64,000 nt of DNA, taken from positions 1-64,000 of the forward strand of contig JADZCV010000028.1 of assembly GCA_020851375.1 (NCBI GenBank), given 5' to 3'. Position 1 is the first letter of the stretch, and every line of letters begins with the position of its first letter. This document shows, one piece after another, positions 1-64,000 of the stretch. Made by a program: the position numbers and the translations under genes. The notes below the pieces were generated by a model, which did no database searches, was not told where the DNA came from, and saw nothing but the letters and a program-made list of their open reading frames with translations. The stretch is from Nitrospirota bacterium. Its GTDB lineage: Bacteria > Nitrospirota > 9FT-COMBO-42-15 > HDB-SIOI813.

Positions 1-257
1 GCGGGAATCCAGACCGATGCCTGATTCCAGATTCCCACTACCCGCTTAAATCCTGCGGGGACAGGTTCCGTGGGAATGACGGGTAGACAGGAGCATTTTC
101 AGGTAAACCGTCATGAGCCTCAGGCTCACCAAGGTTAGAGAAACCGTCATTCCCGCGTACGCGGGAATCCAGACCGATGCCTGATTCCAGATTCCAACTA
201 CCCGCTTAAATCCTGCGGGGACAGGTTCCATGGGAATGACGGGTAGACAGGGATTTT
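1..257. repeat. Two tandem copies of a dispersed palindromic repeat
   Basis: Two copies of a roughly 105-nt unit lie in tandem, at about 1-102 (cut at its left end by the window) and 146-252. Each runs from GCGGGAATCCAGACC through CCCGCTTAAATCCTGCGGGG to GTGGGAATGACGGGTAGACA. The ends are inverted versions of each other (GTCATTCCC.. and ..GGGAATGAC), so the unit can fold. Related copies lie at 12689-12758, 13714-13962 and 29624-29692. No transposase gene is present. I read this as a non-autonomous intergenic repeat family. Confidence 0.85.
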
Positions 258-322
258 CGAGTGAACCGACATGAACCCTTCGACTGTCCGGCACGCTCAC
301 AGCTCAGGGCTCACAAAGGCAG

Positions 323-440
323 ATGAAAATCCCCCTTAGTCCCCCTTTACAAAGGGGGAAATCAGTTCCCACACTTTACAAAGGAGGAAATCAGTTCCCC
401 CCTTTATTAAAGGGGGGAGAGGGGGGATTTGAACGGGGAT
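323..440. repeat. CCCCCTTT / AAAGGGGG hairpin repeat array
   Basis: Three short, diverged copies of CCCCCTTTACAAAGGGGG-like hairpins are separated by AAATCAGTTCCC spacers, ending in AAAGGGGGGAGAGGGGGGATTT. Each copy is an inverted repeat. The array lies just past the 3' end of the thyX-like gene, which reads toward it, so it may help to end that transcript. An in-frame open stretch crosses the array but looks non-coding. Confidence 0.7.
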
Positions 441-469
441 TTTCGAGTGAAACAGTAGTCAGGCCGGGT

Positions 470-2101
470 TCAGATTATCCGCCTGTAATCCTTAAGCCTG
501 AGGCGCCAGACTTTTACACCGCAGAACCGGTCTCCTTCAGGACAAACCGGCCTGACACGGGCCATATCCCTTGACGTGCACGGAGGCAGGAGATATTTTC
601 CTATGATGGGATCAACCTCCCTGATCTGTTCTACTTCATCAAGCGAGGCCCTCCATATCTCTTCCTGTGCATTATAGCAGAGCCGCATGGCATACTTGTG
701 ACGCAGGTTCAGGAGATCCCCTGACTCTGTAAAACGGACGGCCACGGCATTTGGCAGAAGGTACATGGCAAACTCACTGCTCACTCCCAGTTTCTTAAGC
801 TTGTTGACAGAATCCCATATCCGGTTCATTACTTCTTTATAGTTCTTCTCTATCCTGGAATCCTGACTGATAATAGCCGGCGTAATATAATCCGGCTCAT
901 CCGTTATTTGCCTGTGAAGACATGGGCGGGATGCAGGGGTATTCCTGTGTCTCTGATCCTGGGAATCTGCAGTGTGGCTGAGCCTTTTTCTGAATGTATA
1001 CGATACATGTGACAGTGTTCTTGCAAGTTTGGACATTGTAGTCAGATTTAATGTCTCTCCATAAAGCCCGTTTACAGAAGGGTCTAATACCTGCCGAATT
1101 GCCTTCCTGTCACTGAAACTCCTCCTGTCTTTCTGCTTCGATGACGGGATACCGAGCACCTCACGAACAGACTGTGCGAGAATAGGTTCATTATGCTTCT
1201 TAAAGTCAACAAGCCTTGAAATCCTGCCGTCGAGGCTTGAATCAAATTCACTCAGAAATCTTTTTGTGAGCCTTGAAGTCCTGTCATGTCTCTCTGACTG
1301 AAAAAACTGATACTCCGGGATTGCATCCTCCTCCAACGGCTCTTCAAGAATCAGTTTATAGAGCGGCTCCAGGCGGAGGACCTCCTGCACCATCTTTTCA
1401 ACAACTGCCTGCTGCTCAAAAGGGGTGTCATAGGATTTACACAGCCTGTAGTACCTTAAAAGGGTGACTGCACTGATCGTATGATAAAGATATGTAAATG
1501 CTGAAACTGGTATGACATACCTTGCAGCCTCCTGTGCCTTCTTGATCACAGCCCTGTTCAGGTCATCCGCTGACTTAAAGAATGGCAGGTCCAATTGCGG
1601 AGATGCACTGCCCTTTTTACTCTTTCTGCTGCCCTTCTTCTCCTGCACCTTGAAAATCTTCAGATATTCATTCCTTGCTATCGGCAGCAGCTCTTTAGAA
1701 AGCCTGCTGTATGCCTCCATCTGAAAAGATATGGTCTTTTCATATAATGCGAGGGCCCTCCCCTTCAGGGGTGGAACAAGAAAACTGCCGGGCCTGATTG
1801 CAACATAGCGCTGGCTTACCTGTTCGGAGTTGTAGAATGGATGACTGTGCAGGAAAGACCAGACGAACTGACGGGAGACGTTAGATATCGCAAACTGAAA
1901 GTGCGCGTGCTGAAGAGTTGTGTGGTGGCCTGCCTTGTAAATACTTTTTGCGAGCCTCCTGTGATCTTCTGTTATGCTGTCTTCAGTAACTATACCTTTG
2001 CCTGAGTAACATGTCCGGGCGGTTGCTATGAAATTATTGAAAGGATTGGAGAATGCCTTCTCCAATGTTACGACAGGGGCAGGAGATATAAAACGTTCCA
2101 T
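470..2101 (-). CDS. ThyX-like flavin-dependent thymidylate synthase family protein, two-module form
   Basis: This 543-residue protein is roughly twice the length of classical ThyX (about 220-250). The N-terminal module (about 1-240) has SNVSRQ and then HSHPFYNSEQVSQRY at 85-99. This aligns with the ThyX signature RHRxxSxNExSxRY, but the RHR triplet is replaced. The C-terminal module (about 350-505) has RHR at 384-386, a LLPNAV stretch and AQEEI at 478-482, which resembles the closing ThyX helix; its NExSxRY part is not evident. The tail carries three cysteines (508, 520, 527). Classical ThyX makes dTMP from dUMP using FAD and methylene-THF. Whether this split-motif form does so is inference. 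It reads away from moeA, with a 21-nt gap. Confidence 0.75.
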   Translation of the reverse strand: MERFISPAPVVTLEKAFSNPFNNFIATARTCYSGKGIVTEDSITEDHRRLAKSIYKAGHHTTLQHAHFQFAISNVSRQFVWSFLHSHPFYNSEQVSQRYVAIRPGSFLVPPLKGRALALYEKTISFQMEAYSRLSKELLPIARNEYLKIFKVQEKKGSRKSKKGSASPQLDLPFFKSADDLNRAVIKKAQEAARYVIPVSAFTYLYHTISAVTLLRYYRLCKSYDTPFEQQAVVEKMVQEVLRLEPLYKLILEEPLEEDAIPEYQFFQSERHDRTSRLTKRFLSEFDSSLDGRISRLVDFKKHNEPILAQSVREVLGIPSSKQKDRRSFSDRKAIRQVLDPSVNGLYGETLNLTTMSKLARTLSHVSYTFRKRLSHTADSQDQRHRNTPASRPCLHRQITDEPDYITPAIISQDSRIEKNYKEVMNRIWDSVNKLKKLGVSSEFAMYLLPNAVAVRFTESGDLLNLRHKYAMRLCYNAQEEIWRASLDEVEQIREVDPIIGKYLLPPCTSRDMARVRPVCPEGDRFCGVKVWRLRLKDYRRII

Positions 2102-2122
2102 AGATATTTCTCTGAATGCCCC

Positions 2123-3121
2123 TTATCCGGCAACCTGACCGAGAAGCCTTGAAATAGCCGGTATCCCGAATAATTCAAACCCCCTTATGGCCTCAGGCGG
2201 ATAGCCTGCCACACACACAACAGGCTTTTCCGAAAGCACACCCATAATCAGAGGCTTTCCTGACTTCATGGGGACGCCATTCACAACAACACCAGGGTCA
2301 TCAATGGAATTAATAAGCTCTGCTATGAACTCCCTGCCGCCGGCGGCTGTGCCGCCTGAGATTACTGCCATGTCCGCACGGGTCAGGGCGCCCCGCAGCG
2401 TTTTTTGAAATGCGGTAAAATCGTCTCTCATTATGTCCACTACCATAGGCATTCCGCCGCATTCTTCGACAAGCGCAGCAAGGGTGTAGGAATTTACATC
2501 CCAGACATACCCTGGTTTAAGAGGCTCCGAATGCCTTAAGATATCAGTTCCTGTACTGAATATAGCCACCACCGGTTTTTTTGAGACGGTAACTGATGAA
2601 ACTCCCTGGCCTGCGAGCAGCATAATCTCCTTAGGTGACAATTTTGTTCCCGGCCTGATGATTACATCACCTTTCTTATGTTCATATGCCTTAGACTCAA
2701 CATTTTCACCCCTGGCAACAGCCTTCTTTACTATTATCCCGGTCCCTGTCTTTACAATATCCATGTGCCTTACTACGGCATATTCGCCTTCCGGTACAAG
2801 GCCGCCTGTGCTTAACTCCATACAGGTCATTGACGCCAGGCCTTCAGCATATGCCTTGCCAGGCTCTATCGTTCCGGTGACCGCAAGTGTTACTGGTTTG
2901 TTTTCTCCTGCAGAGGCAGTATCTGCCACATTAACAAGATAACCTTCCACGAGCGCCCTCGAAAATGGGGGAGAATCTGTTGAAGCCTTCACATCAACCG
3001 CCACTATCCTCCTGTTGCACTCACTTAAAGCAGCCTCCTCTATGCCAAGGGGACCGGAGGGGAATGCATCAAAAAACCTCTTAAGAGCTTCTGCCACTGC
3101 ATCATTTTGCTGACTGTTCAT
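2123..3121 (-). CDS. moeA: MoeA-like molybdopterin molybdotransferase, short form
   Basis: The protein resembles MoeA, which inserts molybdate into adenylylated molybdopterin in the last step of Moco synthesis. The N-terminal region has PPFSRALVEGYLV in place of the usual DNSAMDGYAV. The MoCF-type nucleotide-binding domain shows IFSTGTDI, SGGTAAGGREF and MKSGKPLIMG. From the ATG used here it is 332 residues, against about 400 for full MoeA; the C-terminal beta domain (domain IV) appears to be missing. The start was chosen at 3121 because the longer frame (3136) only adds overlap with the HAD gene. It overlaps the HAD gene by 20 nt, so the two are probably cotranscribed. It could be a MoeA paralogue with another role. 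Confidence 0.8.
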   Translation of the reverse strand: MNSQQNDAVAEALKRFFDAFPSGPLGIEEAALSECNRRIVAVDVKASTDSPPFSRALVEGYLVNVADTASAGENKPVTLAVTGTIEPGKAYAEGLASMTCMELSTGGLVPEGEYAVVRHMDIVKTGTGIIVKKAVARGENVESKAYEHKKGDVIIRPGTKLSPKEIMLLAGQGVSSVTVSKKPVVAIFSTGTDILRHSEPLKPGYVWDVNSYTLAALVEECGGMPMVVDIMRDDFTAFQKTLRGALTRADMAVISGGTAAGGREFIAELINSIDDPGVVVNGVPMKSGKPLIMGVLSEKPVVCVAGYPPEAIRGFELFGIPAISRLLGQVAG

Positions 3122-3740
3122 ATACTGTCTCCTCAATAAACCTTGTTATCTGTGACACTGATTTAAACTCCACTGCATTTATACCCAATCCATGTGCACC
3201 AAGGACATGCCCCTTTGTATCATCTATAAATATAGCCTCTTCAGCAGACACTCCTGCCTTATCCAATGCAATACGATAAATCTGAGGATCAGGCTTCATT
3301 ACACCTGCCTCATATGACAATATCCAGGTATCAAACCTGTGCACAATGGGAAAGTTTTTGCTGATAAACTCAAAATGGAGCTCATTAGTATTTGACAAAA
3401 GGAACAGGCTGAAGTCCCTCTTCAGCTTTTCAATTAATGCCGCAACTCCCTCATTTTCCCTGAATATATCACTCCAGATCCGTTTGAACTGATCAAATGA
3501 CAGATCCAGTGCAAAGGAGTTTTTTATACTATTAAAAAACTCCCGGGAACTAATCCTGCCGGTCTCATACATGACCGCAATGTCATTTCCATGTTTCAGC
3601 AGGTAGTCTGCTATGTTAGCCGGGTCTCTATACAGTGCATCGTCAGACGCACTTGCAAGCCCCTCTGCAACAGAGGCAAAGGAGAAGTCCAGTATGACTT
3701 TCCCAAGATCAAAAATAATCAGCTTAATCATGTTGACCAT
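3102..3740 (-). CDS. HAD-superfamily hydrolase, subfamily IA (YihX-like)
   Basis: This 212-residue phosphatase-like protein has all HAD motifs: FDLGKVILDF near the N-terminus (nucleophile Asp), SNTNE (motif II), KPDPQIY (motif III Lys) and FIDDTKGHVLGA (motif IV acidic pair). The second Asp of motif I is Gly, as in the YihX / haloacid-dehalogenase-like branch. The substrate cannot be told; sugar phosphates are usual for this branch. An alternative ATG lies nine bases inside. It is the first gene of a pair with moeA and is divergent from tldD. Confidence 0.8.
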   Translation of the reverse strand: MVNMIKLIIFDLGKVILDFSFASVAEGLASASDDALYRDPANIADYLLKHGNDIAVMYETGRISSREFFNSIKNSFALDLSFDQFKRIWSDIFRENEGVAALIEKLKRDFSLFLLSNTNELHFEFISKNFPIVHRFDTWILSYEAGVMKPDPQIYRIALDKAGVSAEEAIFIDDTKGHVLGAHGLGINAVEFKSVSQITRFIEETVYEQSAK

Positions 3741-3787
3741 TTATATTACAATGTACATGGCCATTTGTAAATACAGTGTAATTATTG

Positions 3788-3816
3788 TTGACACATGCAC
3801 AACTGTTCTATTATTC
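3788..3816 (+). promoter_or_regulatory. Possible sigma-70 promoter for tldD-pmbA
   Basis: TTGACA at 3788-3793 is followed 17 nt later by TTATTC, with TATTAT overlapping at 3809-3814. The match at -35 is perfect and the -10 is weak. The site lies about 30 nt upstream of the chosen tldD start. Confidence 0.4.
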
Positions 3817-3847
3817 TGTCATTATAACTACGAGATGGGAATTAACA

Positions 3848-5293
3848 ATGTCAAAAGAGACAATTTCACCCGAAATCTTCCTTCCTGATAAGTTTGGGAT
3901 AGACAACCTTACGATGGAAAAGACCCTCGCCGGATTACTTAGCCGTAAGGTTGATTACGCGGATATTTATCTTGAGTATGTTACGAGTGAATCTTTAAAC
4001 CTTGAAGAAGGGCTTGTCAAGACGGCATCACGGAACATAACGCAGGGTGTCGGTGTCCGTGCCATAGCAGGAGACAAGACAGGTTACGCCTATTCTGATG
4101 ATGTGTCTCTTCAGCACATTCAGGTTGCCGCAAGGACAGCAGGTTATATTGCGGAACAATCAGGGGATAATCTCACCGTGTCCCTGAACAAGATGAATAA
4201 ACCGGCCCTGAACCTCTATCCCCTTGACATATATCCTACAGATGTAGCTGTAGAGGCAAAGGTAAGACTGCTTGATAAGATAGACAAGATGGCAAGAAAC
4301 TATGACTCAAGGATAAAGAATGTCATAGCATCCTTCACAAGCCAGTATAAGGTGATACTCATCGTTACATCAGAGGGACTCATCATCGGAGATATACAGC
4401 CCCTATGCAGGCTTAATGTTACGTGCATAGCAGAGAGCGGGGAGAATCGCCAGGTTGGGAGCTTCGGCGGCGGCGGCAGGGTGGAGTTTTCATATTTCTT
4501 CGATGAAAACCGTTATGCACTCTATACCAGGAGGGCTGCCAAGCAGGCATTGATAAACCTGGATGCAGTTGATACGCCTGCCGGCACCATGGATATCGTG
4601 CTTGGATCTGGCTGGCCAGGTATACTGCTTCATGAGGCTGTAGGTCACGGCCTTGAGGCTGACTTCAACAGAAAGCGGACATCGGCCTTTACAGATATGA
4701 TAGGGAAAAAGGTCGCTTCTGATATATGCACTGTAGTTGATGATGGCACAATTCCGGGACGAAGGGGATCAATAAACGTGGATGATGAGGGGACTGTGGC
4801 ATCGCGTACAATCCTGATAGAGAATGGGATACTCAGGGGGTATCTGCAGGACAGGCTAAATGCAAAACTTATGAAGATGCCGCTGACAGGAAACGGCAGG
4901 CGTGAGAGTTACGCACATCCGCCAATGCCGAGGATGACCAACACGTTCATGCTGGAGGGGAATTCCACCCCTGTAGACATCATTCGCTCCGTTAGCAGGG
5001 GGCTCTATGCCGTCTCCTTCGGAGGCGGACAGGTGGATATTACGAATGGCAAATTTGTCTTTACTGCAAGCGAGGCATATCTGATAGAAGATGGAAAGGT
5101 GACGACGCCTGTGAGGGGAGCCACGCTAATAGGCAATGGCCCTGATGTGCTGAAGAAGGTCTCCATGGTGGGAAATGACCTCGAACTTGACACAGGAATC
5201 GGGACATGCGGCAAGGATGGCCAGTCTGTACCTGTAGGCGTTGGGATGCCAACTGTCAGGATAGACGGCATGACAGTCGGAGGGACAGTTTAA
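3848..5293 (+). CDS. tldD: TldD metalloprotease
   Basis: TldD is the catalytic subunit of the TldD/TldE (PmbA) zinc protease, known for maturing microcin B17 and degrading CcdA and unfolded peptides. The zinc motif HEAVGH is at about residues 262-267, in the context LLHEAVGHGLEADF. The 481-residue length is typical. The ATG at 3848 was chosen because it has GATGGGA upstream and gives the family's usual N-terminus; the open frame extends 21 codons further 5' with no ribosome site. Its partner pmbA follows 33 nt downstream, so the two form an operon, with a TetR gene behind them. Confidence 0.95.
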   Translation: MSKETISPEIFLPDKFGIDNLTMEKTLAGLLSRKVDYADIYLEYVTSESLNLEEGLVKTASRNITQGVGVRAIAGDKTGYAYSDDVSLQHIQVAARTAGYIAEQSGDNLTVSLNKMNKPALNLYPLDIYPTDVAVEAKVRLLDKIDKMARNYDSRIKNVIASFTSQYKVILIVTSEGLIIGDIQPLCRLNVTCIAESGENRQVGSFGGGGRVEFSYFFDENRYALYTRRAAKQALINLDAVDTPAGTMDIVLGSGWPGILLHEAVGHGLEADFNRKRTSAFTDMIGKKVASDICTVVDDGTIPGRRGSINVDDEGTVASRTILIENGILRGYLQDRLNAKLMKMPLTGNGRRESYAHPPMPRMTNTFMLEGNSTPVDIIRSVSRGLYAVSFGGGQVDITNGKFVFTASEAYLIEDGKVTTPVRGATLIGNGPDVLKKVSMVGNDLELDTGIGTCGKDGQSVPVGVGMPTVRIDGMTVGGTV

Positions 5294-5326
5294 GGTTAAT
5301 CAGGGGTGTATTATCGTGAGAATAAT

Positions 5327-6670
5327 ATGGACATTACTATTGAGATAGCACAGGATATCCTGGAAAAGGCAAAAAAAATGGGCGCAACTGATGGCGACAT
5401 AATCATCGTTGATGGCCGCTCTTCCGACGTCCAGGTGCGTCTTTCATCTATTGACAAGATTACAGACTCCCAGTTTAAGACCCTTGGACTGCGGCTTTTT
5501 TTCGGCAAGAGGAGCGCAATCAGCTCGACCTCTGATTTCACCCCTTCATCACTGGAAAAGCTCATAGAAGACACCTGCGCCATTGCAAAGGTAACTGCTC
5601 ATGATGAATTTGCAGGCCTCCCATTGCCGCAATATAAGATGAAGATAAAAGATGTGGAGGTATATGACGAAGCTGTTCACAAGATAACCAGCGAAGAGAT
5701 GATAGAGATGGCAAAAACAGCAGAGGCCTCGGCATTAAAATATGACGAAAGGATTACAAATTCCGACGGCGGAAGCTGCAGCAAGAGATTTACTCATATC
5801 ATTTACGCAGGTACAAATAATCTTTCAGGAGAGTACATGACCTCTATGTTCTCGATATCAACCACACCTATTGCATCAGCAGAAGGGCTTATGCAGCGCG
5901 ACTACTGGTATTCTTCTTCAAGGCAATTCAGTAAGCTTGATAAGCCGGAGAGCATTGGAGAGACTGCAGCAAGGCGGACTATCCGCCGGCTCGGTGCAAG
6001 GAAGATTCAGACTCAACAGGCACCGGTTGTCTTTGATCCTGAGACGGCATCTACCCTTCTCGGCAACCTTTGCTCTGCATTATCAGGATACTCTGTCTAT
6101 AAAGGGGCCTCATTTCTTGTAAACATGTTAAACAGGCAGGTCGCTGCTCCTGATGTAACCATATATGATGACGGGACAATCCCATGGGGGATAGGTTCAA
6201 AACCGTTTGACGGCGAGGGTGCGGCTGCAAGAAAGACGACTATAGCTGAGAGGGGCATCCTCACTAATTACCTCCTCGACTCATATTCTGCCCGGAAGCT
6301 GGGCCTGACCTCAACAGGCAATGCCTCGCGCGGGGCAGGAGATCCTCCTGTTGCAGCGCCAACAAACTTTTATCTTTCAGCAGGCAGATATACCGCTGAT
6401 GAAATAATCAGATCTGTTGACTCAGGTCTGTATGTTACTGATCTTATAGGATTTGGATTTAATCCTGTAACAGGCGACTACTCACGCGGAGCATCCGGAA
6501 TATGGATAGAAAGAGGGGAGCTGGCATATCCTGTGGAAGAGATAACGATAGCAGGCAACCTTAAGGATATGCTCATGCAGATAGAGATGATCGGAAATGA
6601 CCTCGATTTCAGGCAGAAGATATGCTCTCCCACAATAAAGATCGGACGACTGACCATAGCAGGACACTGA
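5327..6670 (+). CDS. pmbA: PmbA/TldE, non-catalytic subunit of the TldD/TldE protease
   Basis: This is the partner of TldD in the heterodimeric protease. It has the family fold (ILEKAKKMGATDGDI at the start; FLVNMLNRQVA, YDDGTIPWGIGS and GIWIERGEL further on) and lacks HExxxH, as expected for TldE. The 447-residue length is normal. The ATG at 5327 is preferred over the upstream GTG at 5306, because GTGAG lies six bases upstream and it matches the family N-terminus. The next gene starts one base after the stop. Confidence 0.95.
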   Translation: MDITIEIAQDILEKAKKMGATDGDIIIVDGRSSDVQVRLSSIDKITDSQFKTLGLRLFFGKRSAISSTSDFTPSSLEKLIEDTCAIAKVTAHDEFAGLPLPQYKMKIKDVEVYDEAVHKITSEEMIEMAKTAEASALKYDERITNSDGGSCSKRFTHIIYAGTNNLSGEYMTSMFSISTTPIASAEGLMQRDYWYSSSRQFSKLDKPESIGETAARRTIRRLGARKIQTQQAPVVFDPETASTLLGNLCSALSGYSVYKGASFLVNMLNRQVAAPDVTIYDDGTIPWGIGSKPFDGEGAAARKTTIAERGILTNYLLDSYSARKLGLTSTGNASRGAGDPPVAAPTNFYLSAGRYTADEIIRSVDSGLYVTDLIGFGFNPVTGDYSRGASGIWIERGELAYPVEEITIAGNLKDMLMQIEMIGNDLDFRQKICSPTIKIGRLTIAGH

Positions 6671-6671
6671 C

Positions 6672-7271
6672 TTGCTAAAAAAGAACCGCAGGGAGGAGAT
6701 ACTCAAGTCAGCCATCTCGGCCTTTTCACACAAAGGATATCATAATACGAGCATCTCTGACATTATAGAAAAGGCCGGCATAGCACGCGGCACCTTTTAT
6801 CTCTATTTTGAAAATAAGCGGCAGATTTTCGACAGCGTCCTCGATAACCTCATAGTCGAGCTCGACCACTGTATAAAGAAGATAGAATTGGGACAGGGTC
6901 TTCCCAATCCTTTGGACCAGCTCAAGGCAAACCTGATACGGGTATTAACCCTTTTTATTGAAAATCCGGAGTTGACAGGCATACTGCTTCGTCATGCCAC
7001 CGGCCTTGATGCAGAGCTTGACAAGAAGATTAGTCAGTTTTACAGGAACTGGGCTTACAGGATAGAAGAGGCATTCAACCTTGGGATTACAATGGGCCTT
7101 GTGCGGGAATGCAACTCAACATTGATCTCCTATTGTATCCTTGGATGCATCAAAGAAGTCATCGAACATATCACTCTGTACAGAAAGGATAAACCGGATA
7201 TTGGAGTAATTGCGGATGAGATGATTAACTTTGGCCTGAATGGACTGAGGAATCCAAAGCTGACCTTTTAG
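6672..7271 (+). CDS. TetR/AcrR-family transcriptional regulator
   Basis: This 199-residue protein has an N-terminal TetR helix-turn-helix (about residues 8-55: ILKSAISAFSHKGYHNTSIS, then IARGTFYLYFENKRQIF) and a divergent all-helical ligand domain. The start codon is TTG, one base after the pmbA stop, so it is cotranscribed with tldD-pmbA. A perfect 32-bp palindrome 500 nt downstream (7769-7800) is a strong candidate for its operator; TetR proteins bind such dyads as one or two dimers. The ligand is unknown. If it controls the dehydratase operon, an acyl-CoA or fatty-acid ligand would make sense (inference). Confidence 0.9.
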   Translation: MLKKNRREEILKSAISAFSHKGYHNTSISDIIEKAGIARGTFYLYFENKRQIFDSVLDNLIVELDHCIKKIELGQGLPNPLDQLKANLIRVLTLFIENPELTGILLRHATGLDAELDKKISQFYRNWAYRIEEAFNLGITMGLVRECNSTLISYCILGCIKEVIEHITLYRKDKPDIGVIADEMINFGLNGLRNPKLTF

Positions 7272-7297
7272 GGGTGCAGCAACTTCTGCCGCACCCC
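7271..7297. terminator. Hairpin between convergent tetR and cytochrome genes
   Basis: GGGGTGC (7271-7277) pairs with GCACCCC (7291-7297), and an inner GCAG/CTGC-like pairing is possible. It sits between two genes that read toward each other. There is no strong U-tract, so efficient termination is uncertain. Confidence 0.5.
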
Positions 7298-7324
7298 ATG
7301 ACAATTTTACTGCACGCAAAGCTG

Positions 7325-7651
7325 TTATTTCTGTAAATCCCCCTTCAGATGAGTCACAAGGGCATTAGCATCAGCATCAGGCATCGGAACCTTCGGCATG
7401 TCAATGACAATTTTCGGATACTTCTTTGCTGGTCCTGTGCGCCCCTCAAGTATGACCTTCCTAATGTCTTCAGCCTTGCCTTTGGAAATGAACTCATTAC
7501 CCTTTAGAGAAGGGCCCAAAGGTGTACCTTCCCCCTGGGTTCCGTGACATAATGAACATTTATCTTTAAATATCTTGCCGCCGTCGGCAGCAAAAGCTTC
7601 ACCACTGAAAATGAGCAATAATGTAATAAATAACAGGGATACAACCTTCAT
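7325..7651 (-). CDS. Small periplasmic class I cytochrome c
   Basis: This 108-residue secreted monoheme cytochrome has a signal peptide (MKVVSLLFIT..EAFA, cleavage near AFA-AD) and one heme-binding motif, CSLCH, at residues 32-36. A Met-rich segment (DMPKVPMP) late in the protein supplies the likely sixth iron ligand. It probably carries electrons in the periplasm. The ATG at 7651 has AAAGGGGGTGA just upstream; a GTG three codons earlier lies inside that ribosome site and is rejected. It is transcribed alone from a good sigma-70 promoter. Confidence 0.93.
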   Translation of the reverse strand: MKVVSLLFITLLLIFSGEAFAADGGKIFKDKCSLCHGTQGEGTPLGPSLKGNEFISKGKAEDIRKVILEGRTGPAKKYPKIVIDMPKVPMPDADANALVTHLKGDLQK

Positions 7652-7686
7652 GGAATTCACCCCCTTTCAATGATAATTTTGTCCTA

Positions 7687-7715
7687 ATTATACAACTTAA
7701 AATTGGCCAGGTCAA
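7687..7715 (-). promoter_or_regulatory. Sigma-70 promoter of the cytochrome c gene
   Basis: On the minus strand TTGACC (7715-7710) is followed after exactly 17 nt by TATAAT (7692-7687), a near-consensus promoter about 40 nt upstream of the cytochrome start. Confidence 0.75.
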
Positions 7716-7739
7716 AGTATTTGTATCTTAAAAATAACC

Positions 7740-7768
7740 TTGACTTTGCAGGAAGTTTTGAGTAAAAT
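7740..7768 (+). promoter_or_regulatory. Sigma-70 promoter of the dehydratase-like operon
   Basis: TTGACT (7740-7745), a 17-nt spacer and TAAAAT (7763-7768). The palindrome at 7769-7800 begins directly after the -10 box, so a bound repressor would cover the transcription start. It is divergent from the cytochrome promoter. Confidence 0.75.
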
Positions 7769-7800
7769 TGCCAGTAGACTGACATGTCAGTCTACTGGCA
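7769..7800. promoter_or_regulatory. Perfect 32-bp palindromic operator candidate
   Basis: All 32 bases form a perfect dyad centred between 7784 and 7785, with core ACTGACATGTCAGT and flanks TGCCAGTAG / CTACTGGCA. No T-run follows, so it is not a terminator. Its place right after a -10 box and the TetR gene 500 nt upstream point to a TetR-type operator. Confidence 0.75.
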
Positions 7801-7861
7801 CGTCAGCTGCCGTCAGCCTCTCCCTGCAAATCACAATTAAGGCAGCCTGACCCGATGTTTT

Positions 7862-10800
7862 ATGAGCAATATTATTTCCAGCCTGAACAATATACTCATT
7901 GGCCTTGACGTAGGCTCGACCACTGTAAAGGCCGTAGTCCTTGATGGTGCAACCGGCAGCATCCTCTGGCAAGACTATCAGCGTCATGAGACAAGACAGA
8001 TTCATAAGGTCCTCGAATTCCTTCAGGCTATAGAAAACAAATTTATGGGGAATTCCGGCCAATTCCGGATCTTTATTACAGGAAGCGGCGGGAGGGCTGT
8101 ATCGGAACTAATAGGCGCCAAATTTGTACAGGAGGTTAATGCTGTTTCTCTTGCGGTGGAGCATAACCATCCGGACGCGGGATCTGTCATTGAATTAGGC
8201 GGCCAGGATGCAAAGATTATCATCTGGGCTGAAGACGCCAATGGAAACAGGAGAAAACTCTCAAGCATGAATGACAAGTGTGCGGGAGGGACGGGGGCTG
8301 TTATTGACAAGATCTCCGCAAAACTGAACATCTCTCAGGATGAGGTAAGCAGCCTGCGGTATACCGGCACAAGACTGCACCCTGTTGCAGGAAAATGCGG
8401 GGTGTTTGCAGAAACAGACATCAACGGACTTCAGAAACAGGGGATCCCGTCTCAGGAATTAATGGCATCTCTTTTTGAGGCCATCGTTCAGCAGAATTTG
8501 AGTGTACTGACAAGGGGCAATACCTTAAGACCGCATGTACTTCTCCTGGGCGGGCCCAATGCCTTTATACCGGCGCTGCAGGAAGCCTGGTCACATCATA
8601 TACCCAGGATGTGGGAGGAACGTGGAATTACCCTGCCATCCGGGATGAAGCCTGAAGATCTCATCTACGTCCCTTCCAACGCCCAGTTTTATGCTGCAAT
8701 GGGCTCAGTAATCTACGGCAGGAGTGAAGATGAGTCGGTCGGGAGATACAAGGGACTGAAGGAGTTGGAGGATTATATATCAGGAGGCCGGAGGAAATCA
8801 GATGCACGGGCGGTATCAACAGGTCTGGCTGCGAATGATGAGGAACTTGAGAGATTTGTGAGAGAGTTCAGAAAGGCTCCCTTCACTCCGCCTGCATTCC
8901 AGCCTGGAGAAACAGTCTATGGTTATATAGGCATTGACGGCGGCTCAACATCTACTAAAGGCGTTCTGCTTGACAGGGAGGGCGAGCTCCTTGCCAGGGC
9001 ATACAGGCTTTCGAAAGGCAATCCAATTGACGATACGAGGGAAATATTGAGAGACCTGCGACAACAGGTAGAATCACAAGGGGCGCACCTTGAGGTCTCA
9101 GGGGCAGGAACCACAGGCTACGCAAAGGATATGCTTAAGGAATGCTTCGGGGCTGACATCGCCCTTGTAGAGACAGTTGCCCACACCAAATCTGCCCTTC
9201 GCTATTTTGAAAATGCGGATGTGATCGTGGATGTCGGGGGGCAGGACATAAAGGTCATCTTCCTGAAAGACGGCAAGGTGAAGGATTTTAAATTAAACAC
9301 GCAATGCTCCGCAGGCAACGGCTATTTCCTTCAAAATACGGCCGAACGGTTTGGGTTTAACGTGACAGAATATGCTGACCTGGCATTTAAGGCAGCACGC
9401 CTGCCGCTTTTTCATTACGGATGTGCAGTCTTTCTTGAATCAGACATAGTGAACTTTCAACAGCAGGGGTGGGAGCGGGAAGAGATCATGGCAGGCCTGG
9501 CTACTGTTCTTCCGAAGAACATCTGGCTATACGTTGTCCAGGAACCAAACCTGCGCAGGCTTGGAAGGACATTCATCCTCCAGGGAGGCACACAGCATAA
9601 TCTCGCTGCTGTGAAGGCACAGTACGATTTTATCAAGTCCAGGGTGCCTGACGCAGAAATACATGTTCACAGGTATACAGGCGAAAGCGGCGCTATTGGA
9701 GCCGCTCTTGAGGCAATACGCGTGGCTGGTGAAGGAAAGACGAGTTTTGTCGGTCTCGATGCAGCAGAGGGGATCAGATTCAATGCCCTGAGGGATGAAT
9801 CAACAAGATGTAATTTCTGCCAGAACAGCTGCCAGAGGACCTTCATTGATATAGAATCATCTTCAGTCAGACACTCCAAACGTTATATAATCGCAACCTG
9901 TGACAAGGGGACAGTGGAAGATATCAGGGATGTTCAGGCTATAAAGAAGAAGGCTGACGACCTTAAGAAGATGTATCCTGACATGTCTGAGATTGCAGCA
10001 AGGGAAGTCTTAAAAAGCCGGCTATCGTCCAAATTGAACCCTGACAAAAACGAAGGCTGCAATATCAGGATTGGCATTCCGCGAACCCTTAACATGTATT
10101 CAGTGGCACCTTTCTTCATCGCATACCTTGAAAGTGCCGGGGTACCCTTTAAACATATCATTCTATCTGACAACACCGATGAAAAGATGTATAAAGAGGG
10201 TTCAAGGCGCGGGGCAATAGACGCATGCTTTCCGAGCAAGGTTGCACTTTCTCATGTCCATAACCTGATATATGGGAAAAAGACGAGGCCTGATGTGATA
10301 TTCTTTCCAATGCTGCTTGATCTGCCTTCAGAGATAAAGAAGGCTGTTGCAAGCTCGTCCTGTCCGACAGTTGCAGCAACCCCTGAGGTAATCAAGGCCG
10401 CATTCACAAAGGAGGAAGACCTCTTTACAAAACATGGTATAAGATTCCTGGCGCCTCACCTTAACATGAGCGAACCGGAGCTCTTTGAACAGCAGATGCA
10501 TCAGCTCGCATCCGGGTTATTCGGACTTGACAAGTTCCGGAACAGAGAGGCGATGGAGGCAGGCTACAGGGCCCTGTCAGATTATACAAATGATCTCAGA
10601 AGAAGGGGAAGTGAGGTGCTTCGCAGGATTGAATCAGAAGGCAGGGTGGGTGTTGTAGTCCTCGGCAGGCCTTATCATAATGATCCCGGGCTTAACCATG
10701 AAATCCTGTCTGAGATTCAAAAATACGGTTATCCCGTCTTTACCGTCGAATCGCTTCCGCATGATGATGACATAATGGACAGACTCTTTGGCGACGAAGT

Positions 10801-11155
10801 ACGGCGTGGTGAAATAGGTCATCCCCTGGAGATAGATGACGTATGGAAGAACTCATACAGTGAGAATACAAACAAGAAGCTGTGGGGGGCGAAATACACG
10901 GCAAGGCATCCAAATCTTGTTGCTGTTGACCTCTCCAATTTCAGGTGCGGACATGATTCACCGATATACGCCGTGGTCGAAGAAATACTGTCTGCAACAC
11001 AGACGCCCTATTTCACATTTCATGACATTGACGAAAACAGGCCGTCAGGTTCAATAAAGATCAGGGTTGAGACCATACATTATTTCCTGCAAAGATATGA
11101 GGAGGCGCTGCTGAAAAATGAACTCAAATATTCAACATTACAAGAGACCTGCTGA
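7862..11155 (+). CDS. BadF/BcrA/HgdC-type dehydratase activator with two ATPase modules and a DUF2229 region
   Basis: This 1097-residue protein belongs to the activators that use ATP to inject an electron into 2-hydroxyacyl-CoA dehydratases or benzoyl-CoA reductases. There are two ASKHA ATPase modules. Module 1 (about 12-290) has GLDVGSTTVKAVVLD, ELGGQDAKII, NDKCAGGTGA and GKCGVFAETD; module 2 (about 350-620) has GIDGGSTSTKGVLLD, DVGGQDIKVI, NTQCSAGNGY and HYGCAVFLESD. The cysteine in each of these last pairs is the expected [4Fe-4S] ligand. A cysteine cluster CNFCQNSC follows, then a DUF2229-like region with CFPSK. The substrate is unknown. The downstream gene overlaps by 38 nt and supplies the dehydratase-like part. 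Confidence 0.88.
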   Translation: MSNIISSLNNILIGLDVGSTTVKAVVLDGATGSILWQDYQRHETRQIHKVLEFLQAIENKFMGNSGQFRIFITGSGGRAVSELIGAKFVQEVNAVSLAVEHNHPDAGSVIELGGQDAKIIIWAEDANGNRRKLSSMNDKCAGGTGAVIDKISAKLNISQDEVSSLRYTGTRLHPVAGKCGVFAETDINGLQKQGIPSQELMASLFEAIVQQNLSVLTRGNTLRPHVLLLGGPNAFIPALQEAWSHHIPRMWEERGITLPSGMKPEDLIYVPSNAQFYAAMGSVIYGRSEDESVGRYKGLKELEDYISGGRRKSDARAVSTGLAANDEELERFVREFRKAPFTPPAFQPGETVYGYIGIDGGSTSTKGVLLDREGELLARAYRLSKGNPIDDTREILRDLRQQVESQGAHLEVSGAGTTGYAKDMLKECFGADIALVETVAHTKSALRYFENADVIVDVGGQDIKVIFLKDGKVKDFKLNTQCSAGNGYFLQNTAERFGFNVTEYADLAFKAARLPLFHYGCAVFLESDIVNFQQQGWEREEIMAGLATVLPKNIWLYVVQEPNLRRLGRTFILQGGTQHNLAAVKAQYDFIKSRVPDAEIHVHRYTGESGAIGAALEAIRVAGEGKTSFVGLDAAEGIRFNALRDESTRCNFCQNSCQRTFIDIESSSVRHSKRYIIATCDKGTVEDIRDVQAIKKKADDLKKMYPDMSEIAAREVLKSRLSSKLNPDKNEGCNIRIGIPRTLNMYSVAPFFIAYLESAGVPFKHIILSDNTDEKMYKEGSRRGAIDACFPSKVALSHVHNLIYGKKTRPDVIFFPMLLDLPSEIKKAVASSSCPTVAATPEVIKAAFTKEEDLFTKHGIRFLAPHLNMSEPELFEQQMHQLASGLFGLDKFRNREAMEAGYRALSDYTNDLRRRGSEVLRRIESEGRVGVVVLGRPYHNDPGLNHEILSEIQKYGYPVFTVESLPHDDDIMDRLFGDEVRRGEIGHPLEIDDVWKNSYSENTNKKLWGAKYTARHPNLVAVDLSNFRCGHDSPIYAVVEEILSATQTPYFTFHDIDENRPSGSIKIRVETIHYFLQRYEEALLKNELKYSTLQETC

Positions 11156-12572
11156 GAGGCCGTTTACAAAAGACCAGCGTGACTCGACCACCATCCTTTT
11201 TGGAGGCCTCACACACAATCATGACTATCTCATTGAAGGGGCCCTGAAGGGAATGGGGTACAATGCAAAATACCTTCCTGTCCCTGACAATCAATCACTG
11301 TCAGTCGGAAAAGAGTACGGAAACCGGGGTCAATGCAACCCCACATACTACACCGTAGGGAATCTGATAAAGTATCTCCGGGGCCTGAAGGCAGACAATG
11401 ACACAGAAAAGATTGATGATAAATATGTATTTCTGACAGCAGGCTCATGCGGACCATGCCGTTTTGGGATGTATGAGGCTGAATACAGAAAGGCCCTGCG
11501 GGATTCCGGTTTCCCTGACTTCAGGGTTCTCCTGTTTCAGCAATCAGGGGACATGAATCAGGGAAAGGAATGGGGCCTTGAGCTTACGCCTAAATTCTTT
11601 ATCACTCTGGTCAAGACAATCATGGCAGGAGATATGCTGAATGAACTGGGATATAAAATACGGCCATATGAAATTATTCCCGGTGAAACAGACAAATGTA
11701 TTGAGAACGGGAGGACTCTCCTTTACTCTGCGCTTCAGGAGAGGAAATCTTTGCGCCCTGTATTGAAAAAAATCAATCAGCTATTCTCTGCAATCAGGGT
11801 TGATTATTCGCGCGTCAAACCAAAGGTAAAATTAACAGGCGAATTCTGGGCAATGACAACTGAGGGTGAAGGAAATTATATGCTGCAGCGCTGGCTTGAG
11901 TCTGAAGGGGCTGAGGTTGTTACAGAACCTGTCAGCAACTGGGTCAGTTTTATCTTCTGGGAACATGCGGAGAGGGCAATGGAACGCCGCAAAGTCAAGA
12001 AGGGGGCATACAAGACAATATTGGGTCTGAAGGCCGCAAGCCTCCTCTTCCACTACTATTACACCAGTTACCGGAGCGCCCTTAAATTCAGGCCTGATGC
12101 ACTCTCCTCCCAGGACAAGGTGGCGGAATATGCAAAGAACTATTACAACCCGCGTATATCAGGCGGCGAGGGACATATGGAGATCGGCAAGCATATCATG
12201 TCATTCAGGGAAAAGAAGGCTCATCTGGTTGTCTCAGTAAAACCATTCGGCTGCATGCCGAGCACACAGAGCGACGGGGTTCAGGCCAAGGTGGTAACAG
12301 ACCTTGGGAACAGCCTGTTTGTCTCGATAGAGACATCGGGTGACAGTGATGTAAATGTAAAGAGCAGGGTGCAGATGAAGCTCTATGAAGCACGGGAGCG
12401 TGCAAAGAAAGAGGTTGCAGACACCCTGAAGAGGCACGATCTGTCAATGAAACAGGTCGAGGAGTACAGCAAGAAGAATCCGCTTTCAGGTATGACAAGA
12501 CTTCCACATTATGAGGCAAGCAGTACCAGCAACTTCATTAGCATGAAGGCTTCAGACATACGGAAGGGTTAA
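11118..12572 (+). CDS. 2-hydroxyacyl-CoA dehydratase subunit-like (HgdB-type) protein
   Basis: This 484-residue protein is the natural partner of the upstream activator. In many anaerobes the two parts are fused in one protein of about 1400 residues. Conserved cysteines sit in GNRGQCNPTYY, TAGSCGPCRFGMY and KPFGCMPST, the kind of positions that hold a [4Fe-4S] cluster in dehydratase subunits. It overlaps the activator by 38 nt in another frame; GAGGAGG lies about 13 nt before the ATG. The reaction is unknown, and a role in acyl-CoA metabolism is inference. A frameshift that split an ancestral fusion cannot be ruled out, although both parts look intact. Confidence 0.8.
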   Translation: MNSNIQHYKRPAERPFTKDQRDSTTILFGGLTHNHDYLIEGALKGMGYNAKYLPVPDNQSLSVGKEYGNRGQCNPTYYTVGNLIKYLRGLKADNDTEKIDDKYVFLTAGSCGPCRFGMYEAEYRKALRDSGFPDFRVLLFQQSGDMNQGKEWGLELTPKFFITLVKTIMAGDMLNELGYKIRPYEIIPGETDKCIENGRTLLYSALQERKSLRPVLKKINQLFSAIRVDYSRVKPKVKLTGEFWAMTTEGEGNYMLQRWLESEGAEVVTEPVSNWVSFIFWEHAERAMERRKVKKGAYKTILGLKAASLLFHYYYTSYRSALKFRPDALSSQDKVAEYAKNYYNPRISGGEGHMEIGKHIMSFREKKAHLVVSVKPFGCMPSTQSDGVQAKVVTDLGNSLFVSIETSGDSDVNVKSRVQMKLYEARERAKKEVADTLKRHDLSMKQVEEYSKKNPLSGMTRLPHYEASSTSNFISMKASDIRKG

Positions 12573-12651
12573 AGTTAAATGGGGACAGCGACTATTTATT
12601 TTGCAGATTATGACCTGAAGAAATAAATAGTCGCTGTCCCCATTTAACTTT
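12571..12651. terminator. Long perfect hairpin (repeat element copy 1), probable terminator
   Basis: Perfect 30-bp arms (12571-12600 and 12622-12651) flank a 21-nt loop. The arm contains GGGGACAGCGACTATTTATT, which recurs in the hairpin at 16058-16121. It starts inside the stop codon of the dehydratase-like gene. A further partial copy (CCATTTAACTTT) follows. It looks like a REP/MITE-type element now acting as a transcript end. Confidence 0.7.
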
Positions 12652-12688
12652 CCATTTAACTTTCAGGGCTCACCAAGGTTTATGAAAA

Positions 12689-12758
12689 CGTCATTCCCGC
12701 GGAAGCGGGAATCCAGACCGATGGCTTGATTCTGGATTCCCACTTCCGTGGGAATGAC
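12689..12758. repeat. Dispersed palindromic repeat, short copy
   Basis: This is the same family as at 1-257. It runs from CGTCATTCCCGCGGAAGCGGG to CCGTGGGAATGAC and lacks the CCCGCTTAAATCNTGCGGGG insert of the longer copies. It lies between the hairpin and the DUF4438 stop codon. Confidence 0.8.
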
Positions 12759-12780
12759 AGACAAATAGGACCTTTTTCAC

Positions 12781-13665
12781 TTACCGCCAGCGTCCAATAC
12801 TGAGATAAATTCCGAGGTTTGCATCCGGATCTATCGTTGGCTCTATCAGCGGCCTGGCTGAGGTCATTATAGTCTGTACACCAGGTCCATGGCCTGCAAG
12901 GTAACTATCCGTATGAATGACAATGCCGATAGTGACCGCCCCTTCCCTGTAGGTCCAGCCATAGCTGGAATCATGATCCTGTATCGCGACAAAATCACCC
13001 AGTCTTAGTCCCTCAAGTTTATGCCTTTTTATTGCTTCAGCGTCCGAGGTCTGGATGTCATAGTCCCCCTTGTATACATCATTATGCCCGAGACCTGAAC
13101 CCATCAACTTGCCTGGGACTATGGCCGTGACCGGTACTTCAATCCTGCCGCCTGCGATTGCACTTATGGCTGTCTTTTTCAGCACCTCAGGGGACATACT
13201 GAATACCTTTATCTCCGGATAATCTTCGAGTGACAACCCCTGCCCATATGCACGGACTAATATTTTATCGTCCTGGGTAAGTTTCCCGAGCGTTTCTTCA
13301 TCAAAATCTGCGATGACATGCTCCACACCGCCATGATGGCCTGTTACCACCCCTTTGGCACCTTTTGCATCACCCGATATTACAACAGCTTCATTGCCTA
13401 TGCATGAAAATGTATTAAATGCACGATTAGGGTCCTTGTTTGGCTCCTTGGGGTCACTGCTGAATGACACGCACGGTTCGATATGGTCCCCTGCCCAGCC
13501 AAAAACAGTATCACCGACTTTAACATTGAACGTTATTCCTCCAACACTCGGCAGCATAAGGCTCACACCGCTGCTTGCAAGCTCCCAGCCAAAGCACCTG
13601 GCATAAACAACACTACCCTGTACCGCAAATTTAACGAGTCTGTCTTCATTTGTCCTTAAGGTCAT
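12781..13665 (-). CDS. DUF4438 domain protein
   Basis: This 294-residue protein matches the DUF4438 family (structurally known from Thermotoga, function unknown). Recognisable stretches are GHHGGVEHV, EIKVFSMSPE, GLGHNDVYKGDYDIQT and the C-terminal DANLGIYL. It is cytosolic, with no signal or membrane segment. The ATG at 13665 has GGAG seven bases upstream. The open frame runs 57 codons further, but that part (through 13836) is read-through of the dispersed repeat and is not part of the gene. It stands alone between repeats. Confidence 0.85.
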   Translation of the reverse strand: MTLRTNEDRLVKFAVQGSVVYARCFGWELASSGVSLMLPSVGGITFNVKVGDTVFGWAGDHIEPCVSFSSDPKEPNKDPNRAFNTFSCIGNEAVVISGDAKGAKGVVTGHHGGVEHVIADFDEETLGKLTQDDKILVRAYGQGLSLEDYPEIKVFSMSPEVLKKTAISAIAGGRIEVPVTAIVPGKLMGSGLGHNDVYKGDYDIQTSDAEAIKRHKLEGLRLGDFVAIQDHDSSYGWTYREGAVTIGIVIHTDSYLAGHGPGVQTIMTSARPLIEPTIDPDANLGIYLSIGRWR

Positions 13666-13713
13666 TTTAATCTCCATAGGGTTCAAGTGGTCGAGGGTCA
13701 AGGTGAACCGCGG

Positions 13714-13962
13714 CCAGATTCTGGATTCCCACTCCCCGCTTAAATCATGCGGGGACAGGTTACGTGGGGATGACTGGTACTTAGGAGCATTTTCAGGTGA
13801 ACCGTCATGAGCCCTTCGACTGTTCGACAAGCTCACAGCTCAGGGCTCACCAGGGTTCATGAAAACGTCATTCCCGCGCAAGCGGGAATCCAGACCGCGG
13901 CCTGGGTTCTGGATTCCCACTCCCCGCTTAAATCATGCGGGGACAGGTTCCGTGGGAATGAC
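13714..13962. repeat. One and a half copies of the dispersed palindromic repeat
   Basis: A left half-copy (13714-13773) and a full copy (13866-13962) share TGGATTCCCACTCCCCGCTT, TGCGGGGACAGGTT and GGGAATGAC. Between them lies CCCTTCGACTGTTCGACAAG..CTCAGGGCTCAC, which also appears in diverged form at about 275-315, so the flanks have been copied with the unit. This array fills most of the gap between the DUF4438 gene and ispH. Confidence 0.85.
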
Positions 13963-13998
13963 GGGTACTTAGGAGTATTTTCGAGTGAAGTACGGATA

Positions 13999-14907
13999 TT
14001 ACACTTGACCCCTCGCCCCCTTGACCCCTCGACCCCTGTTTGTCTCTTCCCACGCCTTATCTATCTCCTCTATCCTCTCTATAACATCATCAATAAGCCA
14101 CTGCGGTGTTGAGGCCCCGGCTGTTATTCCAACCTTACTTATGCCGTTAAACCACTCCGGCAGGAGTTCCTCTGAGGTCTCCACATGCCTCGTGCATACA
14201 TGCCTTGAGCAGATTTCAGCAAGCCTCTTTGTATTTCCACTGTTCCTGCCGCCGACAACCACCATCAAATCCACCATTCTCGCCAGTTCATCGGCAGCAT
14301 ACTGATTGCTCCTTGTTGCGCCGCAAATGGTATTTTTAATCTTCCATTTCAGGCCATTTGACTTGATACACTGCTCTATCTTTTTAAATTTCGTAAATTC
14401 CTGCGTTGTCTGAAAAACTATTGCAGGGCGCAGGGGCCTTTTCTCTATAATCTGTTCAAGGTCAGACACAACATGTATCGTACAATCCGGCACTTCATGA
14501 CGGGCATGCCCCACAATACCTATTACCTCTGCATGCATCTCGTCTCCAACAACAAACAGCTCATAACCCCTTCTGCAAAACTCCACTGCATAGTCCTGCA
14601 CATCCTTGACAAACCTGCAGGTGGCATCAATAATGTTCAGGTCATTTACCTGAGCCGTTTTATAATCTTCCGGGGGAACTCCATGTGCCCTTATTATAAG
14701 GTTCCCCTCCTTATATCCTTCAAGGTCCCTGATCGGTTCAATGCCATAATCCTGCTTCAGACGATCAATTTCCTGTGGGTTGTGAATAAGCGGGCCATAC
14801 GTCCTTGTAGGCATTGGGGATGATGCAGCTATCTCCGTAGCCTTATTTATGGCCTCCCTGACACCAAAACAAAAGCCTGAATGACGTGCAATCTGTATTT
14901 CCATCAT
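13999..14907 (-). CDS. ispH: 4-hydroxy-3-methylbut-2-enyl diphosphate reductase (IspH/LytB)
   Basis: IspH is the last enzyme of the MEP isoprenoid pathway and makes IPP and DMAPP with a [4Fe-4S] cluster. The three cluster cysteines are present: C13 (GFCFGV), C97 (DATCRFV) and C195 (NTICGATR). The substrate-binding GITAGASTP is near the C-terminus. The 302-residue length is normal, with a short low-complexity tail encoded by a GACCCCTCG-type direct repeat. Two adjacent ATGs compete as the start, and no clear ribosome site is seen. Confidence 0.97.
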   Translation of the reverse strand: MMEIQIARHSGFCFGVREAINKATEIAASSPMPTRTYGPLIHNPQEIDRLKQDYGIEPIRDLEGYKEGNLIIRAHGVPPEDYKTAQVNDLNIIDATCRFVKDVQDYAVEFCRRGYELFVVGDEMHAEVIGIVGHARHEVPDCTIHVVSDLEQIIEKRPLRPAIVFQTTQEFTKFKKIEQCIKSNGLKWKIKNTICGATRSNQYAADELARMVDLMVVVGGRNSGNTKRLAEICSRHVCTRHVETSEELLPEWFNGISKVGITAGASTPQWLIDDVIERIEEIDKAWEETNRGRGVKGARGQV

Positions 14908-15001
14908 TTCATTAATATTCTACATTAACCGCGTATAATGTTGCAAATCATCCTCAGCGTATTACTATCGTTAAAACTTAGCACAAGGACGGCTTTGCCC
15001 G

Positions 15002-15030
15002 TTGACATTTTCGGGTTAATATCCTATTCT
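15002..15030 (+). promoter_or_regulatory. Sigma-70 promoter of the polysaccharide export gene
   Basis: TTGACA (15002-15007), a 17-nt spacer and TATTCT (15025-15030), about 23 nt upstream of the ATG. No GG-N10-GC sigma-54 motif is found here, unlike the neighbouring EPS operons. Confidence 0.65.
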
Positions 15031-15052
15031 TTAATCACCGATAATAAGCGCT

Positions 15053-16042
15053 ATGTCAATCAAATCCTATTGCACTGCAGGTATTCTATATCGAATAATT
15101 ATTATACTGGTCGTTTTTTCAACATTCGGCGCCCTGCTCCTCTCATCAGCCAGGATAACAACAGCTGCGCCCTCTGACAAGAATGAAATACGTGATGGTG
15201 AGCTGATAAATACCATGAAGTCATTCTCAGCAGCGTTTAAGAATGGGAATGTTGATGAGTACATGTCATTCTATTCTAACACAGCGCTTGAAAATGGGGG
15301 CAATCAAATTGACAAAATAAGGGCAAACTATTCAGACATTATTGCCCGTAATTTGATTACTTTGTATGAATTCGAGATTTCAGACATCAAGAATGCAGGA
15401 GATTCTGCCGTTGTTGACGCTATTTATAATAAGACCCTCGTTAACAAGGCAAATGGCAATGCAATGCTTACAAACGGAAATGTGCGAATAAGGTTTATAA
15501 GGGAAAATAACAGGATAAAAATTTCAACTATTGATTATGACAAGAATATCAGCGGGGATTATATTATTGGGAAAGAAGACCTCCTTGAAATCTCTGTCTG
15601 GAAATCGCCTGAACTGTCACTCTCAATAATAGTCCGGCCTGATGGAATGATATCACTGCCGCTGATTGGAGAAGTCCATGCTGACGGACGTACCCCCAAT
15701 GAGTTGCAGACAGCCATACAGGACAGACTAAAAGAGTTCAAGCAGGGGCCGATTGTATCCGTCATCGTCAGAGAATCAAACAGTAAATCCATATTTATAA
15801 CCGGTGAAGTTATAAGACCAGGGAAATACCCCCTGCACAGTGACACCACCATAACTCAGGCAATAGCACTTGCCGGAGGCTTTAGCCAGTGGGCTAACAA
15901 GGATAAGATAACTGTAATACGAAAAAGCCCAATGAACCCGGAAGGAAACAGGGTTTCAATCAAATATTCGGATATTGTCGGCGGTAAAAATATGAGGGCT
16001 AATATCCTGTTACGGCCAGGTGATACCGTAATCGTACCATAA
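15053..16042 (+). CDS. Polysaccharide export (OPX/Wza-type) protein with an N-terminal NTF2-like domain
   Basis: This secreted 329-residue protein has a hydrophobic signal (about 12-33) ending in TTA-AP; no lipobox cysteine is seen, although Wza proteins are usually lipoproteins. Residues about 46-165 resemble an NTF2/SnoaL-type fold (LINTMKSFSAAFKNGNVDEY ... NRIKISTIDYD). Residues about 168-245 are the Poly_export domain (DLLEISVWKSPELS; VRPDGMISLPLIGEV), followed by an SLBB-type domain (ITGEVIRPGKYPL; ITQAIALAGGF). It should form the periplasmic/outer-membrane EPS channel together with the chain-length protein and barrel encoded nearby. The NTF2 fusion is unusual. It is a single gene, convergent with the kinase. 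Confidence 0.85.
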   Translation: MSIKSYCTAGILYRIIIILVVFSTFGALLLSSARITTAAPSDKNEIRDGELINTMKSFSAAFKNGNVDEYMSFYSNTALENGGNQIDKIRANYSDIIARNLITLYEFEISDIKNAGDSAVVDAIYNKTLVNKANGNAMLTNGNVRIRFIRENNRIKISTIDYDKNISGDYIIGKEDLLEISVWKSPELSLSIIVRPDGMISLPLIGEVHADGRTPNELQTAIQDRLKEFKQGPIVSVIVRESNSKSIFITGEVIRPGKYPLHSDTTITQAIALAGGFSQWANKDKITVIRKSPMNPEGNRVSIKYSDIVGGKNMRANILLRPGDTVIVP

Positions 16043-16057
16043 TAGCGAAATAAATAG

Positions 16058-16121
16058 AAATAAATAGGGACAGCGACTATTTATTTTGTACAGAATAAAT
16101 AGTCGCTGTCCCTATTTATTT
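16058..16121. terminator. Perfect hairpin (repeat element copy 2), bidirectional terminator
   Basis: Arms of 28 bp (16058-16085 and 16094-16121) surround the loop TTGTACAG. The arm shares GGGACAGCGACTATTTATT with the hairpin at 12571-12651. It fills the space between two convergent genes, and its right end touches the kinase stop codon. Confidence 0.75.
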
Positions 16122-16909
16122 CAGTAGTTGTCGTATCCTGAACCATAGTAATACTTGGAATGAATTGGTTCAACACAGTTCAGTACTACTCCAACAACCT
16201 TATCGGCTGCCAGGGTTGAAGTAGCTCTTTTCACAATACTTCGCGGGGTCTTGCCGGCCTGAATTACAAGCAAAATACCGTCTACAAGTTTAGAATAGAT
16301 ATTGATATCAGCCAATGGAATAATAGGGGGTGTATCAATTATGATGTACTTGTAATTTTCTCTGACAGTTTTCATTATCTGCTGCATCCTTATAGACGAT
16401 ATAAGTCTTGAAGGATTTCCAACTGTTTTACCTGCGAACAGTACCGACAACTGCCCGTCAAACATCTTCACAGCACATGACTCAATATCTATTTTCCCAA
16501 CTAAAACATCTGTTAGTCCAAATCCAGGCGGATGTTTTAAATACCCATAAAGCCCTGGATTTTTTAAATCTCCTTCAATAAGAAGTACCTTCTCATCAAA
16601 GTCTCTGGCTATGGAGATTGCAAGGTTAAGCGAGGTAAAGGTCTTGCCCTCTGCTTTAACAGAACTTGTAACTGCGAGCGCATAGGAACTGGCTTCCTGA
16701 CGCAACTGGGCTACACGCGTAAATAAAATGCGATACTGCTCTGCTGAAATAGAGGCTGGTTCTTTTAGGGTGACAAGCCTGTTGTCAATGACGCCGCTAT
16801 TGATCCTGTTACCAGCCTCATCAATCATTACAGGAACCCGCTCATCAGCACCCTGGGTCATCACATTGCCATCTTCTGTTCTTTTTCTCTTTATCCAGTC
16901 CATTCTCAT
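16121..16909 (-). CDS. Exosortase-associated bacterial tyrosine kinase (CpsD/BY-kinase)
   Basis: This 262-residue cytoplasmic BY-kinase works with the membrane chain-length protein to control EPS polymerisation and export through autophosphorylation. It shows a Walker A-like TSSVKAEGKTFTSLNL, Walker A' LLIEGDLKNP and Walker B YIIIDTPPI. The C-terminal tyrosine cluster SKYYYGSGYDNY is the autophosphorylation site. It is the last gene of the GGDEF / chain-length / kinase operon (20-nt gap upstream), driven by the sigma-54 promoter at 18972-18987. It is equivalent to the XrtA-associated TyrKin family. Confidence 0.93.
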   Translation of the reverse strand: MRMDWIKRKRTEDGNVMTQGADERVPVMIDEAGNRINSGVIDNRLVTLKEPASISAEQYRILFTRVAQLRQEASSYALAVTSSVKAEGKTFTSLNLAISIARDFDEKVLLIEGDLKNPGLYGYLKHPPGFGLTDVLVGKIDIESCAVKMFDGQLSVLFAGKTVGNPSRLISSIRMQQIMKTVRENYKYIIIDTPPIIPLADINIYSKLVDGILLVIQAGKTPRSIVKRATSTLAADKVVGVVLNCVEPIHSKYYYGSGYDNY

Positions 16910-16929
16910 AGCTTATAATCCCTTAAATC

Positions 16930-18390
16930 CTATCTTCCTCCGATACGGGGTACAGACGCCAGAACAGGAATACCAATAGCCGTATAAACATCATCGGGCT
17001 TTCTGAAAGAGGCATCTATGTACTCCAGCAGGAGTGCCAGGCCAACGCCACCTCCTATGCCCCCGGCAAGACCTGCAAAAACTATCATCATTACATTAGG
17101 CTTGAATGGCTTGATCGGCAGACTTGCCGGGTCCAGTATCCTGAACTGCTCACCCTTCTGTTTTTTTTCAAGACTCTCAGCAAGCCTCGCATCAAGTCTC
17201 TTGGTCAGCAAATTCTGATAATTCTGCCTCGTATTTTCATAGTCCCTCATAAGGGCCGAAATCTGCTGTTCCCTTTGAGGAATACGCTCCACACGCGCCT
17301 GGAAGAGGGTAATGTTTCTTGACAGCTCTAATTGTTTTTCCTTAAGTGTCTTTACCTCTGCATTAACATCTGCTAATTGGGATGATAATGTAAGGTATCG
17401 GGGGTCATCACTCACTATCGGGTTTCTTCCAGCACCACTTCCAGTTGTTTCTCTCCCTTTTCCTGTCCTGATCATAGATTCAATTTCATCTATTTCACTC
17501 TTTACTCTAACAATATCAGGGTATTTTTCCGTATATGTGCTTGAAAGCTGAGACAATTCTGACTGTAATTGAGCAAGTCTAATCCTCATGGGGTCATTGG
17601 GCGCTGTCCCGGTTGCGGCTGCCCCCCGGCTAACCTGAGCAGCGCCAATCTCAGACAACTGACTTTCAATTGTAATCTTCCTGTCCTCGGCAACTCTTAA
17701 GGTTTCATTTGTCATCTGGCGTTCCATTTGTAAACGGTCCAGCGTCCTTAAATTTGCCTCAAGCTGTGAGGGAAGCTCCCCCATATACTTCTCCTTAAAT
17801 GTCTTCATCTGCATTTCCTGTATTTCCAGGGAATTTTTCAGATTTTGGAGCTCATTCTCGAGGAAGTTCGTCGTCCCCTCAACCTGCTGCTCCCTGACCT
17901 TCAAATTCTCTTCTATAAACAGAGAAGCAAGCCGGTTCGTAACATGCATTACTGTTTCAGGTTCACTCCCAATATATGAAATGGCAAAGGAACTACCCTG
18001 ACCGCGTGACCCACTCCTCACATCCAGGGTTATGCTCTTTCTCATAAGCTCTACAATCTCTTCATTTGTAAGCTTGTCCTTCACCCTGCTATATAGTCCA
18101 AATTCGTTTATAATAGACTCTAACCGCGTCCTGCTCATAACCTGCTGGGTAATCGTATTAAGCCTTGACGCTATATCATTATCAACCGTAGGGGTTACAT
18201 AAAACTCAGGAATCATTTGACGCTCTATAAGTATAAGAGTAGATGACCTGTAAATCTTGGGAATAAGAATGAGTGCTAATAATATCCCTACAATGGAAAC
18301 CATAACCGGAATTATGATAAACCACTTTCTGCGGAGAAATATCTCTAAATAATCTTCTATCTGCTGAAGTCCTGGTTTCTGAATTTCCAT
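16930..18390 (-). CDS. Chain-length determinant protein (Wzz/GNVR type, XrtA-associated)
   Basis: This 486-residue inner-membrane polysaccharide co-polymerase has TM1 at about 24-48 (KWFIIIPVMVSIVGILLALI) and TM2 near the C-terminus (VMMIVFAGLAGGIGGGVGLA). The large periplasmic part between them is coiled-coil and Gln/Glu-rich. The GNVR-like segment AESLEKKQKGEQFRILDPAS with its proline-rich link precedes TM2. It sets chain length and activates the tyrosine kinase. The ATG at 18390 is preferred over an upstream TTG because it clears the preceding gene and starts the family's usual N-terminus. Confidence 0.93.
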   Translation of the reverse strand: MEIQKPGLQQIEDYLEIFLRRKWFIIIPVMVSIVGILLALILIPKIYRSSTLILIERQMIPEFYVTPTVDNDIASRLNTITQQVMSRTRLESIINEFGLYSRVKDKLTNEEIVELMRKSITLDVRSGSRGQGSSFAISYIGSEPETVMHVTNRLASLFIEENLKVREQQVEGTTNFLENELQNLKNSLEIQEMQMKTFKEKYMGELPSQLEANLRTLDRLQMERQMTNETLRVAEDRKITIESQLSEIGAAQVSRGAAATGTAPNDPMRIRLAQLQSELSQLSSTYTEKYPDIVRVKSEIDEIESMIRTGKGRETTGSGAGRNPIVSDDPRYLTLSSQLADVNAEVKTLKEKQLELSRNITLFQARVERIPQREQQISALMRDYENTRQNYQNLLTKRLDARLAESLEKKQKGEQFRILDPASLPIKPFKPNVMMIVFAGLAGGIGGGVGLALLLEYIDASFRKPDDVYTAIGIPVLASVPRIGGR

Positions 18391-18406
18391 AAAATTGTTA
18401 CAATTA

Positions 18407-18940
18407 TTAATCTGGAAGGCAAACTTTCCCGCCGCCACCTTCAACAGCTATATTTAGTGCATGGCCAGCTTTTTGCCTAAGAGTTACAATATCACTCGCA
18501 TGCGTCGGGAAACATGCAACGCCTATACTCGTCGTCATACCGATCAGATGTCCATTAGTTTTAAATGTATAATTTTCTATGCGCTCTTTGATCCTAACAC
18601 CTACCTTCAAAGATGACTGATAATCTGCCTGGTCTAATATAAGAATAAATTTATCATCCCCAATCCTGCCTATAATGTCGGTTGACCTTATCTCCTCCTT
18701 AACTATTGCGGCAAGCTTCCGTATAAGCTCATCTTCTTCAGGGTGCGTCAGCTCTTTTAAAATTTTATCCCTTTGAACTACCATAAGCGAGAAAAAGTAA
18801 AGGTATCTCGCAGCCTTTTTCACCTCAATGTTAAGCATATAGTCAAATGCTTCCTTATCAAGGGCCTGTGTTACCTTATCAAACATAAGACTTACTTGTC
18901 CTCTTGGAATTATTTCCATGCTCAATGTTGAAACATGCAA
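18407..18940 (-). CDS. Stand-alone degenerate GGDEF-domain protein
   Basis: This 177-residue protein is a single GGDEF-like domain with no sensor or membrane part. The active-site loop reads GRIGDDKFILIL where R-[FY]-GGDEF is expected, and the usual DxDxFKxxND substrate-binding motif is absent. The second half (IGMTTSIGVACFP, then the helix LRQKAGHALNIA) is well kept. It is more likely a nucleotide sensor or structural partner than an active cyclase, though activity cannot be excluded. The start is TTG with GAGGAG upstream; an ATG seven codons in is an alternative. It is first in the operon with the chain-length protein and kinase, about 20 nt from the predicted sigma-54 start site. Confidence 0.8.
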   Translation of the reverse strand: MHVSTLSMEIIPRGQVSLMFDKVTQALDKEAFDYMLNIEVKKAARYLYFFSLMVVQRDKILKELTHPEEDELIRKLAAIVKEEIRSTDIIGRIGDDKFILILDQADYQSSLKVGVRIKERIENYTFKTNGHLIGMTTSIGVACFPTHASDIVTLRQKAGHALNIAVEGGGGKVCLPD

Positions 18941-18971
18941 GTTGATGCTCTCCTCGTCAAAGGGTCAAACT

Positions 18972-18987
18972 TGCAATATCAATGCCA
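18972..18987 (-). promoter_or_regulatory. Sigma-54 promoter of the GGDEF/chain-length/kinase operon
   Basis: Minus-strand TGGCATTGATATTGCA has GG and GC at the correct -24/-12 spacing. It differs by one base from the promoter at 29554-29569. The predicted start is near 18961, about 20 nt before the GGDEF start codon. Nothing else was recognised in the remaining gap to 19154. Confidence 0.88.
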
Positions 18988-19154
18988 CCAATATAGTACC
19001 CTAAAAACAGGGCCTTTCAACATGGCACACCGCATCCATGAGATATTTGGGTATCATCTAAGCCGCTATCGTCTGAAATTCTGAAAAAATTTACGTTGAC
19101 AAAACTATGACATGGTCACGCTTATTACTAATATTGGAAAATCTTTTCTCTTTT

Positions 19155-20219
19155 TTATTCAAACAGGTTATACTGCCTCATCTTATAAAAGAGTGTCTTG
19201 TAACTGATAGAGAGCATTTCTGCAGTCTTCCTGCGGTTCCACCTGCATAAGAGCAGAGTTTTTCTAATAGCCTCCTCCTCTGCCCTGCTGACGGCCTCCT
19301 GGGCAATCTCTTTTAAACGGCGGGGCTTAAACGTTGCTTCAACAGTATCCTTTTCCTTATTTTCCAAATGCACCATGGGAGCATTGTCCACTGATGCATC
19401 AGCCTCCGAACAACCACTTAACTCAACCTTTTCACTTCCAAGGACTATTATCCGTTTAACAATATTTTCAAGCTCCCTTACATTTCCAGGCCAGCGATAA
19501 GAGGCAAATCTATCCATAGTCTCCTGCGACAGTGTGCGATAATCCTTATTATAGATGTTACAATATTTGTGCAGAAAAAATTCCGTCAATACGGGGATAT
19601 CCTCTTTTCGGTCACGCAGGGATGGCATAGTTATACTGACAACATTGAGTCTGTAAAAAAGGTCCTCCCTGAAAGTCCCGGCTACAACCGCCCTTTCAAG
19701 ATTCTTGTTTGTAGCGGCAATTACCCGGACATCCACCTCAACCTCTCTGCCTCCTATCCTTGAAAATTCTCCATCCTGCAGTACCTGCAAGAGCTTAGAC
19801 TGCAGTGATTGCGGCACATCACCAATCTCATCAAGAAAGATCGTCCCTTTGTTTGCGAACTCAAACTTTCCAGGCTTCATCCTGTGCGCTCCGGTAAAAG
19901 CGCCCTTCTCATGACCAAACAATTCACTTTCCAGCAAACCTTCAGGTATTGCCGCACATAAGACCTTGACAAAAGGTTTATCCATCCTGTTGGAATGCCT
20001 GTAAATTGCCTGAGCCGCAAGTTCCTTTCCAGTGCCGCTTTCACCCCGCAACAGGACAGTAATGTCCGGCTGGGCTACACGCCGTATTATGTTTTTTATG
20101 TCCGTTATCCGCCTGCTGTTACCAAGAAGAAGGCCCCCGACACAATCAACAGAGGGTTCTTCCTTCATAATACTATCAGGGTCTAAGTCAAGCCTGCTAA
20201 TGTCGTTGCCATTTTCCAT
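19155..20219 (-). CDS. Sigma-54-dependent activator without a receiver domain
   Basis: This 354-residue bacterial enhancer-binding protein has a short N-terminus, an AAA+ core (GESGTGKE Walker A, GAFTGA sigma-54 contact loop, [10 protein letters not shown] Walker [12 protein letters not shown] sensor II) and a C-terminal Fis-type helix-turn-helix ([20 protein letters not shown]). With no receiver or sensor domain it must be controlled by level, partner protein or location. It sits between the chain-length operon and prsT, facing away from prsT. It is a candidate activator of the sigma-54 promoters in this window, alongside PrsR. Confidence 0.92.
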
Positions 20220-20293
20220 ATATCGTGTTATCTTACCATGCGATTCAGTTTAATTTTCTGATTATTGTTAGTGTGTACTGCAAGGAACATTGA

Positions 20294-20327
20294 GAAACAG
20301 ATTACCCATTCTTACCCAATCTGTTTC
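20294..20327. promoter_or_regulatory. Inverted repeat in the prsT / activator intergenic region
   Basis: GAAACAGATT (20294-20303) and AATCTGTTTC (20318-20327) are perfect 10-bp arms around 14 nt. The site lies between the divergent starts at 20219 and 20413, so it may be an operator or enhancer site. No convincing sigma-54 or sigma-70 promoter was found for prsT. Confidence 0.45.
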
Positions 20328-20412
20328 CCATTCATCGCCTATTTTAGCGTAATACGTGGACAAGTCAAGCCAATATTTTGACAAGGGATATATGATGACT
20401 AAAGGAGGGGGT

Positions 20413-22689
20413 ATGTACAAGGGCCGCATTATTTTGGTTTGCATTCTTTTATTAACTTTGACTTCCTGCAGTAGTCCGGAAGAGAAGAAGGCCAAACACG
20501 TAAACAGGGGATTGAAGTATTTCACTGAAGGAAAATACAGGGAAGCAATTATAGAATATAAGAATGCGACCCAGATAGCCCCAAAGGATGCTGAAGCACA
20601 TTACCGGCTTGGTTTGGCGCTTGTCAGATCAGGGCGGATACAGGATCTGGCTGATGCCTACAAAGAACTCAAACAGGCGGTTGAACTCAACCCTGATATC
20701 CTGGATGCACAGATACAGCTTGGCAACATACTGCTGCTGTCAAGGGAATATACGCAGGCTAAGGAAAAAGGAGAGTTTGTCTTAAAGAAGGAACCTGACA
20801 ATGTAGATGCCCGTTTGCTCCTTGGAAATGCCTATGCAAGACTCCGGAAAGACAGCGATGCAATCAGGGAGATTAGAAAGGCTATTGAGCTTGATCCGAA
20901 ACGTATACCATCATACCTTAATCTCGGCAGCATTTATGTCTCACAGAGAAACCTGAACGACGCTGAAAAGGTCTACCATGAGGCCATCTCTATAGATAGC
21001 AAATCAGTAAATGCACACCTCGCCCTTGCAAATCTGCATTATTTAAAAAATGAAATGACCGCTGCTGAGGAAGAATATAAAGAGGCCATTGGCATAGACC
21101 CTGAGAATGTCAATCTCCACATTACACTTGGAAGATTTTATTCCTCACAGAACAGGTTTAAAGAGGCAGAATCTAAGTTTATCGAGGCTGGCAGTATTGA
21201 CCCTAAGAATCCGTTACCTCACATAATACTGGGAGACTTATATATTCTTCAGAAACATGATGATGAAGCTGTAAAGGCGTATCAGAAGGGTGATGAGATT
21301 AATCCGGCGGAACTGACTGCAAAAAAGAGGCTCGCTTCTTACTATCTTACAAAGTCAAATATTGACGAGTCATTAAAATATGCGGACAGTATACTTGAGA
21401 AGAATCCGGGAGACGCAGAAGGGCACTCACTGAAAGGGAGAATATTCCTTGCCAAATTAAAGGTATCAGAAGCAATCTCGGAGTTTCAAAAGGTATTGAA
21501 GGATGAGCCCGGACGCTCTGATGTCCGGTACTTTCTTGCTCAGGCCCACCTGATGGCAGGTGACTTACAGCTATCAAAGAATGAGTTGGCAGAGGTATTA
21601 AAGTCAGCACCAAATTCAACAGATGCACGGGCAAGCCTCGCAGAGGTCTACTTCAGACTACACTCATATGACGAGGCAGTCAGTGAGGCAAAGAAGGTAT
21701 TGGCCATGCAGCCTGATAATCAAAAAGCAAGGAGGATACTCGGTGATGCCTATGTCGGTAAAAGGGATGCTGGCAGCGCCTTATCTCAATACAAAGAGCT
21801 GGTCCGTATTTCACCAAATGACCCGCTTGCTCATTTCAGGATCGGGACTATATACAGGGCACAGAAAAAGAATAATGACGCGATGGCTGAGTTTGAGAGA
21901 GCCATTTCCCTGAATCCTCAGATGATCCAGTCCCTTGCACTTATCATGGGAATATTTATAGAGCAGGGCGGGGTTGACAAGGCCATAGAAAGGGCGAATA
22001 AGCAACTAACCGTCTCGAAAAACAACCCCCTGATCTATAATCTGATCGGGAAGGCATACATGGTAAAAAAAGATGAAAAAAGGGCGGAGGAATATTTCAG
22101 CAAGTCCATTGAAACAGACAAGAACACCCTGGCATCATACATGGACCTTGGGACACTGTATGCGCAAGGCAAGACCTATGACAAGGCAATAGCCCGGTTT
22201 GAAGAGGCCATTAAGGTAAACCCCAATTACCTTCAGCCCTACATGCTAATAGGGATACTATATGATTCTCAAAAGAATCATGATAAGGCAAAGGAATATT
22301 ACGAAAAGGCATTAAAGATTGACCCTAAGTTCGCTCCTGCAGCAAACAACCTTGCGTGGATATATGCAGAGCATGGCGGAAACATAGATGTGGCATTAGA
22401 CCTTGCACAGAGGGCAAAGGAGAAACTCCCCGATGACCCTGGAGTCGCTGATACACTTGGCTGGATTTATTACAAGAAGGGGGCATATCTAAAGGCCATC
22501 TCGCTGCTGAAGGATAGCAGTGAAAATTTGCAGGATAACCCAACGGTGCGTTATCACCTCGGGATGGCATACTACAAGAATGGGAATAAAGAACTTGCAA
22601 GAAGGGAACTCGAAGCGGCCATAAAAATCAATAAGAAGTTTGATGAGGCGGATGAGGCAGAGAAGATTCTTGTGAGCTTGAAGAAATAA
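20413..22689 (+). CDS. prsT: PEP-CTERM system TPR-repeat lipoprotein PrsT
   Basis: This 758-residue lipoprotein has signal peptide MYKGRIILVCILLLTLTSC with lipobox LTSC (Cys19), followed by about twenty TPR units with the usual A..G..Y...A..P pattern. It matches the PrsT family that co-occurs with exosortase A and PrsK/PrsR, probably as a periplasmic scaffold for EPS and PEP-CTERM protein export. The ATG at 20413 follows AAAGGAGGGGG directly; the open frame extends upstream to a GTG at 20356 without a ribosome site. It stands alone and ends in a strong hairpin. Confidence 0.93.
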   Translation: MYKGRIILVCILLLTLTSCSSPEEKKAKHVNRGLKYFTEGKYREAIIEYKNATQIAPKDAEAHYRLGLALVRSGRIQDLADAYKELKQAVELNPDILDAQIQLGNILLLSREYTQAKEKGEFVLKKEPDNVDARLLLGNAYARLRKDSDAIREIRKAIELDPKRIPSYLNLGSIYVSQRNLNDAEKVYHEAISIDSKSVNAHLALANLHYLKNEMTAAEEEYKEAIGIDPENVNLHITLGRFYSSQNRFKEAESKFIEAGSIDPKNPLPHIILGDLYILQKHDDEAVKAYQKGDEINPAELTAKKRLASYYLTKSNIDESLKYADSILEKNPGDAEGHSLKGRIFLAKLKVSEAISEFQKVLKDEPGRSDVRYFLAQAHLMAGDLQLSKNELAEVLKSAPNSTDARASLAEVYFRLHSYDEAVSEAKKVLAMQPDNQKARRILGDAYVGKRDAGSALSQYKELVRISPNDPLAHFRIGTIYRAQKKNNDAMAEFERAISLNPQMIQSLALIMGIFIEQGGVDKAIERANKQLTVSKNNPLIYNLIGKAYMVKKDEKRAEEYFSKSIETDKNTLASYMDLGTLYAQGKTYDKAIARFEEAIKVNPNYLQPYMLIGILYDSQKNHDKAKEYYEKALKIDPKFAPAANNLAWIYAEHGGNIDVALDLAQRAKEKLPDDPGVADTLGWIYYKKGAYLKAISLLKDSSENLQDNPTVRYHLGMAYYKNGNKELARRELEAAIKINKKFDEADEAEKILVSLKK

Positions 22690-22730
22690 TTATTCCAACT
22701 CCCCGTAAGAAAACGGGGAGTTGGAATAAT
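22689..22730. terminator. Bidirectional terminator hairpin after prsT
   Basis: Perfect 18-bp arms (22689-22706 and 22713-22730) carry the GC-rich AACTCCCCGT/ACGGGGAGTT with a 6-nt loop. It lies between the convergent prsT and the PEP-CTERM operon. Confidence 0.85.
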
Positions 22731-22740
22731 GCAAAACTTA

Positions 22741-23511
22741 TTATCCTATCTTTCTTTTAGTCAATCCAAGAGCCACAAGCCCGGAACCAAGGAGGAGCAA
22801 TGTTGCTGGTTCAGGAACTTGCTGACGGCGTGATTCAGCATCGTGAGAGAACGGTGCAAATTGCGTTACATCAAGATCAGTTGTTGATCTTTTTGCAAGC
22901 GCCGTATTGTACAGGTCAAAGTGAAGATTGTACTCCGGGTTTAAAAGGGCGGTATTGATATCAAGCGCAACATAATACATGCCTGTCCCTGATGTTGGAA
23001 TAGAACCGCCTGTCCTTGCCCTGTTCTGAGTATTATAAGGGTTTATCTGACTGCTGCCAAACTGAAATTCATACTCGTAGAAATAGGTCTCAAATATATC
23101 GTGCTTCGCCAAATCACCCGCGTCAAATGTCGCAATATTTCCAAGGTATGTCTCCAGTGGTGGAACGCCAAAGGTCATATCTGATGTGGCATTTACTGTT
23201 GTTGAATTGAAGGTAAACGAACCAAGAGTCCCACTTGTATTACGTTTTGGCGTAATGGCCATTGATATGTAATACTTGTCATTCAGCTTATTTGTTTTGT
23301 CAGGTATAAGATACGCATACAAAGTAAACGGATTGGAGGTAGTAACAATTGTCTCGGTTGTCAAATCATACGTACCCCCTCCGATATCAAGCTGAAGGGT
23401 TGGAATCGCAAAAGATGGCCCGGTAAAACATAATGTTCCAATTAGTAACAAAATTATTACCATTAGACATCTCTTAACCCCTGTTTTGTTGTGTCTTCCT
23501 GTTGTATTCAT
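22741..23511 (-). CDS. PEP-CTERM sorting-signal protein 2
   Basis: This 256-residue exported protein is a substrate of exosortase. It has a signal peptide (KRCLMVIILLLIGTLCFTGPSFA) and a tripartite C-terminal signal: VPEPATLLLLGSG at about 232-244, a hydrophobic helix, then TKRK. The body is beta-rich, with many Asn, Thr and Tyr and no recognised enzyme motif. Exosortase A should cleave at the PEP motif and pass the protein to the surface with EPS. AGGAGG lies seven bases before the ATG. It is second gene after the DUF4114 protein (24-nt gap), both under the sigma-54 promoter at 24331-24346. Confidence 0.92.
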   Translation of the reverse strand: MNTTGRHNKTGVKRCLMVIILLLIGTLCFTGPSFAIPTLQLDIGGGTYDLTTETIVTTSNPFTLYAYLIPDKTNKLNDKYYISMAITPKRNTSGTLGSFTFNSTTVNATSDMTFGVPPLETYLGNIATFDAGDLAKHDIFETYFYEYEFQFGSSQINPYNTQNRARTGGSIPTSGTGMYYVALDINTALLNPEYNLHFDLYNTALAKRSTTDLDVTQFAPFSHDAESRRQQVPEPATLLLLGSGLVALGLTKRKIG

Positions 23512-23535
23512 CTTAGGTCCTCCTGCTTGATTTTG

Positions 23536-24276
23536 CTATCCTCTTTTTATCTTCATTCTTCCCAATAAGCCCAGTCCGATAAGACCAGAGCCTAAAAGAA
23601 AAAGTGACGTGGGTTCAGGAACTGACGTAGCTGAAACCGGCCGTACATCCGTAACCCCGACAACCATGTCGTTATAATCCCTGTCGCCGCCTCCATATAG
23701 ATCCTCTATTCCAACGACAACATCAGACCCCAGTAGTTGACCAACCGTATTGTCACCTGTATCAAACAAGAACATGTGATCAATGCCGTCCGGGTTCAGC
23801 GCTCCATGCGAATAATAGGTGTAATTTTGCGGCGTACTTAAATAGAAACCAAAGGTTGTTCCAATATTCCTGGTGATTGCAGTAGATAAATTGGTCACCG
23901 TACCACCGGCAATATTGAATCTCAGAGTCGCACTGTCAAAAACGCCATCGGCGCCGGAAAAAACTTCAAGCATATCACCTAAGCTGACACTGCTGCCGCT
24001 CCCTGAAAAACCATATATACCAAACGTATTGGAACTTGCAAAACCTGCCAGCTCCAGAAAGATAAACGCAGTAGCATCATCGGTTACACCATCCGTGTCT
24101 GTTAGCGTAACTGCTTCATATCCCGTATCAGCATAAACGGTAGGGTTATTGGAAAATGTCAGCGTTCCATTCATATTCACAATAGGAGTTGCAGAAGCAA
24201 TTCCCGCCCATAGAACACCCATGACCAATATTACCACTGTTAAAAAATAGCACCTCATCTTATTAATTCTTTTCAA
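23536..24276 (-). CDS. PEP-CTERM protein with DUF4114 domain
   Basis: This exported protein of about 246 residues has a signal peptide (YFLTVVILVMGVLWAGIASA) and a C-terminal sorting signal, VPEPTSLFLLGSGLIGLGLL followed by KIKR. The DUF4114 signature GIEDLYGGGDRDYNDMVVGV (acidic, probably Ca-binding) lies just before it. The start is TTG at 24276, with AGGAGGTGA five bases upstream; an ATG in frame at 24318 would begin at the predicted transcription start and has no ribosome site. It is first gene of the PEP-CTERM pair. Confidence 0.9.
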   Translation of the reverse strand: MKRINKMRCYFLTVVILVMGVLWAGIASATPIVNMNGTLTFSNNPTVYADTGYEAVTLTDTDGVTDDATAFIFLELAGFASSNTFGIYGFSGSGSSVSLGDMLEVFSGADGVFDSATLRFNIAGGTVTNLSTAITRNIGTTFGFYLSTPQNYTYYSHGALNPDGIDHMFLFDTGDNTVGQLLGSDVVVGIEDLYGGGDRDYNDMVVGVTDVRPVSATSVPEPTSLFLLGSGLIGLGLLGRMKIKRG

Positions 24277-24330
24277 TGTTTTCACCTCCTCTCCTTTGTG
24301 GTATTCATTCTTCATCATACTGCATTATCA

Positions 24331-24346
24331 TGCAAAGAGAATGCCA
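24331..24346 (-). promoter_or_regulatory. Sigma-54 promoter of the PEP-CTERM operon
   Basis: Minus-strand TGGCATTCTCTTTGCA matches the -24/-12 consensus with exact spacing. The predicted start is near 24320, giving a 44-nt leader before the TTG start. The 230 nt beyond it to prsR hold a direct repeat TTACAC..TTACAC and the 10-mer ACTTGTAGTA (24380-24389), also found upstream of the sugar-transferase promoter. Confidence 0.88.
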
Positions 24347-24576
24347 CATTTTCAACTTATTGATAATAAATAGAATTACACTTGTAGTAATGTTACACTA
24401 ACTCCTGCTGTCAATTTCTCCGTCGGTTTTTCGGGTCTTTTAAGGGTAACAAATAGTCTGCTGATGGTATTTTTGCGGATATTCGTTGATTATTCAATTG
24501 GTTACGTTAAATAACATAGTGTTAAATTTTCTGTCACTTCAAATATTCGTTATCTTAAGTCAAGATGAAAAAAGAC

Positions 24577-25932
24577 TTATCTCATCGTAATTCCATACTT
24601 GTTTATCATTGCGGTAAGGGTCTGACGACTTATATCAAGCTCCCTCGCGGCATGTGTTACGTTACTGCCGTGTCTTAGGAGCGCCTCACTTATAACACGT
24701 TTCTCGAGTGCCTCTCTCGCCTCGTGAAGGGACAGTATCTGTTTAGCACCATCAGGCGCGGCAAACTCAAGGTCAGACGGTGACAACCACTCGCCGTCTG
24801 ACATCACCACCCCCCTTTTTACCCTGTTTTCAAGCTCGCGAACATTGCCAGGCCAGTCATAATCCGATAAAGCCTTGACAGTCTCGTCTTTAAATCCGCG
24901 AACATTTTTTTTAAATTCTCTTGAGTATCTGTGCAAAAAGGCACGTGCAAGCAACAGGGCGTCATTTCCCCTTTCCCTTAGTGGCGGCAGATTCACAGTA
25001 ACCACACTCAGTCGGAAATAGAGGTCTTCCCGGAACTTGCCCTCTTCAATGGCCTTCTTAAGGTCCCTGTTGGTAGCGGCAAGTATTCGGACATCCACCT
25101 GGATTTCCTCCCTGCCTCCGACACGCTCGATAATGCGCTCCTGCAAAAACCTCAGCAGCTTGACCTGAAGAGAGAAAGAGAGCTCGCCTATTTCATCCAG
25201 AAATAAGGTGCCTCCCTCTGCATATTCGATCCTTCCCTTTTTCCGGCTGTCCGCGCCGGTAAAAGCCCCTTTCTCGTGGCCAAACAATTCACTCTCCAGC
25301 AGTGTTTCGGGTATTGCACCGCAGTTTATTACGACAAAAGGTTTATCCCTGCGCTCACTTAGCCGGTGAACAGCCCTCGCTGTAAGCTCCTTTCCGGTTC
25401 CTGATTCTCCAAGTATCACTACCGGCACATCAACAGTTGCCACCTTCCGTATAGCCTCGTATACTTGATTCATGGAAGCAGAGTTACCGAGCATTCCATC
25501 CAGCCCTTCTGTGTAAACCCTGCGCTGGAGGGTTTGATTCTCCAGTTCAAGTTCGGCCATCCTCAACGCCCTTGTAATGACTACCCTGACCTCATCAATA
25601 ACAGGAGGTTTCGTAAAGAAATCAAAGGCGCCAAGCTCTATCGCCTTTAAGGCATTCGCCCTCTCCGTGTTACCGCTTACTATGATGACCTTGATCCTGT
25701 CATTAAAAGAGAGAATCTCTCTTAGTGTCTTCAAACCTTCTTCTGCCTCGCGGGGCCTTGGAGGAAGGCCTAAATCAAGGATTACAACAACTGGGTGGGC
25801 CTTTCTGACAAGTTCCAATGCTGAGGCGTGATCACCGGCCTCATAGATTTCGTAATCTTTGAGGAGCGCCCACCTCATCTGGGACCTGATTGACTCATCA
25901 TCATCAACTATAAGTATTACACGCTTCGTCAT
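24577..25932 (-). CDS. prsR: PEP-CTERM system response regulator PrsR (NtrC type)
   Basis: This 451-residue response regulator has a receiver domain (about 1-125; phospho-acceptor D53 in ILDLGLPP, acidic DDDE near the N-terminus), an AAA+ sigma-54 activator core ([38 protein letters not shown]) and a C-terminal Fis-type helix-turn-helix ([20 protein letters not shown]). It overlaps prsK by 4 nt (ATGA), so the two form one two-component system. In the known PEP-CTERM systems this pair is linked to EPS and PEP-CTERM genes. The sigma-54 promoters in this window are its most likely targets. Confidence 0.95.
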
Positions 25933-28031
25933 CTTGGTAATATTACACGAAACTCGCTCCCTTTACCAACTTCACTTATTACCTCGAGGCTTCCTGAATG
26001 GGCATCAATAATCTTTTTACACTGAAATAAACCTATCCCAAGCCCGTTCGATTTACTGCTTTTGAACGGCTTAAAAAGGGCTGTTTTGATAAATTCTTCT
26101 GACATGCCGGATCCTGAATCTGCTACGGATAAGATAACATCGCCGTTACTGGAAAATGTGTGAACTGTGATTTTCTTTTCATGCTCACCTGGCGGCAACG
26201 CCTCTATCGCATTAAGCAATAAATTCAGAAAGACCTTTTGCAATTGACCACAGTCCGCATCAATTAACGGTATTTCTTCGAGATTCTTTACTACCCTGCC
26301 GGAAACCTTGCCATTAAGGGCAGAGAGCGTTTCCTCTATCATCTCATTGATACTCATGCGTGCAGGATTAATTTGAATCCCCTTGGACAATACAGTAAGG
26401 TTAGACACCATCGCATTCATCTTAGATACGGTTAGTCTCAGCGTCTTTAGTGCGTCTTGCTGAAATAACGGGTTACCCATATGTTCTTCTGCATTCTGGC
26501 TTAGCAGTGAAAGAGTTGAAACAAAATTTTTCAGGTCGTGGATGAAAAAGGTAGAAACCTGATGGAATGCCTCTGTCTCTTTAGAGGCAAGAAGTTCCTG
26601 AGTCAGATGGATGTTCCTGATTCTCTCCGCAGCATGACTTGCCACTGCCTTTAATAAATCAAAATCATCTCTTCTGTATGGCTCTCCTGAAATGTCTTCA
26701 CCCTGCATAATAAAGCCCATCAGATTACCCCTTCCGGCCTTCAGGGGTGTACAGAGAACTGTTCGGCTTGTTGTGAAAAGGGGGTTGATTAATTCATAAA
26801 GCGCTTCACTATCGTTCTGTTTATTAATAAAAAAGGGGTCAGCATAGTCCTTTATCCTTGAAATAAGGGGACTGTCTTCCTTCAATCTGATATTATTTGC
26901 TGCATTTATTGTTGACTTAACAGGCATAAACTCACGATGTGCCGGCTCATAAATCCAGAGGGATACCTCTCTGGCCGCCATAGTGTCAGAGATCATATCT
27001 AACAGAGATTTTTCAATCTGTGAAAGATCGTTATTTAATCCGAACTTCTCTATTGTCTCCATCCATTTATCCCTGAATTCATATTTGTGCCTGTAAAAGT
27101 GCCTTGTGATGAATAATTGCAGCCGTCTTCGAAGACTCGTCGAAAGAGCAGCTACCACTAAGCATAAAATAGCAGTAAATGTAAAAAGGATACTCCAGAA
27201 AGTATCATATGATTCTCCCATCATCTTGATGCCCTGCGCAATTATACCTACAATAAGCAGATACGCACCGGCAACCAATACAGTGACAGAATTAAAGACT
27301 ACGTAGCGGGAAATAAAGATATTCACATCCAGCAGTTTGTTCCTGACCACCGCAAGCATTGTAATAATACAAGAAACCAGTATGACGATTGAGGTAACCG
27401 ACTGATTACTGCTATCAAGAAATGAGAAGAGGATTGCCTGACTTGCAAGATAAACATAATACGCAAGCATTGAGCCAACCCCTATTAAAACGTACTTAGC
27501 CTCTTTTCTCTTTGAGTTCAACGAAAAATGAAGGGTATTCTCCAACTGAACAAGACAAAGCAAAATGCCAATAAGGAAATACAGGTAAAAAGACTTCCCT
27601 ACTGCACCAAGAGGGAATTTTGTATTTACGTCATCAAAAAAAGGAAGATCAATAAAGGCATACGAGTTTATCCATAGAAGAAAGAATCCTGAAATAAGAT
27701 AAAGTCCTGCCGCAAGAAGCTTCCAGCGGGCAAGCAATTCTTTATAATTTGACCTTATAAAGGTAAGTGAGAAGAGAAACCAGCCAGGAACAAGAAGCGC
27801 CTGACCGGCAATTGCTATTCTTTTGCCAAAAAGGCTCCATGACAAACTGTCTGACATGAAGACAATACTATTCCCTGCCTCAATAATGGTCAGACTTAAC
27901 ATGCCCAGGCCAAAACCTATATTGGCAGGATGTCTGGGATTACGGATGAAAACAAGAAGACCTACGCCAAGGGTTAGGATGACCCCCAAAAAAGACAAGA
28001 TCAAAAAGATATGGCTTGGATCATGGGACAT
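25929..28031 (-). CDS. prsK: PEP-CTERM system sensor histidine kinase PrsK
   Basis: This 700-residue membrane histidine kinase has about eight or nine N-terminal transmembrane segments (to about residue 290), a GAF-like cytoplasmic domain (about 320-480; NSEALYELINPLF, TPLKAGRGNLMGFIMQGED), then the transmitter. The phospho-His is H498 in FIHDLKNFVS. The N box is NLLLNAIEAL, G1 DSGSGMSEE and G2 SNGLGIGLFQCKKI. It phosphorylates PrsR, with which it overlaps by four bases. The signal is unknown; the membrane half suggests it senses envelope state. Confidence 0.95.
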   Translation of the reverse strand: MSHDPSHIFLILSFLGVILTLGVGLLVFIRNPRHPANIGFGLGMLSLTIIEAGNSIVFMSDSLSWSLFGKRIAIAGQALLVPGWFLFSLTFIRSNYKELLARWKLLAAGLYLISGFFLLWINSYAFIDLPFFDDVNTKFPLGAVGKSFYLYFLIGILLCLVQLENTLHFSLNSKRKEAKYVLIGVGSMLAYYVYLASQAILFSFLDSSNQSVTSIVILVSCIITMLAVVRNKLLDVNIFISRYVVFNSVTVLVAGAYLLIVGIIAQGIKMMGESYDTFWSILFTFTAILCLVVAALSTSLRRRLQLFITRHFYRHKYEFRDKWMETIEKFGLNNDLSQIEKSLLDMISDTMAAREVSLWIYEPAHREFMPVKSTINAANNIRLKEDSPLISRIKDYADPFFINKQNDSEALYELINPLFTTSRTVLCTPLKAGRGNLMGFIMQGEDISGEPYRRDDFDLLKAVASHAAERIRNIHLTQELLASKETEAFHQVSTFFIHDLKNFVSTLSLLSQNAEEHMGNPLFQQDALKTLRLTVSKMNAMVSNLTVLSKGIQINPARMSINEMIEETLSALNGKVSGRVVKNLEEIPLIDADCGQLQKVFLNLLLNAIEALPPGEHEKKITVHTFSSNGDVILSVADSGSGMSEEFIKTALFKPFKSSKSNGLGIGLFQCKKIIDAHSGSLEVISEVGKGSEFRVILPR

Positions 28032-28052
28032 CTCAAGGTCATATATTGCAAT

Positions 28053-29063
28053 TTATGGGCCAGATATACCTTCATTCCCTTTTGTCAGATCATGCGGAAT
28101 TCCAAGCTTTTTCATCTTTTGATTCAGGGTATTTCTGTGTATTTTAAGCAGCCTTGCCGCCAGGTTTCTGTTCCACTTTGAACCATGCAGTGCCTTCATT
28201 ATCTCGCCCTTTTCATAAACCCTGCAGCGCTGTTGTAAGCTCTCCGAACCTTCTGTAATAGCCCTGTAACCACTCTTGTCCCTGCAAAGGAGGTCCATGG
28301 GAATATCCTTTATAGTAATATCCATTCTATCATCTGAAAGGACAACAACCCTCTCGATGAGATTCTCAAACTCACGTACATTTCCCGGCCATGCCCAATC
28401 CTGAAGTATACGGACCACCTCACTTGAATAACGAGGTTTCGCCTTGTTTAATTTCGAACACGCCTTGTCAAGGAAGTGCTCCAATAAAATGGGGATGTCT
28501 CCCTTTCTTTCCCTCAAAGGCGGGAGATGAATAGGGATCACATTTAATCTGAAATAGAGATCAGACCTGAAGCTGCCATTTTCAACAAGCTCATCCAACT
28601 TGTCATTAGTCGCAGATATGACACGAATATCCAATCTAATCGTCTTTACAGAACCCAGTCTCTTGATTTCACGTTCCTGCAGGGTGCGAAGCAACTTTGC
28701 CTGCAGGGGGAACGGGAGAGCAGACACTTCATCCAGGAATATCGTACCACCATGGGCGCTTTCAAAATCACCAATTCTGGCGCTAACAGCCCCTGTAAAT
28801 GCGCCGCGCTCATATCCCATGAGCTCACTTTCTAACAACTCCCGTGGGATTGCCCCGCAATTGACCGGAACAAACGGGCCTTTTGACCTGGAACTTACTT
28901 TGTGTATACCCTTTGCAATCAACTCTTTTCCTGTCCCACTTTCTCCGGAAATCAGGACGCTGCTATTAGACCGTGCAGCCCTTCGCGCCATATCAAGAAC
29001 ATTAATGACATTGGGATCAGATGTCTTTATCTCTTCAAACCCGTTGGCAATATTTACACTCAT
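28053..29063 (-). CDS. Second receiver-less sigma-54-dependent activator
   Basis: This 336-residue enhancer-binding protein has a very short N-terminus, an AAA+ core ([37 protein letters not shown]) and a Fis-type helix-turn-helix (NRNLAARLLKIHRNTLNQKM). It lies 21 nt upstream of prsK-prsR in the same direction, so these three probably form a regulatory operon. It has its own sigma-54 promoter (29103-29118), which suggests autoactivation or activation by PrsR. AGGGGTGGGAA precedes the ATG. The regulatory signal is not visible in the sequence. Confidence 0.92.
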   Translation of the reverse strand: MSVNIANGFEEIKTSDPNVINVLDMARRAARSNSSVLISGESGTGKELIAKGIHKVSSRSKGPFVPVNCGAIPRELLESELMGYERGAFTGAVSARIGDFESAHGGTIFLDEVSALPFPLQAKLLRTLQEREIKRLGSVKTIRLDIRVISATNDKLDELVENGSFRSDLYFRLNVIPIHLPPLRERKGDIPILLEHFLDKACSKLNKAKPRYSSEVVRILQDWAWPGNVREFENLIERVVVLSDDRMDITIKDIPMDLLCRDKSGYRAITEGSESLQQRCRVYEKGEIMKALHGSKWNRNLAARLLKIHRNTLNQKMKKLGIPHDLTKGNEGISGP

Positions 29064-29102
29064 TTCCCACCCCTGAACAAATTATTATTATGGCTAAAGC
29101 GT

Positions 29103-29118
29103 AGCAACAAATATACCC
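29103..29118 (-). promoter_or_regulatory. Sigma-54 promoter of the activator-prsK-prsR genes
   Basis: Minus-strand GGGTATATTTGTTGCT keeps GG and TTGC at the right spacing; the first base and the YAY part are a little weaker than in the other sites. The predicted start is near 29093, 30 nt before the ATG. Confidence 0.7.
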
Positions 29119-29553
29119 AAACCTGACACTATCGTAACGCTTTGATGTTTTTGATATTTTATAAACTACCGCAGCACTGCGTGAGGATAAAAGACATATT
29201 TTAGACATCCCTCACGATAAATAATCCTTAAGCTAAAGTTAACTAACTGATTTAACAGATAATTTCATGAAAGCTATTTTATGACCGTCAATTAACAATA
29301 TATTGTCCTTAATCACATAAAGCCGTGTCCATAATTTTCTCTCTCATCAAAGCTTAATGTAATAAAATGGGAAACTCTTTTCCTGTTTTGGTAAAAACCC
29401 GATATAACCCGAATGAGCATAACGAAAGTTACAATACAACTTGTAGTACCCGACAGATTGAAATTTAAATGAAGATAACAAGTTATAACTTCTTGAATAT
29501 ATAACAAATAAATGCCGATGAGTTCGTGTGGCAATAAAGCCATCTCACGTCTT
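29119..29553. other. Long intergenic regulatory region, no gene
   Basis: No convincing gene is seen in these 435 nt. They are AT-rich and separate two divergent sigma-54 promoters. Visible elements are an imperfect inverted repeat, CGTGAGG (29180-29186) with CCTCACG (29210-29216), a TTAACTAACTGATTTAAC stretch, and the 10-mer ACTTGTAGTA at 29439-29448. Activator binding sites for both promoters probably lie here (inference). Confidence 0.6.
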
Positions 29554-29569
29554 TGGTATTGATATTGCA
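29554..29569 (+). promoter_or_regulatory. Sigma-54 promoter of the sugar transferase gene
   Basis: TGGTATTGATATTGCA matches the -24/-12 consensus and differs by one base from the promoter of the GGDEF operon. The predicted start is near 29580, which puts a copy of the dispersed palindromic repeat inside the roughly 150-nt leader. Confidence 0.88.
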
Positions 29570-29623
29570 AATCTTCATTATGCGATTAAATCTTCTATAT
29601 CAAAATCCGGGATTGACTTCCCT

Positions 29624-29692
29624 GTCATTCCCACGAAAGTGGGAATCCAGAACCAGGCCACTGATCTGGATTCCCGCTTACGCGGGAATGAC
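29624..29692. repeat. Dispersed palindromic repeat inside a 5' leader
   Basis: GTCATTCCCACGAAAGTGGG at the left and CGCTTACGCGGGAATGAC at the right are inverted, with AATCCAG..CTGGATT nested between them. It can form a long hairpin in the mRNA from the sigma-54 promoter, 47 nt before the start codon. Confidence 0.85.
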
Positions 29693-29738
29693 GTTTTCAT
29701 AAATCTTATAAAATGTATAACGAAGGGATATGCCACGT

Positions 29739-31136
29739 ATGAAGCGCGTACATAACAGATATGCTTTTTCAAGAAATTTGGTATTACCCCTAATAGAAGG
29801 AGCAATAATTTTCCTCTGCGTGTTTCTGGCAGTCATAATCAGGTTTCAATTTGTTAGCAGGAGCATCTACTCCTACGAATATCTAATATTAAAGGTTTTA
29901 GTTGTTACTCTCGTTTGTCAGGTTACTTTTTATTATAATGACATGTATTCCATCAATTTCAAGGGGCGCGCACGGCTTCTAAGCATCAAATTACTCCAAT
30001 CTCTGAGCGCAACCGTTATCTTGCTTTCTATAATTTACTATGTTTTTCCGCCTCTCATAATTGGAAGGGGTATATTTCTAATCACAGTAACAACATTAAC
30101 ACCGGTGCTTTTGATCTGGAGGTTAATCAGTGCCAGGATTTCTGTTCTGCACAAAAACAGTGAAAACATACTTATCATTGGCACAGGTGATCTGGCCGTA
30201 GAAATAGGTAAAAGAATATTTAAAGACGGTTATGCTGGTTATAAGATATCAGGTTTCATAGATGAAAACAAAAATAAAAAAAGGATAGGACAAAGCCTGT
30301 TTAATCCCAAAATAATTGGTACATTCGATGACATATATTCCATCGCCCGCGAGGAAGATACCAGTAAGATTATTGTTGCAATGGAAGATATGAGGGGACG
30401 ATTTCCGATTGAACAGCTCCTCAAATTAAGGCTTGATGGGATAGAGGTCGAAGATGGCATTTCTTTTTATGAAAAGATAAGCGGAAAGATACATGTCAGT
30501 CATCTGAAACCAGCGTGGTTAATTTTCTCCGAAGGCTTCAACAGGCGCAGGATAGAGATTAGTAAGCGCATCATAGATATATCGCTTTCCACTACAGGGC
30601 TTCTACTCGCTGCACCTGTTATGCTCATTACAACTATACTTATCAAACTGGAGTCGCCAGGTCCTGTATTATTCAGACAGGAGAGGGTTGGTGAGGGTGA
30701 GAGAGTTTTTACGCTTCTTAAATTCAGATCAATGAAGATGGATGCAGAATCTGAATCAGGTCCTGTATGGGCGAATATTAATGATAACAGGGTAACAAGA
30801 ATAGGCAGCATCATCAGAAAGTCGAGGATTGATGAGATCCCCCAGATGATCAACGTATTAAAGGGGGACATGAGCTTTGTTGGGCCCCGGCCTGAACGTC
30901 CGCACTTTATTGCGATGCTTGTAAAACAGATACCATATTATTCGCTCAGGCATAAAGTAAAACCCGGTATAACAGGTTGGGCTCAGGTAAGATATCCCTA
31001 TGGCGCATCAGTGAAAGATGCGCTGGAAAAATTACAATACGATATTTATTACATTAAGAACATGTCAGTTCTATACGACCTTACGATTGTGCTTGAGACA
31101 ATAAAAACGGTTATTCGGGGAACAGGGGCCAGGTAA
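29739..31136 (+). CDS. EPS-initiating polyprenyl sugar-phosphate transferase
   Basis: This 465-residue integral membrane enzyme moves a sugar-1-phosphate from a UDP-sugar to undecaprenyl phosphate, the first step of EPS repeat assembly. It has four N-terminal TM segments, a Rossmann-like CoA_binding_3 middle (NILIIGTGDLAVEIG), a fifth hydrophobic segment (LLLAAPVMLITTILIKLESP) and the catalytic bacterial sugar transferase domain (KFRSMKMDAE, RIGSIIRKSRIDEIPQ, GDMSFVGPRPERP, HKVKPGITGWAQV). It matches the PEP-CTERM/EpsH1-associated family. ATG codons at 29730 and 29739 are both possible; GAAGGG is better spaced from the latter. It is a single gene under a sigma-54 promoter. Confidence 0.93.
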   Translation: MKRVHNRYAFSRNLVLPLIEGAIIFLCVFLAVIIRFQFVSRSIYSYEYLILKVLVVTLVCQVTFYYNDMYSINFKGRARLLSIKLLQSLSATVILLSIIYYVFPPLIIGRGIFLITVTTLTPVLLIWRLISARISVLHKNSENILIIGTGDLAVEIGKRIFKDGYAGYKISGFIDENKNKKRIGQSLFNPKIIGTFDDIYSIAREEDTSKIIVAMEDMRGRFPIEQLLKLRLDGIEVEDGISFYEKISGKIHVSHLKPAWLIFSEGFNRRRIEISKRIIDISLSTTGLLLAAPVMLITTILIKLESPGPVLFRQERVGEGERVFTLLKFRSMKMDAESESGPVWANINDNRVTRIGSIIRKSRIDEIPQMINVLKGDMSFVGPRPERPHFIAMLVKQIPYYSLRHKVKPGITGWAQVRYPYGASVKDALEKLQYDIYYIKNMSVLYDLTIVLETIKTVIRGTGAR

Positions 31137-31143
31137 CCTCTTC

Positions 31144-32304
31144 TTAATCACCACGACTAAACTGCATTAACCTCTCTAACCATTCAGTGACACCTCCCCA
31201 AAAAAAGCTATGAACGTAATGCATCTTTATTGAATTTTTTAGTTGCGAAGACTTCATTATAAAATTAGCTGCCACTGTCTTATTATATATAGTACCTGTG
31301 TAAAGTGCCCTGCTGTCATGCGTCCATCTGCTTTTGTATGCTTCATTTCCCCGCAAGAAATCAAATTCTTTATAGTTTTTGGAAAAGGCTTCCTTTATAA
31401 CTTCATAAAACAGCACTGTCCCGGGGCTATAGGGCTCCCATTCAGGGTCAATACCTAACTGGTAATAAAGAAGATAACCGTTTATGGCAAACCCATAGAA
31501 TGCGGAAATAATCTCCCCATTATTGTTTCTCAGAAATCTAAGCCATAACCAGCCATTTTTGCTTATCCTCTGTGCCAGGGCATTATGAAAATCAAATAGC
31601 ATCTTCCCTTTAAATGTAGTTTCTATTTTCTTGCTTCTTGCCCTTAATTCATGAAGATGAAAGAGGGTCTTTATACCTTGAGTTATATCCAACGGATCAC
31701 AGGATATATACTCAACCTTCTGCCCTTCACATAATACTCTCTGTTTCTTCCTGAGATCATATCTCTTTTTATTTCCAAAGTTACCTGTATAGTCCTCGAA
31801 CGTCCCGTTTAAAGCAATAAAAGGCGCTGACGTGTTTGACTTCATTAATGTAGTAACATTGGAATTCGTATCTGCATATAACCTTAAATTGTTTTCTTCT
31901 GACAGAAGGGATATATTAATCGCGGACCAGTAAGTGTATTCGGACACAAGAAAATTAATAACAGCCTTGACACATTGCTCCGCATCCTCTTTTGCACATA
32001 TGATATCGAGATGATCAGGATAAGTCTCCTTGCTCCCACAGTAGGTTAATACCCGCTTTGTCAAATATCTGTTGAAAATACCAGCCTTGTAATAAGATAA
32101 GGGTAAAATACCAACGGGGTCTGTATCGTTATATATAAACAGGATCAGAGGTTCATATCTTTCACCAAAATGTTCCCACCATGTGTAGACCCACTCCCAT
32201 GTACAGAATATACGGGGGATATTCATTGACAAGGCAAGTTTGTTCCATACCTCCCTGCTTTCCTTAAATTCTTTTACCGTCGCTACCCTGACATTATATG
32301 CCAC
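31144..32304 (-). CDS. GNAT/FemAB-like acyltransferase of the CelD/BcsL group (copy 1)
   Basis: This 386-residue protein has two GNAT-like halves. Characteristic stretches are FCTWEWVYTWWEHFG, GNKKRYDLRKKQR, AFYGFAINGYLLYYQLGIDP and GTVLFYEVIKEAF ending in FDFLRGNEAYKSRW. Proteins of this group sit in EPS and cellulose loci and are thought to acylate sugars or peptides. It is clearly paralogous to the gene at 52199-53329. The start is GTG with GAGG upstream. It stands alone, convergent with the sugar transferase. No promoter was identified. Confidence 0.85.
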   Translation of the reverse strand: MAYNVRVATVKEFKESREVWNKLALSMNIPRIFCTWEWVYTWWEHFGERYEPLILFIYNDTDPVGILPLSYYKAGIFNRYLTKRVLTYCGSKETYPDHLDIICAKEDAEQCVKAVINFLVSEYTYWSAINISLLSEENNLRLYADTNSNVTTLMKSNTSAPFIALNGTFEDYTGNFGNKKRYDLRKKQRVLCEGQKVEYISCDPLDITQGIKTLFHLHELRARSKKIETTFKGKMLFDFHNALAQRISKNGWLWLRFLRNNNGEIISAFYGFAINGYLLYYQLGIDPEWEPYSPGTVLFYEVIKEAFSKNYKEFDFLRGNEAYKSRWTHDSRALYTGTIYNKTVAANFIMKSSQLKNSIKMHYVHSFFWGGVTEWLERLMQFSRGD

Positions 32305-32549
32305 CTAAGACCTCATGCCATTTAGATGATTTTTCTTTATTTTTCCCGTTGAATATCGGTATACAGAATATTATCTTGAAGCAGACTAAAATTCAACCTC
32401 GACGGAAGCCAATTATACCTCCCTGGCGTGACAGTTTTTAGTAAATCAATAACAAAAAATGTAATATTTTATGCGTGAAAATGCAGGCTGTCTGAAGGCA
32501 TATTAACCAAACCACTTGATTTTCCTGCTCTAAATATAATGCATAATTA

Positions 32550-32565
32550 CGGCATTGATCTTGCT
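32550..32565 (+). promoter_or_regulatory. Sigma-54 promoter of the surface-protein operon
   Basis: CGGCATTGATCTTGCT has GG and TTGC at exact -24/-12 spacing and closely resembles the other sites. The predicted start is near 32576, about 30 nt before the riboswitch. The 245 nt upstream (32305-32549) hold no gene that I can see. Confidence 0.8.
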
Positions 32566-32605
32566 AAGCCTTTATCAGAATACACTTCATAAAAGTTTCA
32601 TCCTT

Positions 32606-32693
32606 TGCTCAGAGCAAACCTGCCGAAAGTCAGGGACGCAGAGTAACGGGACTAAAGGACGTCTTTTTGAGTCCTATTGTTCGCCGAGCCGCC
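32606..32693 (+). ncRNA. GEMM-I cyclic-dinucleotide riboswitch aptamer
   Basis: The conserved GEMM-I core is easy to read: GCAAACC (32614-32620), a CCTG/CAGG stem closed by a GAAA tetraloop (32625-32628), GACGCAGAG (ligand-stacking A at 32640), a GGACTAAAGGAC arm with tetraloop-receptor-like CTAA/CTAT, and a CGCCGAGCCGCC 3' end. The base in the position of Vc2 G20 is A (32613). In Geobacter GEMM-Ib RNAs this change goes with 3',3'-cGAMP rather than c-di-GMP. A terminator overlaps the 3' end, and the FN3 operon follows. Confidence 0.9.
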
Positions 32694-32725
32694 AGAGGAA
32701 TATTATGTTTTCTGGCGGTTTTTTT
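32689..32725 (+). terminator. Riboswitch-controlled intrinsic terminator
   Basis: CCGCCAGA (32689-32696) pairs with TCTGGCGG (32711-32718), followed by seven T. The left arm uses the last bases of the aptamer (GAGCCGCC), so aptamer folding and termination exclude each other. That geometry predicts that ligand binding turns the operon on (inference). Confidence 0.92.
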
Positions 32726-32744
32726 ATGAGCAAATGGAGGAAAC

Positions 32745-35162
32745 ATGCAACTGGTAAAACAAAAAGAAGTGCGTGAATTAGTATGCAGCATAAGGTCACT
32801 AATAATATTTTTCATTTTATTACTTCTCGTTTCAACTCTTTTTAACGTCTTTCCCGGTTTGACTTCCCATGCCAGCGCGGGGCAAATTACTTTAACCTGG
32901 GACCCCAACACGCAACCCGATTTTGCGGGGTACAACGTCTATTACGGAAATACGTCAGGAACCTATAGCACCAGGTTAAATGTGGGTACTGTTACATCCT
33001 ATACAGTAACGAATCTGTCAGATACAGCAACCTATTTCCTTGCCGTAACTGCCTATGATTCGGCCGGCAATGAGAGTGACTACTCAAATGAAGTCTACAA
33101 TCTCGGACTGGATACGACGCCTCCGGTTATATCCGGTACAACTGCCAGCAGTATTACCAGTACCAGCGCTGTAATTACATGGACTACCAGTGAGTCCTCC
33201 ACATCTCAAATAGAGTACGGCACAACGACATCTTATAATCTTTCAACGACCATAGACAACTCGCTGCAAACATCGCACAGTGTCACATTAACAGGGCTTT
33301 CAGCCTGGACCACTTATCATTACAGGGTAAAGAGCAGTGACGCGGCTGGTAATATGGCAACTTCTTCAGACCAAACCTTTACTACGCTGGCACCGCCTGA
33401 CACAACTTCACCCATCGGCACAATCTCTATCAGCAGCGGAGCGACATACTCAACTGCAACCACTGTCAGCCTGACTCTTTACTGCAGCGACGCAGGCTCA
33501 GGCTGTAACCAGATGCAGTTATCTAACGATGGGACGACCTGGAATACCTGGGAGACTTATGCAACAAGTAAGTCATGGACATTACAGGCTGGTGATGGAA
33601 CTAAAACCGTCTATGCACGGTATCGTGACAACTCAGGCAATGTCTCCTCTAATTATTCAGATACGATCACGCTGGACTCTACTGCCCCCGCGATCTCAGG
33701 AATAAGCGCAAGCAGCCTAACAAGTACACAGGCAACAATTACCTGGACGACCCAGGAAGCCTCCTCCACACAAGTAGAATATGGAACAACGACTTCCTAT
33801 GGTTCCTCGTCAACATTGAACAGCAATCCGGTCACCACCCACAGCGTCACCCTGGCCAACCTCTCAGCATCTTCTACCTATCACTTCCGGGTGAAGAGCA
33901 GTGATGCGGCCGGCAACCTTGCAACATCTTCAGACCAGACCTTTACTACAACAGCGCCGCCTGATACCACACCTCCTGTAATTTCAGGCGTGACCACAGG
34001 CAACATTACAACAAGCGGCGCGACAATAAGCTGGACAACAAACGAACCAGCCACCACCCAGGCAGAATATGGAACAACGTCCTCCCTCGGATCCCTGAGC
34101 CCGTCAGATAGTGCCTTAGTCACGAGTCACTCTGCCATCCTGACGGGCCTCAGCCCCAACACCACCTATTACTTTAAGGTACGTTCTATTGATGGGGCCG
34201 GGAATAACACACTGTCAGCCCAATACTCCTTTGTGACCCTCCAGGTGGCTCTCCCGGATACCCCAACAGCAATCCAGGACCTTCATGTCACTTCCGGCTC
34301 TTCTACCAGGAACTCTGTGGTAGTGATGTGGACCGCCACAGGGGCAGACGGTTCTGTTGGAACAGCATCCCTGTATGACCTTCGTATATCCAAATTAAAG
34401 ATTATAGAAGACAACCTCACTCCAAATACCGGAGAAGTCACATTTGCTAATGCAACAGCCGTAACAGGAGTCCCGGCGCCACAACCGTCAGGGACAAGCC
34501 AGTCCGTTCAGATTACGGGTCTTGAAACCAACACCGTCTACTACCTTGCCATCAAGGCTATTGATAACAAAGGAAACAAGTCCCCTATCTCCAATGTTGT
34601 CAACGAGGGAAACCTCCCCCCCCTCCCCATAACTGCCGTGCGTCAGGGATACACGTTGATTTCATTACCTCTGGCGCCGGTGACCACGGATGTCCAGACA
34701 TTACTCGGAAATATTGTCGGCTCACCTGTGGAGCTCTACTGGTGGAACTCCTCCGGTGGTTCTGATGCCTCCGGAGCCCTTGTGAAAGAAACAAATGTAG
34801 TACCCGGCTATGGCTATTTCCTAAAGTCTGACAGGACAAATGCCGTTTTTAATATAGCCGGTACGATAGTTACCGATCCAAACCGTGCGATCCCTATTCA
34901 ACCTGGATGGAACATGATTGGAAACCCTTACCCTGCTGAAATTGCATTAAAGAATACACAGATAAGAAATCTTGCAACCAGCGAGGTCAAGACCTTCGAA
35001 GAAGCTGTCGTTGCCGGATGGGTGGGTAATGCCATATATAGTTACAACGGGAGCACATATGATTTTGCAATCCATTCAACTGCAACTTTAAGGCTTTGGC
35101 ATGGATACTGGCTTGCCGTATTGGGGGAGGAAATGTATGAACTCATTATTACGAAACCATAA
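32745..35162 (+). CDS. Large secreted fibronectin type III repeat protein
   Basis: This 805-residue secreted protein has a signal peptide (LIIFFILLLLVSTLFNVFPG, cleaved near ASA-GQ). FN3-like units cover about 46-125, 125-215, 311-405, 406-500 and 503-620, with another beta-sandwich at about 215-310. Units share ATITWTT..EYGTTTSY and TYHFRVKSSDAAGN. The C-terminal 170 residues form a different Gly/Trp-rich beta region (PGYGYFLKS, WNMIGNPYPAEI, LWHGYWLAV). No PEP-CTERM signal or LPXTG is present. It is probably an adhesin or matrix protein. TGGAGGAAAC precedes the ATG. It is first gene of the riboswitch-controlled operon. Confidence 0.88.
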   Translation: MQLVKQKEVRELVCSIRSLIIFFILLLLVSTLFNVFPGLTSHASAGQITLTWDPNTQPDFAGYNVYYGNTSGTYSTRLNVGTVTSYTVTNLSDTATYFLAVTAYDSAGNESDYSNEVYNLGLDTTPPVISGTTASSITSTSAVITWTTSESSTSQIEYGTTTSYNLSTTIDNSLQTSHSVTLTGLSAWTTYHYRVKSSDAAGNMATSSDQTFTTLAPPDTTSPIGTISISSGATYSTATTVSLTLYCSDAGSGCNQMQLSNDGTTWNTWETYATSKSWTLQAGDGTKTVYARYRDNSGNVSSNYSDTITLDSTAPAISGISASSLTSTQATITWTTQEASSTQVEYGTTTSYGSSSTLNSNPVTTHSVTLANLSASSTYHFRVKSSDAAGNLATSSDQTFTTTAPPDTTPPVISGVTTGNITTSGATISWTTNEPATTQAEYGTTSSLGSLSPSDSALVTSHSAILTGLSPNTTYYFKVRSIDGAGNNTLSAQYSFVTLQVALPDTPTAIQDLHVTSGSSTRNSVVVMWTATGADGSVGTASLYDLRISKLKIIEDNLTPNTGEVTFANATAVTGVPAPQPSGTSQSVQITGLETNTVYYLAIKAIDNKGNKSPISNVVNEGNLPPLPITAVRQGYTLISLPLAPVTTDVQTLLGNIVGSPVELYWWNSSGGSDASGALVKETNVVPGYGYFLKSDRTNAVFNIAGTIVTDPNRAIPIQPGWNMIGNPYPAEIALKNTQIRNLATSEVKTFEEAVVAGWVGNAIYSYNGSTYDFAIHSTATLRLWHGYWLAVLGEEMYELIITKP

Positions 35163-35844
35163 CATGTATATTCGATTGATCGGCTTCACCATGATGATTG
35201 TGATCTCCTGGATATTTGTTAATCCAGGACATACGGCCTGGCAAGTTGACTTTCAGGTGTCGCTGCCTGATCAGGCAGCGGATAACGGTCATGCATCAAA
35301 CCGGTTGGTCCTGGGCCTGGATAACACTGCTACGGACAACTTTGATAATCTGCTGGATACAGTAGCATATGCCGGAGGTAAAGTTAATGCTTACTTCCTC
35401 CATCCCGAATATGCCACTGCCAAATCCAAATTGTGGCAAGATAAGCGTGACAATCAACTTCCAAAAGAGTGGGAAATTGAAGTGTCTTCTTCTCTGACAG
35501 GACAGGCAAATATAACGTGGGACACTAATAACGTTCCGTCGAATGTGTCCCTTAAGCTTACAGATGGACAGACAGGCACTACAATAGATATGAAGACCAT
35601 GAGCGAATATACCTTTCAGAACAGCCCCACTGTGGCGAGGAAGATCACCCTTCTTGCATCTCAGGATGCAGGTGCCGGTGAGACACCGCAGACCGCCAGC
35701 CAGGGGGGAGGATGCGGTTATATAAAGGACATCGGAAACAATAAATCCAATCCAATGAATCCCGGCACTGCAGCCATAAATGTCCTGATACTTTTTATTC
35801 CACTTGTTGGTCTGCGATTCCTTAGATTGACTATGAGGGGTTAA
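35137..35844 (+). CDS. Secreted protein with Cys-containing tripartite C-terminal tail
   Basis: This 235-residue protein has an N-terminal signal (YIRLIGFTMMIVISWIFVNP) and a beta-rich body with no family I recognise. The C-terminus has three parts: a Gly-Cys motif (QGGGCGYIKDIG), a hydrophobic helix (AAINVLILFIPLVGLRFL) and a basic end (RLTMRG). This layout resembles sorting signals such as GlyGly-CTERM or Synerg-CTERM, but I cannot assign it to a named one. GGGGGAGG lies seven bases before the ATG at 35137, and the gene overlaps the FN3 gene by 26 nt, so the two are translationally coupled. Confidence 0.75.
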   Translation: MNSLLRNHNMYIRLIGFTMMIVISWIFVNPGHTAWQVDFQVSLPDQAADNGHASNRLVLGLDNTATDNFDNLLDTVAYAGGKVNAYFLHPEYATAKSKLWQDKRDNQLPKEWEIEVSSSLTGQANITWDTNNVPSNVSLKLTDGQTGTTIDMKTMSEYTFQNSPTVARKITLLASQDAGAGETPQTASQGGGCGYIKDIGNNKSNPMNPGTAAINVLILFIPLVGLRFLRLTMRG

Positions 35845-35864
35845 TTGGTGTATAAAAGAAGGGA

Positions 35865-36275
35865 ATGATGAACTGGATGGGCTCGTTTTTTAGACGGATA
35901 TTATTCTTCCTTGCGGTCTTTACTCTTGTTGCATGTGCAGGGTGTGGTGGAGAGAACGGAGGAATTGGAAATCTGGGAGGTGGGGGCAACGATACCGGAG
36001 GAGGCAGCGAAAGTTCGGATCCTTCAACACTTTCCTGGGATCGAAACACACAGCCAGATTTGGCCGGATACAAAATCTATTATGGAACAACATCTGGTGA
36101 TTATACTGCATCAAAGGATGTTGGTTTGACTAATACACCCAGCTACCCCAAGTATCCTGTTGCTGACATTAGCAGCCTTAGCAAGGGAGAAAAATACTAT
36201 TTTGTTGTTACAGCATATGATACAGTCGGTAATGAGAGCGATTATTCCAATGAAGTTTATACAATAATACCATAA
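35865..36275 (+). CDS. Small lipoprotein with one fibronectin type III domain
   Basis: This 136-residue lipoprotein has signal FFLAVFTLVAC with lipobox LVAC, a Gly-rich linker (GGIGNLGGGGNDTGGG) and one FN3-like domain. That domain is strikingly like the first FN3 unit of the large protein upstream: W-D-x-N-T-Q-P-D-x-A-G-Y near the start and GNESDYSNEVY at the end in both. It could be a membrane-anchored docking partner for the FN3 protein. The gap to the preceding gene is 20 nt. Three in-frame ATGs (35865, 35868, 35877) compete as start. Confidence 0.82.
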   Translation: MMNWMGSFFRRILFFLAVFTLVACAGCGGENGGIGNLGGGGNDTGGGSESSDPSTLSWDRNTQPDLAGYKIYYGTTSGDYTASKDVGLTNTPSYPKYPVADISSLSKGEKYYFVVTAYDTVGNESDYSNEVYTIIP

Positions 36276-36322
36276 TCTCAAATGTCAGAAAGAGCACACA
36301 GAAAAACACCGGAGGTTATTCA

Positions 36323-38032
36323 ATGAAGAAGTATATAAAAAAGTCTCAACATTTTTGGAGTGGCCTTGTTCTGTTGTTCGTAATCATGGCTTTCCCAGTA
36401 TCTGTTCTGGCAGCACCTGCCATCTTGTTTACAGATATTCTGTCTGGCCCTAATACAGGCGGAAAAAATAACAACGGAGTTTTTGTCTGCATTTATGGCA
36501 AGAATTTCGGAGCCACACAAGGTTTAAGTAAGGTTTTTATCAACAACACAGAAGTGGCATCCTACGAGTATTGGGGAGTTTCTGACACGGCACCAAACTA
36601 TTATGATAAAATTTGTGTACAGCCTGGTACTTCAGTAACAACCGGCGCTATTAAGGTTCGCGCCGATGGAGTAAATTCAAATACGGATCATACTTTTACT
36701 GTTCGATCCGGGAATATATATTTCGTTGACCTAAATTCTCCTGCCAGTCCAGGTACTGGAACATATGCTGATCCATTTAGAAATCCTAATTCCTGCATAA
36801 ATAATAGTAGCATCGTTGCCGGTGATACATGTTATTTCAGGGGTGGAACTTACGGCACTAATACGACTCCTACAATGTATGGTTATACCACAGGTGGAGC
36901 CGTTTTTACGTTACGAGACATCAATAATGGAGGTAGTTCAAGATCTGGAACATCTTCTGCACCTATAGCATTTGTTGGTTACCCTGGCGAAGATGTATTT
37001 CTCAATGCCCAAGGTTCTTCCAGCCCAATTAGGGGTTTTCGCGGCTATTTTGCCCCTGATTGGATAACAGTGGCTGGATTTAGGGTTTTAGCTTTTACGG
37101 TATGTTTTTCGGCAGGATCAAATCAAGACCGTCAAGGTAACGGTTGGAGGATTGTTGCGAATAACTGTAACGGATTAACCACAACTAATATGGTTCAGAC
37201 TGGAACAATACTACCCGGAAAAGATAATGCGAAGGTTTTAGGAAATAGGATTTGGGGAGGCAGGACTGGTAGTAAGTTCGACCATGCTGTATATTCTCAA
37301 GCTTGTTCTCAAGATACGGAAATGGCATTTAACCATGTCTATGACAATAGTTTTGATAGCGGACCTCTTTTATCTTTAAATTACGAATCAACGAATTGCG
37401 CATCGACAGAATATGCAGGCAATGTGTATATGCATGATAACTTCCTAGATGCTACTAATTATCCGGTAAGATGCATTTATATATACGAACAATCTTATCG
37501 TACGGGTGATCCCACCCCGCCTCCCACGGCTTATATCTATAATAATGTCTTTTATAACTGTGGATATTCTACCGATGGCGCACTTGCTCTTGCAAATGGG
37601 AATGCAGAAATATACAACAATACATTTTATAATACGCGGTCATATGCTATCAGTTTCAATAATCCAAATGGCGCTCCTATACCATCTGTCATTATAAAGA
37701 ATAATATTTTTCACAATCAGAGTGGGTCTAATGGTTATTATAGGCAGTCAGATATTGTTTCATCACTAACATCTTCCAATAATCTTTACTACGGTCTTGG
37801 TACCTACTCAGGTACGGAAGATTCAAACCCAAGGACTGGGGATCCCTTGTTTGTTAATCCCACAGCAAAAGATCTTCATTTAAGAAGCAGCAGCCCGGCT
37901 TTTAAAGCAGGGTTATCAACAGTTAATAACGTCCTAACGAAAGATTTTGAGGGTATTTTACGGACAAAAGATTCTTTTTTTGATATAGGTGCATACGAGT
38001 ACGTTGTAACTCCACCTGTTAACTTAAGATGA
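36323..38032 (+). CDS. Secreted right-handed beta-helix protein with an IPT/TIG-like domain
   Basis: This 569-residue secreted protein has a signal peptide (LVLLFVIMAFPVSVLA-AP), then an IPT/TIG-like domain (about 35-125: GPNTGGKNNNGVFVCIYGKN). A parallel beta-helix follows (about 130-520) with repeated motifs such as YIYNNVFYNC, EIYNNTFYNT and IIKNNIFHNQ. The C-terminal FDIGAYEY is common in such surface proteins. The fold is that of pectate lyases and EPS depolymerases, but catalytic residues cannot be named. It ends the riboswitch operon. Its base composition is more AT-rich than the FN3 genes. Confidence 0.85.
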   Translation: MKKYIKKSQHFWSGLVLLFVIMAFPVSVLAAPAILFTDILSGPNTGGKNNNGVFVCIYGKNFGATQGLSKVFINNTEVASYEYWGVSDTAPNYYDKICVQPGTSVTTGAIKVRADGVNSNTDHTFTVRSGNIYFVDLNSPASPGTGTYADPFRNPNSCINNSSIVAGDTCYFRGGTYGTNTTPTMYGYTTGGAVFTLRDINNGGSSRSGTSSAPIAFVGYPGEDVFLNAQGSSSPIRGFRGYFAPDWITVAGFRVLAFTVCFSAGSNQDRQGNGWRIVANNCNGLTTTNMVQTGTILPGKDNAKVLGNRIWGGRTGSKFDHAVYSQACSQDTEMAFNHVYDNSFDSGPLLSLNYESTNCASTEYAGNVYMHDNFLDATNYPVRCIYIYEQSYRTGDPTPPPTAYIYNNVFYNCGYSTDGALALANGNAEIYNNTFYNTRSYAISFNNPNGAPIPSVIIKNNIFHNQSGSNGYYRQSDIVSSLTSSNNLYYGLGTYSGTEDSNPRTGDPLFVNPTAKDLHLRSSSPAFKAGLSTVNNVLTKDFEGILRTKDSFFDIGAYEYVVTPPVNLR

Positions 38033-38061
38033 GCTGAACTATTAGATTAAACCTGTTTGCA

Positions 38062-39249
38062 TCAAACAGAGAACTGCCCGATTGCATGAATGATATTTTG
38101 TGAGTCATTTAGCCAGTTGTATTTGCTAATGACTGCCTTTTTTCCATTGTGTCCAATGGTTTCATAATTGTGTGTTGATAACAAGGTTATTATAGCCTTT
38201 GTTAGATCTGAGACATCCCCGCTCTTGAACACCAGGCCACAATTTGATTCCTCCACGATTCTTCGAAGGGGAATACAGTCTGAGACGACAACAGGTTTGC
38301 CCAATGCCATATAGTCGAAGATTTTGTTGGGTATAGTAGTGTCCGTGTGTTCACTTCGCAAGTGGGGTATGAAACAGATATTACTATCCTTTATTATAGC
38401 AGGTATCTCTTTGATATCTATCCATCCTGGAAATTCAACGTTATCTTTAATACCTAGAGATTCGGATAACTCGATTAAACGCCTTCGCTCAGTACCATCA
38501 CCAATAATTAATAGTTTAATTAAACTATATTTCTTCATGACATTGGGAAGAGCACGTATCAACAATTCGATACCTCTATGGGCATCAATCTTACCTACAT
38601 ATAAAAGGTTAACAAGTTTTTTATCATCGGGAAATATAGTCTGCAATTGACCTTCCTTAGAAAGGTAAAATTCCATTTCAGGAGTATTTCTTATAATGGT
38701 GATTTTGGAATCAGGCACTCCCATATTGCAGAGTCGGGTCATCTGTTCCTCAGCAACAACGAAGACGTGGTCTATATATTTCACAGCCAATTTTTCATAT
38801 GTTTTGGGTAACCAACCTTGTCCAAAAAGAAATGGCCTGTAATAAGGATTCTGATAAGCAATTAACGCTGCTGGATAGTTCTCTGCCATGTCCAAAAGTG
38901 TAGGAATATGCAGGCATTTTCCTACAGCCGAAGTCATAAGCGATAAAGGAATATCTCTGACAACTAGGAGATCCACTTTCTGCCGTCGCATTATTTTTAG
39001 TGCGGTGAAGAACCAGAATGGATTAAAAAAAAGAGGATAACTAATCAATTTGTTAAACAGTGGCCATTTTATCTTCTTCAGAGAAATCCTGCATATGGTA
39101 AGTTGCCCCTCCTGTTCCATCGCCGGAAGCCCATTTCTACCTTTACAGACCAGACAAACTGAATGTCCCGCATCCAAGAAAACCTTGATCATCTTCTCTA
39201 TGCGTACATCCCATGGATATACACAATGCCATATAATTCCGATTTTCAT
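38062..39249 (-). CDS. Glycosyltransferase family 4 protein (a)
   Basis: This 395-residue GT-B glycosyltransferase has the N-terminal domain start MKIGIIWHCVYPWDVRIEKM and a C-terminal donor domain with YVGKIDAHRGIELLIRALP, LIIGDGTERRRLIEL and IPNKIFDYMALGKPVVVSD. It should add one sugar to the lipid-linked EPS repeat. The ATG at 39249 has AGGATGGG upstream and falls after the end of the preceding gene. It is the last gene of the long minus-strand EPS train, 30 nt from the convergent beta-helix gene. It is AT-rich relative to the genes at 44-64 kb. Confidence 0.9.
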   Translation of the reverse strand: MKIGIIWHCVYPWDVRIEKMIKVFLDAGHSVCLVCKGRNGLPAMEQEGQLTICRISLKKIKWPLFNKLISYPLFFNPFWFFTALKIMRRQKVDLLVVRDIPLSLMTSAVGKCLHIPTLLDMAENYPAALIAYQNPYYRPFLFGQGWLPKTYEKLAVKYIDHVFVVAEEQMTRLCNMGVPDSKITIIRNTPEMEFYLSKEGQLQTIFPDDKKLVNLLYVGKIDAHRGIELLIRALPNVMKKYSLIKLLIIGDGTERRRLIELSESLGIKDNVEFPGWIDIKEIPAIIKDSNICFIPHLRSEHTDTTIPNKIFDYMALGKPVVVSDCIPLRRIVEESNCGLVFKSGDVSDLTKAIITLLSTHNYETIGHNGKKAVISKYNWLNDSQNIIHAIGQFSV

Positions 39250-39262
39250 GATCCCATCCTGC

Positions 39263-40051
39263 TCAAGATTTTGAAGATGTGGCAAACCTGTGCCATATAC
39301 TGTAATAAACTTTATTACCAATAGCCTTTTTAAGAAATGCTTTCAATGCGTAATCAATTCTCTTCTTAACTATGTATGTACTGTTTGACTTGACAATTTG
39401 TTGAAATGTTTTAATTCTAACTGTGGAATCGATCAAAAAACGTCCACCAACGGGAATGCGCCCTCCTATGACTTTATTTGTTGGTACTGATGTAAGTAAC
39501 CCACAGTAACCTGTATCTGCAGCAACATCAATCACCTCTGGACGGTATCGGCCGCCAGGACATGATAAAAATGAGACCTCCTGACCAGTAACATCCTCTA
39601 AAAAAGACTTGGATTTATATAATTCATCTACAATATCTCTTGATGAAAGCTCATCAAGAAACCTATGACTGTGTGTGTGAGAACCTATTGTCATGCCACT
39701 TTCAGACATAGCCCGAATCTGTGTTCGTGACATATAATCTTTTCTTTTACCTGTATAACCCGTAGTTATAAAAAATGAGGCTTTAAGACCCAATTCAAGA
39801 AGTAAGGGCAACACGTGGGAATAATTACTTATATGCCCATCATCAAAAGTCAAAATAATACTATTCGAGGAATGAACTGATGTGGAACCTCGCATATAGA
39901 AATAGTCAAAATAATTTTTCATAGATAACGTTCGGATAGCATTGTACTTCACAAACGCCAGCTGTTCCGAGAATATATTTAATAAAACAGTGTATCTATG
40001 CATTAGTGTATCCGATGCCAACACATCGTGATACATCAAGACTGGCATCAT
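39263..40051 (-). CDS. NodB-type polysaccharide deacetylase (a)
   Basis: This 262-residue carbohydrate esterase family 4 protein shows LTFDDGH (catalytic and metal Asp), SHTHSHRFLDEL (metal His pair) and SCPGGRYRPEV. It removes N- or O-acetyl groups from the polysaccharide. No clear signal peptide is seen, so it may act in the cytoplasm or stay at the membrane. The ATG at 40051 has AGGAAGGG upstream. It lies 13 nt before the GT-B gene downstream. It is one of three deacetylases in the cluster. Confidence 0.88.
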   Translation of the reverse strand: MMPVLMYHDVLASDTLMHRYTVLLNIFSEQLAFVKYNAIRTLSMKNYFDYFYMRGSTSVHSSNSIILTFDDGHISNYSHVLPLLLELGLKASFFITTGYTGKRKDYMSRTQIRAMSESGMTIGSHTHSHRFLDELSSRDIVDELYKSKSFLEDVTGQEVSFLSCPGGRYRPEVIDVAADTGYCGLLTSVPTNKVIGGRIPVGGRFLIDSTVRIKTFQQIVKSNSTYIVKKRIDYALKAFLKKAIGNKVYYSIWHRFATSSKS

Positions 40052-40084
40052 AATTTCCCTTCCTCTAACATTATGATGAAGCAA

Positions 40085-41206
40085 TTAAACCTCGTTCAGC
40101 TTTTTCTCTAATAACAACGCATCAACAAAAAACTTTGTAGCCCAATTAGGAAAAGCAAATCTTTGATATTGACCCCAAATAGGATATGAACCACTTATCG
40201 CTCCTCTAATTGAAGGTTCTCCATCAACATCCTGGCAGTAACATAAAAACCTATTGATTTCTTGCGCCACATGGAAAAACTCTTTTGAACCTCTTGCTTC
40301 ATACAACCGTAAAAAGATTCCTGCAATTTGCGCATTGCCTGTCAGACACGAATAATTAACATCTGATTTCCATTGAGAGTCATATGTTCCATACAAAAAA
40401 CCATCCTTACACACTTCTAACAGAGCTTTTCCTGCTTTTAGTGCGCCATCAATATAATCGTCTCTCCCTATACAAATACCTGTTTTCATAATCCCCTCAA
40501 TTGTGTAGGCTATAGTATGGGTATAAGGTGTACTGTGTGTCTTTTTGGTAAAACCAGCATCGTCGAACCAACCATTATCATGTTGTCTTGAAATTGCCCA
40601 ATCTATATTTCTAATGGCAGCTTTGGAATAGAAATCATCTTTAATATATAGTCCAAGCTCCGCTAAAGCCCATGCAACCATCGTATAGTACACATGAGGA
40701 ATATTATTATATGTATAATCCCTCCACATGCCTTCTGAGCTCTGAGCACTAACCAACCATTTTCCGGCTCTTATAGCACCGTCAATATACTTTTCCTGCT
40801 TCGTTACTCTGTGTGCATCAATCAAACCAAAAATAATTTGGCCGGTATCAAATACAAAACTACTATAGCCACTTCCTAATGGACCACCTTTAAAGCTACC
40901 GTCCCTCTGCTGAATTGATAATTCCCAATCCGCCATTCTGATTGCTCTCTGATAATATTTGATATTTTTAGTCAAGTTAGCATAACTGAGAAATGTCGGA
41001 ATAATGTATCCTGTAGTTTCAGGATAGGATGTATCCCAACCCTTCAATAAAGAATATCTTAATGATACACCTCCATCGGTTGAAGCATCTTGTGCCACAC
41101 AAAGCCAGTCCATGGCGGCTTGAATATGGTAATCTAATGATACAAATCTTTTATTTATAGGACTTATATCCCTAACAATCCTTTTTGTCAGTGATAAAAT
41201 ATTCAT
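40085..41206 (-). CDS. Alpha/alpha-toroid protein, probable polysaccharide-modifying enzyme
   Basis: This 373-residue protein consists of helical hairpins with repeated QxxDGSF-like turns (SIQQRDGSFKGG, SAQSSEGMWRDY, RQHDNGWFDD), an (alpha/alpha)6-type toroid as in six-hairpin glycosidases, lyases and the C-terminal half of glucuronyl C5-epimerases. I cannot choose among these, and no signal peptide is seen. It lies between a deacetylase (no gap to speak of) and a glycosyltransferase (68 nt), so it likely acts on an EPS sugar or precursor. Confidence 0.65.
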   Translation of the reverse strand: MNILSLTKRIVRDISPINKRFVSLDYHIQAAMDWLCVAQDASTDGGVSLRYSLLKGWDTSYPETTGYIIPTFLSYANLTKNIKYYQRAIRMADWELSIQQRDGSFKGGPLGSGYSSFVFDTGQIIFGLIDAHRVTKQEKYIDGAIRAGKWLVSAQSSEGMWRDYTYNNIPHVYYTMVAWALAELGLYIKDDFYSKAAIRNIDWAISRQHDNGWFDDAGFTKKTHSTPYTHTIAYTIEGIMKTGICIGRDDYIDGALKAGKALLEVCKDGFLYGTYDSQWKSDVNYSCLTGNAQIAGIFLRLYEARGSKEFFHVAQEINRFLCYCQDVDGEPSIRGAISGSYPIWGQYQRFAFPNWATKFFVDALLLEKKLNEV

Positions 41207-41274
41207 TTATAGTTATGTCAATGATTTTATTTTGTCTGCGTGTTCAGTATCTGTTTTAATAATAATTCTCAACC

Positions 41275-42390
41275 TTAACTAATAACTTGAGCATAAACAG
41301 CTTCATATTTATTTGCCATAAATGTTGAAGAATAGCTATCATAAACAACCTTACTAGCGGTTATGGCGAGGTGATCTGCTTTTTTAGTATCTAATAACAG
41401 GTACTGAATAGCCTGTCTCAAAGCTGTTACATCTCTTATTTCAACAATCAAACCAGACACATTACTTTCAATAATACGGGGTATATCCCCCACCCGCGTC
41501 GCCACAATCGGCACGCCGCACGCCATCGCCTCCAGGATGACCATTGGAAAAGCCTCTTTTAACGAAGGGAGCACAAAAACATCCAATGCCGAATAAATAA
41601 GCGGAGTATCATCTCTTTTGCCGGTGAATACAACCCTATCCTCGATTCCTAAAGATTTGACTTCAGCTTTTAGTGCGTCAAGATTGTCGCCGTCTCCCAC
41701 GATGATTGTACTAAGATCATGCCCTTCGGAAACAAGTTTATATGTTGCCTGCAATAAGTAGGAGATGCCTTTCTCAGGGGATAGCCGTCCAACAAACCCA
41801 ATAACCTGCTTACCCTCAAGCCCGAGGGCCTTTTTTGCTTCATCCTTTTCCATGACCCGTCTGTATCTTTGAACATCAATTCCATTCTCGATCTTCCTGA
41901 TTTTAGGGGCAGGTACATAATTGTTTAATTCCTGGACTACTTCATCGGAGACACCAACAACTACATTAAAATTTCGTAATATATATTTATCAAGCTTAGC
42001 GTAAAAACGCATATTAAAGTCATACCCCAGCCAATTATGACATGTACTGACCAGTTTAGACTTTGTTCCTAATCTCGCTATATATGAATAAAAATTCGTT
42101 TTATATTTATGACTGTGAATAATATCTATTTCGTTATCTCTTATATACTTGCGTAGTAATAAAATGGTCTTAATATCCATCTTCCCTTTGCAAGGGAACA
42201 CAACGCCATCAACAAGATAAGGATTCACTATCTTCAATATATCCATATTTGAGTTTTTGTTATTGTAAAACACCCCAAGATAGTTTTTAACACCTGTCTC
42301 CGTAAGCTGATGAATTAATTCTGCGGCCATATTTTCAGCACCGTGATAACCGGTACTGCTTAGTAGATGCAGGACTTTCACAGAATTCAT
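41275..42390 (-). CDS. Glycosyltransferase family 4 protein (b)
   Basis: This 371-residue GT-B enzyme has the acceptor-domain start VLHLLSSTGYHGAENMAAEL, FVGRLSPEKGISYLLQA and the E-x7-E motif EAFPMVILE in the donor domain, followed by AMACGVPIVATRVGDIP. It overlaps the sulfotransferase gene by 4 nt (ATGA), so the two are coupled. It probably transfers a hexose or N-acetylhexosamine to the EPS repeat. Confidence 0.92.
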   Translation of the reverse strand: MNSVKVLHLLSSTGYHGAENMAAELIHQLTETGVKNYLGVFYNNKNSNMDILKIVNPYLVDGVVFPCKGKMDIKTILLLRKYIRDNEIDIIHSHKYKTNFYSYIARLGTKSKLVSTCHNWLGYDFNMRFYAKLDKYILRNFNVVVGVSDEVVQELNNYVPAPKIRKIENGIDVQRYRRVMEKDEAKKALGLEGKQVIGFVGRLSPEKGISYLLQATYKLVSEGHDLSTIIVGDGDNLDALKAEVKSLGIEDRVVFTGKRDDTPLIYSALDVFVLPSLKEAFPMVILEAMACGVPIVATRVGDIPRIIESNVSGLIVEIRDVTALRQAIQYLLLDTKKADHLAITASKVVYDSYSSTFMANKYEAVYAQVIS

Positions 42391-43385
42391 CTGCCTTGAA
42401 TTAACTCAAGACCCGTTGGGAGGAAGTGACCAATAAGCAATTTTTGTTTTAATATTTTTTTCGTACGAATCAAAACCTTGTAATACAACTTCAGGCATGT
42501 GGCCTTCCAATACAGTCCGGCTTTGTTCATCCCACCCCTTTCAGGCACGTTATAACCGAGTTCGCTCAAGCTCTTGCCAATAGCTATATTTAAGCATGTC
42601 AACTCATCCTCCGTAAGGTCTTTTCTCCAGCGTTCCACGGCCTTGCTTGAAATGCCGTCCATCTTTTCTCCAAACGCTGTATTTGCCTTTCTTAAAGAGC
42701 CCATGGATATGTCCTTAATCTTTTGCCTGTCAATTTTGACGTCAGCAAACTGATTTATCCGGGTTAAGACATCCTCTATATTGGAAATCAGGTCCTCGTA
42801 ACGAACCTCAAGATAATTAGATCCCAGTTTATTTCCCATGCGCCTGCCGTTCCTGACCGTAATCTCCCAATCAATTGCAGAAAATAACAATTGTTTCAAA
42901 GGGTCTTTGCTGCGAACTCCGATCCAACCCAATTTTCTACGGGAAAGGGCTACATCTCTTCCGTCACGGATGATATGAATAAACCTGGCATTGTCAAATG
43001 CTCTTGATAATTCTCTCATATGCCTTATGTGAGACGGAGTTTTCTCTGCCCATCGCTTCTTACCCTGTCTTTTTGCCATACTATCCATAAAAAAGCTGAG
43101 AAACTCGATGTAGTTATTACAATGATCTCGCGCCTGTTCCTGAAATTGTTCAATTTTCATTCCAGATCTTATAAATTGCTTTGATATGCCCCAATCCTTC
43201 ATGAATTTATGATAATTCCGCTCCCTTTTAAGGTTTCCGTATTTTATGGCACATTCATCCAGCAATTTTGTTTCAGCTTCATATAGCGGAAATTCTCCTG
43301 ATGAAAGCAAAATATTATACAATAACGTTGTACCAGACCTTGAGGTACCTACTACGAATATTGGAGAGTCTAACCTGTTTTCCAC
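42387..43385 (-). CDS. PAPS-dependent sulfotransferase
   Basis: This 332-residue sulfotransferase family protein has the 5'-phosphosulfate loop FVVGTSRSGTTLL (about 10-22) and the 3'-phosphate motif RFIHIIRDGRDVALSRR, the two PAPS-binding signatures. W-A-E-K-T-P lies between them, as in this family. It probably moves sulfate from PAPS to a sugar hydroxyl or to a surface protein. The start is GTG, overlapping the stop codon of cysC by one base, so the donor-making and donor-using enzymes are coupled. No membrane segment is evident, so sulfation would occur on the cytoplasmic face. Confidence 0.9.
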   Translation of the reverse strand: MENRLDSPIFVVGTSRSGTTLLYNILLSSGEFPLYEAETKLLDECAIKYGNLKRERNYHKFMKDWGISKQFIRSGMKIEQFQEQARDHCNNYIEFLSFFMDSMAKRQGKKRWAEKTPSHIRHMRELSRAFDNARFIHIIRDGRDVALSRRKLGWIGVRSKDPLKQLLFSAIDWEITVRNGRRMGNKLGSNYLEVRYEDLISNIEDVLTRINQFADVKIDRQKIKDISMGSLRKANTAFGEKMDGISSKAVERWRKDLTEDELTCLNIAIGKSLSELGYNVPERGGMNKAGLYWKATCLKLYYKVLIRTKKILKQKLLIGHFLPTGLELIQGR

Positions 43386-44017
43386 TATAAGGATTCCCCT
43401 TCTAAGCTACCTCTGTTATCAACTATCTTTTCCTTCAAAAGGTAGCGAATGATCACATCAACACATTCATCCAGCCCCATTTGATCCGTTTTCAAATGCA
43501 ATTCCGGATGTTCGGGCGCTTCATAGGGGGCTGACACGCCTGTAAACTCCGGTATTTCGCCACGTTTTGCTTTTGCATAAAGCCCCTTGACATCCCGTTT
43601 CTCACAGGTTTCAAGGCTACTGTCGCAATATATCTCAATAAAATTTCCCTTGCCTGCCAATGTCCTTACCCAGTCACGGTCTTTCATATATGGTGAAATA
43701 AATGCTGTCAGCGCCATGATTCCCGCTTCTACAAATAACTTCACCATTTCCCCGATTCTTCTGATATTCTCTTTGCGGTCTTCAGGTGAGAAACCCAGAT
43801 CAGAGCATAAACCATGCCTTACATTATCGCCATCAAAGACAAATGTACGGCATCCCATGTGGTAAAGACGTTCCTCCACAGCATGGGCCAACGTTGATTT
43901 TCCGGAACCAGAAAGTCCTGTAAACCACAAGGCTATTCCCCTGTGACCATTGAGCTTCTCCCGATGAACAGGGGTAATCGTCGCATGATGCCAGACTGTG
44001 TTTTTGTTTTTTTCCAT
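43385..44017 (-). CDS. cysC: Adenylyl-sulfate kinase (APS kinase)
   Basis: CysC phosphorylates adenylyl sulfate to give PAPS, the donor for sulfotransferases. The 210-residue length is typical. Walker A GLSGSGKST is at residues 34-42; DGDNVRHGL, ENIRRIGEM, AFISPY and GLYAKAKRGEIPEFTGV follow as in the family. Its place beside a sulfotransferase inside an EPS operon, with no sulfate-assimilation genes around, says it serves sulfation of the polysaccharide. GGAGG lies about 11 nt before the ATG. Confidence 0.95.
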   Translation of the reverse strand: MEKNKNTVWHHATITPVHREKLNGHRGIALWFTGLSGSGKSTLAHAVEERLYHMGCRTFVFDGDNVRHGLCSDLGFSPEDRKENIRRIGEMVKLFVEAGIMALTAFISPYMKDRDWVRTLAGKGNFIEIYCDSSLETCEKRDVKGLYAKAKRGEIPEFTGVSAPYEAPEHPELHLKTDQMGLDECVDVIIRYLLKEKIVDNRGSLEGESL

Positions 44018-44057
44018 ACGTTAAATTTCCTCCATATTATACTGCCTCATGGTTGTT

Positions 44058-45215
44058 TTAAAATCTCCTCTCATAGGGTGTCACTCTGACATTTATAAAG
44101 ACATTATCCCTTGTAAGGTCCGTTCCAAGGGTTCGATGGGCCGTTTGCTCAAAGTGAGAATACCCTGCATTGACAGTCGTGCCAGCAGAGAGCCGCCATC
44201 CGCCGCTGAAACCAACCCTGTAAGAGGTTATATCAACAACATCTATCGGTTTTGTATTGTTCTGATAATAAGTCCCAAACACAGAAATATTAAATGAATT
44301 GGTAGGTGAGTAATTCCAGGCAAGCGAAAATGTTTCACTGAGATTCAATAGATTAGTTAACCCCATTGTGTGAGTTGTGGTTCTTGTGTATCCGGCACTG
44401 ACAGAAGACGATTCAAATGATTTTCTTAGCTCTGTATTTGCCACCCAGTCGTAAGATTCATTGACCGAGGGTGCATAAACAGCGCCCACGGATAAATCCA
44501 AATTCAGAAATGGAGAGAAGTCTTTGGAAAAACCGAACAATAGAAAATGATTTTCCAGTTGTGTCGTGCCATCGGATGTAAAAAAGAGATGCGTTGCATA
44601 CGTATATCTTGAAGTTAGTGACGTACTGTCAGTAATGCGATAATTTCCGGAGATTCCTGCTGAGTCGCTTCTGCTGTCAACGGATATGCTATTTTCAAAT
44701 TGCATCATGCTGTCCGACAAATTCAGAGACCAGGAAGCCCGTTGTGTAATCTGATGATTCACCTGAAGAGACGTTGTATTGGACCATAGACCATCATTCG
44801 AACGTTGTATGCCTGTCAGGGCAGACTCTAATAAAGATTCTCTTTCATAGCTAATCGCTTCATTAGCCTCCAGCGACCATTTCCTGGTAAGTAATGCATT
44901 CAAACCAAGGGTTGCATAATGATTCACACTGTTAATATCCGTATTTTTATAATGAAAAGAGGCCATGGCCCTGTAGAATCCGTCAAGGGTCCACTTTCCC
45001 CGCTCATTGAGAACCTGTAATTGAGGAGAAAGGAAGATAATAACATCGTCATTCATCGTTTCGTTATTGGCTGCTACAGTCGCATTGTTATCGTATCTAA
45101 GTTCAGCAGAAATTGCATGTCTAACAATAACGTCTGCCCTGCATACCGAGCCATACCCACATAAGGCCACAATAATAAAAAAAATAGTTGAGATTATTTT
45201 AACTCTATAGGACAC
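44058..45215 (-). CDS. PEP-CTERM-associated outer-membrane beta-barrel protein
   Basis: This 385-residue protein has a signal peptide (VKIISTIFFIIVALCGYGSV..RA) and then alternating amphipathic strands throughout (for example SLEANEAISYERESL, SAGISGNYRITDSTS, SVSAGYTRTTTH), ending in ...TPYERRF with the C-terminal Phe typical of outer-membrane proteins. It matches the exosortase-associated barrel family (pepcterm hypothetical 1), a candidate outer-membrane pore or partner for EPS export. It lies 13 nt after the polymerase gene. Confidence 0.85.
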   Translation of the reverse strand: MSYRVKIISTIFFIIVALCGYGSVCRADVIVRHAISAELRYDNNATVAANNETMNDDVIIFLSPQLQVLNERGKWTLDGFYRAMASFHYKNTDINSVNHYATLGLNALLTRKWSLEANEAISYERESLLESALTGIQRSNDGLWSNTTSLQVNHQITQRASWSLNLSDSMMQFENSISVDSRSDSAGISGNYRITDSTSLTSRYTYATHLFFTSDGTTQLENHFLLFGFSKDFSPFLNLDLSVGAVYAPSVNESYDWVANTELRKSFESSSVSAGYTRTTTHTMGLTNLLNLSETFSLAWNYSPTNSFNISVFGTYYQNNTKPIDVVDITSYRVGFSGGWRLSAGTTVNAGYSHFEQTAHRTLGTDLTRDNVFINVRVTPYERRF

Positions 45216-45228
45216 AGCCCTTCCTTTT

Positions 45229-46557
45229 TCAAACGACAGATTTCTGTTTGATGAATAAATTATCCGGCATATGGTTTTCCAGCGTCATTAAAATCCCCCG
45301 GTCTACAAATCCCCACAAAATCCAGAAATACCCCCCCAATACAAAATAGGACCACCGGTCACCAAATACGTTTGCAATCATGCAGGCAATAATGGTGCCC
45401 ATGAAACCAAATCCGAGCCCCTGGTGAAACGTAGTTGTTCCTGTCCTGTACAAACGCCAGCCGCTGCGCATAGCCATCATAAGAATGATCAATAATAAAA
45501 TAAGCCCGATAACACCTTGCTCAGACAGTGTCTTCATATAAAAATTATGCGTGTCCGTGAGTTCTCCTTCAGGCACCGTAAACCCGAAACCACCGAATCC
45601 GATTCCGAAGACCGGATTCTGCTCAAACAAACCATATGCATGTTCCCATAAATTAAACCGGTGAGATGCAGAACCTTCAAGCTCTCCGGACGCAGTCTCC
45701 GTCATCATGATTCGATCCGCTACAGAAGAAGGCAAGACCGTGGTCCATGCCAGCAGAATAACAGCAACACCAATCAACAGAGTCCTTTTTTTGAAGATTC
45801 CGAAAAATGTAACCGTGCCCAAGGCTGCTGCATATGCCCCTCTTGAGTAAGAAAAGAAAAGCGGATGAAGGCCAAATAATGCCGTAACAAGAAACAACAC
45901 GTTCCTCCACCTGTCCTTGTCAAAGAGAATAATACCGACAAGAACAGCACAATATTCGGCAATAAAGGCTCCGAGATGATTCGGACCTAAACCGACCGTT
46001 TCAAAGGGGCCACCAACCCTTTTATCGAACTGAAAGGATACACCGCCTGTAAAATTACGGTAGCTTCTGACAGAAATCAATAAAATAACGAGGGACATTA
46101 ATAAGATAGCGGTTTTCTGATGCTTTTCATCTTTAATGACGTTCAAAGCCAGAATATACAAAAAGATCATCTGCGCATAATTTTTCCAATCAATAAATAA
46201 TATATTCTCCATGCTTAAAGGTGCTGGGAGTGAAAATCGAAGGCTGCTGTTCCACACGGAGATGTAACTGATTAAAATAAAAAGGATTATGACCAAGGAG
46301 GCGCGCGTCCCTGCGAAACCCTTCTTTTGAATAATAATCCCAAGGAAAATTGCCAAAAACAATAAATCCATAAAATCTTTTCCCAGAGGATAGTCGAACA
46401 ATTTGTACCAGATGTTGGGTTGAGGAATAAGTAAAATCATCAGGAAAAATCCCCACTCAACCCTTTTGAAAACAGTGGCAATCATAATAAGGATTCCACC
46501 AATATAAACAAAGAGCGGAAGTGCAAGCCTGAGAAAATATTTGAATGCAGTCAGCAT
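45229..46557 (-). CDS. O-antigen ligase/polymerase family protein (Wzy-like), exosortase-associated
   Basis: This 442-residue integral membrane protein has about 11-12 TM segments and a long periplasmic loop containing ASHRFNLWEHAYGLFEQNPVFGIGFGGFG and TDTHNFYMKTLSEQG, the Wzy_C signature with its Arg and His residues. It should polymerise EPS repeats (Wzy) in the periplasm, or ligate glycan as in the XrtA-associated O-glycosylation ligase family. It is followed by the barrel gene and preceded by the flippase. Confidence 0.9.
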   Translation of the reverse strand: MLTAFKYFLRLALPLFVYIGGILIMIATVFKRVEWGFFLMILLIPQPNIWYKLFDYPLGKDFMDLLFLAIFLGIIIQKKGFAGTRASLVIILFILISYISVWNSSLRFSLPAPLSMENILFIDWKNYAQMIFLYILALNVIKDEKHQKTAILLMSLVILLISVRSYRNFTGGVSFQFDKRVGGPFETVGLGPNHLGAFIAEYCAVLVGIILFDKDRWRNVLFLVTALFGLHPLFFSYSRGAYAAALGTVTFFGIFKKRTLLIGVAVILLAWTTVLPSSVADRIMMTETASGELEGSASHRFNLWEHAYGLFEQNPVFGIGFGGFGFTVPEGELTDTHNFYMKTLSEQGVIGLILLLIILMMAMRSGWRLYRTGTTTFHQGLGFGFMGTIIACMIANVFGDRWSYFVLGGYFWILWGFVDRGILMTLENHMPDNLFIKQKSVV

Positions 46558-46582
46558 CGGTAAATGAAGGTCAGAAAACTGA

Positions 46583-48043
46583 TTATTTTAGCGGAAGCAT
46601 GCTCAATACTTTTAGACGGATATCTTTTTCTATAAAGAACACACCGAATGAAATAATTAATAAACCTGCCGCAACTTTAACAAAAAGATTAATCCATACT
46701 TCGTCTATGACGATCTGCCGAACGACAAGAAACATCACTGCAGACAGCGCCAGATGATACGCAATCGGCTTTAAATTTACCCTAATAGTCAGATGGTTAT
46801 GAGAAAACATATACGTCAGTGCAGAGGATAACATGCAAGCTGCCAGCGTAGCCACGGCGGATCCCATAATCCCATAGACCGGCAAGAGGAATAAATTCAG
46901 GATGATATTCACTATGACCGCAGTTAACATGATTGCCAGAATAACCCTGGTTTTTTTGCCAAGGTACAGCCCGGCATTCAGTATGTTATTCATCCCCAGA
47001 AAAAATGACCCGAACAATATTATGGGAGAGAACTGAGCTGCCTCGAGATACCTTTTCGAAGCAAGGGTAACCAGAAGGTCCCGCGAGACTAACGTATAAC
47101 CAATACAAATGGGTATAATCGCAACCAGCAGGTAATGCATACACTTGCTCAGGAACTCTTCTGTCCTCTCTCTTCCTTCTTTTTGGTAAAGGGCCACATA
47201 GATGGGTACCACAGCATAAGACAGGGAAAACATCATCATGTCGCTTATATATGAGGCAACGTTATATCCCACAGAATATATACCAAGATCATCAACGCCC
47301 TGATAGGCGGCTATCAGGTATCGGTCTGCATAGGACAAAAGGAGATAGGATAATTCCGTAATAAGCAGAGGCAACCCAAATTTAACCAGACTCATGGCAA
47401 GACTTCCGGATACCTTGCTCAGAACTATTTTATAATGCGTAAAAAACCAATAGAACAAGATAATGGATACAAACAATTCGGATAACACCAGCCCGATAAA
47501 GTATCCATAGAATGCTCCAATGATGTAAAGGAGCAACAGCAGGGAACAGACGACAGCCGTTATTTTCCCAAGCAGATTGATAAAATTGAAAAAGATCGTC
47601 CTCCCTGTGACCCGCAGGATATTAAGAATAATAACATTCAATGGACGCAATAAGAAATAACCTGACATTATCATGAAACAGACAACATACTTAATGTCCA
47701 CATTTAAAAACTTGCGAACTGTCAGGAAAATAACAATGTACAAGAAAACAGTTGATAATGAGAATACAAGGCCTCTTATAACTACGGTTGATGAAAATAT
47801 ATCCCGTTCTTCAGGTGTACTATCATATTCTTTATAAAATCTGACAATTCCATCGGATAATCCGGCCTTGGCAATGGCAACGACTACAAACATGGTTGTT
47901 GTCACAAGGCCCAGCATCCCGTACTCTTCCCGGGAGAGAATTCTGGTCAGTATAGGAAAGCTTGCAAGTCCGACCAATAATGACAAAGCCTGCCCGGTAA
48001 GGAAATGGCTGTAGTGGAAGAAAAATGTTTTTACTGATGACAT
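46583..48043 (-). CDS. Wzx-type polysaccharide flippase
   Basis: This 486-residue MOP-superfamily flippase has 12-14 TM helices, starting with the usual SHFLTGQALSLLVGLASFPI and ILSREEYGMLGLVTT. It moves the undecaprenyl-linked repeat across the inner membrane for Wzy. Charged residues inside the first helices and the GLPLLITELSYLLLSYADRY segment are typical of the family. There is a 25-nt gap to the polymerase downstream. Confidence 0.93.
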   Translation of the reverse strand: MSSVKTFFFHYSHFLTGQALSLLVGLASFPILTRILSREEYGMLGLVTTTMFVVVAIAKAGLSDGIVRFYKEYDSTPEERDIFSSTVVIRGLVFSLSTVFLYIVIFLTVRKFLNVDIKYVVCFMIMSGYFLLRPLNVIILNILRVTGRTIFFNFINLLGKITAVVCSLLLLLYIIGAFYGYFIGLVLSELFVSIILFYWFFTHYKIVLSKVSGSLAMSLVKFGLPLLITELSYLLLSYADRYLIAAYQGVDDLGIYSVGYNVASYISDMMMFSLSYAVVPIYVALYQKEGRERTEEFLSKCMHYLLVAIIPICIGYTLVSRDLLVTLASKRYLEAAQFSPIILFGSFFLGMNNILNAGLYLGKKTRVILAIMLTAVIVNIILNLFLLPVYGIMGSAVATLAACMLSSALTYMFSHNHLTIRVNLKPIAYHLALSAVMFLVVRQIVIDEVWINLFVKVAAGLLIISFGVFFIEKDIRLKVLSMLPLK

Positions 48044-48056
48044 AATCTACTTCACA

Positions 48057-49112
48057 TTAAACTTCTTTGTCCCTGTGAGTTAAATACCATTTGTGTCCAT
48101 CAAAAAGAGAAGACGCCTCTACGGTGTTCTCATTCTGCTTTATCATCAGCTTTTTATTGTTGGAACGTTTTATAAAACCAAATAGGGATAACTGAAATCC
48201 TGATAAATTATTTCTGTCCATTTTCAGTGTAATCGAAGAAAGTTTCTCATCTTGTTTTGCAACTCTCAGGAAATGATACAAAAGACAGGTCCCGTAATCT
48301 TTCCCATGGAGACTCGCAATATCCTCAATAAATAATTTATCTTTGTCAGTATAAAATACAATATAACCGCATAGTTTATGATGTCTTAATAATGTAAATA
48401 TCCGGTATTTTAAAAGAGGATGCTCTGAATATCTCCACCTGAGATATTCGCTGTTTCTCAGCCCGATGATGATATCTGCCTTATTGATGTTGTTCCAAAG
48501 CTCATCAAACCTCTCGTCAAAATCAGAAACGAATTCTCCGCTGTATTCTGAAGATGGCCTGAGATAGGTCTCAAGGTATATTAACTTAAGGGCATGGTTG
48601 AGCGGGTGGGAAATTACTTTTAAAAGAACGGGCGATTTTAAAAGACGTTTAAACTGATGTTCAAGGTCAAGTATTTTGACATATCGCTCCAGCCTTGACA
48701 CCGTTTGCCATTTCGCCTTTTGTAATGGTCTTGCGGCATCTTCATTAGGTAAAACGATACATGCGTCAAAATCATTCATCTCCCCCAATCCCGATAAATA
48801 ATGAAACATCTTCCGGGCTATACCCTGACCACGACATTCTCTTGAAACGGAAATATCGCCAAGCACCCCAATGGGGCACAACCGATTATTTATCATATAA
48901 TAATCGGGAACTACTGAAAGAGAACCTACTTTTCGTCCCTGAGCTGTCTCTGCCCAAACGATAATCGGCTTTAACTGCTTACATGGCCTGTTTAGGTATC
49001 GCCAGTCAAAATAGGTCTCGGATTGTATTATCTCCCGGTTTGCATTCCTGAATGCGATAAAATCATATTTACTTTTTTCATAAGATGTACTTAAAAATGT
49101 GATGTCAGCCAT
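48057..49112 (-). CDS. GNAT-family N-acetyltransferase
   Basis: This 352-residue protein has an N-terminal GNAT domain: GDISVSRECRGQGIARKMFHYL carries the acetyl-CoA-binding R/Q-x-x-G-x-G/A pattern. A second, diverged GNAT-like half follows (WRYSEHPLLKYRIFTLL, YTDKDKLFIEDIA). It probably acylates an amino sugar of the EPS. The ATG at 49112 is chosen because it leaves only an 8-nt overlap with the upstream glycosyltransferase; the open frame begins 15 codons earlier. Confidence 0.85.
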   Translation of the reverse strand: MADITFLSTSYEKSKYDFIAFRNANREIIQSETYFDWRYLNRPCKQLKPIIVWAETAQGRKVGSLSVVPDYYMINNRLCPIGVLGDISVSRECRGQGIARKMFHYLSGLGEMNDFDACIVLPNEDAARPLQKAKWQTVSRLERYVKILDLEHQFKRLLKSPVLLKVISHPLNHALKLIYLETYLRPSSEYSGEFVSDFDERFDELWNNINKADIIIGLRNSEYLRWRYSEHPLLKYRIFTLLRHHKLCGYIVFYTDKDKLFIEDIASLHGKDYGTCLLYHFLRVAKQDEKLSSITLKMDRNNLSGFQLSLFGFIKRSNNKKLMIKQNENTVEASSLFDGHKWYLTHRDKEV

Positions 49113-50235
49113 CTGCAAGTCTCTGATAGAGTTTCTGATAAGAGTAAAGCATAACATCCAAACTCATTTCATTTCTGATTTTCTCACGTGCCTTTGTTCC
49201 TAATTTTTCCATAGTCATTTCATCATTCAACAATTTTAATATATGCCGGGCCAGCGTCTGATAGTCATCAAGAGCAAAGGTATACCCATGAATGTCATGA
49301 ATGATCAGATCCGGATTTCCTCCACTTTTAGAAACAACACATGGAATTCCGGCGGCCATATATTCCATTATGGCATTGGAAAGTCCCTCGGCTTCGGAAC
49401 AATTGACTCCGATTTCCATAATAGAAAGATAGGGAATTATCTCCTTTTGTTGACCGACAAAACGGAGATATGGAAGAATCTGCAATGAAGCAGCAAGGTT
49501 CCTTGTATTCTCTTGCGATGGTCCGGAGCCAACAAGAATAAAGATTACATCATTTCGATGTTTTAATACCTCGTTTGCCGCCTTAACAAAAGTCTCATGG
49601 TGTTTCATAGGTCTAAAGTTGGCTACAATTCCAACAACTTTATGATTCTCCGGAATATTCAATTGTGATTTCAAATGATTGTCCCTTTTGATACCTTTAA
49701 ACAGATCTGCGTCTATGCCATTATAAATAACCTCTACTCGCTCATCCGGGATACCCTCTCTCTCAAGTGTTAATCTCTTAACCATATTGGAATTGGCAAT
49801 TACTCTTTTAACAAATCTGTTTGCAATCTTAGTGGAAAACAGATAACTGCCATTCATCCACTCGCCGTAGTCCCGTCTGCTTGAAATAATATTCCTGACA
49901 CCTGCCAGTCTTGCTGCAAGAACACCCACGATATTACTAACAGGGAAGAACGTATGAAGGATATCAGGCCTGTCATCCCTGAAAAAACTTACAAGCCTCA
50001 GAAAGTTCATATAGGAGTAAGGCTTTTTAAATTGCCTTATTTCGAAGATACGCGAACTGCAATCTAAAGAGGACCCATTGGCCTTAAACCATGGATGATC
50101 AGCCAAACAAATAAGTTGCACCTGAAATATTTTCTTGTCCAGACCATTGATCATTTTTATAAGCTGATTTTCCGTACCTGCCAGGTCTGTATCTAATATA
50201 TCAATCATGTATGTAATCTTTATGGGCACTTTCAT
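49105..50235 (-). CDS. Glycosyltransferase family 4 protein (c)
   Basis: This 376-residue GT-B enzyme has the N-terminal GTENQLIKMINGLD motif, IVANFRPMKHHETFVKAANE, FILVGSGPSQE and the E-x7-E motif EGLSNAIME followed by YMAAGIPCVVSKSGGNPD. It is a retaining sugar transferase for the EPS repeat. It lies between the formyltransferase gene (19-nt gap) and the GNAT gene (overlap). Confidence 0.93.
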   Translation of the reverse strand: MKVPIKITYMIDILDTDLAGTENQLIKMINGLDKKIFQVQLICLADHPWFKANGSSLDCSSRIFEIRQFKKPYSYMNFLRLVSFFRDDRPDILHTFFPVSNIVGVLAARLAGVRNIISSRRDYGEWMNGSYLFSTKIANRFVKRVIANSNMVKRLTLEREGIPDERVEVIYNGIDADLFKGIKRDNHLKSQLNIPENHKVVGIVANFRPMKHHETFVKAANEVLKHRNDVIFILVGSGPSQENTRNLAASLQILPYLRFVGQQKEIIPYLSIMEIGVNCSEAEGLSNAIMEYMAAGIPCVVSKSGGNPDLIIHDIHGYTFALDDYQTLARHILKLLNDEMTMEKLGTKAREKIRNEMSLDVMLYSYQKLYQRLADG

Positions 50236-50254
50236 CTTTAAGAAAACGGCGGCT

Positions 50255-51049
50255 TCAGATCAACCGGTAGCCTCTTTTTTTGAATTCCAGCACATCTTTT
50301 TTGGTCGGGAATGTGAAGTAGGTTGCTTCTGTTGAAAGATTGGGTATAGATTTTAATGTTTTATTTTTTATACCCTTGATTGCCTCAATCATCAGCCGTC
50401 CGCCGAATCTTTTCGTTCTCCGGATAACGGAATCCAGGCTTTCCCCGGGTAGTAGCAGCGTCTCTTGTTGTAAAAGGATATCGCCGTCATCAATTCCAGG
50501 GTTAATGCGGTGTATGGTTGTCCCGACTGCTTTTTCGCCGTGAAACATTTGCCAGAAATTGGGGAGCATCCCCCGGTATTTTGGAAGTTTCGCATTGTGG
50601 ATATTGATGCATCCATCTTTGGGTATTTTGATCAGGCCTTCTTTGAAAATCTGTGGCGCTGCCACTGAGATTATCAGGTCAAGATCCATCTTACGAAGAT
50701 CGTTAAGGAAGTCTCCGGCATTAATATTACTGCACGTCTTTACAGGAATTCTATAGTAACGACATACCTGAGAAATGGAATAAAACCGCTTTAGAGACAT
50801 TATGTTTGATAGACGGTCTCCGGCTTTATAATAAACATATCTTAGGCTCATCCTCACAAAATCCGCCAGACCGTAGAAGTCATACATCTGTTTTATGAGA
50901 TTATTAATACTCTTTTTCCCCATTGTTGGGGCAATGACAACACCTTTGACATCTTCTATAGGAGTATAATCTTTGAAGAACTCTTCAAAAAACAGACGTA
51001 CATAGAAGGGGTCTTCCTGGGTAATAAACAGGATATTAAACGGCTTCAT
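50255..51049 (-). CDS. Sugar N-formyltransferase family protein
   Basis: This 264-residue protein has the formyl-transferase core: INIHNAKLPKYRGMLPNFW (catalytic Asn and His), then TTIHRINPGIDDGDILLQQ (catalytic Asp). These are the N/H/D residues that use N10-formyl-THF to formylate an amine. In an EPS cluster the acceptor is most likely a nucleotide-linked amino sugar (inference). The ATG at 51049 overlaps the stop of the GT2 gene (ATGA), which settles the start. Confidence 0.88.
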   Translation of the reverse strand: MKPFNILFITQEDPFYVRLFFEEFFKDYTPIEDVKGVVIAPTMGKKSINNLIKQMYDFYGLADFVRMSLRYVYYKAGDRLSNIMSLKRFYSISQVCRYYRIPVKTCSNINAGDFLNDLRKMDLDLIISVAAPQIFKEGLIKIPKDGCINIHNAKLPKYRGMLPNFWQMFHGEKAVGTTIHRINPGIDDGDILLQQETLLLPGESLDSVIRRTKRFGGRLMIEAIKGIKNKTLKSIPNLSTEATYFTFPTKKDVLEFKKRGYRLI

Positions 51050-52191
51050 TTTCGAAGGGTTTCCCATGTGACCGCTTTGTAACCTCTTAAGGTCTTATAG
51101 AGTGAAATAACTGAGGCTATATTGACTGTAGAAAAATACAGGGGGACCGAGACAAACTTAAGTTTAATATTCCATCTTTCCCCGACCCAGCCCACAAAAG
51201 CCATTCCATAAAAGGCAATTTGCAGTATGAAGATTATTTTGTAGAAGGGGTTGCTCAATAGAAAGAGATTTGACAGGAAAATAACTACGAGGAATAACGG
51301 AATTAACCACCGTAGCAACTTGTGGGAAATCAGTTGAAAAGAGACAAATCCATATCTAAGAGGATTGAACAGCTTTTTCATGTATAACATGCCACGCATA
51401 CCTCTTGATATGACCCGGATCCGCATATAGAACTCTTCGGCAGCCTTTTCCGTAGTCTCCTCGTGGGCGATTGCATTCGGCTCAAATGCGATTCGATATC
51501 CCTTTTCCAATATTTTCAGCGGTTCAACCAGATCACTGATAATATCGGGTGGAAGGGGTTCATACAATGTGCGTCTGACGGAATAGATACAACCGCAGCA
51601 GCCTGTGATGGTACTGATCCTTGTCTGGCAACTTTTGATAAGGTTCTCGTACTTCCAGAACAGGATGTTGCCGATGCCGATAGATGCCCCTGTGGGATTA
51701 TAGTATTCATACCTGCCGCTGACGGCCCCTACGGTGGGGTCGGCATAATTTCGCGCTATATTTTTTACGGCATTCCGGTCAAACTTAGTCGTGGCATCGG
51801 AAAAAATAATAATCTCTCCCTTCACCATTTTGACCGCCTGATTTTGCGTCCCCGTCTTACCAACCCGGCCTTCTACCCGTATCAACCTTACCCCATGAGA
51901 AGAGAACTGCCTCACTATTTCATCCGTCCGGTCCGTGGAACCATCCGATGCTACAACGACTTCAAGTTTATCCTTCGGATAATTTTGAGCAAGCGTATCC
52001 CTGAGTTTGTCAGCTATGTTTTTCTCCTCATTGTATGCTGTGATAAGGAACGTCACCCGGGGCTCGTATTTCCCGCTTTTAACTGCGTTGTTAAACACCC
52101 GTGAAAGAAGCATGATAAAGAGTGAATATCCGACATATGTATAAAATATGATAAATGCGGTTGCCCAGAACATGATCTTGGCTATGGTCAC
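51046..52191 (-). CDS. Membrane glycosyltransferase family 2 protein
   Basis: This 381-residue GT-A enzyme has an N-terminal TM helix (IMFWATAFIIFYTYVGYSLF), the catalytic domain with TFLITAYNEEKNIADKL, VVVASDGSTDRTDEI and the DxD-equivalent IIFSDATTKFD, then CGCIYSVRR and DLVEPLKILEKGYR. Two or three C-terminal TM helices follow (WLIPLFLVVIFLSNLFLL and after). It resembles BcsA/IcaA-type processive or chain-building transferases. It is coupled to the formyltransferase gene by a 4-nt overlap. Confidence 0.92.
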   Translation of the reverse strand: MTIAKIMFWATAFIIFYTYVGYSLFIMLLSRVFNNAVKSGKYEPRVTFLITAYNEEKNIADKLRDTLAQNYPKDKLEVVVASDGSTDRTDEIVRQFSSHGVRLIRVEGRVGKTGTQNQAVKMVKGEIIIFSDATTKFDRNAVKNIARNYADPTVGAVSGRYEYYNPTGASIGIGNILFWKYENLIKSCQTRISTITGCCGCIYSVRRTLYEPLPPDIISDLVEPLKILEKGYRIAFEPNAIAHEETTEKAAEEFYMRIRVISRGMRGMLYMKKLFNPLRYGFVSFQLISHKLLRWLIPLFLVVIFLSNLFLLSNPFYKIIFILQIAFYGMAFVGWVGERWNIKLKFVSVPLYFSTVNIASVISLYKTLRGYKAVTWETLRK

Positions 52192-52198
52192 TTTTCCC

Positions 52199-53329
52199 TC
52201 AAATTACAGAGTGGTGTCCGATATATCTCTTCAAACTATTCTTGATCACATTCTTTGATTCAAGAATTCTTTTTGAAAGGTTTCCCCGGAGAGTCTTATT
52301 GTAGATTTTGATGTCAAAAAGAGTCCTGCCCTGGTTTGTCCAACCTTTTTTATATTCTTCCTCACCGCTGAGAAAATTATATTCCTTATGCCCTTCTGAA
52401 AAACTTTCCTGAATAAGTTCATACAATAGTACTGTTCCCGGACCGTAAGAATCCCATTGGGGATTAAATCCCTTCTGATAAGAAAAGACACACCCCTCGA
52501 AGATGAAATTATATGAAGCAGCTATGACCTCTGAATCTTTTCTGAGGGCCCTCAGAGAAACCCAACCCTTTCCCGCGATTCTTTTTATTAAATCCCTGTG
52601 AAAATTAAAGATATTTTCCCGGGCAAATGTGCTTTTGATGTTCTTTCTCCTGGCCCGGAGGTCATGGAGGTCAAATAAAGCATTCAATACATCAGTGTCT
52701 TGTAACAGATTGGCAGGAATGTATTTGACCCCATGTTCTTCAAACAATTTCTTTCTCCTGCTTCTAAGGTTATATCTCTTCTTTTTGTTAAAAGCACTAA
52801 TGTAATCTTCAAAACTTCCGGCCAGTGGAATATAGAAGGCCGCAGACGCCTCTTTCACCTCAAAGTCAAATGGAGACTCCATGTGTGTGTCTGTATAACT
52901 CAGAAATGAAATAAACCGGCTACTTTCTATCAAACGTGGCAAATGAAGTATGTCCCAATCCGTATATTCATTGGTAAGAAAATCAAAAATAGCGCTGACA
53001 CACTGTTCGCTTTCTTCCTGCGAACAGATTATGTCCAGATGGTCTGGATAGAGTTCCTGACTGGCACAGTAACGCAGGATACGGCCGGACATCCAGTCTT
53101 TTGATAAGGCTTCCACATGGGAATACAACGGCAAAATACCCCGTAGTTCAGTGCCGTCATATACAAATAACAAGATGATTTGATTATCTTTACCGAAGTG
53201 CTCCCACCAGGTATAAACCCACTCCCATGTGCAGAATATATTGGGAAAAACCATTTCTGAAACTAATTTGTTCCATATATCTTTATTTTCTTTAAATTCA
53301 CTAATGCCGGCAATCCTTACATCGTACAT
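52199..53329 (-). CDS. GNAT/FemAB-like acyltransferase of the CelD/BcsL group (copy 2)
   Basis: This 376-residue protein is paralogous to that at 31144-32304. Both have FCTWEWVYTWWEHFG, Y-P-D-H-L-D-I-I-C, a KKRYxLR stretch, GPGTVLLYELIQE / SPGTVLFYEVIKE and a near-C-terminal FLxGxExYKxxW. It belongs to the exosortase-associated FemAB-like family and probably acylates sugars of the EPS. It overlaps the deacetylase stop by one base (TAATG) and precedes the GT2 gene by 7 nt. Confidence 0.88.
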   Translation of the reverse strand: MYDVRIAGISEFKENKDIWNKLVSEMVFPNIFCTWEWVYTWWEHFGKDNQIILLFVYDGTELRGILPLYSHVEALSKDWMSGRILRYCASQELYPDHLDIICSQEESEQCVSAIFDFLTNEYTDWDILHLPRLIESSRFISFLSYTDTHMESPFDFEVKEASAAFYIPLAGSFEDYISAFNKKKRYNLRSRRKKLFEEHGVKYIPANLLQDTDVLNALFDLHDLRARRKNIKSTFARENIFNFHRDLIKRIAGKGWVSLRALRKDSEVIAASYNFIFEGCVFSYQKGFNPQWDSYGPGTVLLYELIQESFSEGHKEYNFLSGEEEYKKGWTNQGRTLFDIKIYNKTLRGNLSKRILESKNVIKNSLKRYIGHHSVI

Positions 53330-54351
53330 TATGCCCGCCCGCCTGAAACTTTTATCTTGAAAAGATCAAAGGAATCATAACGGCCTATTCCCACCCTTGG
53401 AATGGCAAAAAGAGACTCTCCCATTTTCCATGGCCTTGCCACCGTTGTAAGGCCGCATTGAAGCCCTGATTTCTTTACCATATTGATAACAGTGTCATTA
53501 TAATTACCGTTAGGATAAGCAAAATAATGTATTGGACGCTCGATCCATGACTCAATTAACTGTTTTGATTTGTTAACACTGATCCCGATGTCATAGTCCT
53601 GCAGTTGGGTTAACAGATTATGACAGTGTGAGTGAGCCCCGATAGTTACAAGAGGACATTCTGACAGTTCGCGTAATTCATGTATCGTGAGCGGGGCAAC
53701 GTGATAGGAGTGTCTTTTTGTGGTAATATGCACATCGCTCAGGATATCATCTACAACGTTTTCTCTCTTGTCAGGCTCCAGTGTCTTGAGATCTGAAAGG
53801 AGCTTTTCCATTTCTCTCCAGTTTTCTGAACCTTTTGAGGCATTAATCCTGTATTTTCCCAGCGATGAATAAGTCAGATCAATATCAATCACCTGTTCAC
53901 CTTGCAACCCGTTGATTACGCGGTCATACCAGTAGATACCCTGATCCTGTATGGCCCTGGTCGCTATGAAAATGGTAACCGGCAAATTCATATCTTTCAC
54001 TATCGGAAGGAGAACCTGCCTGTTCCCGGCATAACCATCATCAAAGGTAACAACAGCCATTGGTTTTTGCTCAGCGCCCCCATTAGCCTCAGTCATATGA
54101 GCAATTGCATCTCTCAGGCTAACTACCCTGAAATGGTTGGACAGATATTCCATCTGTTGTAAAAAGTCACGCTTTCGAACCACTGTCCAGGCATCTATCT
54201 CATCCTCGTCATTGGCTATTTCATGATACATTAATACAATCGCCTTGCCGTGAAGTCTTGCCTTCCGCTTGCGACTGAGCAGTGCCTCGAGTGAGATTAT
54301 TTTATAGGCAGAGGCTTTCAGTATCTTCTTGACTATATTTCTGGACAGCAC
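53329..54351 (-). CDS. Polysaccharide deacetylase (b)
   Basis: This 340-residue NodB-domain protein shows VTFDDGYAGN (catalytic Asp), GAHSHCHNLL (His pair) and FAYPNGNYND. An insert between the first and second motif (about 130-220) is longer than in the NodB minimum. It lacks a cleaved signal peptide. It likely removes acetyl groups from EPS precursors or chains. The start codon is GTG at 54351. Confidence 0.88.
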   Translation of the reverse strand: MLSRNIVKKILKASAYKIISLEALLSRKRKARLHGKAIVLMYHEIANDEDEIDAWTVVRKRDFLQQMEYLSNHFRVVSLRDAIAHMTEANGGAEQKPMAVVTFDDGYAGNRQVLLPIVKDMNLPVTIFIATRAIQDQGIYWYDRVINGLQGEQVIDIDLTYSSLGKYRINASKGSENWREMEKLLSDLKTLEPDKRENVVDDILSDVHITTKRHSYHVAPLTIHELRELSECPLVTIGAHSHCHNLLTQLQDYDIGISVNKSKQLIESWIERPIHYFAYPNGNYNDTVINMVKKSGLQCGLTTVARPWKMGESLFAIPRVGIGRYDSFDLFKIKVSGGRA

Positions 54352-54367
54352 GGTTGTTGAGCACTGT

Positions 54368-55099
54368 TCAAGTGGTTATACCCAGCATATTTTGCAGGAG
54401 GTTATCCATTATCCCGTATGCCTTTTGGTTTAAGTGGAGACCGTCGCCGCTTGTCAGGTCATCCCGGAGAAAACGGCCTTGTCCGTCTGTTCGCAGGGCT
54501 GCTTCAAGATCAAGAAGGGGTATACCCTCTTTTTCCGCATATTCACGAACCCAGTCATTAAATTCCAGGATAGTTTCATTCCTTCCCTTACGTCCTTCTG
54601 CATGCTTTTGAGTAACCGGCACTGTAGTTGCCAATATCAGTTTAATGTTGTCCTCCCTTATACGCTTTACCCACTTTGTCATCAACGTCTTATACTCTTC
54701 CAAATCGCCTGGGAAATAGGCAGCACATTCCTTGATGATTATAGTATCCGGCCGTTGCGGGGATGGTTTAAAGAATCCTCTCAGGTATGTGCGTGTCAGG
54801 CGAAACTTCCTTTTCGGCCTCATCAGTATTTCTTCTATTGCCTCTGTTTTATCATACTGATAGGCGGCAACAGACTCAAATATATACCCATCACTCTTTG
54901 TCCTTAGTGAAAAATCAGAAAGCTTCCACGCCTTTCCAACTGAGGCGCCTACAAGCATTATCCTTTCCTTCTTTGTCATAGTCTTCTCCATTGGGGTACT
55001 GCTACCGGATGAATTGCAACTGGTCAGCATCAGTAACCCAATAATAAAAGTTAAAAACGATGAAAAAGCTTTATTTCTTTTATTCATAAAAATAACCAT
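54368..55099 (-). CDS. SGNH/GDSL-like lipoprotein esterase
   Basis: This 243-residue lipoprotein has a signal ending LLMLTSC (lipobox LTSC). The SGNH blocks are partly recognisable: LVGASVG (block I Ser), TIIIKECAAYFPGD, LILATTVPVT and DGLHLNQKAY (block V Asp/His). It could remove or transfer acyl groups on secreted EPS in the periplasm. The ATG at 55099 has GAGGT seven bases upstream. It lies between a deacetylase and an acyltransferase gene. Confidence 0.82.
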   Translation of the reverse strand: MVIFMNKRNKAFSSFLTFIIGLLMLTSCNSSGSSTPMEKTMTKKERIMLVGASVGKAWKLSDFSLRTKSDGYIFESVAAYQYDKTEAIEEILMRPKRKFRLTRTYLRGFFKPSPQRPDTIIIKECAAYFPGDLEEYKTLMTKWVKRIREDNIKLILATTVPVTQKHAEGRKGRNETILEFNDWVREYAEKEGIPLLDLEAALRTDGQGRFLRDDLTSGDGLHLNQKAYGIMDNLLQNMLGITT

Positions 55100-55122
55100 G
55101 GCAATACCTCACTCAAATAAAA

Positions 55123-55737
55123 TTATAGCTCTTTTAACTCCTTCTCGAAGACCTTTAACAGGTGCTCTCTTAGCTTCTTTCTGTTTTCATGGAAATGTTT
55201 TGAGTGCCACCAGTCTTCACCAGGATCAATTACGATATCCGGAGGTCTTTGTGTCTTCCATCTTTCAACACACTTTTCTTTATATTTTAAAACAGAGCCT
55301 ATTGGCCTTGCCGGGACGCCCATGACAATGGTATCTGGCGGCACATCTGTGATCACTACGGAATTTGCACCTACTATAGAATTTTTCCCTATGCGGATGT
55401 TAGGGAACAAGACCGCGTAACCCCCTATGACACAGTTGTCTTCGATTACAATAGGGCCAAAAACCTGCAGATCAGGTATCTCATCCCTGAATATCCAGGG
55501 CCCGCCATCATGTGTCATGAAACTTACTCCTCCTGCAATAGTAACATGATTACCTATTTTCACCAAATAGGATTCTGCACCGAGGCTGCTCGGTATAATA
55601 CTGCAATTATCCCCAATCTGCGCCCCCTGTTCCCTGAAATATTCAGCTATTGTAAATCGGTCATACTGCCTTAAACGAACGGCCTTTCTCTTTCTTGAAA
55701 TATAGGATGCGATAGACTTAAACAATTCGAATATCAT
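55123..55737 (-). CDS. Left-handed beta-helix acyltransferase (WcaF/LpxA-like)
   Basis: This 204-residue hexapeptide-repeat acetyltransferase has repeats GAQIGDNCSIIPSS, YLVKIGNHVTIAGGVSF, IVIEDNCVIGGYAVLF, IRIGKNSIVGANSVV, then the usual PPDTIVMGVPARPIG. MTHDGG carries the likely catalytic His. It acetylates or otherwise acylates an EPS sugar using acyl-CoA. AAGGAAAAG lies just before the ATG. Confidence 0.92.
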   Translation of the reverse strand: MIFELFKSIASYISRKRKAVRLRQYDRFTIAEYFREQGAQIGDNCSIIPSSLGAESYLVKIGNHVTIAGGVSFMTHDGGPWIFRDEIPDLQVFGPIVIEDNCVIGGYAVLFPNIRIGKNSIVGANSVVITDVPPDTIVMGVPARPIGSVLKYKEKCVERWKTQRPPDIVIDPGEDWWHSKHFHENRKKLREHLLKVFEKELKEL

Positions 55738-55758
55738 CTTTTCCTTCGTGCCTGCCCA

Positions 55759-57369
55759 TTACTTGCCAGGGAGATAGTTGTGAACAGCAAGCATTGCATC
55801 CCGGATAAAACGCCGCTCATTCTCAAATCCATTTTCAGGTTGTTCCTGTTGTCCAAGCGGAGCAGATATGGACACTAATGCTCCATTGGTTCTGCCATAT
55901 ACAAGCGCATCCCATATAGTATATAGTTTAGCTATATAACGATTCGCGACAACACGGCCATTTAAACTATACCAGAAAAGGACAGCCTGGGGCGAATTCC
56001 CTTCATTTAATACTACCTGATTGACCTTATACTTTTTTCCATCCACTCCTGTGATCCCCACAGTCCCGTCACCCCGATGGAATATCCACGATGTCTTGTA
56101 CATAATTAGTTCCTTCCCCTGCTGCTGGTCATCGAAGTAGGCAATATATAGCTTTACGGTATTGCCAATCTTGTCCCGGTAAATCCGCATCAGTTCTTCA
56201 TCCGCCCAGTCGAGCCTCAGCGTATACATTCCAGGATCAACATCTTCTCCCTTCCACTCTCCAATAATCATTGGAAAGGTCATGAAGCCATCTTTGAGAG
56301 GGATGGGAACCGTACGGTGAAGATAGTAGTAGCCTCCTATCGCCATAAGAAGAACTATTGCCACAAACAAGGGCATCCTGAACTTACCACTTTGAGCAGC
56401 TTCAAGCCATTTATGCCATTGATATCTTAAATCAGATTTTGCGCCCTTCAGTGATTTTCCGGATATTACAGGATACTTGTCACCCCTGGGCCCCTTACTG
56501 AGAATCCATGCCCCGACAAAAAGGACAATAAACCCGACCCAGCTTACGAACACCCCGTACAGAACATGGAACGGGCCATGGATGTCTGCGTCTCCATTAT
56601 GATAGGCCCACACCCCGATCAGGGCGACCCTGATCCCATTCGCAATGATTGCGACGATTACAGCAAATAGAACGAGTCCGATTTTTCGAAACCAGGTTCG
56701 TTGCGTCACATGGGCTAAAGGGATCCCAATAGCAATAATGGAAACAAGAAACCGGACGCCGCTGCAGGCCGCTGCCACCTCCAGCGTTACCCTTGGCAAC
56801 TGGATATAATTGGCTTCCTGATAAGCAGCGAAACCAAATAACCTAAGGAGCCACACTCCGATATCGGCTGCAACAAGCTGAAACGGCCAGTGAAACCAAT
56901 CAACTCCCTCCCCGAAGATTTTGATCATAAAAAGGAGATAGGCAATCGGTAAGGCAAGCATCCTGAGGCAAGCTACACCCAGGAGCAGGGCGATCAAACC
57001 TGCAATCATAACCAGCATGGATAATTCCTGCAGGACTGCTATCTCACCGGCCCTGCCAAAGTTTAACAGGAAGCCGGCTGACAGGATCAACAAAACCCCG
57101 ATTTTCAGATTTGGATTAGACCGGATATCCCTTAATTGTTCCCGCTTAACCCATACCAGGTAGAGTGAGATAAATGGAACAAAAAAACCGTGGCTATAGT
57201 CATCACTGCTCCACCACATCTTAAGCAATGCCTGAAATGTTGGGAAGTACAAGACTACAAATGCCGCAAGGAGGAAGAGGACTTGAACGGGTATCCCTCG
57301 TATAACAGCAATATCCCGTACGGCAGGAACATTTAATGACCCCGGGTTTTCTTTATCCATACGCTTCAT
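55759..57369 (-). CDS. xrtA: Exosortase A fused to an EpsI (DUF3485) domain
   Basis: This 536-residue integral membrane transpeptidase-like enzyme recognises PEP-CTERM tails. The exosortase part (about 25-295, eight or so TM helices) carries the catalytic triad: Cys202 in AAACSGVRF, Arg247 in ANGIRVALIG and His268 in GPFHVLYG. The C-terminal EpsI/DUF3485 domain (about 345-536: FPMIIGEWKG, LYIAYFDDQQQGKELI, FWYSLNGRVVANRYIAKL) is periplasmic and is often joined or adjacent in this type. It should process the two PEP-CTERM proteins at 22.7-24.3 kb. Confidence 0.95.
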   Translation of the reverse strand: MKRMDKENPGSLNVPAVRDIAVIRGIPVQVLFLLAAFVVLYFPTFQALLKMWWSSDDYSHGFFVPFISLYLVWVKREQLRDIRSNPNLKIGVLLILSAGFLLNFGRAGEIAVLQELSMLVMIAGLIALLLGVACLRMLALPIAYLLFMIKIFGEGVDWFHWPFQLVAADIGVWLLRLFGFAAYQEANYIQLPRVTLEVAAACSGVRFLVSIIAIGIPLAHVTQRTWFRKIGLVLFAVIVAIIANGIRVALIGVWAYHNGDADIHGPFHVLYGVFVSWVGFIVLFVGAWILSKGPRGDKYPVISGKSLKGAKSDLRYQWHKWLEAAQSGKFRMPLFVAIVLLMAIGGYYYLHRTVPIPLKDGFMTFPMIIGEWKGEDVDPGMYTLRLDWADEELMRIYRDKIGNTVKLYIAYFDDQQQGKELIMYKTSWIFHRGDGTVGITGVDGKKYKVNQVVLNEGNSPQAVLFWYSLNGRVVANRYIAKLYTIWDALVYGRTNGALVSISAPLGQQEQPENGFENERRFIRDAMLAVHNYLPGK

Positions 57370-57374
57370 AATTA

Positions 57375-58205
57375 TTAATTTGAGATGAGATCCCTGACAG
57401 GCGCAAACCTGAAATCCCTCAGCAGGTATCGAAGGTTTCTTTCCATCTTGGCTAAATTGACATAATGCCTGAACTTAGACAACAGACTTCCCTGAAGCCT
57501 CGGTTGTTCCACATCAATTTCCCAGGGGTGCAAATATATAATTGCCGGTTTGTTTTCTTTAAGATTTATCTTTTGGATGCCCCAGCGGATAAAGGAATAC
57601 GGTAACAACCTCATATAGCCTCCTCCGGCAATAGGAATATTTTTCTTTAAGAAAACGACTGTTGAAAGGGGAATTTCAGTGATGGTCTGACCGTTGCCAC
57701 TCCCTATCTCGTAAATGAAACGGGCGCCGTCCGGGATTCCATAACGATCATGCATAATGGGGAAAATGCTCGAATCATAAAGAAAACCTTCTGAAATCAA
57801 AATGTCCAGCGCCCATAGTGAATCTTTCGTAATGGAATAGCTCGGGGCCCTGTACCCTATGACCTTCTCTCCGATGATGTCTTCGAGGATTCTCCTGGAA
57901 CGTCTCAGGTCTTCTTTGAATTGATCCGGGGTCTGCGAATAGATCAGCTTGTGGGCATAACCATGGCATGCGACTTCGTGTCCCTGGGCATGGATACCCC
58001 TGATGAGGTCTGGGTGTCTTTCTGCCACCCAGCCGAGGACAAAGAATGTCGCCTTTACATTGTGTTGTCTTAGAATTGCGAGGATGGAGTTCGTGCTGTT
58101 TTCCACCCTGCTTTCGAACTTGTCCCAGTCTTCAAAATGTATCCGGTCAGCAAAGGCTTCGACATTGAAATATTCCTCTACATCAATAGACAAGCCGTTG
58201 ATCAT
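57375..58205 (-). CDS. Exosortase-associated polysaccharide deacetylase with DUF3473
   Basis: This 276-residue protein has the NodB domain first (LSIDVEEYFNVEAF with the metal Asp; HEVACHGYAHKLIY; RAPSYSI) and the DUF3473 end (YLHPWEID, KFRHYVNLAKMERNLRYLL), the family found beside exosortase A. It removes acetyl groups from EPS. The ATG at 58205 has GGGCAGG upstream. The open frame goes on 39 codons further through the end of wecB, which is not translated in this frame. Confidence 0.93.
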   Translation of the reverse strand: MINGLSIDVEEYFNVEAFADRIHFEDWDKFESRVENSTNSILAILRQHNVKATFFVLGWVAERHPDLIRGIHAQGHEVACHGYAHKLIYSQTPDQFKEDLRRSRRILEDIIGEKVIGYRAPSYSITKDSLWALDILISEGFLYDSSIFPIMHDRYGIPDGARFIYEIGSGNGQTITEIPLSTVVFLKKNIPIAGGGYMRLLPYSFIRWGIQKINLKENKPAIIYLHPWEIDVEQPRLQGSLLSKFRHYVNLAKMERNLRYLLRDFRFAPVRDLISN

Positions 58206-58215
58206 AACCTGCCCA

Positions 58216-59346
58216 TCAATCTGGTTTGATACGCTCCAGGATAATATGGATAATCCTCCGGGCCGCCATTCCATCACCGTAAGGGTTTTCGACCCTCGAC
58301 ATTTCCTGGTAAGAATTCTCATCAGTTAAAAGGGTGGACACTTCCCTGACGATATTGTCTTTATCCGTCCCAACGATGCGTGCAACCCCTGCCTCATATG
58401 CCTCCGGTCTTTCTGTCAGTTTCCGCATCACGAGAACAGGCTTCCCAAGGGAAGGGGCTTCTTCCTGAACGCCGCCCGAGTCCGTCAGGATAATGTGGGC
58501 ACGCTTCATCAGATGGATGAATGTCAGATAGTCTGCCGGAGCAACAAGGTGAATCCTCCCGACATCTTTCAGGATCTGATGTACGGTTGTCCTGACAGCA
58601 GGATTAAGGTGTACAGGATAAACCACGTGCAAATCCTGGAACTTTAAGACTAACTCCTTCAATGCCTCGCAAACATTCCGCAGCGGAGTATCCAGATTCT
58701 CCCTGCGGTGAGCGGTAACGAGGAGTATCCGGTTTCCATCCCATGGGATCGAAGACAACTCATCGTTATCTTTAAAAGAATAAGGTAATTCAAGGGCATA
58801 TCTGAGCGCATCTACGACGGTGTTCCCGGTAACAAAGATCCTTTCTTCAGCGATGCCTTCATTCAGGAGGTTTCTGCGTGCAGTAGCCGTCGGTGCAAAA
58901 AAATAATCCGAGACACAATCCGTAAGTTTCCGGTTTATCTCCTCAGGATAGGGATTGAATTTGTCGAAACTCCGGAGCCCTGCCTCCACATGTCCTACAG
59001 GAATCTTACAATAAAAAGCGGCGAGGGATGCGGCAAAAACGGTGGTGGTATCTCCCTGGGTCAGTACGATATCAGGCCTCGTCTCCTGAATTACACGCTC
59101 AATGCCCGCAAGGGCTGTGGTTGTAATATGAGAAAGGGTCTGGTTCGGCTTCATAATATTAAGATCAATGTCAGGTTTAATGTCGAACACCCGGAGTACC
59201 TGATCCAGCATCTCGCGGTGTTGAGCAGTTGAAACAAGCACCGGCGTCAGCCTGTCCGGATACTTCTTCATTTCAAGGAGTACCGGCGCCATTTTGATAA
59301 CTTCCGGCCTGGTTCCAAGAACTGATAATACTTTGATCTTTTTCAT
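58216..59346 (-). CDS. wecB: UDP-N-acetylglucosamine 2-epimerase (non-hydrolysing)
   Basis: WecB interconverts UDP-GlcNAc and UDP-ManNAc, giving the precursor of ManNAc-type sugars. At 376 residues it shows GTRPEVIKMAPVL, TQGDTTTVFAASLAAF, HVEAGLRSFDKFNPYPEE and TDSGGVQEEAPSLGKPVL, all standard for the family. No ManNAc dehydrogenase (WecC) gene is present in the window. It is closely followed by the deacetylase gene (10 nt). Confidence 0.96.
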   Translation of the reverse strand: MKKIKVLSVLGTRPEVIKMAPVLLEMKKYPDRLTPVLVSTAQHREMLDQVLRVFDIKPDIDLNIMKPNQTLSHITTTALAGIERVIQETRPDIVLTQGDTTTVFAASLAAFYCKIPVGHVEAGLRSFDKFNPYPEEINRKLTDCVSDYFFAPTATARRNLLNEGIAEERIFVTGNTVVDALRYALELPYSFKDNDELSSIPWDGNRILLVTAHRRENLDTPLRNVCEALKELVLKFQDLHVVYPVHLNPAVRTTVHQILKDVGRIHLVAPADYLTFIHLMKRAHIILTDSGGVQEEAPSLGKPVLVMRKLTERPEAYEAGVARIVGTDKDNIVREVSTLLTDENSYQEMSRVENPYGDGMAARRIIHIILERIKPD

Positions 59347-59377
59347 ATACGGCTGCTTCTAAGATACTTATGAAGCC

Positions 59378-60943
59378 TCATAACTTGACTGCAAGTCCTT
59401 CAGATTCTTCTTTCAGCGCCAGCTTATTGATCTTGCCTGTCTCAGTCTTTGGAAGCCCATTGCTAAATTCAACAACCTTCGGGACCATAAAGTCCTCAAG
59501 ATGCATAGCACAAAATCTGATAATGTCTTTACCCTTTAACTTTATCCCATCCTTTAAAACAATAACTGCCTTGACAGCCTCCCCGAGTATTTCATCATTT
59601 ACCCCTATAACAGCCGCCTCCGCAACGCCCTCTATCTCATACAGGATATTCTCAACTTCCTTTGGACTTACCTTCTCTCCCCTGCTCTTGATGATGTCAT
59701 CCTTTCGTGAAACGAAGTAGAGATAGCCTTCTCTGTCCATTCTGAACAGGTCGCCGGTATAGAGGACCATCTCTCCCGGAAACGGGCCTGGTTTCAGCCT
59801 CTCGGCAGTCTTCTCAGGCAACCCCCAGTAACCGCGCATGATGTTAGATCCGCGCACGACCAGTTCACCAATCACATCAGGGCCAACCCTGTTGCCATTT
59901 TCATCCACGATGTATGCCTCAGTGTTCGGCATGCCCTTACCCACCGAATCCGGACGAATATCCAGTTGGTCCGGAGGCAGATATGAGACCCTCTTGCATT
60001 CTGTCAGGCCATACATGGAGTAAATCCTGGTCCCGGGAAAAAGCTCCCGGAGCTTCTGAATGTGAGATACGGGAAGGGCAGCAGCAGTATTGCTTATATA
60101 TCTGAGGCAGGAGAAATCGTGCCTTTTGATGTCATCCATCTGCAGCAGAATGGCCGATATGGTCGGAACTATGGGAAACCCGGTAACTCTTTCTTTCAAA
60201 ATAGTCTGGATGATCCTGTATGGATACATGTAGGAATTTTCCAGTATTACCGTTGCCCCGGCCTTGAACCCCATAATGACCTGATAAAGGCCATAATCAA
60301 AAGACAAGGGAAGGACATTCAGGATAATATCATCCGGCGTATTCTCAAGATAGGTCGTGATGGAATTTGCTGCTGAAACCATATTAAAATGTGCCATCAT
60401 GACCCCCTTGGGAAACCCTGAGGAACCGGATGTATAAATAATTGCTGCAAGGTCTGCGTCTATGACCCTGGGTTCTGGCTGCATCCTGTTACCATCAAGC
60501 AGAATGCTGTCCAACTGAAAAATCTTCCTGTCAATCAAACCCAAAGGAATATCTTTACCGCTCAAATAGACCTGGCTTAGAGAGGGGGTATTATTACAGG
60601 CATTGGCAATCACCCCCGACATCTCAACAGCGCTCAAGACTGCCCTTGCCTGACAGTTATTGAGGATGTATGTAAGTTTCTCCGTCCTGGTCGTGGGGTT
60701 GACCGGCAGGAATATGCATCCGGCTTTTAGTATCCCGAACATGCATATTACAGCCTCCAGGGAATTTTCCATGAAGAGCGCTATCCTGTCGCCCCTTTCA
60801 AGCCCCTCACCAATGAGTGCATTGGCAACCCTGTTGGCCATTTCATTTATCCCACCGTAGCTGTAGCGCCCCTTGGATGTAATAAGGGCCGTCTTGCCGG
60901 GAAATCTTTCAGCGCTCTGTTCAAGGAATCTGTTCAGCAGCAT
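59378..60943 (-). CDS. Exosortase-associated acyl-CoA ligase (AMP-forming) 1
   Basis: This 521-residue adenylate-forming enzyme has the AMP-binding P-loop IIYTSGSSGFPKGVM, YGLTECKR, YTGDLFRMDREGYLYFVSRKDDIIK and the catalytic Lys in PKTETGKINK. It matches the XrtA/PEP-CTERM ligase family. With the ACP nearby it may load an acyl group for transfer onto the polysaccharide (inference). The ATG follows directly on the stop of the amidotransferase gene. It is similar in layout to the ligase at 61945-63492. Confidence 0.92.
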   Translation of the reverse strand: MLLNRFLEQSAERFPGKTALITSKGRYSYGGINEMANRVANALIGEGLERGDRIALFMENSLEAVICMFGILKAGCIFLPVNPTTRTEKLTYILNNCQARAVLSAVEMSGVIANACNNTPSLSQVYLSGKDIPLGLIDRKIFQLDSILLDGNRMQPEPRVIDADLAAIIYTSGSSGFPKGVMMAHFNMVSAANSITTYLENTPDDIILNVLPLSFDYGLYQVIMGFKAGATVILENSYMYPYRIIQTILKERVTGFPIVPTISAILLQMDDIKRHDFSCLRYISNTAAALPVSHIQKLRELFPGTRIYSMYGLTECKRVSYLPPDQLDIRPDSVGKGMPNTEAYIVDENGNRVGPDVIGELVVRGSNIMRGYWGLPEKTAERLKPGPFPGEMVLYTGDLFRMDREGYLYFVSRKDDIIKSRGEKVSPKEVENILYEIEGVAEAAVIGVNDEILGEAVKAVIVLKDGIKLKGKDIIRFCAMHLEDFMVPKVVEFSNGLPKTETGKINKLALKEESEGLAVKL

Positions 60944-61948
60944 CTACACACCCTCATTAAGTCCGAGTCTGTCTTTGGCTATCTTCAGGAGACCGGGTGG
61001 CTGTGTGCCGTAGATCTTCTTGTAGCCATCTTCCCTGCTCATAGCCCCTTCCCTTACCATATTGGCAATCTCCCATACATAGGGATGGAAGTTAAATCGC
61101 CTTATGTGGACGTCATTGGCAAAGGCATTCAGGAGACAGTTGGTTGAATTGGAGTCAGTGTCATCAGGCACCTGCCATCCGATCCGTGAGATATCTTTGA
61201 GGATCTCTTCTTCATCGTATTTTAGAAAGGCCAGGGGATGTACATTGTATGGAAAACCTTCGGTATTGGCATAGTGCCTTTCTTCAAGGAAATATGTATT
61301 TACCTCATCTCCGGCCAGTCTTGAAAGGGGACCCTGTGTTGCAGCCTGTGTCGCCTTAATCAATGCAGGATTGGTGCGGATAACGGAGGACTGGACCGGC
61401 GCCTGTCCGGGCGACCACCCGAAACCTATCAACATGATATTCTTTTCAAGCGCTGTCTTAAGGGTGGCAGATTTCACGATGCCAATGCAGGAAGTGCAGA
61501 TAGTACTTGCCCGCTCCAGCGTCTTTTTTGAATATATATCTTTGTCTGCCGCACCCCTGAATATCTTTTTCATCAGATCAAACCGGGGTTTAAATATCAG
61601 ATGATCAACACCCAGATTCTCTGTTACGTTACACATATTCCTGAATGCCTGTTCTGAGACAAAACCATTGTCAATGGTAAGGGCAAGCACCCTTAGATTG
61701 TAGCGGTCCCTGAGGATCTTTAATGTATATGTACTGTCCTTACCGCCGCTGTAAGCCATTAAACAGTCATATGATCCATGATTTCTGTATCTGTCAACAA
61801 GTTCCAGGAATTTCTCCTCATATTCTTTTTTATGACTTTGCAAGACCTCAATACCCTGGAAATTACGGCAGTGATTGCATACGCCTTCGCTGTCAAACGT
61901 GATTCCCGGAAACGTATCCGGGAGGATGCATTTTTTACATGTGTTCAT
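60944..61948 (-). CDS. N-acetyl sugar amidotransferase (WbpG/WbuX-like PP-loop enzyme)
   Basis: This 334-residue protein has N-terminal zinc cysteines (CKKC and CNHC) and the ATP pyrophosphatase loop MAYSGGKDSTYTLKIL. Further cysteines occur in STICTSCIG. The family converts sugar acids or acetamido groups to amides/amidines, using ammonia supplied by HisH/HisF-like partners. No such partners are in the window, but an AsnB-type protein is. The ATG at 61948 overlaps the stop of the upstream ligase (ATGA), which sets the start. Confidence 0.9.
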   Translation of the reverse strand: MNTCKKCILPDTFPGITFDSEGVCNHCRNFQGIEVLQSHKKEYEEKFLELVDRYRNHGSYDCLMAYSGGKDSTYTLKILRDRYNLRVLALTIDNGFVSEQAFRNMCNVTENLGVDHLIFKPRFDLMKKIFRGAADKDIYSKKTLERASTICTSCIGIVKSATLKTALEKNIMLIGFGWSPGQAPVQSSVIRTNPALIKATQAATQGPLSRLAGDEVNTYFLEERHYANTEGFPYNVHPLAFLKYDEEEILKDISRIGWQVPDDTDSNSTNCLLNAFANDVHIRRFNFHPYVWEIANMVREGAMSREDGYKKIYGTQPPGLLKIAKDRLGLNEGV

Positions 61949-63492
61949 TGGTTTACCTCGCATGTGAAAACCTTTTTTAACTCTCCCTTTTTTATCTTTC
62001 CACTGTCTGTCCTGGGTAAGGATGAGACAAAATGGATCGTCCTGGGCATCTTGTATACCGGCAGATTTTCATGACAGTACTGCAGTATCTCTTTTTCCTG
62101 ACATGAAAGGCCCTCTTTTACAACAATAAAGGCAGAGATTGCCTCGCCAAGGATCGTATCCGGCTCACCAATAACTGCTGCTTCAGCAATCTTGGTATAT
62201 TTCAGGAGGATGTCTTCAATTTCACGGGGGGCTATACGATGCGCCCCGCTCTTTATCATTTCAGTCCTGCGGCCCAATATATAGATATAATCTTCATTAT
62301 CTATCGTCGCTGTATCCCCTGTTAAAAGCCATCCGTCACTCAGTACCTTCCCCGTATCTTCCTCTTTACCCCAATACCCAAGCATAATATTGTCACCTTT
62401 GGCCCTGACTTCTCCGACTTCGCCTGGTTTGACCTTCTCCCCATGTTCGTTTCTCACCTCAAGAGACACCCCTGGAATCCCCTTTCCAACAGATCCGTGC
62501 TTTCTTAACAGGTCATCAGGAGGAAGGTAGGATAAACGTGCGGTTGCCTCGGTCTGTCCGTACATGATGTACAGCTTTGTGTGAGGAACGATGCGGGTAA
62601 TCTCAATTGCCATATCGTGCGGCATGGGTCCCCCTGCCTGTGTAATGTAACGAAGAGACGGAAAAGACATATGCCTGAAGTTGGAACGGTTCAGGAGTAT
62701 CGCAAATGTGGATGGCACACCCGCAAAACCAGTGACAGACTCCCTTATGATAGTATCAAGGACAACATTGGCATACATGAAGCGATTATCTATCACCAGG
62801 GTGCCGCCCTGCATGATATGCGTGAGCAGGAGTGAGTTTCCGTATGAGTAGTAAAAAGGGAGGACAACCATCACGCTGTCATTACTGGTCAGTTCGAGAT
62901 AACTTACAATGGATGCCGCATTACTGAGAAGATTCCTGTGCGACAACATAACTCCCTTTGGTTCGCCGGTAGTTCCGGATGTATAAATTATAGAAGCCAG
63001 CACATCATCCCTGCGGTCTAAGGTCGAAAAAGATTCTTTTCCGTAATTTAAACATTCATCAAGATACAGGATCCTGGGATCTGCCTGTTGATTCTCATCC
63101 CTCCTGTCACATGACATGACAAACCTGAAGGGGCAGGAATTATCAAACGCCTTTTGAATCACTGGAAGCGCCGCTGACCTTGATATGATACCCGTAGGGG
63201 TACAATCCATCACAATACCCTGAAGACCGGCACGTTTAATATCAGGATTGATGGCCACAGGAACGCCTCTGCTTAAGATAACTCCAAAATAGGCAACTAA
63301 ATACTCCAGAGAGTTTTCCAATGCAATGATGATACGGTCTCCCCGGCGGACACCGCAACTCCGCAGGGCATAAGCAAGCCGTAAGGCAAGGGAACATAGC
63401 TCACCTGAGCTAAGCCTTGTCCTGTCATGAATCATTACAGTCTTATCAGAAAATCGTTCTGCTGTATCTAATAAAATCTCGTCAACCGTCAT
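61945..63492 (-). CDS. Acyl-CoA ligase (AMP-forming) 2
   Basis: This 515-residue adenylate-forming enzyme shows IIYTSGTTGEPKGVMLSH, YGQTEATARLSYL, LTGDTATIDNEDYIYILGRR and the Lys of PRTDSGKIKKGEL. Placed 6 nt after the ACP, it probably charges ACP or CoA with the acid to be attached to the EPS. GAGGTG lies 10 nt before the ATG. It is a second member of the family that is also at 59378-60943; such doubling suggests two different acids. Confidence 0.92.
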   Translation of the reverse strand: MTVDEILLDTAERFSDKTVMIHDRTRLSSGELCSLALRLAYALRSCGVRRGDRIIIALENSLEYLVAYFGVILSRGVPVAINPDIKRAGLQGIVMDCTPTGIISRSAALPVIQKAFDNSCPFRFVMSCDRRDENQQADPRILYLDECLNYGKESFSTLDRRDDVLASIIYTSGTTGEPKGVMLSHRNLLSNAASIVSYLELTSNDSVMVVLPFYYSYGNSLLLTHIMQGGTLVIDNRFMYANVVLDTIIRESVTGFAGVPSTFAILLNRSNFRHMSFPSLRYITQAGGPMPHDMAIEITRIVPHTKLYIMYGQTEATARLSYLPPDDLLRKHGSVGKGIPGVSLEVRNEHGEKVKPGEVGEVRAKGDNIMLGYWGKEEDTGKVLSDGWLLTGDTATIDNEDYIYILGRRTEMIKSGAHRIAPREIEDILLKYTKIAEAAVIGEPDTILGEAISAFIVVKEGLSCQEKEILQYCHENLPVYKMPRTIHFVSSLPRTDSGKIKKGELKKVFTCEVNQ

Positions 63493-63498
63493 ATCGCG

Positions 63499-63759
63499 TT
63501 ACACCTCAATGGATTTGCGCATGACAAACTCGCCAAGCCTGTTGATTGAATCCATATTTTCAGGCACCAGGTCTTCATCTTCCACCTTTACTGAAAACGT
63601 CTCTTCTATGAAGCCGACAAGTTCCAGAATACCCGTGGAATCAATTATCCCCTTTTCAAGAAAGGAATCATTATCGGCAATCTGATCACTGCTGCCTCCA
63701 TACAAAAAGTTTTCAAGAATATACCCCTTAATCTTTCCCTTGATGTCGGCCGGTTCCAT
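63499..63759 (-). CDS. Acyl carrier protein, exosortase-associated
   Basis: This 86-residue acidic ACP has the phosphopantetheine attachment Ser41 in EKGIIDSTGILELV. Its size and helix pattern fit PP-binding proteins. It most likely carries the acyl group activated by the neighbouring ligases. GGAGGG precedes the ATG. It overlaps the C-terminus of the amidotransferase gene by 32 nt. Confidence 0.92.
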   Translation of the reverse strand: MEPADIKGKIKGYILENFLYGGSSDQIADNDSFLEKGIIDSTGILELVGFIEETFSVKVEDEDLVPENMDSINRLGEFVMRKSIEV

Positions 63760-64000
63760 TTGCCCTCCTGTTAATAATATTCATATTGCTGTCTCTAAGG
63801 GACATTTCCGATTCAAATTTCTCGATAAATAGACGGTGGGTCAACTGAAGGGATAAGATGCCTACAACAGCCATATTGTCTTTAAAACCTATGACCACAC
63901 CCTTCCTGCATTTATTAATAAGATGCCTGACTGCCTCTGGTTTAAAATAACCGTATTTTCTTATGCACTCATCAGACAAGAGCTCTTCCACATAATCCGG
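63728..64000 (-). CDS. C-terminal part of an asparagine-synthase-type amidotransferase (cut by the window end)
   Basis: Only the last 90 residues are visible, starting ...PDYVEELLSDE and continuing YGYFKPEAVRHLI, LSLQLTHRLFIEKFESE. This is the C-terminal helix region of AsnB-like glutamine amidotransferases, which in exosortase A loci form the amidotransferase 1 family. The gene begins beyond 64000. It is the upstream-most gene seen of the long minus-strand EPS train, whose promoter must lie outside the window. Confidence 0.8.
   Translation of the reverse strand, partial: PDYVEELLSDECIRKYGYFKPEAVRHLINKCRKGVVIGFKDNMAVVGILSLQLTHRLFIEKFESEMSLRDSNMNIINRRANGTGRHQGKD

Follow-up and report, generated by a model that had tools for sequence, protein, structure and literature searches.

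Surface-protein operon in an exosortase/EPS locus

The window, i.e., the whole 64,000-nt stretch of DNA analysed here, belongs to a Nitrospirota genome (G000; 2.5 Mb, 98% complete), one of ten family genomes that we compared. The first-pass annotation had described surface-protein genes within an exosortase/EPS locus, and the family searches agree: FN3 repeats, a choice-of-anchor Q protein and XrtW/PEP-CTERM genes are all present. The relevant genes are:

24577-29063, minus strand: PrsR, PrsK and a further sigma-54 activator of the PEP-CTERM system (TIGR02915, 610 bits; TIGR02916, 386 bits)
29730-31136, plus strand: XrtA/PEP-CTERM-type sugar transferase (EpsB_2; TIGR03013, 480 bits)
32745-35162, plus strand: secreted surface protein of 805 aa with FN3 repeats, heading the operon (Pfam fn3, 1.7e-35)
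35164-35844, plus strand: secreted protein with a GGGCGYIK motif and then a C-terminal hydrophobic stretch (seven-member alignment; start at 35101 in the listed open reading frame)
35865-36275, plus strand: third gene, FN3 lipoprotein-like protein, conserved in relatives
36323-38032, plus strand: choice-of-anchor Q surface protein, probably beta-helical (NF041518)
55759-57369, minus strand: exosortase W (NF038142, 582 bits; cut-off 425)

PrsT, a chain-length determinant and a choice-of-anchor N PEP-CTERM protein are also encoded around the operon, and the FN3 protein itself shows no PEP-CTERM. We infer a surface or matrix function for the operon. Its first three genes recur as a group in three family genomes, next to PrsK/PrsR (G003), an exosortase-like gene (G006) and glycosyltransferases (G007); an exosortase-like gene also lies beside genes 1 and 2 in G002 (C18). 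These neighbours, in all four genomes, were named from sequence reading, not from family searches.

The family of the second gene (35164-35844) shares an invariant GGGCG(Y/H)IK, a hydrophobic stretch and basic residues, a pattern resembling an undescribed C-terminal sorting signal. At 18407-18940 on the minus strand, a degenerate GGDEF-domain protein (IGDDKF, no Asp/Ser348 motif) adjoins an XrtA-type chain-length determinant, and a related copy is found on the contig of the FN3 operon in G002 (C25). A possible role of this protein is signal binding rather than catalysis.

A GEMM-I aptamer with adenine at the ligand-contact position

An Rfam search of the window returned a sole match, to RF01051 (c-di-GMP-I/GEMM-I), at 32603-32696 on the plus strand (E 1.2e-6). 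The score of 49.5 bits compares with a gathering score of 35, and positions 1-87 of the 87-position model are covered; the GEMM-I aptamer core proposed from the first reading is thus confirmed end to end. The aptamer had been placed from 32606 onwards and does lie there, but P1 begins slightly upstream, at 32601. The leader contains the following elements, all on the plus strand:

32550-32564: candidate sigma-54 (-24/-12) type promoter, CGGCATTGATCTTGC, ~40 nt upstream of the aptamer
32601-32699: GEMM-I aptamer (RF01051, 49.5 bits; covariation in nine relatives; P1 from sequence)
32601-32607/32693-32699, 32614-32639 and 32643-32689: helices P1, P2 and P3
32604-32618: UUUGCU-CAG-AGCAAA, in which the P1 5′ strand is complementary to A20 and GCAAA of the pocket
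32613: A at the ligand-contact position Vc2 G20, equal to A14 of the solved cGAMP riboswitch (RF01051 alignment; numbering of PMC6274999)
32641: G at Vc2 position 48, coupled to A20 across the phylum
32692: C92 equivalent, the partner of the ligand's guanine half; within the terminator it pairs with G32715
32686-32727: intrinsic terminator (stem and T-run) overlapping P3, C92 and the P1 3′ strand

P1 is formed by UCCUUUG (32601-32607) and CAGAGGA (32693-32699). In the solved cGAMP riboswitch, P1 is closed by G8-C76, J1/2 comprises A9-A14, and A41 and C75 complete the positions used here (PMC6274999). Mapped onto this structure, the closing pair of the window aptamer is G32607-C32693. A32613 lies six bases 3′ of the closing G and immediately 5′ of GCAAAC, and the structural mapping bears out the earlier assignment of A, not G, to this contact base (PMC6274999). 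The conserved pocket A and C are present as A32640 (A41; Vc2 A47) and C32692 (C75; Vc2 C92). The first P2 pair is G32614-C32639, and P2 carries a C-U mismatch (32623/32630). The crystallised Geobacter aptamer Gs1761 has a C-G first P2 pair and A42 at Vc2 position 48 (PMC6274999).

P1, P2 with a GNRA loop and P3 are all present and backed by covariation. In an alignment (A1) of nine group-I sequences (see below) from the host's family, running from the aptamer through the terminator, 85% of the cells in the aptamer helices were paired, with two-sided changes at 8 pairs. The covariation was 0.285, as against 0.156 for shuffled alignments and at most 0.129 for slid partners. A plasmid BLAST search with the window leader gave no match.

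GEMM-I riboswitches in the host genome and its family

The host genome contains seven GEMM-I elements, five with A20 and two with G20, and the window aptamer is the lowest-scoring of them (49.5 bits). Since A20 and G20 elements occur in one genome, both ligand types probably coexist there. For a single element of this genome (L001), RF03167 (c-di-GMP-I-GGC) was the better model; L001 has A20/A47, against the A47G of the RF03167 consensus, and RF03167 was set aside.

Altogether, 32 elements were found across the ten genomes and sorted into groups I, II and III by flanking sequence. All nine members of group I (CTTTGCT[C/A]AG-AGCAA.., GAAA loop) have A20. They precede the FN3 operon in the window, in G002 (twice), G003 and G004, a homolog of gene 2 in G007, and a cytochrome operon in G000 (C25), G002 (C4) and G006 (C68). 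Orthologs of the FN3 protein in other genera are likewise preceded by an A20 riboswitch. Group II (CACCGATAAT-AGCAAAC; n = 8) also has A20 throughout (8/8), and its target is a secreted protein of 201-202 aa with a HEYGHA motif. Group III (n = 15) comprises 11 G20 and four A20 elements.

The HEYGHA protein (L023:6543-7145; orthologs in L133, L136, L145, L147, L148, L155 and L158) gave no Pfam or NCBIfam match. An A20 switch stands before it in 8/8 genomes having it, which makes it the family's most constant target. In the group II leader of L023, the aptamer carries GCCGAAGTGG at its 3′ end; complementary to it is CCACTTCGGCC, which sits 3′ of the terminator near the ribosome site; the group II expression platform differs from that of group I.

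In the host genome, the A20 switch on contig C25 (G000:C25:40003-47003; L022:7004-14004) precedes a multiheme-cytochrome operon. It codes for a protein of 1638 aa that carries 68 CXXCH motifs, together with a membrane-like protein of 301 aa (hydrophobic profile) and an exported protein of 388 aa. This operon may form an extracellular electron conduit controlled by cGAMP. A 16-kb contig of the same genome (L021; G000:C31) holds three paralogous GEMM-I elements at 1401, 7573 and 11572, two with A20 and one with G20, i.e., a natural pair to probe ligand choice.

No GEMM-I element was detected at the FN3 homologs G009:C122 and G007:C43 (minus strand). Five loci around EpsB homologs gave no GEMM-I or other Rfam match within the fetched flanks because these flanks did not include a switch; the whole genome behind one of the five (L108) has two GEMM-I elements.

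The terminator and the bound aptamer are mutually exclusive

The terminator stem comprises 14 bp (32686-32699 with 32708-32721) and is followed by a T-run. The 45-nt hairpin has a predicted energy of -20.7 kcal/mol (z -6.0), and none of 200 shuffled sequences was equally stable. In alignment A1, 95% of the terminator cells were paired, with a covariation of 0.278. The overlapping intrinsic terminator (32686-32727) pointed out in the first-pass annotation is thus conserved in nine relatives. Its 5′ arm holds C92 and the whole P1 3′ strand, so the bound aptamer and the terminator exclude each other. The same layout at Geobacter pilM is that of a cGAMP-bound ON switch (PMC9262584), and loss of the cGAMP synthase in Geobacter leads to fewer transcripts behind GEMM-Ib switches (PMC6456294). 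By analogy of the aptamer/terminator anatomy with Geobacter, we infer an ON polarity for the window switch.

The 6-bp complementarity between the P1 5′ strand and the pocket is present in 8/9 group-I elements and in none of groups II and III; it also occurs in many A20/G48 elements of other families. Both segments, the P1 5′ strand and A20-GCAAA, are nearly invariant in group I. The resulting hairpin could keep the pocket closed once the terminator takes the P1 3′ strand and might represent an OFF state.

A candidate sigma-54 promoter as second input

No sigma-70 promoter was found on the plus strand upstream of the aptamer. The site at 32550-32564 aligns with TGGCAT-N5-[AT]TGC of five FN3-operon relatives and has the exact GG-N10-GC spacing. 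This motif lies 57-63 nt upstream of the aptamer in 5/5 other riboswitch-preceded copies of the operon (G002 twice, G003, G004 and G007). A strict sigma-54 pattern matched ten of 75 leaders, compared with 0.4 expected from shuffling; the window site, one mismatch away from this pattern (C for T), escaped it and was recognised by alignment alone. Among the same leaders, those of the cytochrome operons and of groups II and III lack the strict pattern. Further sigma-54-like sites on the minus strand precede the window genes at 18972, 24331 and 28047; as 12 such matches occur in the window versus 7.6 expected, each site is weak on its own. The conserved placement suggests sigma-54 control of the window operon. 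Because PrsR is a sigma-54-type activator (TIGR02915), PrsK-PrsR is a candidate for activating the FN3 operon through this promoter.

A candidate cGAMP synthase

Hypr enzymes are recognised by Ser or Thr at position 348 with GGDE[F/Y] and by a non-Arg residue at cross-dimer position 304 (PMC6456294). Among 13 GGDEF matches in the host genome, where the first-pass annotation had proposed to look for a Hypr-type synthase, a single one on contig C25 (C25:71336-71812) carries this signature. It reads NDTHGHLIGS ... GGDEF, with Ser at position 348, which is Asp in canonical cyclases, and Leu at position 304, where GacA has Tyr and canonical enzymes have Arg. The full protein (L025:4770-5843; 358 aa) has a GAF-GGDEF architecture, and its gene lies between secA and smc; its best PDB match is GmGacA (6d9m, E 5.5e-44). 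Orthologs with Ser and GGDEF are present in 10/10 family genomes, and the other GGDEF domains read in these genomes have Asp at 348. In a tree, GmGacA grouped with the ten family Hypr proteins (support 93/84), a placement to be read with caution given the long GmGacA branch. By its signature, L025:4770-5843 is a candidate Hypr cGAMP synthase.

A20 riboswitches across the Nitrospirota

The same 198 Nitrospirota genomes were surveyed with patterns for strict A20 and G20 aptamer cores, filtered for a real P2 stem, and with a DNA pattern for NDxxGHxxGS, filtered for GH[LIMF]xG followed by a codon starting with AG. A20 elements occurred in 39 genomes, 37 found by pattern plus G005 and G008 from the family element set. 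The Hypr signature was present in 36/39 A20 genomes and in 47/159 others (Fisher 3e-13, a value inflated by relatedness); counted by family, it was found in 13/15 A20 families versus 11/18 others. Genomes with G20 elements only showed no such association (10/21 versus 73/177, p 0.64). Furthermore, position 48, the base after A47, is G in 55/71 A20 cores and in 0/57 G20 cores. The window aptamer combines A20 and G48. As Gs1761 has A at this position, A20/G48 elements may form a distinct riboswitch subclass, Geobacter being represented in this comparison by Gs1761 alone.

In addition to the FN3 and cytochrome operons of the host's family, A20 elements precede pilM (TIGR01175, 315 and 141 bits) in G024 and G015 (family f7) and in G040 (f14), FN3 proteins in G156, G158 and G182, beta-helix proteins in G043 and G182, a cytochrome fragment in G036, and lipoproteins. 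The pilM loci L186 and L187 (G024, G015) and L184 (G040), from two other Nitrospirota families, lie directly behind the A20 elements. In G156, the genes behind A20 switches encode an FN3 protein, a short FN3 protein and a choice-of-anchor Q protein. The FN3 proteins of G156 and the window share 44% identity over 399 residues, and the window's choice-of-anchor Q protein is 30% identical to a gene product of an A20-riboswitch operon in G156. Loci L174 and L175 of G156 carry tandem A20 switches before FN3 genes, one copy near a polysaccharide-export-like gene; they resemble the tandem cGAMP switches of Geobacter.

Proposed mechanism and identity of the ligand

We consider it probable that the window element is a GEMM-I cGAMP-type (GEMM-Ib-like) transcriptional ON switch for the FN3/beta-helix surface operon. 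What can be read directly from the DNA is the aptamer with its A20, the terminator incompatible with the bound aptamer, the gene with the Hypr signature, and the conserved arrangement. According to the model, the transcript would probably start at the sigma-54 promoter ~40 nt upstream of the aptamer, and the genome's Hypr GGDEF enzyme would make 3′,3′-cGAMP. Binding at A32613, A32640 and C32692 would hold P1 together, so that its 3′ strand is no longer free to build the terminator. RNA polymerase would then enter the operon for the FN3 protein, the GGGCGYIK-motif protein, the FN3 lipoprotein and the choice-of-anchor Q protein. When the ligand is absent, the terminator would form.

As the ligand, cGAMP appears well supported by the genomics. 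The Geobacter cGAMP regulon includes pilM, extracellular cytochromes and polysaccharide genes (PMC6456294, PMC9262584), and the overlap of the Nitrospirota A20 targets with it favours this reading. The first-pass annotation had linked the A to cGAMP recognition; A20 does track the Hypr signature, but A20 alone is insufficient (PMC9262584, PMC6456294) and is by itself no proof of cGAMP selectivity. Switches of the cGAMP type can accommodate c-di-GMP when the adenine is protonated, changes in lower P2 shift ligand selectivity (PMC9262584), and the Geobacter GEMM-I switch omcST answers to both cGAMP and c-di-GMP (PMC6456294). Against the model count the many canonical GGDEF proteins of the genome, which would make c-di-GMP, the first P2 pair and base 48, which are unlike those of Gs1761, the P2 mismatch, the two FN3 homologs at which no GEMM-I was detected, and the imperfect sigma-54 site.

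The switch might be promiscuous, with the operon reading total cyclic dinucleotide. The omcST precedent (PMC6456294), c-di-GMP binding by cGAMP switches via a protonated A (PMC9262584) and the G-C first P2 pair unlike Gs1761 speak for this possibility. We nevertheless regard it as rather unlikely because G20 switches of the c-di-GMP type exist in the same genome and because A20, which goes together with G48 and with the presence of Hypr, does not vary among the group-I orthologs. An ordinary c-di-GMP switch with A20 as a tolerated substitution would share the fold and family (RF01051) and would fit both the Asp348 of most GGDEFs in the genome and the usual control of surface proteins by c-di-GMP. 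It is very improbable, however, given that A20 is fixed in groups I and II (17/17), in contrast to the mostly G20 paralogs of group III, and that Hypr genomes are associated with A20 but not with the presence of G20 alone. An aptamer that is degenerate, non-functional or specific for another ligand, left beside a constitutive terminator, would suit the lowest score among the seven matches and the P2 mismatch, but has next to no likelihood in view of the pocket, P1 and terminator conserved across genera with covariation and the maintained operon linkage.

A possible cGAMP circuit in the Nitrospirota

A link between cGAMP and matrix assembly had been regarded as new. This was overstated: GEMM-Ib elements upstream of polysaccharide genes have already been reported in Geobacter (PMC6456294), and the link is therefore not unprecedented. 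What looks new is the Nitrospirota phylum, the FN3-operon target, and the paired control by sigma-54 and a riboswitch. Our literature search found no paper linking cGAMP, a riboswitch and Nitrospirota. Work on signalling through cGAMP riboswitches has, to our knowledge, been confined almost entirely to Geobacter.

More tentatively, we suggest a phylum-wide Nitrospirota cGAMP circuit with its own A20/G48 subclass and a pocket-masking P1 strand. It would switch on pili, very large multiheme cytochromes and FN3/beta-helix operons, with a sigma-54 promoter, possibly under PrsK-PrsR, at the FN3 operon. If so, matrix assembly and extracellular electron transfer would share one signal apart from c-di-GMP, and the same signal and kind of switch would serve another, mostly uncultured phylum. 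The targets would overlap those of Geobacter (pili, extracellular cytochromes) and additionally include exosortase-linked surface proteins. The genome-encoded Hypr enzyme and the aptamers form a pair open to testing in laboratory E. coli, with no need to culture the host, and the natural A20/G20 and G48/A48 variants offer material for asking what sets ligand choice.

Comparison with known systems

The window element shares with the Geobacter GEMM-Ib riboswitches (Gs1761, Gm0970, pilM) the GEMM-I fold, A at the G20 position, C92, A47, and a terminator employing the P1 3′ strand (ON logic); pilM and extracellular cytochromes are among the targets in both Geobacter and the Nitrospirota. It differs in its Nitrospirota host, in its target, an FN3/choice-of-anchor Q operon in an exosortase-W locus, in the sigma-54-type promoter in front, and in the complementarity between the P1 5′ strand and the pocket. 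Where Gs1761 has A48 and a C-G first P2 pair, the window has G48 and G-C. With the c-di-GMP-I riboswitch Vc2 it has in common the Rfam model RF01051, the tetraloop, the three-helix junction and the G-C first P2 pair, whereas position 20 is A in the window and G in Vc2.

The host's Hypr-signature enzyme resembles Geobacter GacA (6d9m) in Ser348, GGDEF and a non-Arg residue at 304; unlike GacA, which has Tyr at 304, it has Leu there, and it is a 358-aa GAF-GGDEF protein encoded between secA and smc. Finally, the locus has the XrtW, PrsK, PrsR, PrsT, chain-length determinant and EpsB-type transferase genes of PEP-CTERM/exosortase EPS loci, but differs from these in the FN3/choice-of-anchor Q operon that it contains, which lies behind a GEMM-I switch.
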